Positions 1 to 33,456 of a stretch of DNA of 33,456 bases are shown here, piece by piece. The stretch's first letter is position 1; each line of letters opens with the position of its first letter. This stretch comes from a virus, in the IMG/VR virus record IMGVR_UViG_3300018079_000026, positions 1 to 33,456 of that record; one strand, 5' to 3'. Made by a program: the position numbers and the translations under genes. The notes under the pieces were generated by a model, which did no database searches, had not been told where the DNA came from, and worked only from the letters and a program-made list of their open reading frames with translations.

Positions 1-138
1 AGAGCGGTTATGCTCGTCACGGATTTGTTCAGCATATTTCCGACGCGCAACACGCAAGACGATGATCTCCCCTGATTGCGCCACGATGCTCCAGTAGCCC
101 GCTTCGAGTGATATGCCGCAGTTCCATCTCTCGTTCAT
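1..138 (-). CDS. Hypothetical protein, partial (C-terminus outside window)
   Basis: An ATG at 138 opens a frame of 46 codons that runs without a stop to the first base of the window. The visible N-terminus reads MNERWNCGISLEAG and continues with a beta-rich stretch (YWSIVAQSGEIIVLRVARRKY). The ATG overlaps the stop of the upstream gene as ATGA, the junction used through most of this operon, which supports the start. The product is not recognised. It is the last visible gene of the leftward operon, which therefore continues beyond the window. Confidence 0.6.
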   Translation of the reverse strand, partial: MNERWNCGISLEAGYWSIVAQSGEIIVLRVARRKYAEQIRDEHNRS

Positions 139-533
139 GTGGGCTTCTCGCCTGGAACGATTTCCAAGACCATCCGAGCCGCGATGATACCCGGCAAATG
201 ACTTGCGCGCTTGACGATGCAATTGGCGCAAAGAAGACCCTCGTCGCCCTCTTTCTGAACGAGAGACCATTGAAGGTTTGGGAGAGTCGTATCTAGACCA
301 AACTCCGAATAGGGTAATCCGCAATCCTGACAAGCTGCTATCACATCGACTCCTTCCCGCCCCCGGCGCTCGGCGCTCGGATCACGCAACACGGCCAGTA
401 TCTCGTTGATGACCGTTCGCCACAGGTCTGCCGTGTCGCTCGGTATCTGGATGTGTAAACCGTTCGGTGTGTTGTGGAGCGGCGCTTGCCGTAGGACTTC
501 TTCCATTTTCTCTAGCTGGTAAAGGATGTTCAC
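135..533 (-). CDS. Hypothetical protein with paired CxxC zinc-binding motifs
   Basis: The frame is open from further upstream, but the GTG at 533 is the best start. It overlaps the stop of the preceding gene as GTGA, and a GGAG lies 7 bases before it. The resulting 132-aa protein has a helical N-terminal half (LYQLEKMEEVLRQ) and a C-terminal half with CQDC and CANC about 40 residues apart, a typical spacing for a zinc ribbon. Residues predicted upstream of this GTG belong to the reading frame of the preceding gene and look non-natural. The function is unknown. A DNA- or RNA-binding accessory role is only a guess from the zinc motif. Confidence 0.7.
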   Translation of the reverse strand: MNILYQLEKMEEVLRQAPLHNTPNGLHIQIPSDTADLWRTVINEILAVLRDPSAERRGREGVDVIAACQDCGLPYSEFGLDTTLPNLQWSLVQKEGDEGLLCANCIVKRASHLPGIIAARMVLEIVPGEKPT

Positions 534-811
534 GTCGACTCCGTTTCTCCCCCAGCGCGGATGGGCGCAGCTTTGCACCACTCCCCGCGCACAGCTTCCG
601 TATCGTGAAACCATGCCTCCCCGACACGGATGAGTTTGGTTCCTGCGTTGCACTCTCTACACACCGCCCGACAATCGGCCTCCAGCTGCTCGGCCCGCGC
701 GGCGGACTCGGCGGCTCGAAGTTGAACAACAATAGCGAGTCGGCAGGGGGTTGAAATAGAATACAACTCATCAAGTTCACGTGCTCTCGCTTCCGCGCTC
801 GGCATGCTCAT
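530..811 (-). CDS. Hypothetical phage protein with CxxxCxxC motif
   Basis: A 93-aa protein. It has a long, Ala/Glu-rich probable coiled coil at residues 8-45, followed by the cysteine cluster CRAVCREC and a conserved-looking WFHDT segment with a later Trp-Cys pair (EWC). The CxxC-plus-WFH/WC arrangement occurs in many short phage proteins of unknown role and probably binds one zinc. Its ATG overlaps the upstream stop (ATGA at 808-811), and its own stop overlaps the GTG of the next gene, so it is tightly coupled in the operon. Confidence 0.7.
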   Translation of the reverse strand: MSMPSAEARARELDELYSISTPCRLAIVVQLRAAESAARAEQLEADCRAVCRECNAGTKLIRVGEAWFHDTEAVRGEWCKAAPIRAGGETEST

Positions 812-1032
812 GGCGTCACTTGCTTGATAAACTCGGCAATATCAGATAGACACCCCACGCTGAAGAGAGTGTCATCCCCCGACCAAAAAACATACTGCCG
901 CCAGCGCGGATACCAGCTCACTCTCCCCAATTCGTCATTCGTCTTGTTAGAGTGGCAACTATAGGACGACTTTTGGCCACCGTCTTCAATTTTCTCGAAG
1001 TGGATGAACTGATATTGTGTTTTCGCAGTCAT
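808..1032 (-). CDS. Small conserved phage-type hypothetical protein
   Basis: A 74-aa protein. The pattern FEKIEDGGQKSSYSC, then ELGRVSWYPRWRQYVFW, matches a family of short proteins common in phages and plasmids that I recognise by its W-Y-x-x-W-R-Q-Y core. No biochemical role is known to me. The fold is probably a small beta-sheet, with alternating aromatic residues and a C-terminal helix (SDIAEFIKQ). The start is fixed by the ATGA overlap with the preceding gene. Confidence 0.75.
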   Translation of the reverse strand: MTAKTQYQFIHFEKIEDGGQKSSYSCHSNKTNDELGRVSWYPRWRQYVFWSGDDTLFSVGCLSDIAEFIKQVTP

Positions 1033-1337
1033 GTCGCGCTCCCCTTTCGCTTGCGAGATTTCACATAGGCCGATGCAAGCTTGTTTTGTTTAGACATGGC
1101 TCCGGGCGTAATCCCCAGAAGTGTTAGACACTCCAGAATATCCTGGTCGCCTTTCTTCGACGCAATGACTCGGATATTTTCTAACTGCATGAGCGTCAGG
1201 GCCAATCCATAGGCGAAACCCGCGCCAATGCGCTCCAGTGCTGTAGGGTCCTCTATGAGCTGGCGGTACAGGCTCGGGAAATCAACCGTCCAGGGGATAG
1301 TTCCCGATTTAGCTTCGTGTTGAGAAGCTTTGCTCAT
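1029..1337 (-). CDS. Hypothetical protein
   Basis: A 102-aa soluble protein, mostly helical, with a basic C-terminus (YVKSRKRKGSAT). Nothing in it matches a family I know. The central segment (FAYGLALTLMQLENIRVIAS) is hydrophobic but carries polar residues, so it is more likely a buried helix than a membrane span. The start overlaps the upstream stop as ATGA, and its own stop overlaps the next gene. Confidence 0.65.
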   Translation of the reverse strand: MSKASQHEAKSGTIPWTVDFPSLYRQLIEDPTALERIGAGFAYGLALTLMQLENIRVIASKKGDQDILECLTLLGITPGAMSKQNKLASAYVKSRKRKGSAT

Positions 1338-2404
1338 GGCCCACCCTCCTTTCCGCGCTCGGCCAGGAGCGCGTCCAACTCTATGAACAGTTCACGTAGA
1401 TCGTCCAGGATCGTATAACCGGGCGCGAAGTTGCAGATTTCCCGCGCCCGGTTTCTGATTCGCCGCTCCAGGGCCGCCTCCGTTGATGCACGAAGGTGCA
1501 TGAGCGGGTCGGGCGCAGGCGCTTCGGGATGGACGGAATCGCTTCTCAAGTCTGCCGTGATCGTTGCTGTGCAATGCGGGCAAATTCCCAACACAACCCG
1601 ATTGAATATCACCTCATGCGCCAGATGTGATACTTCAAACAAGGCTTCACAGTTCGGACATTCAATCGTGAACGAGAATTTGAATTGGGCGGGCGCAGGC
1701 GTAGCACTCGCGCGGGCGGGGAGCGCATTGAGCGCGGCATCCAAACCACAATTGCATACCCTGTCCTGATCCGATATGAAAGCTCGACTCGTACAACTGA
1801 AAAAATGGATGGCGTACCTGTCAATCACATGCCGCGCCCGCTCCAGCGCCGCTTGTGCGGCCCCTTCGGGAAGCGCGGCGTCACGCGCGGCGAGTTTTCC
1901 GGCTTGCACACGGTTCTCCATAACGAGAATGTTGATCTCATGCGTCTTTAGGCGGTCGTCTTGCTCCGCCTTCTCCAGCCGCTCCAGCATCACCCGGCCA
2001 GAACCAGACGTTCCCGCCAATACTTCGTTTGTGAAGTCAGATAAGCGGGGCAAGATTCCTTCTAGTAGATCGGTCAATGCTTCTTCATCGTCCGCCACAC
2101 GGTCTTCATCCAAATAGGGCCAATACTCTTTACGGAATGCTTCTAGCCTTTCGGCTATAGCTGCTTCGCGTGCCATGATCTGTCGTGCGGCCTCGGGCGG
2201 GTTGGCGAGGGCGGCCTGAAGACTTTTGTACTCGTCTTGCGCGTCATCGCTATTCAGGCTCCTCTGTGTCAACAACCCCATGAGCGCCTGCCCCGCCTCG
2301 GCCAGCGCCGCCCACTGTGCGGCGAGCGCATCCCGCTCCTCCGCGCGCAGGCGGTCTAGCCCGGCGCGTATCTCTTGAATGGCTTGTTCGGCTTCGCTAA
2401 TCAT
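1334..2404 (-). CDS. Coiled-coil protein with C-terminal zinc ribbon
   Basis: The frame opens at 2440, but the ATG at 2404 (MISEAEQAIQ) forms an ATGA overlap with the DUF1064 gene and is preferred. The product is 356 aa. Residues 1-190 are highly charged and helical, with repeated Ala/Glu/Arg heptads, indicating a long coiled coil. Around residue 205 there is FFSC followed by CNCG. Near residue 250 a clear four-cysteine ribbon follows (CPNC and CPHC about 30 residues apart). A final helical segment ends in ELDALLAERGKEGGP. The architecture suggests a scaffold or nucleic-acid-binding factor, but no specific function can be assigned. Confidence 0.7.
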   Translation of the reverse strand: MISEAEQAIQEIRAGLDRLRAEERDALAAQWAALAEAGQALMGLLTQRSLNSDDAQDEYKSLQAALANPPEAARQIMAREAAIAERLEAFRKEYWPYLDEDRVADDEEALTDLLEGILPRLSDFTNEVLAGTSGSGRVMLERLEKAEQDDRLKTHEINILVMENRVQAGKLAARDAALPEGAAQAALERARHVIDRYAIHFFSCTSRAFISDQDRVCNCGLDAALNALPARASATPAPAQFKFSFTIECPNCEALFEVSHLAHEVIFNRVVLGICPHCTATITADLRSDSVHPEAPAPDPLMHLRASTEAALERRIRNRAREICNFAPGYTILDDLRELFIELDALLAERGKEGGP

Positions 2405-2844
2405 TTCGCCTCCCGTATCGCAATCTTGTGAATGGCCCACATGAGTTTTCGCTTGAGTTGATAAATCGGCGTCTTGTAGCCCTTCACGTCCTCGACGATG
2501 TTCGCGCCGCCTTCGCTATATTGGAAGTCGGCCACATAATCCCCGATGTGATGCCCGTTGACTTCCAGGCGGAAGCGCGGATGAACCATGAGTAATCCAA
2601 TAGCTCCCGCCGCCTGTAGCAGCTTGAGTTCCGCATAGCGTTCGGCCTCGCGCTTGCTGTCGAATGTGTAGCCGTCGGCCTGTGTGCGAACTGCGCCGTA
2701 CTTGCTCGCGCCGTCACCTTCGCCTTCTCCAGCGCATCCACGAGCGCATCCGCCGCCGCGCGAATAAAGGGCCTCACGGCTGGAGGCACGCGGTCGATCA
2801 TGGAAATGAGTCTTAGCCGGAGTTGATCTAGCTCGCCGTTCCAT
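2401..2844 (-). CDS. DUF1064 family protein (likely continuation of a frameshifted gene)
   Basis: The last ~100 residues are a complete DUF1064 domain: KYGA near the start, TFDSKREAERY, ADF, and the closing VEDVKG and IRE motifs. The family is common in phages next to replication genes, and its fold resembles restriction-type nucleases (VADF and VEDVKG resemble a D...ExK active site). The formal ATG at 2844 adds ~46 Arg/Gly/Ser-rich residues that read like out-of-frame sequence of the preceding gene, and there is no good SD. No ATG, GTG or TTG lies close to the KYGA segment in this frame. The domain may therefore be reached by a -1 shift from the upstream frame near 2700-2720, or an indel has disrupted the junction. 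Confidence 0.7.
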   Translation of the reverse strand: MERRARSTPAKTHFHDRPRASSREALYSRGGGCARGCAGEGEGDGASKYGAVRTQADGYTFDSKREAERYAELKLLQAAGAIGLLMVHPRFRLEVNGHHIGDYVADFQYSEGGANIVEDVKGYKTPIYQLKRKLMWAIHKIAIREAK

Positions 2845-3269
2845 TCGCCGCCGATGTAATCCCGGTCGGGGCCCGGAATGTCGCGGGCCGATGCGCCTTC
2901 GCTCTTGGCCGTCATCAACTCGGCCAGGATTTCAAGGGCAGGCGAGTCGGCCATGCGCTTATCAGTAGCCGCGAACACGCCGTAAGGCAGACTCTGCCGA
3001 ATTTTTCGTAAGTTTGAAATGAGTTTCCGTCGGCCCTTGAAGGCGACCCGGCATTCCGAATACATCCGATAGGCGCGGGCCATGTTCTGGAGGGTGTCCA
3101 CCGAATAGTTCATCTTGCGCGCCAGCGCCTGCGTTGCCCCGCGCTCATAGCGCCCGACGACTCGCGCGGCCCAGAAGCATCCTACCCACTTAGCCGAGTC
3201 GGACTTGCGCCCGGCGGCGATGCAAGCGCGGGAGGCGCGTTGGTAGGCAGGGTCAGTAGGCCAGTTCAT
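2484..3269 (-). CDS. Hypothetical phage protein, frame disrupted before DUF1064
   Basis: Starts with ATG overlapping the upstream stop (ATGA, 3266-3269). Residues 1 to ~188 look natural: a charged helical N-terminus, YSVDTLQNMARAYRMY, then LPYGVFAATDKR and a helical run ending in LVDALEKAKV. The middle resembles proteins that present a helix-turn-helix and a WSVRE-like tail, but the match is weak. After ~188 the protein turns into Ser/Thr/Arg-rich sequence that is the shadow of the DUF1064 domain read in another frame. The true product therefore either ends or shifts frame around 2700-2720. Function unknown; possibly DNA-binding. Confidence 0.6.
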   Translation of the reverse strand: MNWPTDPAYQRASRACIAAGRKSDSAKWVGCFWAARVVGRYERGATQALARKMNYSVDTLQNMARAYRMYSECRVAFKGRRKLISNLRKIRQSLPYGVFAATDKRMADSPALEILAELMTAKSEGASARDIPGPDRDYIGGEWNGELDQLRLRLISMIDRVPPAVRPFIRAAADALVDALEKAKVTARASTAQFAHRPTATHSTASARPNAMRNSSCYRRRELLDYSWFIRASAWKSTGITSGIMWPTSNIAKAARTSSRT

Positions 3270-3490
3270 TGTACGTAGACGGCATCGAAATAGTTGTGGC
3301 CGCGCGACTGGAGACCCTCAACGCAGAGTCGGCAGCGGATGGGATGCACCCCCAAACGCCAGATTGCATCGGGATAAATCTTGATGATCTGCCCGCAGTC
3401 ACACCGACTGATTTTGGACTCCTCTGCGCTCAAATCAGTCGGCAGCCATTCAATCGGAAATCCTACGGAGAGAGCCTCGTCGAATGTCAT
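3266..3490 (-). CDS. Small zinc-ribbon hypothetical protein
   Basis: A 74-aa protein. CDCG and CRLC, 22 residues apart, form a likely zinc ribbon in its centre. The N-terminus (MTFDEALSVGFPIEWL) and the C-terminal aromatic segment (HNYFDAVYV) are not recognised. An AAAGGA lies about 10 bases before the ATG, and the stop overlaps the next start, so it is translated as part of the operon. Confidence 0.65.
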   Translation of the reverse strand: MTFDEALSVGFPIEWLPTDLSAEESKISRCDCGQIIKIYPDAIWRLGVHPIRCRLCVEGLQSRGHNYFDAVYVQ

Positions 3491-3497
3491 TCGGGTT

Positions 3498-3683
3498 TTA
3501 TCCTTTCACGGGCTTGAGCAAATGACGCTCTATCAGATCAGAAACAGCCTTCTCTGACCACCCGCCGCCGTCCTTCCCATCCCTAAGTTCCAAAATCAGG
3601 CGGCGGGCTTGTTGACCGGCACCGTTTTGGAATAACTTTCCCGCGATTTCCTTCGCGAGTTTCTTGGCTTCGGTTTGTTTCAT
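3498..3683 (-). CDS. Small basic helical hypothetical protein
   Basis: A 61-aa Lys/Arg-rich protein with an amphipathic N-terminal helix (KQTEAKKLAKEIAGKLF) and a second helical part ending in LIERHLLKPVKG. No cysteines or membrane segments. The ATG overlaps the previous stop as ATGA. Size and charge would suit a nucleic-acid-binding or adaptor peptide, but no family is recognised. Confidence 0.6.
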   Translation of the reverse strand: MKQTEAKKLAKEIAGKLFQNGAGQQARRLILELRDGKDGGGWSEKAVSDLIERHLLKPVKG

Positions 3684-3895
3684 TGCGTTATCCTCTCAAT
3701 CCAACACACTCTCCCCTCCGCATCTGGCCCTGCCTGCCGCTCCAACCGCCTTCCCCGGCGAAACTCGCCCCAATCGCGTAGGTCCACCAGGATCACCGGC
3801 GCTTCGGCCCCCGACTCTTTGCGAGCAGCGACGGCGGTCGGGACGATGAGCGGCCAGCGGGTCCCGGTGCGGCGCGGCCTAATCTGCGAAGTCAT
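3680..3895 (-). CDS. Small hypothetical protein
   Basis: A 71-aa Arg-rich protein. The core APVILVDLRDWGEFRRGRR suggests a short beta-strand followed by a basic helix. Some phage homologues of this size carry the same VDLRDWGEF-like segment, but I know no function. It is bounded on both sides by ATGA overlaps (3895 with the helicase-loader stop, 3680 with the next start), which is the main support that it is translated. Confidence 0.6.
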   Translation of the reverse strand: MTSQIRPRRTGTRWPLIVPTAVAARKESGAEAPVILVDLRDWGEFRRGRRLERQAGPDAEGRVCWIERITQ

Positions 3896-4443
3896 GGCCT
3901 CGCCCTCATCAACCGCTTGACCACGTTCCCGATCCTCTCCCCCAACTGCGGGCGGCGCGCGGCCTGTATCTCTTTGACGTAGGGAGTCTGCCGGGCCTCG
4001 TCGTGTTCGCGGCGGGCGGCCTGCTCGTAGGCCTTGATGAAGTGCGCCCGTTCAACCATCGGCTCTTCGCTCAAGCAGATGTTGCGCCAGCCGATGCCGT
4101 CCACGATGCGCTGAGTAACCGGATCATCAAATCGGGGATAGCCATAGGAACCGATTCCTCTCACCTCGTCTAAAACTTCGCCCCAGGCCTCGACTCCGGA
4201 CTTGAGTGCCGGGGCCGTGATGGAATTGGCCGACTCTCGGATGGCTCGGATGCTCACAAACTCTTCGTCACTAGCAACCTTGAGAATGGAAGCCCGGAAC
4301 ACGTCTGGCTCAAGGTCTTTTAGGAGTTCGTAAAAGACATCGTAAGTCCCTGGTTCATTTCCTTTTTTGGCAACGGGCTTGAACGTCGGGCAGGCCCGCT
4401 CAAGGATTTTCATGCCCTGGAAAAAATCAGTGTAAGGTAACAT
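3892..4443 (-). CDS. Putative replicative helicase loader (G39P-like)
   Basis: The ATG at 4443 (MLPYTDFFQGM) has GGAG 5 bases upstream and gives 183 aa. The longer frame to 4479 adds residues that belong to the end of the initiator gene. The layout matches phage helicase loader/inhibitor proteins of the SPP1 G39P type: a helical N-terminal domain of ~75 residues (VFYELLKDLEPDVFRASILKV), then the variable AWGEVLDEVRGIGSYGYPRFDDPVTQRIVDGIG stretch, where a pathogen-type loader carries WGEV-R and a following IGW-x-x-CLSEE. A C-terminal arm (FIKAYEQAARRE) follows. Such proteins deliver the replicative helicase to the origin bound by the initiator. The gene directly follows the initiator with a 17-bp overlap, which strengthens the call. 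Confidence 0.7.
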   Translation of the reverse strand: MLPYTDFFQGMKILERACPTFKPVAKKGNEPGTYDVFYELLKDLEPDVFRASILKVASDEEFVSIRAIRESANSITAPALKSGVEAWGEVLDEVRGIGSYGYPRFDDPVTQRIVDGIGWRNICLSEEPMVERAHFIKAYEQAARREHDEARQTPYVKEIQAARRPQLGERIGNVVKRLMRARP

Positions 4444-5191
4444 CGACTCCGTGTCTTTCTGCCCATTCGTTGAGGGCATCGGTTTGATGGCCGTTCCCGT
4501 TGGGCGCTCTCACCGCCCCAATCTCGGCCCGGAGTTGCCAGATGCTGGGCGGGGTATGCCGCCAGGTCTGACTCTCCCCCCAGGCCAAGACCTCTTCAGC
4601 CGTGTAGGGCGGCTGGGCTTTGAGAAGTGCGGACCTTACCTTTCCTATCGAAGAACCGTTTTCTTTAATGGTCGGGTCACAAGCGCAAACTTTTACAATC
4701 GCATCGAAGAGGGGATCGGGGGCACGCGCCGGGGTTGCGCGTGGACTTTTCTCCTCTTTCATAATCTTTTCTTTCTTAATACCTTTCCTCATGCGACTCT
4801 CTGCAACAGTTTTGTTGTTCTGTGCAACAGTTTCGCCCTGACTGTTGTTCTGTGCAACAGTTTTGTTGTCGTGTGCAACACCCAAAATAGAGATATTCAA
4901 TCCGGCTTTTCCGGTATCCTTGTAAATGTGAGGTTTATTTTTGAGGTCTGGGCTGAGGTCTTTCAAATATCCAGAGTCGCAAAGGGCTTGTGCATGACGC
5001 AGGACAGTCGCTCGATCAATTCCCAAATGTTCGGCGATAGTGCTCATCGAGGCTTTGCAGACTCCGTCTTTCATTTGGCAATAACGCCATACCGTTCCGA
5101 ATACAGCCGATCTCACCAGGCCATATTCTTTTGCGATTTCGTCAATGACGGGAGTAAAGCCGCCAACCTCGGCCAAAACTGTTTTGCTCAT
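4427..5191 (-). CDS. Winged-helix replication initiator-like protein
   Basis: A 254-aa protein. Residues ~25-85 form a winged helix-turn-helix (FGTVWRYCQ, then ASMSTIAEHLGIDRATVLRHAQALCDSGYL), as in phage O-like and DnaD-like initiators. Residues ~100-135 are a polar linker with repeated TVAQNN units. The C-terminal part (residues ~155-254) is helical and ends in NEWAERHGVDVTLH. The linker is encoded by an array of direct repeats, an arrangement known from lambda, where the origin lies inside the O gene. Upstream it overlaps a zinc protein gene (ATGA) and downstream the helicase loader. Role: binds the origin and recruits the loader/helicase. A transcription regulator with a similar HTH is the alternative. 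Confidence 0.75.
   Translation of the reverse strand: MSKTVLAEVGGFTPVIDEIAKEYGLVRSAVFGTVWRYCQMKDGVCKASMSTIAEHLGIDRATVLRHAQALCDSGYLKDLSPDLKNKPHIYKDTGKAGLNISILGVAHDNKTVAQNNSQGETVAQNNKTVAESRMRKGIKKEKIMKEEKSPRATPARAPDPLFDAIVKVCACDPTIKENGSSIGKVRSALLKAQPPYTAEEVLAWGESQTWRHTPPSIWQLRAEIGAVRAPNGNGHQTDALNEWAERHGVDVTLH
4749..4885. repeat. Iteron array and AT-rich tract: candidate phage origin of replication
   Basis: Inside the initiator gene the core GCAACAG occurs at 4803-4809, 4824-4830 and 4854-4860, and as GCAACA at 4875-4880. Spacings of 21, 30 and 21 bp keep the sites on nearly the same DNA face. A 21-bp segment at 4813-4833 is repeated exactly at 4843-4863. Each unit contains an inverted pair (CAACA/TGTTG). 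Next to it, 4749-4790 is a pyrimidine/AT-rich tract (many TTTTC and CTTTC runs) unlike the surrounding G+C-rich sequence, a plausible unwinding element. Repeats plus AT-rich DNA within an initiator gene match the lambda-type origin plan. Confidence 0.6.
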
Positions 5192-5478
5192 TTCGTCACC
5201 GCCTTAACTTTGAGTTGGCGGTTAGTCCTGATTTTCAAGTCCTTCGGCCTACTGGCGTCCTTGATGTTCATCTCCAACTGGCCGAGCGGCCCTAGTTCTC
5301 CACAAATCATGCAGGAGTAAGCCGCGCCATAATTCCGGCTATGAAGGCTAATTGAAAAAGCGCCGTGAGTAAAGCAAAACGGGCAGGTTGCCTTGAATGA
5401 GCTTATCGCTACATTCTCAAGCACGCCTGCCCGTTCGAGTTCCGCGACGATCCCCATTTTCTGTTGATGGTTTAACAT
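5188..5478 (-). CDS. Zinc-finger protein, possible replication accessory
   Basis: The frame is open to an ATG at 5610, but the ATG at 5478 (MLNHQQKMGIV) has GGGAG 7 bases upstream and begins the natural-looking sequence, giving 96 aa. The protein has a helical N-terminus and then CPFC and CMIC about 30 residues apart with aromatic/Gly residues between them, the layout of a zinc ribbon as in CHC2/primase-type fingers. The tail is basic (RQLKVKAVTK). It is the first gene after the 5628-5657 promoter and overlaps the initiator start (ATGA). If the 5610 start were used, 44 poorly structured residues would be added. Confidence 0.65.
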   Translation of the reverse strand: MLNHQQKMGIVAELERAGVLENVAISSFKATCPFCFTHGAFSISLHSRNYGAAYSCMICGELGPLGQLEMNIKDASRPKDLKIRTNRQLKVKAVTK

Positions 5479-5627
5479 ACAAAACTCCCGCTTGAGGGTG
5501 GCGGCTTGGCCGGAATGGTCTTTGCGCTGGCGGGCGCTTGTCCAAACCGACACCCTCAAAAGGGAGTCTGTCTGACCATTTCCGGTGCCCTTCTGTTGTC
5601 GAGTTGCCATGCTCGACAGGCATTGAC

Positions 5628-5657
5628 ATTATAATCCTTTCTCGGACTCAAGGTCAA
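5628..5657 (-). promoter_or_regulatory. Leftward promoter before the replication module
   Basis: Read on the minus strand, TTGACC (5652-5657) and a perfect TATAAT (5628-5633) are separated by 18 bp. Transcription would begin near 5621, giving a 5' leader of roughly 140 bases before the preferred start at 5478. The -35 box sits just after the stop of the preceding membrane-peptide gene (5661), so this is an internal operon promoter for the zinc protein, initiator and loader. Confidence 0.6.
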
Positions 5658-5660
5658 GAG

Positions 5661-5750
5661 TCACAATTCCCGCCGGGGCCGCGCCCTCGCCGCCCAGGCC
5701 AACACCACGACGAGGAGCAGGGCGAAGTCCAGGAGGGCGGGCCAGAGCAT
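5661..5750 (-). CDS. 29-aa single-pass membrane peptide
   Basis: An ATG at 5750 overlaps the preceding stop as TAATG and opens a 29-aa frame: MLWPALLDFALLLVVVLAW followed by a positively charged tail (AARARPRREL). This is one hydrophobic helix with an Arg-rich end expected to stay in the cytoplasm. No family is recognised. It is one of several tiny hydrophobic ORFs in this part of the operon. Confidence 0.5.
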   Translation of the reverse strand: MLWPALLDFALLLVVVLAWAARARPRREL

Positions 5751-5893
5751 TACTTGCCCTCCGCATCGCAATGTTCGCAGACTCTCCGCGCCTCGCGGAT
5801 AATCTTCGCCTCCGGCTGGCGGCGCGGGTTGAGCGCCTTCAGGGTCCGGCTACAGTGGCGGCAGGTAGTTTGAACCATCGTCTTGTGTTTCAT
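5750..5893 (-). CDS. 47-aa zinc-ribbon protein
   Basis: Starting at ATG 5893, which overlaps the stop of the preceding gene as ATGA, the product is 47 aa with CRHC near the start and CEHC near the end, about 29 residues apart. Between them lies a basic, Pro-containing segment (RTLKALNPRRQPEAK). This is a minimal two-knuckle zinc ribbon. The frame stays open further upstream to 6028, but those residues (Gly/Pro/Arg-rich) are the shadow of the neighbouring gene. Confidence 0.6.
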   Translation of the reverse strand: MKHKTMVQTTCRHCSRTLKALNPRRQPEAKIIREARRVCEHCDAEGK

Positions 5894-6036
5894 TTCGTTT
5901 TGCTCTCTTCCACAAATCCCTCTTCGTCCGACTCTTCCGCCCAGGGCGCGCCCGCCAGCCACGCCGCCGACAGCGCCAGCGCCAGGGCCGCGAATAGGCA
6001 GGCCGCGAGGCCCAGGAGGAGGAGCCAATCAGGCAT
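5890..6036 (-). CDS. 48-aa membrane protein with acidic tail
   Basis: An ATG at 6036 opens 48 codons: MPDWLLLLGLAACLFAALAL and on to about residue 30 is a single hydrophobic helix, followed by an acidic tail (EESDEEGFVEESKTK). The stop overlaps the next ATG (ATGA), and the start lies 3 bases after the upstream stop. That regular packing is the main evidence that it is expressed. Role unknown. Confidence 0.55.
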   Translation of the reverse strand: MPDWLLLLGLAACLFAALALALSAAWLAGAPWAEESDEEGFVEESKTK

Positions 6037-6039
6037 GGC

Positions 6040-6246
6040 CTAGCCTCCCCATATCCACAGCAACACAAACCACGCGGTCAGGCAGGCGCACAGCATTGCC
6101 AACAGCGGCACGCCCACGCGCCAGAAACGCCGCCACTGCCAGCGGCGGTACTTGTCCAGCGCATTAGCGTGATCCCATTCGTACTTCCTCACATCACGCA
6201 AGCGCTGTTCGACCATGTGTACAGGTTGCTCATCAGGCCGCTTCAT
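6040..6246 (-). CDS. 68-aa C-terminally anchored membrane protein
   Basis: The ATG at 6246 has GAGGT 5 bases upstream. Residues 1-44 are hydrophilic and helical (VEQRLRDVRKYEWDHANALDKYRRWQWRR). Residues ~46-66 form one membrane helix (GVPLLAMLCACLTAWFVLLWIW). The Arg/Trp-rich region before the membrane would face the cytoplasm. It overlaps the end of the preceding membrane-protein gene by 14 bp. Function unknown. Confidence 0.6.
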   Translation of the reverse strand: MKRPDEQPVHMVEQRLRDVRKYEWDHANALDKYRRWQWRRFWRVGVPLLAMLCACLTAWFVLLWIWGG

Positions 6247-6397
6247 TCTTACCTCGAAGCACGAACACTATTTGACATACCATTAGTAACACAAAGTACC
6301 CAATCATCCACTCGATACGCCCGTGCTGCATAGCGTCATCAAGCGCAAAACACAACTGAATTATGATGACCAGTAGTGCGCGACTTGCTTGATCCAC
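6233..6397 (-). CDS. 54-aa two-helix membrane protein
   Basis: The GTG at 6397 has GGGAG 7 bases upstream and lies one base after the preceding stop. The frame to 6550 is open but unnatural before this GTG. The 54-aa product has two hydrophobic segments (ALLVIIIQLCFAL and WMIGYFVLLMVCQIVFVL) linked by DDAMQHGRIE. A hairpin membrane topology with a short charged C-terminus (RGKNEAA) is likely. The size would suit a holin-like or superinfection-exclusion peptide, but nothing specific identifies it. Confidence 0.55.
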   Translation of the reverse strand: MDQASRALLVIIIQLCFALDDAMQHGRIEWMIGYFVLLMVCQIVFVLRGKNEAA

Positions 6398-6398
6398 G

Positions 6399-6650
6399 TT
6401 ACACTCCCTTTCGTTGTTGATACTCTCGTCCGTATTGCAAGCGATGCGCTCTACAGTACGGCTCAGACTTGCGGTCACGGCGGGCCGTTTCACGTTTCTG
6501 GTCACATCCCGGCCACACGCACAGCGGCGCTGCCTTGCGCTTCGGGGCATGGATCGGGCCGAATAGCATATCCAGTGCCGTGCAGTGGGCCGCGTCTCTG
6601 TCCGTGCGGTGATCGTGGCTCGGCGGACAACACGACCAACGCCGTACCAC
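6399..6650 (-). CDS. Hypothetical protein with Cys/His-rich zinc motif
   Basis: The GTG at 6650 follows GAGG by 5 bases and is preferred over the ATG at 6689, which lies inside the upstream mini-gene. The 83-aa product has CVWPGC, then CRAH ~20 residues later, followed by a basic helix (RLQYGREYQQRKGV). This C-x4-C...C-x2-H arrangement occurs in small phage zinc-finger proteins. The N-terminus has an additional CC and three His. Likely nucleic-acid binding; no family named. Confidence 0.55.
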   Translation of the reverse strand: MVRRWSCCPPSHDHRTDRDAAHCTALDMLFGPIHAPKRKAAPLCVWPGCDQKRETARRDRKSEPYCRAHRLQYGREYQQRKGV

Positions 6651-6664
6651 GCTAACCTCGGTCG

Positions 6665-6751
6665 TCACACACCCCTCTCCATCAGCCACAACGCGGCGAA
6701 GACGCAGGAGCAGAGGCCGAAGAGGGCGGCGGACACAAGATAAGGGTTCAT
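6665..6751 (-). CDS. 28-aa membrane peptide
   Basis: The ATG at 6751 overlaps the preceding stop as ATGA. The frame encodes MNPYLVSAALFGLCSCVFAA and ends LWLMERGV: a single hydrophobic helix with a short charged end. Support is the coupled start and the SD-bearing next gene placed 14 bases after the stop. Otherwise unrecognised. Confidence 0.45.
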   Translation of the reverse strand: MNPYLVSAALFGLCSCVFAALWLMERGV

Positions 6752-6960
6752 TGGGCGGGCTTTGGGTGACGCTCTGAAAATGTACGCATCCAATAGGTCA
6801 ACAGTTGACTCCCCTGCGTTCGGGTCAGATCGGGGTACTCGCGCAAGATGTACGGCACAGCACCGAACATATTAGTCTCACCCGACTCGCGCAGCTCGTC
6901 CAGGTATTCTAAGTGCTCATCTAAGACAAAGGCCGGTCGTTCAATCGTTTCTACGGACAT
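6748..6960 (-). CDS. Conserved small phage protein (LRESGxTNMFGAxPY family)
   Basis: The ATG at 6960 (MSVETIERPAF) has GGGAG 6-7 bases upstream. The longer frame to 7017 adds unnatural residues. The 70-aa product carries YLDELRESGETNMFGAVPYI, followed by YPDLTRTQGSQLLTYWMRTF, a widespread small phage family I recognise by its LRESG-TNMFGA signature and its YWM segment. The function is not known to me. It is often found near early and replication genes, which agrees with the location here. Confidence 0.8.
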   Translation of the reverse strand: MSVETIERPAFVLDEHLEYLDELRESGETNMFGAVPYILREYPDLTRTQGSQLLTYWMRTFSERHPKPAQ

Positions 6961-6975
6961 CTCGACTCCCTTTCT

Positions 6976-7041
6976 CCCCGCCCGCACGCCCTGATCTCTC
7001 AGGTCAGGCGCAGGCAACAGTAGCGCGGCGCGCGGGCGGGG
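6976..7041 (-). repeat. Long G+C-rich inverted repeat between two genes
   Basis: Arms 6976-6990 and 7027-7041 match at 14 of 15 positions; the remaining pair is a wobble or mismatch. The 36-base interval holds a second small hairpin (CCTGA at 6990-6994 with TCAGG at 6999-7003). It lies between the 207-aa gene (7056-7679) and the start at 6960, and the SD of that start follows the arm. It has no T-run in either direction, so it looks more like an mRNA-processing or stability element, or a weak attenuator, than a classical terminator. Confidence 0.6.
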
Positions 7042-7055
7042 AATAGGTGATTGGA

Positions 7056-7679
7056 TTAGGCGGCTTCGGTCTGCGCCTTGACTCTGGCCTGGATCGCTTC
7101 GCTCAGGGCCACGCCTGCCGATCTGAGTTCGGCGTCAGTGGTGAAACTCTCCACCGGCTCGGCCTCGATCCCCAGCGGAACGGCAGCTTCGCGGAGGGCG
7201 TTGTAGCGCTCAACCATCCGCTCGCGCATTGAACGCGGCCCGTTTCCGTTCCCCGACTCCTCGGGGGGCGGGAGCAAATCTTGGGGCGCGGGCGCGCCGA
7301 TATTGAGCAGGCCGCCGAACAACTCGGCCATGTTCTGAGTCGGGATGTTGAGCGGTGAGATGGAGTAAATCTTGGTCTTGCCGCTGTGCTGATTGGCCTT
7401 GAGTTCAGTCAGGATGATCTCAACACTCACGCCGGGATTGAGGACTTCCAAAGCGCGCGTGAGTTGCGCCCCCATGTTGAACAGGACTTTCGCGCCGTCG
7501 TAGAAATGCGCCACGCGATTTGTCTTGATCTCGCCTGTCGCGGGAATGACGCGGCTGAATTCACGCTGGCCGAGATAGAGTCCCCGAAAGGCTTCGCCCA
7601 CTTTTTCAAAAACGAGCGGGGCCGGGGTGATGGTCACGACCGGAGTCGCGGCCTTGAGTTCTTCTGCGTAGGTGGTCAT
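7056..7679 (-). CDS. Possible single-stranded-DNA-binding-like phage protein
   Basis: A 207-aa protein with AAAGGA 9 bases before the ATG. Residues ~15-125 are beta-rich (PLVFEKVGEAFRGLYLG, GEIKTNRVAHFYDG, then SVEIILTELKAN, KTKIYSISPL), compatible with an OB-type fold. Residues 130-150 are a Pro/Gly/Asn linker (LLPPPEESGNGNGP). The C-terminus is helical. The layout resembles phage proteins placed next to replication genes that are thought to bind ssDNA, but no diagnostic motif is present and it lacks the acidic SSB tail. A host-interaction or recombination factor remains possible. Confidence 0.4.
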   Translation of the reverse strand: MTTYAEELKAATPVVTITPAPLVFEKVGEAFRGLYLGQREFSRVIPATGEIKTNRVAHFYDGAKVLFNMGAQLTRALEVLNPGVSVEIILTELKANQHSGKTKIYSISPLNIPTQNMAELFGGLLNIGAPAPQDLLPPPEESGNGNGPRSMRERMVERYNALREAAVPLGIEAEPVESFTTDAELRSAGVALSEAIQARVKAQTEAA

Positions 7680-7731
7680 TGCATTTATCCTTTGTCTGAG
7701 AGTGAGTTGTGGTTGACGACTTGAGCGACGG

Positions 7732-7869
7732 CTAGGGTATGGGGTCAGGCGACTCCTTTACTAAATTCCTGCTCACAGCGCCCCGTCCTGGTCGGCCCCT
7801 AAGCGTTCGTCCGCTCATGGTTCCTATCACGCTTTTGGCGTTACCGCAGAGTATGGCTATTGGACGCAT
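7732..7869 (-). CDS. Possible 45-aa basic ORF in an otherwise empty gap
   Basis: The 7680-7893 interval has no clear gene. The only minus-strand frame of note starts with ATG 7869 and encodes 45 residues, Arg/Gly/Ser-rich in its second half (GRTLRGRPGRGAVSRNLVKE). There is no strong SD and no coupling to the neighbours. An internal ATG at 7815 is preceded closely by AGGAA. The segment may be an untranslated leader instead. Low confidence. Confidence 0.25.
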   Translation of the reverse strand: MRPIAILCGNAKSVIGTMSGRTLRGRPGRGAVSRNLVKESPDPIP

Positions 7870-7893
7870 GGCAGAATTGTCCAGGTCAGATTT

Positions 7894-8319
7894 TCAAATC
7901 TTTCGCACTTCGATGAACACTCGCCCTCGGGCCGTGTTCACCCATCCCCCGGTTGGTTCGGCCCTGAGCCGCGCCGACGCGAACATCTGACGCACGGCTC
8001 CGGCCTGCTTTCGCGCGCGGGCTTTGTCCTGCATCTGATCGCGTGCAAAATCGGACAGGAGATGATCCAGCCGATTGACTTCAGCCAGGAGCTTTCCATT
8101 CTCAATGAGCGTTAGCCGCAGTTCAATCGCCAGAGAGCGGTTATCATCGTGAGCGGTTGTCAACTGACGGCTTAGACTCTCGATGCGCTCCTGAGCTACT
8201 TCCAAATCCGTAAGGACAGCGGCCCCGGCCTCGCGCGCTCGGGAGAGTTGGGCGGAGGGGGAGTCGGGTGTGTCTTCGATGCGCCAGGCCTCACGTTGGG
8301 CAGGGGTGGGCTTAGACAT
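7894..8319 (-). CDS. Coiled-coil hypothetical protein
   Basis: The ATG at 8319 (MSKPTPAQREAW) has AAAGGA about 10 bases upstream and lies two bases past the preceding stop. The longer frame to 8367 would overlap that gene. The product is 141 aa: a Ser/Pro-rich start, then a coiled coil from about residue 30 to 95 (DLEVAQERIESLSRQLTTAH and LIENGKLLAEVNRLDHLL), and a basic C-terminal part (RARKQAGAVRQMF). No known family. A structural or adaptor role is plausible from the coiled coil only. Confidence 0.65.
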   Translation of the reverse strand: MSKPTPAQREAWRIEDTPDSPSAQLSRAREAGAAVLTDLEVAQERIESLSRQLTTAHDDNRSLAIELRLTLIENGKLLAEVNRLDHLLSDFARDQMQDKARARKQAGAVRQMFASARLRAEPTGGWVNTARGRVFIEVRKI

Positions 8320-8321
8320 GA

Positions 8322-8564
8322 TTAGAATTCCTTTCGGAGTGCGCCGCGCAACAGTTGGACGGCGCAAACTTCAGCGGGGGTCATCAAAACATCCAGGCCA
8401 TTCTGATCTTCGGCTATGGCGAACAGCGCCTGCTTGCCCGCGCGCCACAAATCGCGCGCCTTGAGCCATTGATTGACCTGCTCGGTTGAGCGACCATAGA
8501 AAGGCCAGGGGCAATCTTCGGCGTGGGGATAACCGGCTTGAGCGCCGCATTGGCAAATGTTCAT
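8322..8564 (-). CDS. Small Cys/His-containing hypothetical protein
   Basis: An 80-aa protein beginning MNICQCGAQAGYPHAEDCPWPFYG. CxC, then His and Cys about 10 residues on, forms a compact zinc site of a type common in short phage proteins (CxCG...H...DCPxPxYG). The remainder is helical. The ATG overlaps the preceding stop as ATGA, and AAAGGA lies ~10 bases upstream. Confidence 0.7.
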   Translation of the reverse strand: MNICQCGAQAGYPHAEDCPWPFYGRSTEQVNQWLKARDLWRAGKQALFAIAEDQNGLDVLMTPAEVCAVQLLRGALRKEF

Positions 8565-8788
8565 TTAGGATTGTCCTTTCCTACGAGATAATCTCGCCGC
8601 AGGTAAATGCGCGCGGCCATCACCAACACCGCCGCTTGCTCGATCGAGCACCCGAGCGCGTGCGCCGTCTCGGAGATGGCTATCGCATCGTCGGCATTCT
8701 GCATGGCGACTCGGAGCGCGGCGGGTCGCCAGTCGGGGGCAGAGTCGGAGTCGCGCGAGGGCGTGAGTTGATGCGCGAATGGGGGCAT
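8561..8788 (-). CDS. Hypothetical protein
   Basis: The frame is open to 8848, but the ATG at 8788 (MPPFAHQLTPS) overlaps the previous stop as TAATG, the coupling used nearby, so it is preferred (75 aa). The C-terminal two-thirds is helical with a HTH-like rhythm (AIAISETAHALGCSIEQAAVLVMAARIYLRRDYL), in which AHALGCSIEQAAVLV could be two helices around a turn. It may be a small DNA-binding protein; evidence is weak. Confidence 0.6.
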   Translation of the reverse strand: MPPFAHQLTPSRDSDSAPDWRPAALRVAMQNADDAIAISETAHALGCSIEQAAVLVMAARIYLRRDYLVGKDNPK

Positions 8789-9036
8789 TAGAGGGTCCAT
8801 CCGTTGATTGGGTCGTGTTTGACATCGGCTACTATCTGAGGGAACCACTTAATAAACCAATCGGGGTTTCTTTCGCCCCAAACATTCATCGTTCCGTTGG
8901 CCTGTTGACCGCCCGTGATTTCTGCGTGGGCGATTCCATTCTCGGTTACAAAATTGCATTGGTAGATCACTTGCGTATCAAATCCAGGAAGAATGCCATT
9001 GTAAAACCTAACTTCGTGGACGATTCTGGTTGTCAT
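8788..9036 (-). CDS. Hypothetical protein
   Basis: An 82-aa protein with a good AGGAG 7 bases before the ATG. The sequence alternates hydrophobic and polar residues (RIVHEVRFYNG, TQVIYQCNFVTENG, HAEITGG), pointing to a small beta-sheet domain, and ends in a Trp-rich stretch (WGERNPDWFIKWFPQIV). Not recognised. It is the first gene after the 9037-9118 spacer, which holds a short hairpin. Confidence 0.65.
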   Translation of the reverse strand: MTTRIVHEVRFYNGILPGFDTQVIYQCNFVTENGIAHAEITGGQQANGTMNVWGERNPDWFIKWFPQIVADVKHDPINGWTL

Positions 9037-9076
9037 CTGCGTCTCCTATATCTAATCTCACGTTCCCGATCCCGCT

Positions 9077-9096
9077 CCTCAGCCCGCGAGCTGAGG
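9077..9096 (-). terminator. Short intercistronic hairpin
   Basis: CCTCAGC (9077-9083) and GCTGAGG (9090-9096) form a perfect 7-bp stem with a 6-base loop, in the 82-bp spacer between the LPD29 gene and the next gene. No T-run follows on the minus strand, so it is at most a weak or factor-dependent terminator, or an mRNA-end stabiliser. Confidence 0.35.
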
Positions 9097-9118
9097 ATCA
9101 GGGGCAGGGCGGGAGGGG

Positions 9119-9604
9119 CTAGGCTTTCCGTGCGCCAGCTTCGCGTAAGACAACCTGGCGCATCATCCAGTAGTAATCAAATTGAGTTCCACCGCCTACA
9201 CATTCGCCGTCTTCGACTATGTAGCCGTGATTTCCACCGTCCATGATGTGTGGGGCCGACGTTCCGTACTTGGCTGAGCAATCGGCGGCCACTGCGCTCA
9301 GGAAGGCCACCGAATACTCGCGGCGGGTGAAAAGGAAATCATTTCCAAAGCTGACCGTCTGGCCTTCATGGATGCTGTCATGGTAGCTCTTGAGGTCAAT
9401 CATGCCGTCAAAGGTTGCGCCCTGGAATTTCCCGATCTTGGCCTTGACCGACTCTTCGGTGGGGCCGTCTGTCCAGTTCACGTCAATGCTGGAGCCGCCC
9501 GCATAGCGGGAGGAGCGAACAGAGAACTTTGTGGCGGGGAAGGCCTTCAGTTCCTTGCGGATGATCTTGGCAACTTCGGCAGTGTCAATGTGGGTAGTGG
9601 TCAT
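9119..9604 (-). CDS. LPD29-domain protein
   Basis: The ATG at 9604 (MTTTHIDTAEVAK) forms an ATGA overlap with the previous stop and is preferred over 9616. The product is 161 aa. The segment AEVAKIIRKELKAFPATKFSVRSSRYAGGSSIDVNWTDGP, continuing to FQGATFDGMIDLKSY, is the signature of LPD29, a domain first described in large polyvalent proteins of conjugative elements and phages and suspected to act in conflict with the host. Here it is a short, nearly stand-alone copy. C-terminal residues (GTQFDYYWMMRQVVLRE) complete the domain. Molecular activity unknown. Confidence 0.75.
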   Translation of the reverse strand: MTTTHIDTAEVAKIIRKELKAFPATKFSVRSSRYAGGSSIDVNWTDGPTEESVKAKIGKFQGATFDGMIDLKSYHDSIHEGQTVSFGNDFLFTRREYSVAFLSAVAADCSAKYGTSAPHIMDGGNHGYIVEDGECVGGGTQFDYYWMMRQVVLREAGARKA

Positions 9605-9840
9605 TTTGATAACCACCCGGCTAATTGCTTATCGCCTAAATAGGCCGCATAGTCGGTCTGCAACCAGACGACCAGGGCTTGCTCAACGGTGGGGGTATTC
9701 TCAAGGAAGATGCTGAAGGAGGGGATTTTCCCGGCCAGGATTTCGTCAATCTTGGCATTGCCGCGCTCAGTCATGTAGTCGGCGGGGCCGCTTAGAGTTC
9801 CGTTCTCGATGCTGAAGTTTTTTGCGGTGAAGGTTGTCAT
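9601..9840 (-). CDS. First gene of the leftward operon, hypothetical
   Basis: A 79-aa protein with AGGAG 6 bases before the ATG. It begins with a beta-like stretch (FTAKNFSIENGTLSGPADYM), followed by a helical part (NAKIDEILAGKIPSF and TVEQALVVWLQTDYAAYLG). It is the promoter-proximal gene under the 9870-9898 promoter, so it should be made very early. That makes a regulatory or anti-host role attractive, but the sequence itself gives no function. Confidence 0.65.
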   Translation of the reverse strand: MTTFTAKNFSIENGTLSGPADYMTERGNAKIDEILAGKIPSFSIFLENTPTVEQALVVWLQTDYAAYLGDKQLAGWLSK

Positions 9841-9869
9841 TTCGTCTCCTAATCTCTAAACTTGAGCAT

Positions 9870-9898
9870 ATTGTATAACAAAACTCATGGGATGTCAA
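9870..9898 (-). promoter_or_regulatory. Leftward early promoter
   Basis: On the minus strand a consensus TTGACA (9893-9898) and TACAAT (9870-9875) are 17 bp apart. Transcription should start near 9863, leaving a ~22-base leader with AGGAG before the ATG at 9840. The -10 box lies within an 11-bp sequence (9870-9880) whose inverted copy overlaps the -10 of the divergent promoter, so one regulator could bind both. Confidence 0.75.
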
Positions 9899-9924
9899 TA
9901 GGCAAAATCCGGCCCGGCTGACTA

Positions 9925-9953
9925 TTGACTTTGTTATACGTCTGTTATACAAT
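9925..9953 (+). promoter_or_regulatory. Rightward promoter giving a leaderless transcript
   Basis: TTGACT (9925-9930) and TACAAT (9948-9953) are 17 bp apart. Only six bases separate the -10 from the ATG at 9960, so the expected start point is the A of that ATG. No SD precedes the gene. This is the configuration of leaderless phage repressor mRNAs such as lambda cI from PRM. Confidence 0.7.
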
Positions 9954-9959
9954 CCCGTT

Positions 9960-10169
9960 ATGCCTACTAAAACACGAAAAGTCAAGTTGAAAAACAAGGG
10001 GGGTAGGAAGTACAAGCACGGTGCTCCTATGCTGCCCCTGACTACGCGGGCCACGCCATCCGACTCGGCCTATATTCTCAAGGTCGGAAACGGGAGCCTT
10101 TCGGACGGGTTGCGCGTCTTGATCCAGGCGCATCGCATGGCGGAAATCCGCAACGGAGAGTCGGGATGA
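9960..10169 (+). CDS. Small basic regulator, possibly ribbon-helix-helix
   Basis: A 69-aa protein. Residues 1-22 are a Lys/Arg-rich arm (KTRKVKLKNKGGRKYKHG). Residues ~28-60 read LTTRATPSDSAYILKVGNGSLSDGLRVLIQAHR, with a strand followed by GNGSLSDGLRVLI, a pattern seen in short phage RHH-type proteins (strand, loop, then SxGxR-x-LI helix). The gene is transcribed from a promoter that overlaps putative operators, with a predicted leaderless mRNA, so it is the best candidate for the switch regulator of the region. The stop overlaps the next ATG. Without a structural search, the RHH call remains a hypothesis. Confidence 0.55.
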   Translation: MPTKTRKVKLKNKGGRKYKHGAPMLPLTTRATPSDSAYILKVGNGSLSDGLRVLIQAHRMAEIRNGESG

Positions 10170-10255
10170 TCAAACGGCGACTCGCAGGCCGACAGGCCAG
10201 GCCGAGCCAGTCTAACAAGATCGCAAGGGAGTTTGACTCTCTCAGTCGCCACTGA
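10166..10255 (+). CDS. 29-aa basic ORF coupled to the regulator gene
   Basis: The ATG overlaps the regulator stop (ATGA at 10166-10169). The 29-aa product (MIKRRLAGRQARPSQSNK, then IAREFDSLSRH) is strongly basic in its first half. It is supported only by coupling and by the SD of the following gene overlapping its end. Unknown function. Confidence 0.45.
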   Translation: MIKRRLAGRQARPSQSNKIAREFDSLSRH

Positions 10256-10269
10256 AAGGAAACAACATT

Positions 10270-10365
10270 ATGCTAAACCTCCTATTCGTGATTTGGCGAA
10301 GCCGCAAACCGTGCTGGCGCTGCCGCGTCGGGCGGCATTGCGGAAATTGCCATTGTTGCAAATGA
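10270..10365 (+). CDS. 31-aa cysteine-rich peptide
   Basis: An AAAGGA lies 9 bases before the ATG. The product starts with a short hydrophobic segment (MLNLLFVIW) followed by a basic region carrying six Cys and two His in 19 residues (CWRCRVGRHCGNCHCCK). Two C-x2-C type pairs could hold one zinc ion. It is too small for family assignment. A related pattern (hydrophobic N-end plus CxxC knuckles) appears in many phage early micro-proteins. Confidence 0.5.
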   Translation: MLNLLFVIWRSRKPCWRCRVGRHCGNCHCCK

Positions 10366-10378
10366 AACGAGGAACTCA

Positions 10379-10483
10379 ATGACCAACGCGCCGCCTGAGC
10401 TTTTCATCGGCATGATTGTGCTGGGCATCGTTTTATTTATTCTGAGTTTTATTCGCATTCGGTGGATACCCCCAAGACGGTAA
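10379..10483 (+). CDS. 34-aa membrane peptide
   Basis: Has GAGG 6-7 bases upstream of the ATG. The peptide has a short N-terminus (MTNAPPEL), one hydrophobic helix (FIGMIVLGIVLFILSFI) and a basic end (RIRWIPPRR). The positive C-terminus implies an N-out/C-in orientation. The stop lies 2 bases before the next gene's start. Confidence 0.5.
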   Translation: MTNAPPELFIGMIVLGIVLFILSFIRIRWIPPRR

Positions 10484-10485
10484 AG

Positions 10486-11076
10486 ATGCTATATCTTGAG
10501 GTCGGGAACACGCGTTTCAGCGCCTGGACGATTTCGTTTGCGTTCGGGCTGGTCATCACCGGCGGCCTGGGATTGTTGGCCGAATGGCAGGGAATCTATT
10601 TGTCAGGCTGGACAATTTGGTTTTCATTCATGACGGCTTTTGGTCTCATTCCATTCTGGGTGGGGTTTTCGGTCATGCTCAATTGGCAAGCCCACAATCG
10701 ACTCGACGTGGCCGAACGCAAGGCCAGGATTTATGGGAATCGGCCTGCCCCTAGCCCCCAGCCGATCATCACGCCCGATGTCCACACCCTAGCCTGGCAA
10801 CCGGCGCTGATTGAGTTCGTCTTGTGGAGCGAGTCGCTCGGCTCGCTCACGTCTACCGCCCACGTCGGGAAATCGGTGAGCGGACCCGACGATTGGGAGG
10901 CGTTGACCAACCCCCTGCTGGCCGAGGGGTGGGTTTACAAAACCAACGGCGTGCCTACATCATGGCATCCTGGTTGGAGCCCCGCGCGCGCTGTCCTGGC
11001 GCTCTCGGCGGGGAAGTTCGAGACGCCCGAGGCCGCGCCGCCGCGAGTAACCCCCCTGCCCCTAATTCTCGGATAG
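10486..11076 (+). CDS. Two-helix membrane protein with soluble C-terminal domain
   Basis: The frame is open from a GTG at 10462, but the ATG at 10486 directly follows the upstream stop (TAAAGATG) and is preferred (196 aa). Residues ~12-33 and ~40-66 are hydrophobic helices rich in Trp/Phe/Gly, separated by a short loop, as in small inner-membrane proteins. The remaining ~130 residues are soluble: a polar linker (RPAPSPQPI), then a compact domain with WQPALIEFVLW and WEALTNPLLAEGWVYKT, which may be a winged-helix-like fold. It ends in a Pro-rich tail. Role unknown; it closes the short operon before the terminator. Confidence 0.6.
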   Translation: MLYLEVGNTRFSAWTISFAFGLVITGGLGLLAEWQGIYLSGWTIWFSFMTAFGLIPFWVGFSVMLNWQAHNRLDVAERKARIYGNRPAPSPQPIITPDVHTLAWQPALIEFVLWSESLGSLTSTAHVGKSVSGPDDWEALTNPLLAEGWVYKTNGVPTSWHPGWSPARAVLALSAGKFETPEAAPPRVTPLPLILG

Positions 11077-11123
11077 CAGGGAGGGGGCTTTCACGGGGGA
11101 AAGGTAAAGCAAATAAAGGTCAT

Positions 11124-11150
11124 AAAGGCTCCGGACTAACCGGGGCCTTT
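11124..11150 (+). terminator. Intrinsic terminator
   Basis: AAAGGC (11124-11129) and GCCTTT (11145-11150) enclose CCGG/CCGG pairs around an ACTAA loop, giving a stem of ~10 pairs with one bulge. Pyrimidines (TTTCTCTTT) follow. It ends the regulator operon ~50 bases after the last stop. Confidence 0.75.
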
Positions 11151-11180
11151 CTCTTTGCTTGCGCCAAATCAAAAACGGTG

Positions 11181-11280
11181 TAAACTACTTGTGGGCCGGG
11201 GCACGAATTGCCGCCGCACTCCGCCAGGTTCTTCCGGCCCCGCTCCCTGCATGTGAGTCTTCTGCCTGGCGGAGTGTTTT
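11181..11280 (+). promoter_or_regulatory. Leader A before the lysis genes: -10 box and competing hairpins
   Basis: TTGCGC (11159-11164) and TAAACT (11181-11186), 16 bp apart, form a possible promoter. GGGCCGG (11193-11199) can pair with CCGGCCC (11234-11240). The 12-base arm 11217-11228, located inside that hairpin, is also perfectly complementary to 11265-11276, which is followed by TTTT. The two structures exclude each other unless a pseudoknot forms, as in terminator/antiterminator switches. The holin gene starts 17 bases further on. Confidence 0.55.
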
Positions 11281-11296
11281 AGAATAGGAGTCTGTC

Positions 11297-11605
11297 ATGT
11301 TTCAAGTCACTTCAGAACTCAATCTCGATCCGGCTGTCATTAGCGCCCTCGTCGGTGCCGGCCTCGCCCTCCTGTTTGAATATTTCCCGAAACTCAACAC
11401 GGCCTACAACGCCCTCGACAATGACAAACAACGCGGTTGGATGTTGATCCTCGTCGCCGTCGGTACAGCCATCGTCGTTTATCAATCCTGTGCCGTCGAA
11501 CTCGCCTGCTATACCGCGAATTGGCAGACGATCCTATTTGCCTATCTCTCGGCGCTGGGCGTGAACCAGGGTCTGCATCGCGCCTTGCCGAAATTTGGTA
11601 AGTAA
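11297..11605 (+). CDS. Putative holin
   Basis: A 102-aa protein with three hydrophobic segments at about residues 13-30 (AVISALVGAGLALLFEYF), 47-66 (RGWMLILVAVGTAIVVYQ) and 75-92 (WQTILFAYLSALGVNQG), and a short basic C-terminus (HRALPKFGK). Size and topology fit a class I holin, which makes lesions in the inner membrane to release the endolysin. AGGAG lies ~8 bases upstream. The position, two genes before the glycosidase-like endolysin and directly after leader A, supports a lysis role. Similar three-helix proteins with a YFP-x-L-NxxYN-LD segment are annotated as phage holins. Confidence 0.65.
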   Translation: MFQVTSELNLDPAVISALVGAGLALLFEYFPKLNTAYNALDNDKQRGWMLILVAVGTAIVVYQSCAVELACYTANWQTILFAYLSALGVNQGLHRALPKFGK

Positions 11606-11617
11606 TCATCGTGTAAC

Positions 11618-11986
11618 GTGGCTCCCGATACCGGCCTGATTGCGCTGGTCATTCAGACCGGCTTCGCGGGGCTGTTCGTGTGGTTGCTTTTCGATACTCG
11701 GAAAGAATCACGCGAAAGGCAAACACGCTCTTACGAACGAGAGACTCAATTCGCTCTCCTGCTTTCCGAGCAAAGCAAACTCATGGCTCAATTCGCTATG
11801 CAGCTCGGCCAAGTCGCCGCCCAGCTCGGCGCGATCCAGGAGGTGAGTATTCGGGAGGTTGAGCAAATCACGGCCTTACGGCAGGAGATGGGCCGCCAGT
11901 CTATCGACATCCTGCAAATGCGCGGCCTGCTCGGCGAACGCCGTGCGACCACGCATGAACTCACTGAACGAATTGAAAAGAAATGA
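11618..11986 (+). CDS. Membrane-anchored coiled-coil protein of the lysis cassette
   Basis: Starts with GTG. Residues ~6-25 are one membrane helix (GLIALVIQTGFAGLFVWLLF), followed by ~95 residues of charged coiled coil (LLLSEQSKLMAQFAMQLGQVAAQLGAI). This N-anchored coiled-coil form is shared by holin partners/antiholins and i-spanin-like proteins, so the protein may regulate holin timing or disrupt the envelope. There is no lipobox. It lies between the holin and endolysin genes with no gap of note and overlaps the next gene by ATGA. Confidence 0.6.
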   Translation: MAPDTGLIALVIQTGFAGLFVWLLFDTRKESRERQTRSYERETQFALLLSEQSKLMAQFAMQLGQVAAQLGAIQEVSIREVEQITALRQEMGRQSIDILQMRGLLGERRATTHELTERIEKK

Positions 11987-12099
11987 CTCCCACCCCCACC
12001 TCCCGCTACCCCTTTGATGAGGTTAGCCACATCATTGCCGAACTCAAAGCCCTCGTCGTGCGGTTGGCCGAGGTGCGGCGGCTGCTGGAGCGAATGTGA
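11983..12099 (+). CDS. 38-aa amphipathic helical peptide
   Basis: The ATG overlaps the previous stop (ATGA), and its stop overlaps the GTG of the endolysin gene (GTGA). After a Pro/Thr start (MTPTPTSRYPF), the remaining ~28 residues form one amphipathic helix with leucine repeats (ELKALVVRLAEVRRLLERM), like a leucine-zipper segment. It may pair with the coiled coil of the preceding protein. Inference from sequence and placement only. Confidence 0.5.
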   Translation: MTPTPTSRYPFDEVSHIIAELKALVVRLAEVRRLLERM

Positions 12100-13322
12100 C
12101 ATCCAAACTCGCCCCTCACATTCTCGGCACGTCCTCAGACGGCGCGCGCCTGGCCCGCGAAGCGCCCGTGTTGGCCGTCAAGCTCGTGGACGATTTCGGC
12201 CTGGCCGATGAACTCTCGCATAAGTTCCCCAAGCCGCTCGTCATTGGCCGGGTGAGCGGGGCCAACGTAGACCCCGGCGCAGTGCTGGGAATAGACCCCA
12301 AGATTTTCGCGCAGGACGTGTTCGATACACAGATGAGTCGGGCCGTCATCCTCAACCCTGCCGTTGCCGCCTGGGAGGCCGGAGCCAACGAGCCGGTCTG
12401 CAAGAGCATAGAGTCAATGCGTTGGTATGCCGTCTACGAGGCCGAGATGATACGAATGCTCTCGGCCCTGGGCAAGGCCGCCGTCATCGGGAATTTTTCT
12501 GTCGGGCAGCCGGAGCCGGAACTTTGGCCGGAGTTTACCGCCGCGCTCAACATCGCTCAAATCTATATGTCGTTTCTCGGCCTGCATGAGTACGGCGAGC
12601 CGTCACGTTTGGCCGCCTGGGATCAATGGTATCTCGGCAGATTTACCAGAGCCCCATTTATCAAAACCATCATCACCGAATGCGGGACAGACTCGGTTCC
12701 GCCAGTCCCCGAAGACGGCACATTCCCCGCTGTTCACCCCGCCGGCCGCCCCTGGCGCGACCAGTTCGGAACGGACGCGTTGGGCATTGCTGCCTACCGG
12801 GATTATCTGATCGGCTACGACTTACGACTGCAGCAATATCCGCAGATCGTGGCCGCTTGTATTTTCGCGTTTGGCAATGGCGGAGACTCGCGTTGGGATA
12901 GGCACGACATTCAGGGCAGCGGGTTGGTGGATCACCTGATTGCCTACATCAAGTCGAATGCGGGCACGGCCCCTCTGCCTCCGCCGCCCGAACCTGAGCC
13001 GGAACCGGAACCGCCGCCCATCGAGCCGCCCCCGTCTACCGTTGAGCACTACTTTGGGGGCCGAGAGAATTATTGGGTCATCAATCTCTATAAAGACGCC
13101 TTCGGCCTCCCGTTTTATAAGGACGTGATCGCGCGCGTGCGAGTTGACGCGACTTCGACTCTGCTCAACATGGAAGACCCGCTCAAAATTCACGTAGGCT
13201 ATCACGGCCCGCCGACGGTCGAGGCCATCCCCGACTACACGCCCGGCCCGCCGCCGATGGGGTTGACGGGGGCTGAGAAGCAAGTGCTGATCAATCAAAT
13301 GGTCGCGAGCCATTGGCTATGA
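12096..13322 (+). CDS. Glycosidase-like endolysin candidate
   Basis: A 408-aa protein with a GTG start in a GTGA overlap. Residues ~1-285 resemble a TIM-barrel glycoside hydrolase: alternating strand/helix elements, FLGLHEYGEP (Glu165, Glu168) and IITECGTD (Glu195), residue patterns seen in clan GH-A-like enzymes. Residues ~290-315 are a Pro/Glu linker with repeated PEP units. The last ~95 residues (VEHYFGGRENYWVINLYKDAF onward) form a separate domain, perhaps for cell-wall or membrane binding. Its place after a holin suggests it cuts peptidoglycan or a surface glycan for lysis. A virion-associated glycan hydrolase is the alternative. Confidence 0.55.
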   Translation: MTSKLAPHILGTSSDGARLAREAPVLAVKLVDDFGLADELSHKFPKPLVIGRVSGANVDPGAVLGIDPKIFAQDVFDTQMSRAVILNPAVAAWEAGANEPVCKSIESMRWYAVYEAEMIRMLSALGKAAVIGNFSVGQPEPELWPEFTAALNIAQIYMSFLGLHEYGEPSRLAAWDQWYLGRFTRAPFIKTIITECGTDSVPPVPEDGTFPAVHPAGRPWRDQFGTDALGIAAYRDYLIGYDLRLQQYPQIVAACIFAFGNGGDSRWDRHDIQGSGLVDHLIAYIKSNAGTAPLPPPPEPEPEPEPPPIEPPPSTVEHYFGGRENYWVINLYKDAFGLPFYKDVIARVRVDATSTLLNMEDPLKIHVGYHGPPTVEAIPDYTPGPPPMGLTGAEKQVLINQMVASHWL

Positions 13323-14605
13323 CGAAAGCTAAATCGAACGGCCACGCGCCCGCGAAGCTCATCACGCACCTGCGCGATTTGAAGCCTCAGCGCCGCAACG
13401 TCAACAAGCATACCCCTTTGGGATCGCGTGAGCTTCGTAACTCTATCCAACGTGACGGGATTATAGGCGGCATTACTGTAGCCGCTGATGGTGAGTCGTT
13501 CGATGGCTCAGACCGACTCGAAACGCTGGCCGAGGTCATGTCGGACGTTGAGATTATCGAAGTCAAAACGCGCGGCAAAACGTTGATCGTCAATCGCCGG
13601 ATGGACATTCCCACCGCCGACGACCCGCGCGCGGAACGCTTGGGATTCGCAGCTAACGCTGTCGCGGCGATGAACTGGAATCCGGACGGTGAACTCCTGG
13701 CGGCACTGGAAAAGGATGATCAAGTTATATCCGATTTGGTGAAGTACGAACAGGCGAGTCTCAAGGCGATGATCGGCGCGAACGGCGACATGGCCGACGC
13801 CGAGCCGCAGATAGACCGCGCCGCCGAACTGCTCAAGGTGTGGAAGGTCAAGCGCGGCGACCTGTGGCGCATCGGAGAACACCGACTCTTGTGTGGCGAC
13901 TCGACTGTGCGTGAGGACGTGGAGCGGGTGATGGGCGGGGAGAAGGCGGATTGTATTCTGACGGATCCTCCGTATTGCTCCGGTGGTTTTCAAGAGGCGG
14001 GAAAGAAATCGGGGAGTATTGGAACAAGGGGCGAAGAGATGATCGCAAATGATACTCTATCAACGCGCGGATATGTTGCGCTTATGAAATCCGTTTTATC
14101 AATTGGAGAATGTGGCATAGCCTACATTTTCACGGATTGGAGAATGTGGGTAAACCTGTTTGACGTTTGCGAGTCTTCTGGTTATGGAGTCAGAAATATG
14201 GTTGTATGGGATAAACAAAATCCAGGCATGGGAAGGGGCTGGCGCTCACAGCACGAATTGATTATGGCTGCAATGCGAGTCACTCAGCCATTTGATCCAC
14301 ACAAGGCGCAAGGTAACGTTATCCAAAGTGATAGAACCGGAAACATTCTCCACCCAACCGAAAAACCCATTGACCTTTTACAAAAAATACTTGATGTGAC
14401 AGACATAGCCAAAGTTATTTACGATCCCTTTTGTGGTTCCGGGCCGGTGCTCGTCGCCTGCGAAAATCTCAAGCGCCGGGGGCGGGCTATTGAGATTTCT
14501 CCGACCTATTGCGCCGTGACGTTGCAGCGCATGGCGGACGCCTTTCCGGGCATCGAGATAGAGCGAGTTGAGAATGGCAAAGCGAAGCGCAAAGGCCGCG
14601 CCTGA
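13319..14605 (+). CDS. ParB-like domain fused to beta-class DNA methyltransferase
   Basis: The ATG at 13319 overlaps the endolysin stop (ATGA); 428 aa. Residues ~10-110 are a ParB/Srx-like domain (LRDLKPQRRNVNKHT, ITVAADGESFDGSDRLE, then TADDPRAERLGFAANAVA). From ~185 the methyltransferase begins: GDLWRIGEHRLLCGDST, catalytic DPPY at 216-219, and the SAM-binding DPFCGSG at 369-375. The DPPY-before-FxGxG order defines a beta-class N6-adenine or N4-cytosine enzyme, with the target-recognition region between them. That region is ~44% G+C (14041-14400) against ~67% before it. Such fusions are common in phages and plausibly protect virion DNA from host restriction. Confidence 0.85.
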   Translation: MTKAKSNGHAPAKLITHLRDLKPQRRNVNKHTPLGSRELRNSIQRDGIIGGITVAADGESFDGSDRLETLAEVMSDVEIIEVKTRGKTLIVNRRMDIPTADDPRAERLGFAANAVAAMNWNPDGELLAALEKDDQVISDLVKYEQASLKAMIGANGDMADAEPQIDRAAELLKVWKVKRGDLWRIGEHRLLCGDSTVREDVERVMGGEKADCILTDPPYCSGGFQEAGKKSGSIGTRGEEMIANDTLSTRGYVALMKSVLSIGECGIAYIFTDWRMWVNLFDVCESSGYGVRNMVVWDKQNPGMGRGWRSQHELIMAAMRVTQPFDPHKAQGNVIQSDRTGNILHPTEKPIDLLQKILDVTDIAKVIYDPFCGSGPVLVACENLKRRGRAIEISPTYCAVTLQRMADAFPGIEIERVENGKAKRKGRA

Positions 14606-14996
14606 ATCGCCACAGAAAGGGCTATTCAAAAAGCGGCGCTATGCCCCAGGGAGTCGGAAGGGGGCCGGCAATCCGCACCCGCACCCGCCACCGGTTGAGC
14701 ATCAAATCAAACCGGGCGAGGTGCGTAATCCTGGCGGGCGTCCCAAGCTACTTTCAGACGCTTATCGCGCCTGGCTTGAAAAGGAAATCAGACTCGATTC
14801 CGGTGAACTCTCCACCAATGCCGAGCTTGTAGCGCGCGGCCAGGGCGTCTCAGCGGTGGGCGGCAACACCGGCGCGGCGCGCGAAATCAGGCAGGCGACG
14901 GAAGGGGATACGCTTCATCTGAACGCCGACGATTTGGAAAGACTGAGCGATGCTGACCTCAACCGACTCATTGACTCTCTTACGCGCCGAGCGTGA
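14574..14996 (+). CDS. Putative terminase small subunit
   Basis: The ATG at 14574 gives 140 aa and overlaps the methyltransferase by 32 bp. The N-terminus is basic and disordered (KRSAKAAPESPQKGLFKKRR). Residues ~47-60 read KPGEVRNPGGRPKLLSDAYR, the PGxSGNPGGRPK-type motif common in phage proteins encoded just before the large terminase. The rest is helical and ends in LNADDLERLSDADLNRLIDSL. Small subunits recognise the packaging site and regulate the motor. The assignment rests on motif and position; I did not confirm a DNA-binding fold. Confidence 0.6.
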   Translation: MAKRSAKAAPESPQKGLFKKRRYAPGSRKGAGNPHPHPPPVEHQIKPGEVRNPGGRPKLLSDAYRAWLEKEIRLDSGELSTNAELVARGQGVSAVGGNTGAAREIRQATEGDTLHLNADDLERLSDADLNRLIDSLTRRA

Positions 14997-16365
14997 GCGT
15001 AGGCGACGAGTCAGCACACGGCAGACTTTTGATGCCCCCTGGCTCGCCCACGCCCATACGCCTGCCGACTTCGCCGCCCGGACGAAGATCGAGATTCCGA
15101 GTGGGCAGGAAATGACGACCGCGCCCTTCGCGCTATGGCCCGCCCAGGTGGACGTGCTCGCGCAGATGCACTCTGACTCTTTGCTCGCCATTCTCAAGGC
15201 TCGGCAACTCGGCGTCTCCTGGCTGGCCTGCGCTTACGCTTTGTGGCTGTGTCTGAGCCGCGCCAATACGCCGGTCTTCATGTTCTCGCAGGGGCAGACC
15301 GAATCCAATGAACTCATTCGCCGCGTCGGTTTTATGCACGACAATCACCAAGACCGCGATTCATTCCCGAAGCTCGTCAAGGACAACACCGAAGGCCTGG
15401 CCTGGGACAACGGTTCGCGCATCATGTCTATGCCCGCCACGAAACGAGCCGGGCGCACGTTCTCAGCCTCGCTCATCGTGCTAGACGAATTCGCGTATAT
15501 GCTCTTTGGCGGCGAACTCTTCACGGCGGCCAAGCCGACGATTGACGACGGCGGCAAGATGTTCGTAATCTCGACCGCCGACGGGCTGGGCACTCCGTTC
15601 CATCGCTTCTGGCAAGCGGCCAAGTCAGGCACAAACAAATTCAAGACTCTATTCCTGCCCTGGACAGCGCGCCCCGACCGCCCGGCCGATTTCCGAGAAC
15701 AGAAAACGCTGGAGGCCTTCGACATCGCGCAGATCAAACGCGAGTACCCGGAGAATGACATCGAAGCGTTTACGAATGCGTCTGGCCTGGTGTTTGACGT
15801 GTGGTCAGATGGCTCGCAGACCGGCAACGTCACCGAGGCCGCCGAGTACGTGGCGGGGTCTGGGCCTGTCCTGTGGCTGGTGGATGACGGCTACAGCGGT
15901 AAGCTCGACCCGAATACCGGGCAGTACACCGCCGACTCTCACCCGCGCGTGTTCCTGCTTGTGCAAGAGAAGGGCGACGGCCACTTAGATATTTTCTTCG
16001 AGCACTACGCCGTTCACAAGCTATCCGATGATCACATCCGAGAAATTCAAGCCCTGCCCTATCCCGCACCGGAATATGCCATCATCGGCCCTGGCGCGGC
16101 TGAGCTGTCGGGCCGACTCTTCGCGGCTAGTGTATACTCCAGGAAGATACAGGCGGACGTGGAGGAGACCATCAAGGAAGCGCGGCGGATGATTGCTCCT
16201 GACTCCAACGGCTGGCGGCGCATCCGCGTACACCCGCGCTGCCGGCATGTGAGGGCGGAGATGGTGAGCTACCGGCGTGACCCGACGACGGAGAAGGTCG
16301 TTAAGCAGAACGATCACGGGCCGGACTTGATCCGGTATCTGGCACAAGAAAAAAGGCATGGATAA
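14950..16365 (+). CDS. terL: Terminase large subunit
   Basis: A 471-aa packaging motor. The ATPase half has a Walker A-like loop LKARQLGVS (residues 82-90), where KxRQxGxS is the terminase variant, and a Walker B LIVLDEFAY (Asp179, Glu180). The C-terminal nuclease half contains WLVDDGYSG (Asp312) and NDHGPDLIRY (Asp459), two acidic residues expected in the RNase H-like site. The segment normally holding the second acidic residue reads IIGPGAAEL (378-386) with Gly380. The protein translocates and cuts DNA at the portal. It overlaps the preceding gene by 47 bp, and the portal follows after a two-gene insert. Confidence 0.9.
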   Translation: MLTSTDSLTLLRAERERRRRVSTRQTFDAPWLAHAHTPADFAARTKIEIPSGQEMTTAPFALWPAQVDVLAQMHSDSLLAILKARQLGVSWLACAYALWLCLSRANTPVFMFSQGQTESNELIRRVGFMHDNHQDRDSFPKLVKDNTEGLAWDNGSRIMSMPATKRAGRTFSASLIVLDEFAYMLFGGELFTAAKPTIDDGGKMFVISTADGLGTPFHRFWQAAKSGTNKFKTLFLPWTARPDRPADFREQKTLEAFDIAQIKREYPENDIEAFTNASGLVFDVWSDGSQTGNVTEAAEYVAGSGPVLWLVDDGYSGKLDPNTGQYTADSHPRVFLLVQEKGDGHLDIFFEHYAVHKLSDDHIREIQALPYPAPEYAIIGPGAAELSGRLFAASVYSRKIQADVEETIKEARRMIAPDSNGWRRIRVHPRCRHVRAEMVSYRRDPTTEKVVKQNDHGPDLIRYLAQEKRHG

Positions 16366-16368
16366 AAA

Positions 16369-16518
16369 ATGATTGAATTTATAAAGTATCTATTCCTAGA
16401 ACCACTATCACCCAACGAAACTAAGCTAGAAAAGTTTTACAGGATATTCATATTTGTGTGTATCCTACTAATAATATTTACTGTTTTAGTAGGCATTATT
16501 TTGTCTTGGATGATTTAA
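16369..16518 (+). CDS. 49-aa membrane protein in an AT-rich insert
   Basis: ATG three bases after the terminase stop. The 49-aa product has a charged N-terminus (MIEFIKYLFLEPLSPNETK) and one hydrophobic helix (FIFVCILLIIFTVLVGIILS). Base composition is only ~29% G+C across 16381-16500, far below its neighbours, which suggests recent acquisition. No family recognised; it may be a membrane-acting accessory (moron) gene. Confidence 0.55.
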   Translation: MIEFIKYLFLEPLSPNETKLEKFYRIFIFVCILLIIFTVLVGIILSWMI

Positions 16519-16541
16519 GTTATTGGCGCAGGAGAAGCGGC

Positions 16542-16766
16542 ATGGATAATGGAAAATGTTGGTGTGGTAAATATTCGGCACGGCGTGGGTTATGCTGGAG
16601 ACATTATCGCTTTCAACTTTGGTATGAAAGCACTACCGATGAAGCGCGCTGTCTATATGATCTATGGTGTCAGTTTATCTATAAGGGAGGATATTATCAA
16701 TCAGGTTCAGAGCGCGCGAAAATGTTTGATCATAAAGTTTCAATGGGCTGGACAATACCGGAGTAA
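16542..16766 (+). CDS. Small zinc-finger protein in the AT-rich insert
   Basis: The ATG at 16542 has AGGAG 9 bases upstream and gives 74 aa; the frame is open further upstream but unnatural. MDNGKCWCGKYSARRGLCWRHYRF shows C-x-C, then C-x2-H, the pattern of small zinc fingers attached to HNH nucleases and phage DNA-binding proteins (C-CGKxxxxRGLCxxHY). A further Trp/Tyr-rich part (LYDLWCQFIYKGGYY) follows. There is no HNH catalytic core, so it is likely a stand-alone DNA-binding protein or a fragment. Confidence 0.6.
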   Translation: MDNGKCWCGKYSARRGLCWRHYRFQLWYESTTDEARCLYDLWCQFIYKGGYYQSGSERAKMFDHKVSMGWTIPE

Positions 16767-16769
16767 TTC

Positions 16770-18218
16770 ATGGCAGGCGCTAATGGTTCCGATATCCTCG
16801 TAAAGTCAGTCACGGCAGGAGATTATCCCGACTCGCCTCGCAGCGGGATTTTCCATTTTACTCTCCTGGGCGGCGGCTCCGCGCCCGACCTGCCGCCGTT
16901 CTGGAGCCCATCGCGCGATTTCGTTCTCTACAACACTCTCCTGCGCGAATCGATGTGGGCCAGCGCGATAGGGCTGGCGATTACCAAACTGGCCGCATCG
17001 GATTGGGACATCGAGTCAGATACTCCCTTGCGTAGAGAACGCGCTCAAAGACTGTTCCTGTCATTCGACTCAAATCAAGGTTGGGTGGGCGGCATCACCA
17101 AGCACCTGCTCGCGTATTTCCTGACCGGCAACGGAGGCGCGATTGAGATCGTGCGCGCCACGCCTGCCAACGGAAGCAAAATCCTGGGCCTGGTTCCGCT
17201 CGATACCTTTCGCGCCATTCGTACCGGAGACCCCGACATCCCGATCATCTATCGCGACCGAGCCGGGCGTGAACACGAAATGCGCGATCACCAGGTATTT
17301 ATGATTTCCGATACGCCCGACCAGGCAAATACGTGGTTCGGCGTGGGCCACTGCGCCGCCGAGCGCGCTTACAACGCAATCATCAAGCTAGAGTCTATTG
17401 AACGCTACTTGTACGAGAAGGTGAGCGGAAAACGCGCGCTGGCGTTGGACTTCATTTCCGGCGTCCTGCCTGCTCAGATCGAAGGCGCGACCACAACCGC
17501 GCGGGCCGAGTCTATCGCTAGGGGCGTAGTCAGTTATATGGGCAGCACGATCATCGCATTGGCCGGGGACGTTGCGCCCGTTCATGTGCGCGTCAATCTG
17601 GCCGAACTCCCTGATGGTTTCAACCGCAAGGAGGAGTTTGACATCGGCATCCTGACCTATGCTCGCTCCATCGGTATCCCGGTGCAAGATTTGCAGCCGC
17701 TCTCCGGCCAGGGCCTGGGTACGGGAACTCAATCCGTTGTGCTCGATGAAGCGGCCAAAGGGATGGGATTCGCGGCGTGGAAGAAGTCGTGGAATCACAA
17801 CGTTAACGAGCGTACCCTGGATGAGCGCACGACCTGGACTTGGGGGACAAAGGACATGCGCGACAAGGAACGCGAAGCCAAAGTTCGCATTGACGAGGCC
17901 TCGGGCATCAAGACGTGGGTGGACATGGGCGCGATCAATTCAGGGCAGGCGCTTCAGATCGGCGTAGACCGTGACCAACTCCCGAAGGAGTTTATCCCCG
18001 TAGACGCGACGGCGGGGGGAATCCTGAGCGATGACGAGAAGCCGGAGGCAGAAGCCGAGCTAGGCTCGCCCATGCCGCCAGAGGTTGCGCCCGCCAATCC
18101 CGTGCCCACGCCCGCGGTGTCGCCCGACTCTTTGCCGCCCGTAACTCAAAAAGATTATCTCACTCCGGCTCTGCGTCTATACGCGGAGATGAGGAAGGAA
18201 CTCGACTCCCGTGCCTAG
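16770..18218 (+). CDS. Portal protein
   Basis: A 482-aa protein with GGAG 6 bases before the ATG. The order is typical of phage portals: an N-terminal region with SPSRDFVLYNTLLRESMWASAIGLAITKLAAS, a central domain (LLAYFLTGNGGAIEIVR, VPLDTFRAIRTGDPDIPIIYRD), the clip/stem-like part (IIALAGDVAPVHVRVNLAELPDGFN) and a helical wing (GIPVQDLQPLSGQGLGTGTQSVVLDEAAKGM). A Pro/Glu-rich, probably flexible C-terminal tail spans ~420-470. It forms the dodecameric ring that TerL docks on and through which DNA enters. Located after terminase and before minor head genes, as expected. Confidence 0.85.
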   Translation: MAGANGSDILVKSVTAGDYPDSPRSGIFHFTLLGGGSAPDLPPFWSPSRDFVLYNTLLRESMWASAIGLAITKLAASDWDIESDTPLRRERAQRLFLSFDSNQGWVGGITKHLLAYFLTGNGGAIEIVRATPANGSKILGLVPLDTFRAIRTGDPDIPIIYRDRAGREHEMRDHQVFMISDTPDQANTWFGVGHCAAERAYNAIIKLESIERYLYEKVSGKRALALDFISGVLPAQIEGATTTARAESIARGVVSYMGSTIIALAGDVAPVHVRVNLAELPDGFNRKEEFDIGILTYARSIGIPVQDLQPLSGQGLGTGTQSVVLDEAAKGMGFAAWKKSWNHNVNERTLDERTTWTWGTKDMRDKEREAKVRIDEASGIKTWVDMGAINSGQALQIGVDRDQLPKEFIPVDATAGGILSDDEKPEAEAELGSPMPPEVAPANPVPTPAVSPDSLPPVTQKDYLTPALRLYAEMRKELDSRA

Positions 18219-18585
18219 CCCGACTCTTATGGATGACCGTCCAATCGAAGGCGGGCCAGCTCAGGGGGTCGTTATTCTTAACGCTATTCTGACAGTGATG
18301 GATAGAAAATCAAGCGTATCGAATACTCCGTCTATTATTTCAAGCGCGGGGGATGCTATTGCCGCCAACGCTTCACGCAGGGGATGGGCGATACAGAACC
18401 TGGGAACTAACCCGCTGTTTGTCCGTCTTGGAACAGGAGCGAGCAGCACGGTATTTCACCGAATCCTTAAGGGTAATTCAATCGCAGACGATGGGACGGG
18501 CGGCATTATCGAAGATGAGGCCTGGATAGGCATTGTATCTGTGGCGGGCACGTCTCCGCGTTTTGTGGCTACGGAATTGATCTAA
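18211..18585 (+). CDS. Minor virion protein, unknown
   Basis: A 124-aa protein starting with GTG eight bases before the portal stop. The second half has ASRRGWAIQNLGTNPLFVRLG and VFHRILKGNSI, then EDEAWIGIVSVAGTSPRFVATE: a beta-rich small domain of the type placed near portals in several phages, perhaps a decoration or fibre-like protein. No signal peptide or membrane segment. Not assigned to a named family. Confidence 0.6.
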   Translation: MPSPTLMDDRPIEGGPAQGVVILNAILTVMDRKSSVSNTPSIISSAGDAIAANASRRGWAIQNLGTNPLFVRLGTGASSTVFHRILKGNSIADDGTGGIIEDEAWIGIVSVAGTSPRFVATELI

Positions 18586-18965
18586 TGCGAACCACACAGC
18601 CAGGAGTATCGCTTGTTACGGATACCGCGACCACGCTTCATAACGCTTCTGGAACGAATGGGAACGGAACGATACTCGTTCTTTCGCCCTACGATCAAGA
18701 AATTTTGATATTGGCTACCGGTGTCAGCGCAATTCTAAATATCATTCACGAGGTTTCATTCGATGGATCGAACTACGTCAATGCTTTCTCGGAGGATTTA
18801 TTGGCCGCAACTGGAATAGCGACTCTTATTAATACCGTTGTTAATCCAACCACTGCGCGCCACAGGTATCGCATCCCGTCGGGCGCGACTAACTTCCGCA
18901 CTCGCGTGGGTGGGTTTGTCAGTGGGACAGTGACAGTCGTAGCGACCGTTAGGCGGAGAACGTGA
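18585..18965 (+). CDS. Minor virion protein, unknown
   Basis: A 126-aa protein; the ATG follows the previous stop as TAATG. It is Thr/Val/Asn-rich and almost entirely beta-like (NGNGTILVLSPYDQEILILATGV, ILNIIHEVSFDGSNYVNAF, TVTVVATVRRR), as in head-decoration or fibre modules. The preceding protein shows a similar composition, and the two may form a related pair. Assignment to the virion is inferred from position. Confidence 0.6.
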   Translation: MRTTQPGVSLVTDTATTLHNASGTNGNGTILVLSPYDQEILILATGVSAILNIIHEVSFDGSNYVNAFSEDLLAATGIATLINTVVNPTTARHRYRIPSGATNFRTRVGGFVSGTVTVVATVRRRT

Positions 18966-19699
18966 GCGTTATTGATCCGGTTGAATATCTCGTGAATAGG
19001 ATTTCGGTCAATCAACCGCTTACGGCGGACGGCCTCCGTATATTTCTCTCTGCCGCCTATTTGGCCGGTGCGGATAGTGGGTCCATAAGTCTCAAGGCTG
19101 CCGTGCCCGACGTTCCGGGCTATCCCGCAACCCGCCGCGAATACGTCTCACGCATCGGGGCGGCGGTGAACGGGTATCTGGAGTCGAGCGGGTCAACGAC
19201 AGCATGGCGCAACCAGGCGCGAAAGGCCATTGTCGAAGAATTCCCCAACGCCTTCTATTCTGGGTATGCTGAGGCGGGCGGGGAGGAGACAGAAGACGAG
19301 GACGAGTCATGGCTGACGGGCGCTATCAATGACGAACTCTCAAACGTGGATGATATGTTCGTGGCGCTCAAGAGATTGCGTGGCACGGTAGACCCCGACG
19401 AAGAAGCCGATGCGCGGGCCGAGGGTTACGCGGTCACGCTCGATTCGGTTTACAGCGAGGGCAAACTACGCGGAAATGATAACGTTATGCTGACGATGGA
19501 AGGTCAGGATGGAGAGTCTAAGAATGCTTGCCCGCCCGGAACGGGGTGCAAAAAATACAATGGCCAGCGCCATAGCGCGAAGTGGTGGCGCGCGCGCGAC
19601 CTGATACGGCGCAACGGAAACGAGAATTACCCCTGTGGCCGATGGCCTGATTGCCAGCACAATCTCTACGACGATGAGGGAGAGGAGTACACCCGCTAA
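18962..19699 (+). CDS. Phage head morphogenesis-like protein (minor head, Mu gpF-type)
   Basis: A 245-aa protein with a GTG start overlapping the previous stop as GTGA. The N-terminal half is helical. The C-terminal half has CPPGTGCKKYNGQRHSAKWWRARDLI, then CGRWPDCQHNLYDDEGEEYT. Two cysteine pairs plus QRHSAKWW and a terminal DDEG are the signature of the putative metal-binding domain of phage minor head proteins of the SPP1 gp7/Mu gpF group. These bind the portal and enter the capsid, influencing injection. The spacing and genomic position after the portal fit. No sign of truncation. Confidence 0.75.
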   Translation: MSVIDPVEYLVNRISVNQPLTADGLRIFLSAAYLAGADSGSISLKAAVPDVPGYPATRREYVSRIGAAVNGYLESSGSTTAWRNQARKAIVEEFPNAFYSGYAEAGGEETEDEDESWLTGAINDELSNVDDMFVALKRLRGTVDPDEEADARAEGYAVTLDSVYSEGKLRGNDNVMLTMEGQDGESKNACPPGTGCKKYNGQRHSAKWWRARDLIRRNGNENYPCGRWPDCQHNLYDDEGEEYTR

Positions 19700-19923
19700 T
19701 GTCTACATTATTCTCAGAGAATACAATCCCAAGGGTAAGTGGATCATTGGGGAGATTTACAATCACCCTGGAGAACAATGAACGCGGCCTTCAGCTCTTG
19801 ATCCGAAATGAGATTACCGGATTATTGATAGTGTCCCAATTGACAGAGTCGGAACTCCGGGACTTCTATAGCTTAGTTCACGAAATTCAATCAGAAACCT
19901 ATCGGGTCATTAGGAACAAATAA
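19699..19923 (+). CDS. Small hypothetical protein in the head operon
   Basis: A 74-aa protein; the ATG overlaps the stop of the morphogenesis gene (TAATG). The first half is beta-rich (GRFTITLENNERGLQLLIRN) and the second half a helix (TESELRDFYSLVHEIQSETYRVIRNK). Its own stop overlaps the next ATG (TAATG). A neck or head-tail connector role is suggested by context only. Lower G+C than the portal gene. Confidence 0.6.
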   Translation: MSTLFSENTIPRVSGSLGRFTITLENNERGLQLLIRNEITGLLIVSQLTESELRDFYSLVHEIQSETYRVIRNK

Positions 19924-20396
19924 TGGCCGTCAAATTCCGCATCAAGGCAATCGGCCCCAAGAAGATTTTCAATGTTTCGGCGGGCCAGGCCGCGCGCGAA
20001 AAGGCGCTAGAAGATTTGGCACAGGATGGATTAGAATTATTTGAAAAGATAACTAATCCCTGGGAGCGTAAGGTAATATTCGTAATTCGTGTAAACCTGG
20101 CCGGGGAGAACGTGTCCATTACGACCACTGATAAGATATTCGGATTTGTGGATATAGGCACGAGTGTGCGTTACGCCACGATGTCGCCTGACTTTTCTCC
20201 TAAGACAAGAGTCGGGGTTTTGTCTTCATCTAGGGGGCGGGGTGGTATGATATTTGTAAACAAAAACAAGCCTAAGCCCGGCATAGAGGCGCGTGAGTTT
20301 AGCGTCATCATCCAGGAGCGCATCCAAAAGAAATTCGTGGCGCGATTCAAGGAAGTGCTCAAGGAATACGAGTCGGGAGAAGCGCCGGGGTTGTAG
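19923..20396 (+). CDS. HK97 gp10-like head-tail/neck protein
   Basis: A 157-aa protein. N-terminal helices (AREKALEDLAQDGLELFEKI) lead to IFGFVDIGTSVRYATMSPDFSP, then SSSRGRGGMIFVNKNKPKPGIEAREFSVIIQERI. The combination of a helical start, VDxGT, and the PGIEAR-F motif near the end is the pattern of phage neck proteins related to HK97 gp10/SPP1 gp16-type tail completion factors. They help connect head and tail. Position between minor head protein and protease is slightly unusual but compatible. Confidence 0.7.
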   Translation: MAVKFRIKAIGPKKIFNVSAGQAAREKALEDLAQDGLELFEKITNPWERKVIFVIRVNLAGENVSITTTDKIFGFVDIGTSVRYATMSPDFSPKTRVGVLSSSRGRGGMIFVNKNKPKPGIEAREFSVIIQERIQKKFVARFKEVLKEYESGEAPGL

Positions 20397-20397
20397 G

Positions 20398-20706
20398 ATG
20401 ATGAGAAACAGAGATGTAGTTTGGATGCTCAAGAGAGAAATACGCCGACGAGCGCTGACAAGGGGTCTTAGATTTGATCCCGCCGAAATTATTAGCGTAA
20501 AAGACTCGGGGCAAATCATCGTGTTTCTGAGAAGCATCAATGAGCGCCGTATTCAAATAGACGAGTCGGGTAAAGAGATTGAAACGGTAGAAAAGAAGCC
20601 TATCATTTGGACAGAAAAGATGGACGGAAGAGAACCAAGACTCGTCGTGCTTATCCCGTCCCTAATCGCGCGCATCAACGAGCGCGGGGAAGTGTTCACG
20701 GGCTAG
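20398..20706 (+). CDS. Hypothetical protein in the head operon
   Basis: Starts with one of two adjacent ATGs (20398 or 20401), immediately after the previous stop; 102 aa. It begins with a basic helix (MLKREIRRRALTRGLRF), then shows alternating strands (AEIISVKDSGQIIVFLRS, RIQIDESGKEIETVEK, LVVLIPSLIARINERG). It may be a small beta-barrel neck or stopper factor, but I do not recognise it. Confidence 0.6.
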   Translation: MMRNRDVVWMLKREIRRRALTRGLRFDPAEIISVKDSGQIIVFLRSINERRIQIDESGKEIETVEKKPIIWTEKMDGREPRLVVLIPSLIARINERGEVFTG

Positions 20707-20707
20707 C

Positions 20708-20923
20708 TTGAGCCAAGACCGCGCCGCCTACACCGTCACCCCGACTCTGGTCGCCCCCGACCCGTTGGCCGGTTTCCCAGACGATGAGCGCCGCATCATC
20801 CTGGCCTGGCGCTCGGCTCGGCAGAAGGCGCGCTCAGGCGTGGCCTCGCTAACGGCGGTGATGGTGGACGGCTGCGTGCTGCTGTTTGATGGCCTGCCAG
20901 CCGGGAAGGTGCTATTGCGTTAG
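20708..20923 (+). CDS. Small hypothetical protein, last gene before leader B
   Basis: A 71-aa protein, TTG start one base after the previous stop. DERRIILAWRSARQKARSGVA forms a basic helix, followed by a strand-rich end (LTAVMVDGCVLLFDGLPAGKVLL). No family known. Its stop is 11 bases before the -10-like box of leader B, so it closes this transcription unit. Confidence 0.55.
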   Translation: MSQDRAAYTVTPTLVAPDPLAGFPDDERRIILAWRSARQKARSGVASLTAVMVDGCVLLFDGLPAGKVLLR

Positions 20924-20934
20924 GGAAAACGTAG

Positions 20935-21010
20935 TATACTAGCGGGCAATCTCATAACTCGACCTACGGGCCGGGGCCAGACGTGCATAAGTCTGCCCCC
21001 GGCCCTTTTT
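20935..21010 (+). promoter_or_regulatory. Leader B before protease/scaffold: -10 box, hairpin and T-run
   Basis: TATACT (20935-20940) sits 28 bases before a 15-bp stem (20968-20982 with 20991-21005, one mismatch) capped by an 8-base loop and followed by TTTTT. The sequence before the stem, CGACCTACGGGCCG, recurs nearly unchanged in leader C (CGACCTATGGGCCG). It can act as a terminator for the preceding operon. If TATACT is a real promoter, every new transcript must pass the terminator, implying attenuation or antitermination. The SD (GGAGA) follows at 21015. Confidence 0.6.
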
Positions 21011-21026
21011 ATTTGGAGAATTTTCA

Positions 21027-22313
21027 GTGCCCTGGGCCACATTCGAATCAGGCGATAAAGGTTTCTGTGTTCACAAAGTGGACGCCGACGGAAACAAGAC
21101 CGGCGAGGCGCTGGGTTGTCACCCGTCGCGCGGGGAGGCGCAAGCGCAGGTCGCCGCACTGTACTCGAAAGAGAAGGCCGGAGCGCGTCATTCGCACACG
21201 GACAATGACGCCATTCAGAAAGCCCACGACCTCCTGTGTGAACTCGGCGCAGCTTGCAAAGCGCCGCCCGACGGCAAGGGCGGGTTTATCTTCCCCGACT
21301 CTGGCCTATCCATTTTCAAAGACTCATCCGGGCGCTACCGCTGGGTGACGTTCTCCAGTTCGGCCTTTCAGGACAAAGACCGCGAGATCATCAGCACGAA
21401 AGCCCTGGCCGATGACGTGGCCCGTGCCGACTCCGATGGCGAGTATGGCCCGCTCCTGTGGTGGCACGTCAAAGGCGCGCAGTTGGGCACGTGCGATTTC
21501 AATGCAATGGAAGGCCGCGTATTGATCGAAAGCGGAACCTTCGATGACGAAGAATATGGAGAAAGGTTGAAAGCCTATGCCGACGAATCTGAAGTGAGCA
21601 TTGGATACCATCACCCGCCGAACGAGCCGGACTCGGACGGGACGTATCACCACATCCGGCGCTTTGAGCGCTCGCTCCTACCTAAGGGCAAGGCGTCGAA
21701 TTTGCTCACCCGTTTCGTCGTGAAGGAGTTAGACATTATGGACAAAGACAAGGAAACCAAGCTCAGGCAGTTCTTGGGGCCGCTGGCCGATAAAGTTCTG
21801 GGCCAGGCGAAGGCCGCTGAGAAAGATGCGGACGAGGCCGGACTCAAGTTCAAGGATGAGTCGAAGGCCGAAGGTGACAAGCCCACCGAGACCGCGCCCG
21901 CCGAAGGCGACAAGAAACCCGCCTACCTGACCGAAGACGGACTCAAGGACTACATGGCAAAGTGCATGGAGCCCTACGTCAAGGAACTGGCCGAAATAAA
22001 AGCGGCTATCGGCGCGAAGCAAAAGGCCGAGGACGAGGGCCGCGCGGCCTCCGAGAAGGCCGCCACCGAACTCGCAACGGCACTCAAGGGATTCCAAGAC
22101 TCGCTCACCACGCAGGGTGATGCGCTCAAGCTGGCCCTCGAAGGCGTGGCCGAACTCAAGGGCGAGCGCCCGCGCAATCAGACGCAGGGATACTTCCGGG
22201 CCAGCGAAGACGGGCCGACGCCGGGGGAGAAGTTCAAGAGCCTCGGCCCGCAGGCCGACCCTCTGGCGCCGTTTATGAACGCACTCCTCAACCAGCCGCA
22301 AGGCCAATCATAG
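21027..22313 (+). CDS. Prohead protease fused to scaffold
   Basis: A 428-aa protein with GTG start. Residues 1-50 are a small domain (FCVHKVDADGNKTGEALGCH, then EAQAQVAALYSKE) that often precedes phage proteases. Residues ~85-235 form the U35/XkdF-like protease: FSSSAFQDKDREIIS, WWHVKGAQLGTCDF, ESGTFDD, VSIGYHHPPNEPD and FERSLLP. The His in WWH and the Ser of SIGY are plausible catalytic residues. Residues 238-428 are a charged, Ala/Lys/Glu-rich coiled-coil scaffold ending in a hydrophobic segment (PFMNALLNQ). The scaffold guides shell assembly and is then digested. The major capsid gene follows directly. Confidence 0.8.
   Translation: MPWATFESGDKGFCVHKVDADGNKTGEALGCHPSRGEAQAQVAALYSKEKAGARHSHTDNDAIQKAHDLLCELGAACKAPPDGKGGFIFPDSGLSIFKDSSGRYRWVTFSSSAFQDKDREIISTKALADDVARADSDGEYGPLLWWHVKGAQLGTCDFNAMEGRVLIESGTFDDEEYGERLKAYADESEVSIGYHHPPNEPDSDGTYHHIRRFERSLLPKGKASNLLTRFVVKELDIMDKDKETKLRQFLGPLADKVLGQAKAAEKDADEAGLKFKDESKAEGDKPTETAPAEGDKKPAYLTEDGLKDYMAKCMEPYVKELAEIKAAIGAKQKAEDEGRAASEKAATELATALKGFQDSLTTQGDALKLALEGVAELKGERPRNQTQGYFRASEDGPTPGEKFKSLGPQADPLAPFMNALLNQPQGQS
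21738..22313 (+). CDS. Nested in-frame scaffold protein (predicted internal start)
   Basis: Within the protease gene, AAGGAG (21723-21728) lies 9 bases before an in-frame ATG at 21738, exactly where the protease part ends and the coiled-coil scaffold begins (MDKDKETKLRQFLG). The shorter product would be 191 aa. Phage lambda makes its scaffold Nu3 from the same kind of internal start in the C protease gene. The SD could be coincidental, because the bases encode Lys-Glu. Confidence 0.55.
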   Translation: MDKDKETKLRQFLGPLADKVLGQAKAAEKDADEAGLKFKDESKAEGDKPTETAPAEGDKKPAYLTEDGLKDYMAKCMEPYVKELAEIKAAIGAKQKAEDEGRAASEKAATELATALKGFQDSLTTQGDALKLALEGVAELKGERPRNQTQGYFRASEDGPTPGEKFKSLGPQADPLAPFMNALLNQPQGQS

Positions 22314-22329
22314 AAAGGAGAATCACGAC

Positions 22330-23829
22330 ATGCCACCCAATGATGCAATTCCTAACGTTGACTATGAGAAACTCGCGATGGCCTTGCTGGCCGCCAATGG
22401 AGGCGTAGCGCGGAAGGCCGTCAGCTCGACCCCGACAACGGTTTACGGACACGGCCTATCATCGGGAATACCCGGTGGCGCGGCTGGCATCTTTAGCTTC
22501 CCCGGCATTGAGCCGGAGTTGATGAACGCCATGATTATGCCGCGCCTGGGACTTCTCGATGCGCTGCCCAGCCGAACAAGCATTTGGGACGAGACTCTGT
22601 ACGGGCTGATGACCGGAGTCACGGCCTCCACCGGCAACAATCCGACCGGAGTCTGCGATGACCCGCCCACTGCTGGCCTGATGAAGCTCTGCGTGCACAA
22701 GTTCGTGTGGGGCCGATTCTCGCGCATGACGCGCGTCTTTGACATTGATCGCGCCGGGAAGTACATCAACCGCTCGGACTTCAATGATCTGACTCTCATC
22801 GGAAATCCCCTGACCAATGGCGGCCAAAACTTCTTCACGCCGCAAATGCCAGGCGCTGCGACAGGCGCTCTGGCCGTGCGCTCGGAACTCGCAAAGGCGC
22901 TGTTTGAGTTGGCCGTCTCCTGGGGCCGTGACTTCGCGGCCCAGCTCTACACCGGCAGCCCGGCCAACAACACCGGCGGAGGCGGCTATAAGGAGCCCTA
23001 CGGCCTGGACATCCTGATCAACACCGGCTACAAGGATGCCGAAACCGGAGTCGCCTGCCCGGCAGCCGACAGTATCATCAACTCGTTCGGAAACCTGGAC
23101 GTGAGCACCAATGGCACTACCCTGGTCAACCGCATCACGAACATCTATCGCAACCTGAAGTACAACGCCTCGCGGATGGGCCTGGACCCGGCCTCGTGGG
23201 CTTTGGTCATGCCCTGGTCACTTTTCTACGAGGTGACTAAAGTCTGGCCGTGCAGCTACCTGTCCTATCTCTGCCAGAACCAGCCAGCGGGCACAACCAA
23301 CTTCATCGACTCGACTGAGCAAGTGCGAATGCGCGACGATATGCGCGGCGACATCTTCAGCCAGACCGGGCAGTACCTGCTGATCGATGGGCAGCGTGTC
23401 CCGGTACTTCTGGACGATGGCATTGCGGAAACGATTGTAGCGGGCGCATCCTTCCGCTCGACCATCTATTTCGTTCCGCTGCGCGTTTTGGGAAATCGCC
23501 CGGCGACGTTCATCGAATACGTAAACTATGACGGGCCGATGGGCGCGATGGAGATGGCGAACGCAATGGCCCCGCAGGGAACGTACTTCACGACCAACAA
23601 CGGGCGCTATCTGTGGCACAAGAAACCGCCGACGAACTACTGCGTCCAGATGCTCGCCAAAACAGAATGGCGCGTGATCCTAGAGACGCCGCAGATTGCC
23701 GCGCGGCTCACGGCTGTACAGTACACGCCGGTTCTCAAGGAACGGGAGTTCAACCCCGCCGATACCTCGTACTATGTGGACGGCGGCGGTACCTCTCGCT
23801 TCGGGCCGAGCTACTTCGCGCCCAACTAA
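22330..23829 (+). CDS. Major capsid protein
   Basis: A 499-aa protein with AAAGGAG before the ATG, following the scaffold. The N-terminal arm has GIFSFPGIEPELMNAMIMPRLGLLDALPSRTSIWDETLYG. Later come the structural core (GRDFAAQLYTGSPANN), WALVMPWSLFYEVTKVWPC, DGQRVPVLLDDGI, and a C-terminal part with EWRVILETPQIAARLTAVQYTPV. This is compatible with an HK97-fold shell protein, abundant and composed of mixed strands and helices. The length is above the usual 300-400 residues, indicating extra surface insertions. Identification depends strongly on position after the protease/scaffold. Confidence 0.75.
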   Translation: MPPNDAIPNVDYEKLAMALLAANGGVARKAVSSTPTTVYGHGLSSGIPGGAAGIFSFPGIEPELMNAMIMPRLGLLDALPSRTSIWDETLYGLMTGVTASTGNNPTGVCDDPPTAGLMKLCVHKFVWGRFSRMTRVFDIDRAGKYINRSDFNDLTLIGNPLTNGGQNFFTPQMPGAATGALAVRSELAKALFELAVSWGRDFAAQLYTGSPANNTGGGGYKEPYGLDILINTGYKDAETGVACPAADSIINSFGNLDVSTNGTTLVNRITNIYRNLKYNASRMGLDPASWALVMPWSLFYEVTKVWPCSYLSYLCQNQPAGTTNFIDSTEQVRMRDDMRGDIFSQTGQYLLIDGQRVPVLLDDGIAETIVAGASFRSTIYFVPLRVLGNRPATFIEYVNYDGPMGAMEMANAMAPQGTYFTTNNGRYLWHKKPPTNYCVQMLAKTEWRVILETPQIAARLTAVQYTPVLKEREFNPADTSYYVDGGGTSRFGPSYFAPN

Positions 23830-23851
23830 ACGGTTATCGGTTATCTCTAGC

Positions 23852-23888
23852 GTGGTGTGGGTCGTGCTTGTCTGGCGGCCCGCACCAC
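23852..23888 (+). terminator. Hairpin after the capsid gene
   Basis: GTGGTGTGGG (23852-23861) pairs with CCCGCACCAC (23879-23888), 10 pairs including one G-U, with a 17-base loop. It begins 23 bases after the capsid stop and ends 7 bases before the next ATG. No T-run follows. It could act as a partial terminator or mRNA 3' stabiliser that keeps capsid expression high and reduces the sugar genes. Confidence 0.5.
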
Positions 23889-23895
23889 ATTCACA

Positions 23896-24615
23896 ATGCT
23901 CCCCGTTTACTGTTTCGTCAGCGACAAAGACTTGTGGACACTCCAGGCATTCGCGTGGTTCTTCAATCGCTACTGGTCAAGTGTTTGGCCGGTTATGTGC
24001 TTCGGCTATACCCCACCGGAGTTTGTCCTCCCGCCCAACTTTTCCTTCGTCTCTGTAGGAGACTTTGCCGACTATCCTGTGAACCGCTGGAGCGATGGCG
24101 TTATCAAGGCGCTCCAGTCTGTAACCGATGAATTATTCATCTACATGATGGGTGACTTCTGGCCCTATCGAAAAGTAAACACCGAGGCAATCAACATGCT
24201 CAGTCAGTTCATGGCCCAGCACCCGGAGATTGCCCGCATTGATTTGACCACCGATAGACTCTACGCGGCGGGTCTGCGCGAGGCCGGGAGCGTGGCGTAT
24301 CTCGACTTGATTACCAATGACCTTCCCGTTCCCTATCTCCTGAGCCTGCAGCCCGGCCTATGGCGGCGCGAGGCTCTCCTGCGGTATCTCATTCCGGGGG
24401 AAACCGGCTGGGAGACTGAGATAAACGGCACAAGCCGAATGCAAATGAACGGCGAGCATCCCGCCGTTGTCCTGGGGACACGCCAGGCCCCCGTGCGAGT
24501 GCTCATCGCTATCCAAAAAGGCAAGCTCACCCTGGACGGTGGCTATCAAATCCCGCCCCCGCCCGTGCGCCAGGAAGATTTGCAGACTATTCGAGAATTG
24601 GGGTACTTACCATGA
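23896..24615 (+). CDS. Glycosyltransferase-like hypothetical protein
   Basis: The ATG at 23896 (MLPVYCFVSDKDLW) is preferred over a GTG at 23857 inside the hairpin; no SD is visible. The 239-aa protein has a Rossmann/GT-A-like order: LPVYCFVSDKDLWTLQAFAWFF, PNFSFVSVGDFADYP, then LFIYMMGDFWPYRKVN, where MGDFWP could be the metal-binding acidic segment. Next come IARIDLTTDRLYA and LLSLQPGLWRREAL (a QPGLWRR motif found in glycosyltransferase-like proteins). It ends with EDLQTIRELGYLP. It is the first gene of the sugar cassette and overlaps the epimerase gene (ATGA). Substrate unknown. Confidence 0.55.
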   Translation: MLPVYCFVSDKDLWTLQAFAWFFNRYWSSVWPVMCFGYTPPEFVLPPNFSFVSVGDFADYPVNRWSDGVIKALQSVTDELFIYMMGDFWPYRKVNTEAINMLSQFMAQHPEIARIDLTTDRLYAAGLREAGSVAYLDLITNDLPVPYLLSLQPGLWRREALLRYLIPGETGWETEINGTSRMQMNGEHPAVVLGTRQAPVRVLIAIQKGKLTLDGGYQIPPPPVRQEDLQTIRELGYLP

Positions 24616-25568
24616 CCTTCTGGACTGGCAAGCATGTAATCGTAACCGGCGGCGCGGGCTTCGTGGGCGTCCATCTTGTGCGCCGACTCCTGGGAGCGGG
24701 CGCGGACGTGACGGTGTTCGATGACTTCTCACGTGGACAAAACAGGGAAGAAGGCGCGGAGTATATCAAGTGCGACGTGTCGCGCGCCTATGCCGTTCTG
24801 CCCTACGTTCTGGACACCTTCGCCGTATTCAATCTGGCGGCGACTGTGGCGGGCGTGCTGTACAATCGAACGCATCATTTGGAAATGTTCACGCGGAACA
24901 TAGCCCTACAAACGTCTCCACTCGTTGCGGCAGAAATCGCCAAAGTCCCGCATTTCCTTCAGGTTTCCAGCGTCTGCGTCTATGCCGAGGAATATCAAAA
25001 TCCGTGTCAAGAGGACACAGGTGAACTCGGTGATCCGGTCAAGGCTAACGCGGGCTACTCCTGGGCCAAGCGCCTGGGCGAGCGCGCGGCGCTGTGGGCT
25101 AACCTTCCGCACGTCGTGATCGTCAGACCCTCGAATATGTATGGCCCGCACGATTACTTCGATGACCGCGCGCACGTCATCCCGGCGCTCGTAAAGAAAT
25201 GCCTTGAGTCGAAAGTGATAGAAGTTCACGGCACGGGAAACGAAACGCGCGAGTTTCTGTACGCTGATGACGCGGCGCAAGGCATGATAGCCGCGCTGGA
25301 GAATGGCAAATCAGGAAGGGCTTACAACCTGGGCACGAACGGAAAGAACGCAGTAAGCATCCGGGATTTGGTGAGCTTGATCCAGGAGGCAACCGGAACC
25401 GAGCACAAGCCCGTTGTGTTCACAGGCGGGGAAGCGGGCGACTTGCGGCGCTGGTCAGACTCAGAGCGCATCGAACGCGAGACCGGATGGAAGCACTTGA
25501 CTACCCTGCGTGAGGGCCTGCGGCGTACAGTGAAATGGTATACAAAAGAGAAGTTAGCCTATGCGTAA
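24612..25568 (+). CDS. NAD-dependent nucleotide-sugar epimerase/dehydratase
   Basis: A 318-aa extended short-chain dehydrogenase. VTGGAGFVGVHLVRRL near residue 11 is the GxxGxxG NAD-binding loop. VFDDFSRG follows the second strand, and NLAATVAGV and VSSVCVYAEE are the usual third and fourth motifs. Tyr149 and Lys153 (YSWAK) form the catalytic YxxxK. VRPSNMYGPHDYFD and GNETREFLYADDAAQGM are typical of the UDP-glucose epimerase and GDP-fucose synthase groups. It modifies a nucleotide sugar, supplying donors to the glycosyltransferases encoded next to it. The exact reaction cannot be told from sequence alone. Overlaps the following gene by 8 bp. Confidence 0.85.
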   Translation: MTFWTGKHVIVTGGAGFVGVHLVRRLLGAGADVTVFDDFSRGQNREEGAEYIKCDVSRAYAVLPYVLDTFAVFNLAATVAGVLYNRTHHLEMFTRNIALQTSPLVAAEIAKVPHFLQVSSVCVYAEEYQNPCQEDTGELGDPVKANAGYSWAKRLGERAALWANLPHVVIVRPSNMYGPHDYFDDRAHVIPALVKKCLESKVIEVHGTGNETREFLYADDAAQGMIAALENGKSGRAYNLGTNGKNAVSIRDLVSLIQEATGTEHKPVVFTGGEAGDLRRWSDSERIERETGWKHLTTLREGLRRTVKWYTKEKLAYA

Positions 25569-26790
25569 CATCGGCGTCGGAACTTTCCAAACCACCCCGC
25601 GAATGCGTGAGCTAATCAATCAGGTGCTCGACTCCGGCCGCATTTCCTACGGCCCGCTCTCGCAGGAATTTGAGCGGCGTTTTTCGGAGGCGCACGGTTG
25701 CGAGTATGGCATCCTTTCCAACTCCGGCACCTCGGCCTTGCAAGTCGCGCTCCAGGCCATGAAGGAAATCCATCATTGGCGTGACGGCGACGAGGTGATT
25801 ATCCCGGCCACGACTTTTGTAGCGACGGCCAATATCGTACTCCATAACCGAATGACGCCGATATTCGTGGATGTGGACTCGCTCACCTACAACATTGGCC
25901 CGGCCTTGATAGAGCGGGCTATTACTCCAAAGACGCGCGCGATTATCCCGGTACACTTGCTCGGCCAGCCCGCCGATATGAGCGCCATTGTGGATATTGC
26001 TCACAGATACAATCTCAAGGTTATCGAAGACTCCTGCGAATGTATGTTTGTCAATCACCGCGAGAAACCCGTAGGCAGTTGGGGTGACATCGGTTGCTTC
26101 TCGTTCTACGTTGCTCACTTGCTGATAACAGGCGTGGGCGGAATGTGTACGACGAACAATCCGTTCTACGCCGCGCGCATCCGGTCACTCGTCAATCACG
26201 GGATGGACATGGCACAGCTCAACCCCGGAGAGAACTTCGCCCCGCGCCCCAACCCCAATCGGCGCTTCTTCTTTTCCAGCGTGGGTCATAGCTACCGCAT
26301 CACCGAACTCGAAGCGGCGTTGGGCCTGGCGCAGTTAGACACGATACGGGAGTCGATTGAAACGCGGTGGCGGAATGCCTTACAACTCACGGAGGGAATT
26401 GGTAGACTAGTGGACAGATACGCTGGCCTAGACCCGATACAAATTCCATTTGAACACTTTGCAAGGCCGAACGCCTGGATGATGTACCCCATCGTCCTAC
26501 GGCGCGGCCTGGATAAAGAACCGCTCATGGCTTGGCTCAATCAGCGCGGCATCGAAACGCGCGACCTTCTGCCGCTCATCAATCAGCCGGCCTATGCGCG
26601 CGGGCTGTTCTCTGAGGACTACCCGGTGAGCCAGTGGCTGATTGAAAGCGGCTTCTACTGTGGTTGTCACGCGGGCCTGACCCTGGCCGATATGGATGCC
26701 ATCGTCCAATCTTTGAAAGACTACTTTGATACTGACCGCGAACGAACTCAAAGAGAAAATAGCCGCGCTCCCGCCGCTGTTTCAGCCTAA
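25561..26790 (+). CDS. DegT/DnrJ/EryC1-family PLP protein with His at the Lys position
   Basis: A 409-aa fold-type I PLP protein. Family marks are SGTSALQVALQAM, EVIIPATTFVATANIV, PVHLLGQPADM, VIEDSCECM (Asp binds the PLP ring nitrogen) and a C-terminal WMMYPIVLRRG. Where sugar aminotransferases have the PLP-binding Lys (SFxxxK-x-x-x-x-GxGG), this protein has SFYVAHLLITGVGG, with His186. A His in this place is known in the dehydrase ColD, which removes a 3-hydroxyl and does not form a stable internal aldimine. It may therefore be a sugar 3-dehydrase-like or otherwise atypical enzyme, working after the epimerase. Confidence 0.8.
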   Translation: MRNIGVGTFQTTPRMRELINQVLDSGRISYGPLSQEFERRFSEAHGCEYGILSNSGTSALQVALQAMKEIHHWRDGDEVIIPATTFVATANIVLHNRMTPIFVDVDSLTYNIGPALIERAITPKTRAIIPVHLLGQPADMSAIVDIAHRYNLKVIEDSCECMFVNHREKPVGSWGDIGCFSFYVAHLLITGVGGMCTTNNPFYAARIRSLVNHGMDMAQLNPGENFAPRPNPNRRFFFSSVGHSYRITELEAALGLAQLDTIRESIETRWRNALQLTEGIGRLVDRYAGLDPIQIPFEHFARPNAWMMYPIVLRRGLDKEPLMAWLNQRGIETRDLLPLINQPAYARGLFSEDYPVSQWLIESGFYCGCHAGLTLADMDAIVQSLKDYFDTDRERTQRENSRAPAAVSA

Positions 26791-27493
26791 TGGAACCTGG
26801 ACGAGAAACCGGATGGCGCTCAGGCGGCATATCGCCATAGACCCGCTCGACTCCTTTTTGTCGTGGTCTACCATCATCGCCACGATGTTTGTTGGAAATG
26901 CGCCCTACACCGTCCAGGAGTTGGATGTCTTGCGAGGGGCAAGCGATTGGGGGCGCTGGCTTAAGGCCATTCAGGAGGATAGTTTGGGATACCCGGAGGC
27001 GTTCCAAGAATACTCCTCCGGGAATTTGATCCACCAGGCTTATCACCTACTTCAATGGGAGCGGGCAACCAAGTTGAAAGTCAATGACCTGGAGACCATC
27101 GTTGAGATCGGGGCCGGTTATGGGGCGCTGGCGAAGATCATCCGCCGCCTGGGGTTTGAGGGCCGTTACGTCATCTTTGATTTGCCGGAGTTTGAGTATT
27201 TACAACAGTGGTACCTGGGCAGCCTGGGGATAAAGGCCGAATGGGGGCCCATTGCCCCAGGACACTTCCGCTGTGATTTGTTGATTGCGCTATGGTCTCT
27301 TTCGGAGATGAATGAGGCGATGCAGGCCGAATATCTGTCCGGCCTCCTACCGCGCCATTATATGATTGCAGCCCTAGATGCGCCCTGGGAGGGCGAGGAC
27401 AATGCACGCTATCTAAGAGAGATAGAGTCGCGCCCCGGCGTCAAGCGACAGATCATCCCGCATCTTAGAGGGAACTATTATTTGTTAGGATAA
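26726..27493 (+). CDS. SAM-dependent methyltransferase, probable sugar O-methyltransferase
   Basis: Starts with a TTG at 26726 overlapping the PLP gene by 65 bp. A later ATG at 26813 would cut off a natural-looking helix. The 255-aa protein has FLSWSTIIATMFVGNAPY and SSGNLIHQAYHLLQWE, residues shared by putative sugar O-methyltransferases. Motif I, VEIGAGYGALAKIIRRL, binds SAM. Next come YVIFDLPEFEYLQQWYLG and LLIALWSLSEMNEAM. It may methylate a sugar hydroxyl in the glycan made by the cassette. The overlap indicates co-translation. Confidence 0.75.
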   Translation: MILTANELKEKIAALPPLFQPNGTWTRNRMALRRHIAIDPLDSFLSWSTIIATMFVGNAPYTVQELDVLRGASDWGRWLKAIQEDSLGYPEAFQEYSSGNLIHQAYHLLQWERATKLKVNDLETIVEIGAGYGALAKIIRRLGFEGRYVIFDLPEFEYLQQWYLGSLGIKAEWGPIAPGHFRCDLLIALWSLSEMNEAMQAEYLSGLLPRHYMIAALDAPWEGEDNARYLREIESRPGVKRQIIPHLRGNYYLLG

Positions 27494-27497
27494 AATA

Positions 27498-27695
27498 ATG
27501 AATACTGCTGGTGTGGATGCGCGTAATCATATTGGGCCATTCTATTTTTGGAAGAAGTGGAACCATCTTCCTCATGCTCGGGATAAGTATACCGAGAAAG
27601 GGATTGGATTTTCATTCGGTAGACTTTACTTCTATGCGGGCCTCAAGCTCGCTGAGGGTTATTCTGAATTAGTCTTTAGATTATCGCACCCATGA
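27498..27695 (+). CDS. Small hypothetical protein in the sugar cassette
   Basis: A 65-aa basic/aromatic protein with AGGATAA before the ATG. It contains RNHIGPFYFWKKWNHLPHARD and FGRLYFYAGLKLAEGYSELV. No catalytic motif or membrane span is visible. Its stop overlaps the ATG of the large glycosyltransferase gene. Function not recognised. Confidence 0.55.
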   Translation: MNTAGVDARNHIGPFYFWKKWNHLPHARDKYTEKGIGFSFGRLYFYAGLKLAEGYSELVFRLSHP

Positions 27696-30649
27696 CCAAA
27701 GTTTTGATCTGGCCCTTCCCGACTGAGCAACCCGCTAATCACGGCATAGGCCGCGTCGTCCACGCGCAGAATAAATACCTTCCGGCATTGGGGATCAAGC
27801 TCACGCGCAATCCGAACGAAGCCGAGGTTATCGCCTGCCATACTCAGCAATGGAACTTCCCGCGCGTGGATGCTCTGCATCTGCATGGCCTGTATTGGAC
27901 GGGTGATAAGGGGAGCGGAGTTTATACCAAGTGGCATCAAGACGCTAATACGCAAATCGCGGCTGCAGCCCGCCGAGCGCGCGCCTTGACCGTTCCGAGC
28001 GGATGGGTAGGCGAATGTATCAAGCGCGATATGCGACTCGTCCCGCGTCTTATCGGGCACGGCATCGAGCCGGAGGAGTGGACGGCAGGCGCGAATGGCG
28101 GATACGTCCTATGGAACAAGAACCGGGATGGAGATGTCTGTGATCCCCTGCCCGCCTACTTCCTGGCTGATCACGGAGTCAAAGTCATTTCAACCTTTGC
28201 GCCGGGGGGGCGAGCTATCCCCGGCAGCATGACTCTTACCGGACAAATTCCGGCTGACCAGATGCGCGAAATCATCCGCAATACAGACATTTATCTAGCG
28301 ACGGTGAAAGAAACGTTTGGCATCGGCACGCTTGAAGCGATGGCCTGCGGCGTTCCGGTGGTGGGCTATCAGCACGGCGGCACGGCGGAACTTGTGCGGC
28401 ACGAATTGGACGGCTACCTGGTCGCGCCCGGCGACCTGGATGGCCTGCGCGCCGGGGTAGAGTGGGTCCATAAGCACCGCGCCGCGCTCTCGATGAATGC
28501 CAAAATCCGGGCGCGCGAGTTCACCTGGGCACGCGTGATGAAACAGTATGCAGAACTCTATCACGAATTGGCGCACACTCCGGAGCCTGCCGGAGTAACC
28601 GTTGTGGTGACATGCTACAACTACGGGCGCTATCTAACCGGGTGCCTGGATTCTCTCCTGGCGCAGTCCTATCGGCCCGATCAAATCATCGTGATTGACG
28701 ATGGCTCGACCGACGATTCCGGGCTGGTTTCCAACCGTTACAATACTCAAGGCGTAGAGTATATTTATCAAGAGAATTCCGGAGTCGCTTCGGCTCGCAA
28801 TCGTGGATTATCCCTGGCACGACATCCGTTTGTGATTTGCCTGGACGCCGACGATCAACTCGCCCCGCGCTATGTAGAAGTTTGTCGGCAGGAACTTATA
28901 AAGGATAGGGGCTTGGGCATTGCCTACACCGGTCTGGAGGTATTCAACGACGAGGGAATCCGGCAGCGCACCGGCTGGCCGCCGGACTTCGAGATTGAAA
29001 CCGATGCCTGGGAACGGCAAACGACTGTTAGCACCCCGCCGTCTAACTGTTTCCCCTCGGCCTCGATGTTTCGCCGCGCGATGTGGGAACGCGCAGGCGG
29101 CTATAAGCAGGAGTACAAGCCCGCCGAGGATACGGAGTTTTGGACGCGCGGCCTATCGGTGGGCTTCTCAGCCAAGCGCGTGACCGACTCGCCCTGGATT
29201 TGGTATCGCAGTCATCCGGGGAGCGCCAGCCGAAATAATAAATATCGCCCGATAGACGACTGGCTACCCTGGATGCGCGACCGGAACTATCCCCTAGCCG
29301 CGCCCTCCAAGTTTGCCCCGCCCGTGCGCTCCTATTCTGCGCCAAAGGTAAGCGTGGTGATCCCGGTCGGGCCGGGGCATGCACAATACCTCCCGCAGGC
29401 TATAGAGAGTCTGTTGGGGCAAACGATGCGCGACTGGGAAGTGATCGTGGTTTGGGATGAACCCGTAAGAGATTTTGGGCCGCGTTCCGAAACAGAAAGG
29501 CCCTATCCTTTTGTCCGTTGGTACTATGCGGATATAGAAACACAGAACGTCGGAAAAATAATGGGGGCCGGAGTGTCAAGAAATGTGGGACTAAATAATT
29601 GCCGTGCCCCGCTCGTCTTATGCCTTGACGCCGACGATCAACTCCATCCTCAGGCGCTCGCCAAATTGTGCAAAGCCTACTCCGAAAGCGGCGGACGCTA
29701 TATCTATGGAGACTGGCTGGAGAGAGCCGGAGACGATCTAAAAGAATACCCCTCGCCAGAATATGATCCGAGCGCCTGGGTAGACTTATCCGAGATGGGC
29801 GGTAAGCACATCGTTAGCGTCCTGATGGCGACCGAGGACGCGCGGCGCGTGGGCGGTTTTGACGAGTCTCTCCTGGCCTGGGAAGATTGGGATTTCTTTA
29901 TCAAGTGTGCTACTCTAGGAATTCACGGGCGGCGCATCCCGGAGCCAACGCTCATCGTCAGGCGTCAAGCGGACTCCCGCACGGCGAGATTATTCGCCAA
30001 CAACGGCCAGCGCGCCGAGCTTATTGAAAAACTCGCGGCGCGATATGCGCCTTACGTGAAAGGAATAAAAGTAATGGCCCCTTGTTGTGGTGGAAATGGG
30101 GAGTCCCTGCTCGCGGCGCGTCTGGCCTACGAGGGAATGGCCCCCGATACGGGCGGACTCTCTCTACACATTACCACTCGGAACGGAAAGGAACTCGATC
30201 ACATGGTTATTCAAGGCGCACCCCATTCAGGCGTCACGCCTGTGCGGATGGAATTCATCGGCGAACGAGCCGGTGGCGTGACCTATACTGGAAAGCAGGG
30301 GCGGCAATACGTCGGCGGGAATAACGCTTTGGAGCGTTACGCAAATGTTCATCCTGATGACGTGGCAACTCTAACAAGCCTCGGAGATTGGCGAGTTCTA
30401 GCTGTAGCCGTGCCAATGCAGAGGACTATTACTCAGGAGAATTGGACTCCGACGATTTCCGAGTCGGTAGACTCTAGGGCAGCGGCGGTAGAAGTTGAAG
30501 ATACGGACGCAGAGATCGAAGAACTCAAGCCCATCGAGACGGCAGGCGGCGTTGTCAAGCGCAAGAGGGTAAAAGAGAAGGTCAAGGATACCCCTCTCAA
30601 AGAGTTGCCGCCGTTGGATGAGCCCGCGCCGACTCGCCGGGGAAAATGA
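27692..30649 (+). CDS. Three-module glycosyltransferase (GT4-GT2-GT2) with extra C-terminal domain
   Basis: A 985-aa protein. Residues 1-300 are a GT-B fold, GT4-like: VLIWPFPTEQPANHGIGRV, IGHGIEPEEW and ETFGIGTLEAMACGVPVV, giving the E-x7-E motif (Glu207, Glu215). Residues ~302-545 are a first GT2 (VTVVVTCYNYGRYL, VIDDGSTDD, metal site LDADDQ at 384-389). Residues ~551-790 are a second GT2 (VSVVIPVGPGH, LDADDQ at 645-650, WEDWDFF). Residues ~850-905 (VRMEFIGERAGGVTYTGKQ, then YANVHPDDVATLTSLGDWRV) resemble small phage head-tail proteins. A charged Lys/Glu tail ends it. Likely builds a glycan from several sugars, maybe on virion or host surface. It overlaps genes on both sides. Confidence 0.8.
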   Translation: MTKVLIWPFPTEQPANHGIGRVVHAQNKYLPALGIKLTRNPNEAEVIACHTQQWNFPRVDALHLHGLYWTGDKGSGVYTKWHQDANTQIAAAARRARALTVPSGWVGECIKRDMRLVPRLIGHGIEPEEWTAGANGGYVLWNKNRDGDVCDPLPAYFLADHGVKVISTFAPGGRAIPGSMTLTGQIPADQMREIIRNTDIYLATVKETFGIGTLEAMACGVPVVGYQHGGTAELVRHELDGYLVAPGDLDGLRAGVEWVHKHRAALSMNAKIRAREFTWARVMKQYAELYHELAHTPEPAGVTVVVTCYNYGRYLTGCLDSLLAQSYRPDQIIVIDDGSTDDSGLVSNRYNTQGVEYIYQENSGVASARNRGLSLARHPFVICLDADDQLAPRYVEVCRQELIKDRGLGIAYTGLEVFNDEGIRQRTGWPPDFEIETDAWERQTTVSTPPSNCFPSASMFRRAMWERAGGYKQEYKPAEDTEFWTRGLSVGFSAKRVTDSPWIWYRSHPGSASRNNKYRPIDDWLPWMRDRNYPLAAPSKFAPPVRSYSAPKVSVVIPVGPGHAQYLPQAIESLLGQTMRDWEVIVVWDEPVRDFGPRSETERPYPFVRWYYADIETQNVGKIMGAGVSRNVGLNNCRAPLVLCLDADDQLHPQALAKLCKAYSESGGRYIYGDWLERAGDDLKEYPSPEYDPSAWVDLSEMGGKHIVSVLMATEDARRVGGFDESLLAWEDWDFFIKCATLGIHGRRIPEPTLIVRRQADSRTARLFANNGQRAELIEKLAARYAPYVKGIKVMAPCCGGNGESLLAARLAYEGMAPDTGGLSLHITTRNGKELDHMVIQGAPHSGVTPVRMEFIGERAGGVTYTGKQGRQYVGGNNALERYANVHPDDVATLTSLGDWRVLAVAVPMQRTITQENWTPTISESVDSRAAAVEVEDTDAEIEELKPIETAGGVVKRKRVKEKVKDTPLKELPPLDEPAPTRRGK

Positions 30650-30924
30650 CTCCGTTTTGGTTTTTCGTAGCCGTCCTGGCGACCTATCGTGTATCGCGGA
30701 TGATTGCGGTAGAAGATGGGCCTTTCGATGTATTCTCAACCCTCAGGGAAAAGGCAGGTCAAAAGACGTGGATAGGGCGTGGCTTACATTGCGTGCTATG
30801 CCTTTCGGTGTGGCTGGCGTTTTTGTCGGCGCTCTTGTTACCATTCACCTCATGGAAGGAATATATTTTGATCTCGCTCGCTCTGGCCGGTGGAGTCGTC
30901 GTGGTTCATAAGGTAATCGCATGA
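30646..30924 (+). CDS. DUF1360 family membrane protein
   Basis: A 92-aa protein; the ATG overlaps the glycosyltransferase stop (ATGA). FVAVLATYRVSRMIAVEDGPFDVFSTLRE and the CVLCLSVWLAF segment match DUF1360, small membrane proteins of phages and Gram-positive genomes defined by LATYRLTRLI, DGPF and a CxxC-SxW helix. Two further hydrophobic stretches (LSALLLPF and ILISLALAGGVVVVHKV) give 2-3 membrane helices. Function unknown. Confidence 0.8.
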   Translation: MTPFWFFVAVLATYRVSRMIAVEDGPFDVFSTLREKAGQKTWIGRGLHCVLCLSVWLAFLSALLLPFTSWKEYILISLALAGGVVVVHKVIA

Positions 30925-32228
30925 CAGCTCTACTCGCGCTTGATGATTGGCGGCGGATCATGGGCCTGGCCCCGTTTCATTTTCATGGTCTGCTATCCAC
31001 GATTCTCAATCCCGTCACGTCGGCCTGCAACGACATCGTAAAATCCTACGCCTGGCAGGGAACGGACGCGCTGGGACGTTCTGAAATCTTGGAGGCCATT
31101 GAAACAGCGGAACGCAAACTTAGAGATTATCTCGGATACGCTATCGCGCCGGAGTACCGCGAAGAGACGGTGCGCTGGCCGCGCTTCTACGATCACAGCC
31201 GAACGCGCTGGGCGAATTGGGACGCGCACGGAGAATTCATCGGCACGCGACTGCCGTTCGGGTCAGGCTATGTACAAGCGGTGGGCGTGGAGAGTCTGAC
31301 CCTCGTCGGCGCGGCCTCGCTCGCTAACGGGAAGCTCGTCATTACGGACGCCGATGCTGATGGACTCTCGGATACGTTTACCATCACCATCGCCACGACC
31401 GCCACAGACCCGGATAAGATAGCCGTCTACTTCGGAAGCACTGACCGACTCGACAGCGAGGCCGTTGGGGAACGTTGGCGTATCAAGCCGGTGAAGGTCA
31501 CGCTCTCTGGCGGGAATGCAATCATCATTGGCCGCTATTGGCTTATAGTAAAGCCCATCAAGTATGAGGGTGTCAATCCCCAGCCGCTCGACCCTGCGAC
31601 GGCGGCCAATTTCGCCAACACGCTTGATGTGTACGTTCGCACGACTGACCCGGACGGCGTGACGGTAGACGATTCGCAGGCGACTCTTATTTGGGAGACC
31701 GAGCCGTGTCACGGCCCTTGGTGTTGCTGCTCGTCCTGTTGCGGAAGCCTGGACTACGTTCCGGTTGACTCATCCTTTGACCCTGCCGCGCAGGGCCTGG
31801 CTATCGCGCGCGCAGGCATACGCGAGGCGCGCTATGGGGAACTCAATGTCGGGGAAGCGGTCTTGGATGCGACAACCGGGATTTGGGCCGCGACTTCCTG
31901 GGCCGCTGGACGTGAACCCGACCGTGTGCAAGTGCGCTACCTGGCCGGCTACCCGCTGGAGTCGGGGAACGTGGCGCAGAAATATCAAACCATCGTAGCG
32001 CGGCTGGCAGCGGCGGAGATGGTCAAGGACATTTGCGCCTGCGTGATTGCCAATAAGCAGGTGCATCACTGGAGCTTCGATCTGGCGCGCAGCGCCGGAA
32101 ACAATGATGAGAGATTCGCTATTTCTTTGGCGGATTTAGATTCTCCGTTTGGAACACGACGCGGGCAGGTCTATGCCTGGCGCGAAGTTAGGAACCTAAG
32201 ACTCACACCCGGACTCGTTGACCACTAA
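30921..32228 (+). CDS. Head-tail connector/adaptor-like virion protein with cysteine cluster
   Basis: A 435-aa protein overlapping the previous gene (ATGA). The N-terminal ~70 residues are helical (SEILEAIETAERKLRDYLGYAI), as in adaptor proteins with a gp6-like fold. Next come a beta-rich middle (ESLTLVGAASLANGKLVITDADADGLSDTFTI) and, at ~residues 265-280, a striking cluster PCHGPWCCCSSCCGS. A helical C-terminal part (ARLAAAEMVKDICACVI) returns to the adaptor pattern. It may connect head and tail, with the middle part as an inserted domain. Product class is inferred from position before tail genes. Confidence 0.55.
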   Translation: MTALLALDDWRRIMGLAPFHFHGLLSTILNPVTSACNDIVKSYAWQGTDALGRSEILEAIETAERKLRDYLGYAIAPEYREETVRWPRFYDHSRTRWANWDAHGEFIGTRLPFGSGYVQAVGVESLTLVGAASLANGKLVITDADADGLSDTFTITIATTATDPDKIAVYFGSTDRLDSEAVGERWRIKPVKVTLSGGNAIIIGRYWLIVKPIKYEGVNPQPLDPATAANFANTLDVYVRTTDPDGVTVDDSQATLIWETEPCHGPWCCCSSCCGSLDYVPVDSSFDPAAQGLAIARAGIREARYGELNVGEAVLDATTGIWAATSWAAGREPDRVQVRYLAGYPLESGNVAQKYQTIVARLAAAEMVKDICACVIANKQVHHWSFDLARSAGNNDERFAISLADLDSPFGTRRGQVYAWREVRNLRLTPGLVDH

Positions 32229-32233
32229 TCAAG

Positions 32234-32315
32234 TATAATATCCGCAACATCCTAAACTATATTTCCCGACCTATGGGCCGCGCCCGGCGAACACAAGCCG
32301 TAGCGCGGCCCTTTT
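32234..32315 (+). promoter_or_regulatory. Leader C before the tail gene: -10 box, hairpin and T-run
   Basis: A perfect TATAAT at 32234-32239 lies 36 bases before GGGCCGCGC (32275-32283), which pairs fully with GCGCGGCCC (32303-32311), with a second inner stem (CGGC/GCCG) and TTTT after it. CGACCTATGGGCCG before the stem nearly repeats leader B, and ATTTGAGAAGGAG after it parallels ATTTGGAGAA there. No -35 box is obvious at 16-18 bp. AAGGAG serves the ATG at 32336. Confidence 0.65.
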
Positions 32316-32335
32316 GATTTGAGAAGGAGTATCTA

Positions 32336-33456
32336 ATGCCCAAGCCAACGTCAGATGAAGTCATCACCCAACAGATGCGCCGCCTCTTTCTGCAGGATGG
32401 CGGGCCGCTCCCCGGAAACCAGACCAAATTCTCCGGGGTTGAGACTCAGTACATGGTGCTCCAGGGAGTCTCGCGCCCGATCCGGGGCGGCATTGAGCCG
32501 ATCCGGGTCTACGACCCCAACCGCACCAAGTCATTCAAGACGGTCGGGCGCAAAGTCACCGCGCCGGACTTCCCGACCGCGACCCTGCAAATCCTGGAGA
32601 AACGCGGAACGCTTCCCTTCCAACTCGGAGACCTGTTCTGCGCGTTCAATCTCTACCTCAACAACGGGCTATGTGTTGATCCGTCAGATTTCCTAAACGG
32701 GTGGTCTGATTTTGTGGAGATCGTGTCATGGGCCGAGGCGACCGAGGTAGATGAAGGAGACCGCATGGCCTGGGAGGACGACAACCAGGGCGAGGATGCA
32801 CTATCACTTACCCTGGAACACAAGTACGCCATTGGAAAATTGGGGTTTGGAGCAGAAGCCAGCTCAGAGATTAGCCGTGAAGTGATTGACGTAGTGTACG
32901 GCGGAGGCCTGCAATGCGGCGACTGTGGCCCAGCGGATGACGGCACGAAACGCATCTATGCTGTCGCCACGACCAGCGGCGCGGGCTCGCCTGGACTTCC
33001 CGCCGAAGTCATCTATTCAGTGGACGGCGGCGGGGTATGGGCGCAGGGCAACATTGCCGGCTTCGGCGCGTCGGAAATTCCGCTTGCCATTGACATCGTG
33101 GGCGACAAACTCGTAGTTTTGGGCGACGATGCCTACTATTGGGCGACCATCAACAGCAAGACCGGCGTTCCGGGCACGTTCACCAAAGTGACGGCGGGAT
33201 TTATCGCCGTCAATACGCCCCTCGATATGTACGTCCTGGGCTCAAAGATTTTCTTCTGCGGGGCCGGGGGGTACATCTATCGTTGCGACAATGTAGCCTC
33301 GGGCGTGACGGTGATTAGCGCAGCCGACGCCACGACCAACGATCTGCTCCGCATTCACGGCGACGGCGGAGAGACCATCGTGGCGGTGGGAAAGAATTCG
33401 GACGTGATCGTATCCATCAACCGGGGTGCGACCTGGGCCGCGACTGTGGCCGAGCC
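32336..33456 (+). CDS. Large tail-type protein with Asp-box/beta-propeller repeats, partial
   Basis: An ATG with AAGGAG 8 bases upstream opens 373 codons without a stop, reaching the window end. Residues 1-200 look like a tail tube or structural module (RRLFLQDGGPLPGNQ, FSGVETQYMVLQGVSRPI, FEIV-like strands, LSLTLEHKYAIGKLGF). From ~210, strand-turn repeats appear: VIYSVDGGGVWAQG, then VIVSINRGATWAAT. These are BNR/Asp-box-like motifs (SxDxGxTW) of sialidase-type beta-propellers, spaced ~130 residues. CGDCG separates the two parts. A tail tube with a carbohydrate-binding or displayed propeller is a plausible reading. Confidence 0.6.
   Translation, partial: MPKPTSDEVITQQMRRLFLQDGGPLPGNQTKFSGVETQYMVLQGVSRPIRGGIEPIRVYDPNRTKSFKTVGRKVTAPDFPTATLQILEKRGTLPFQLGDLFCAFNLYLNNGLCVDPSDFLNGWSDFVEIVSWAEATEVDEGDRMAWEDDNQGEDALSLTLEHKYAIGKLGFGAEASSEISREVIDVVYGGGLQCGDCGPADDGTKRIYAVATTSGAGSPGLPAEVIYSVDGGGVWAQGNIAGFGASEIPLAIDIVGDKLVVLGDDAYYWATINSKTGVPGTFTKVTAGFIAVNTPLDMYVLGSKIFFCGAGGYIYRCDNVASGVTVISAADATTNDLLRIHGDGGETIVAVGKNSDVIVSINRGATWAATVAE

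Follow-up and report, generated by a model that had tools for sequence, protein, structure and literature searches.

The 120-bp region that separates the two arms of an uncultivated phage genome is best read, from its sequence, as a central and autoregulated transcription switch, at which a 69-amino acid (aa) protein would repress both arms through TGTTATAC sites. We give this reading a probability of about 0.6. The promoters, the repeated sites and their rarity, the strand architecture, the leaderless arrangement and the family membership of the protein are read directly from the DNA, and it is by position that the 69-aa protein is linked to its candidate TGTTATAC sites.

The window, i.e., the whole stretch of DNA analysed, is an entire IMG/VR virus record of 33,456 bases (GC 57%). 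A codon-usage gene map showed a single divergent strand switch, with all called genes left of 9840 on the minus strand and all those right of 9960 on the plus strand. The left arm includes an O-like replication initiator with a helix-turn-helix (HTH), an LPD29 protein and many proteins with no assigned function. The right arm includes a BhlA-type holin, a methyltransferase, the terminase large subunit and further structural genes, in an order common to its relatives. Replication functions are encoded leftward, and lysis, head and tail functions rightward. Other IMG/VR contigs encode terminases with 50-56% identity to that of the window, and the closest cellular relatives of this terminase are found in Herpetosiphon aurantiacus and an Anaerolineae MAG. 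This makes a Chloroflexota host likely, and the record represents an uncultivated tailed phage, probably of such a host. No tyrosine or serine recombinase or integrase was found in this record, which may be incomplete; tyrosine integrases are present in the relatives G008 and G011.

Two genes of the right arm deserve mention. The product of 27692-30649 is 985 aa long and combines several glycosyltransferase domains (GT4-like, GT2-like and galactosyltransferase C-terminal); parts of this protein match six related loci. The N6/N4 DNA methyltransferase (13313-14605), located between the lysis and terminase genes, has an N-terminal extension of ~200 aa that may be ParB-like.

Mirrored promoters and repeated sites at the strand switch

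The features of the region (9841-9962) and of its flanking genes are as follows.

9601 to 9840, minus strand: first leftward gene, 79 aa, function not assigned; ATG at 9840, Shine-Dalgarno (SD) sequence AGGAG at 9850-9846
9898 to 9870, minus strand: leftward promoter TTGACA-17-TACAAT, 11/12; -35 at 9898-9893, -10 at 9875-9870
9925 to 9953, plus strand: rightward promoter TTGACT-17-TACAAT, 10/12; -35 at 9925-9930, -10 at 9948-9953
9894 to 9901, minus strand: mirror block CTATTGAC around the leftward -35
9922 to 9929, plus strand: mirror block CTATTGAC around the rightward -35
9873 to 9880, minus strand: operator-like TGTTATAC within TTGTTATACAA (9881-9871), overlapping the leftward -10
9932 to 9939, plus strand: operator-like TGTTATAC in the rightward spacer; its GTTATAC is 9933-9939
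9943 to 9950, plus strand: operator-like TGTTATAC in TGTTATACAAT (9943-9953), overlapping the rightward -10
9960 to 10169, plus strand: 69-aa basic small protein, ribbon-helix-helix (RHH)-like, N-terminus MPTKTRK; leaderless start predicted
10166 to 10255, plus strand: putative 29-aa open reading frame (ORF) that overlaps the 69-aa gene at its stop codon (ATGA)
11124 to 11150, plus strand: terminator-like hairpin with an 11-bp stem, RNA fold z = -3.1

An earlier sequence-only reading had described two near-consensus outward promoters with 17-bp spacing, and both are present as claimed. The same reading placed TGTTATACAAT over one -10 and its exact reverse complement over the other; these were confirmed at 9943-9953 and 9870-9880, so that both -10s are covered. 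The third GTTATAC, said to lie one turn away, is found 11 bp from the next copy (about one helical turn). By their position in the sequence, the putative TGTTATAC operators lie over both promoters.

The two promoters share one dyad centred at 9911.5, around which the CTATTGAC blocks of the -35s and the TGTTATACAAT blocks of the -10s are mirrored. Identity between the mirror halves extends 5 nt past the -10 and 3 nt past the -35, and the 12-nt spacer interiors have diverged. Two conserved blocks with a diverged spacer are the pattern expected from selection on promoter and operator, unlike that of a recent inverted duplication. The full site is an imperfect 11-bp palindrome, TTGT-TAT-ACAA, which is exact at the left site only. 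No further copy of TGTTATACAAT was found anywhere in the 33 kb when up to one mismatch was allowed.

The region was compared with 5000 dinucleotide shuffles of its 120 bp. A divergent pair of promoters of at least 10/12 appeared in three of the 5000 shuffles, an inverted repeat of at least 11 nt in three, and an identical 11-mer ending both -10s in one. The region has nine pairs of 8-mer repeats, compared with 0.15 expected (p about 0.001). The rarity of these promoters and repeats in shuffled sequence, at the sole strand switch of the record, supports the proposal of a compact divergent control region.

A predicted leaderless start for the first rightward gene

The first T of the rightward TACAAT (T9948) is located 12 bp before A9960, and the ATG begins 7 nt after the last base of the -10. 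No SD was found in the 20 nt that precede the ATG at 9960. Leaderless bacterial genes have been described as those with a TANNNT whose first T lies about 12 bp before the start codon and with no SD, and they were found in 4 of 12 Chloroflexi genomes (Zheng et al. 2011, PMC3160421). By its sequence, the 69-aa gene would be one of them. The predicted rightward transcription start appears to be the A of ATG 9960, giving a leaderless mRNA. The sequence-only reading had expected the rightward start at the ATG of a small protein without SD, and this stands as a prediction that follows the published 12-bp rule and has a counterpart in the related contig L029.

The window and 12 related contigs were scanned for promoters of at least 9/12 placed 11-13 bp before an ATG. 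None of the 381 machine-called starts qualified; 9960 and L029:5477, which had been included manually, did. The same two were the only ones to qualify among 3080 ATG-started ORFs of at least 40 aa, taken in all frames of the 13 contigs. Each is the first rightward gene at a divergent switch, and L029:5477 encodes an HTH protein with an HTH_31 match above the Pfam cut-off. When the scan was widened to 85 loci, the arrangement occurred in 11 of 14,147 ORFs. Among these is a gene in the chromosome of H. aurantiacus, ArsR-like by eye (L060:4877), which has a 12/12 promoter, TTGACA-18-TATAAT, 12 bp before its ATG and points away from its neighbour. Regulators with leaderless mRNAs may be usual in the Herpetosiphon host group. 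A second strong promoter of the window, TTGACC-18-TATAAT (5657-5628, minus strand, 11/12), is found within the left arm. It was considered as the promoter of a second leaderless gene (ATG ~10 nt from the first T of the -10) and rejected, as the 68-aa frame looks non-coding beside a 140-aa frame.

The rightward mRNA, taken from its AUG, has no more structure than shuffled sequence. The leftward gene has a predicted leader of about 23 nt with an SD, and its 79-aa product has no Pfam or PHROG match. In some of these phages, leaderless initiation may be reserved for the switch regulator.

In phage PY54, the cI and cro mRNAs were shown by RACE to be leaderless, and the leaderless repressor mRNA of lambda was noted in the same report (PMC4488713). 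The immB regions of PY54 and N15 share divergent promoters with the window; the operator between their promoters and their leaderless regulator mRNA have counterparts in the candidate sites and the predicted leaderless mRNA of the window. Their regulators are lambda-type cI and Cro; in the window one RHH-like regulator was seen and one arm only is predicted to be leaderless. In the immunity region of lambda (OR, PR, PRM-cI), the divergent promoters overlie operators that they share, and the repressor mRNA is leaderless. Divergent promoters that separate two arms are common to lambda and the window, and the operators over both promoters are candidate sites in the latter. No cI/Cro homologue and no pair of regulators were found in the window: there is one repressor candidate at the switch, and the left-arm proteins are mostly without assignment.

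The 69-aa protein and its family

Direct searches for close relatives of the 69-aa protein returned none in IMG/VR, GenBank phages or 400 genomes of the Chloroflexota phylum; a match on a Rhizobium plasmid was discarded because it is an ABC-transporter ATPase. Relatives were retrieved using a composed consensus query as a lead, and all tests were carried out with natural sequences only. The seeds were natural proteins from Erwinia phage UCB24, Iodobacter phage PhiPLPE, a Sulfuricystis plasmid and one genome of the phylum; a search of IMG/VR with these seeds led to an alignment of 14 sequences. The 69-aa protein matched the natural homologue seed set with an hhalign E of 1.7e-7. In the alignment, nearly all sequences have a GRP-type motif, and all have a strand-like stretch and G[NEH]G[NSH]x[SA]xG[IL]R. 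The family is one of small proteins with no annotation and the motif pattern GRP...G[NE]GNxSEGIR.

The profile of the family aligned collinearly with a natural RHH_1 set (score 23.3, E 1e-4, hhalign probability 57%); the best of 60 column-permuted controls scored 12.6. An AlphaFold2 (AF2) monomer computed from the 14 sequences has an extended stretch at 25-31 and helices at 33-42 and 47-67 (pTM 0.46, pLDDT about 90 over residues 31-60), which is the strand-helix-helix order with a short turn of RHH proteins. The single-sequence AF2 model was poor. The 69-aa protein had no Pfam match at E <= 1 and no NCBIfam match; a sequence search of the PDB, Foldseek and VIA-align 2 gave no usable match, the Foldseek null being no evidence against an RHH fold. 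An Rfam search returned nothing. Structure prediction, which the sequence-only reading had proposed as a check, gave the RHH-like order in the AF2 model. With the profile and AF2 in favour and no match in Pfam, NCBIfam, PDB or Foldseek, we call the protein "RHH-like" with moderate confidence. Its earlier description as a small basic protein holds, and can be extended to a family with an RHH-like profile and predicted topology.

PHROG 7830 matches the 69-aa protein weakly (E 0.014) and three family members better (best 5e-5). Members of this PHROG are about 130 aa long, have no assigned function, and share with the 69-aa family the C-terminal part alone. The loci L070-L089 encode small proteins with G[NE]GNxSEGIR, some of which carry in addition a longer N-terminal part (PHROG 7830); many of their genes have no SD, and the family has no Pfam entry. 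A toxin-antitoxin reading of the 69-aa gene was rejected because the next ORF is just 29 aa long.

Arc and Mnt of phage P22 are small RHH repressors of a phage control region whose sites lie about one helical turn apart, and RHH dimers such as those of Arc usually bind in tandem at sites spaced by one turn. The window protein differs from them in that its sequence matches no named RHH family, its candidate operator is different and its locus is not arc/mnt. Divergent switches with leaderless regulator mRNAs and RHH phage repressors are already known; as judged from these comparisons, what is new here, as a further member, is their combination and the unannotated family.

Related phages and the proposed mechanism

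Eight related contigs (L028, L029, L030, L033, L036, L039, L040 and L042) also have their genes diverge at a strand switch located upstream of the terminase, and L121 is similar. The clearest promoter-like sites on the two strands are those of L028, L036, L040, L042 and L121, and divergent promoters have HTH and/or RHH-like neighbours in L028, L029, L036, L040 and L121. The first rightward gene encodes an HTH protein in L028, L029, L036 and L121, and a lysin, with no regulator, in L033, L039 and L040. One of the first two leftward genes encodes an RHH-like protein in L028, L033, L036, L039, L040 and L121 (the last by eye); compared singly with the RHH_1 set, only the left-side proteins of L028 and L039 score appreciably. 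HTH or RHH-like genes therefore flank the same switch in relatives, in agreement with the proposal of a switch that includes its regulator.

Repeats of their own, above chance, were found in L030 (TATCATAC three times) and L042 (p 0.001 for both), L033 (p 0.005) and L039 (p 0.01). Those of L029 (GACATTTAT twice) are borderline (p 0.06), and the test gave no significance in L028, L035, L036 and L040. The repeat sequences vary between phages, a pattern that operators specific to each regulator would produce. From these sequences, the control region is common to the phage group, and the predicted leaderless start occurs only in the window and L029. In three contigs (L033 ~7450-7475, L039 ~780-800 and L040 ~1968-1983) a TTGAC is located 7-8 nt upstream of a rightward -10 TATACT; it is too near to be a -35 and may instead be a site for an operator or activator. 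Beside the switch of L030 (6151-6184) lies a perfect palindrome of 34 nt (CACACACGCCGCTCCAATTGGAGCGGCGTGTGTG), terminator-like or a protein site.

In the proposed mechanism, two strong promoters of the host-sigma type fire outward and, being near consensus, should do so on entry. Leftward, the replication arm would be expressed from an mRNA with a leader and an SD. Rightward transcription would cover a short operon, and its first gene would be translated from the AUG that opens a leaderless mRNA. We infer the RHH fold, the binding as dimers, the target and the repression: dimers of the 69-aa protein would bind a single TGTTATAC site over the leftward -10 and, over the rightward -10 and spacer, a pair of sites spaced by one helical turn (11 bp). 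Since the sites are placed over both promoters, binding would shut both, and as the protein accumulates it would turn off the leftward arm and its own promoter. The hairpin at 11124-11150 would end the first rightward transcript before the lysis, head and tail genes; the head and tail genes lie beyond it, and read-through or another promoter would be needed for them. The outcome could be either lysogeny or a brake on timing.

It is unlikely, but to be taken seriously, that the sites are bound by another protein, the product of another phage gene or a host regulator, and that the 69-aa protein acts elsewhere, for example in DNA binding or modulation. The regulators of the relatives lie on either side of the switch and have different folds, the other members of the 69-aa family are not at divergent switches and belong to operons elsewhere, mostly without upstream repeats, and the left-arm proteins without assigned function are many. 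However, the 69-aa gene is the first after the operators, two of the three sites are in its promoter, and the sole other HTH match found is that of the replication initiator.

We consider it improbable that the region holds promoters and no operator, the mirror being due to similar extended elements or an old inverted duplication. The shared sequence is indeed in part -10 and -35 consensus, and the promoters of L028 and L036 have no significant extra repeats. Nevertheless, the third TGTTATAC is away from any -10, the identity continues past both hexamers with a diverged spacer between them, and other phages of the group have non-promoter repeats at the same place. A start at ATG 10029, which would give a 46-aa protein from a leadered mRNA, is favoured by the codon-usage caller and is very improbable, since the homologues conserve the GRP-type motif at residues 15-17, before M24, no SD is found upstream and the -10 is exactly 12 bp from 9960.

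The autoregulated switch proposed here may be one case of a more general arrangement. Tentatively, the phages could share a fixed chassis of divergent near-consensus promoters, in some members with a leaderless first rightward regulator whose -10 is exactly 12 bp from the AUG, in which regulator and operators are swapped as a cassette across unrelated folds. These folds would be RHH-like in the window, XRE in L029 and HTH in L028, L036 and L121. If so, the TGTTATAC sites would be the first candidate operator for the GRP...GNGNxSEGIR small-protein family. The nearest cellular relatives of this phage group are Chloroflexota prophage-like loci, and the window offers a candidate regulator/operator pair, ready to test, for a family of small proteins without a Pfam entry.
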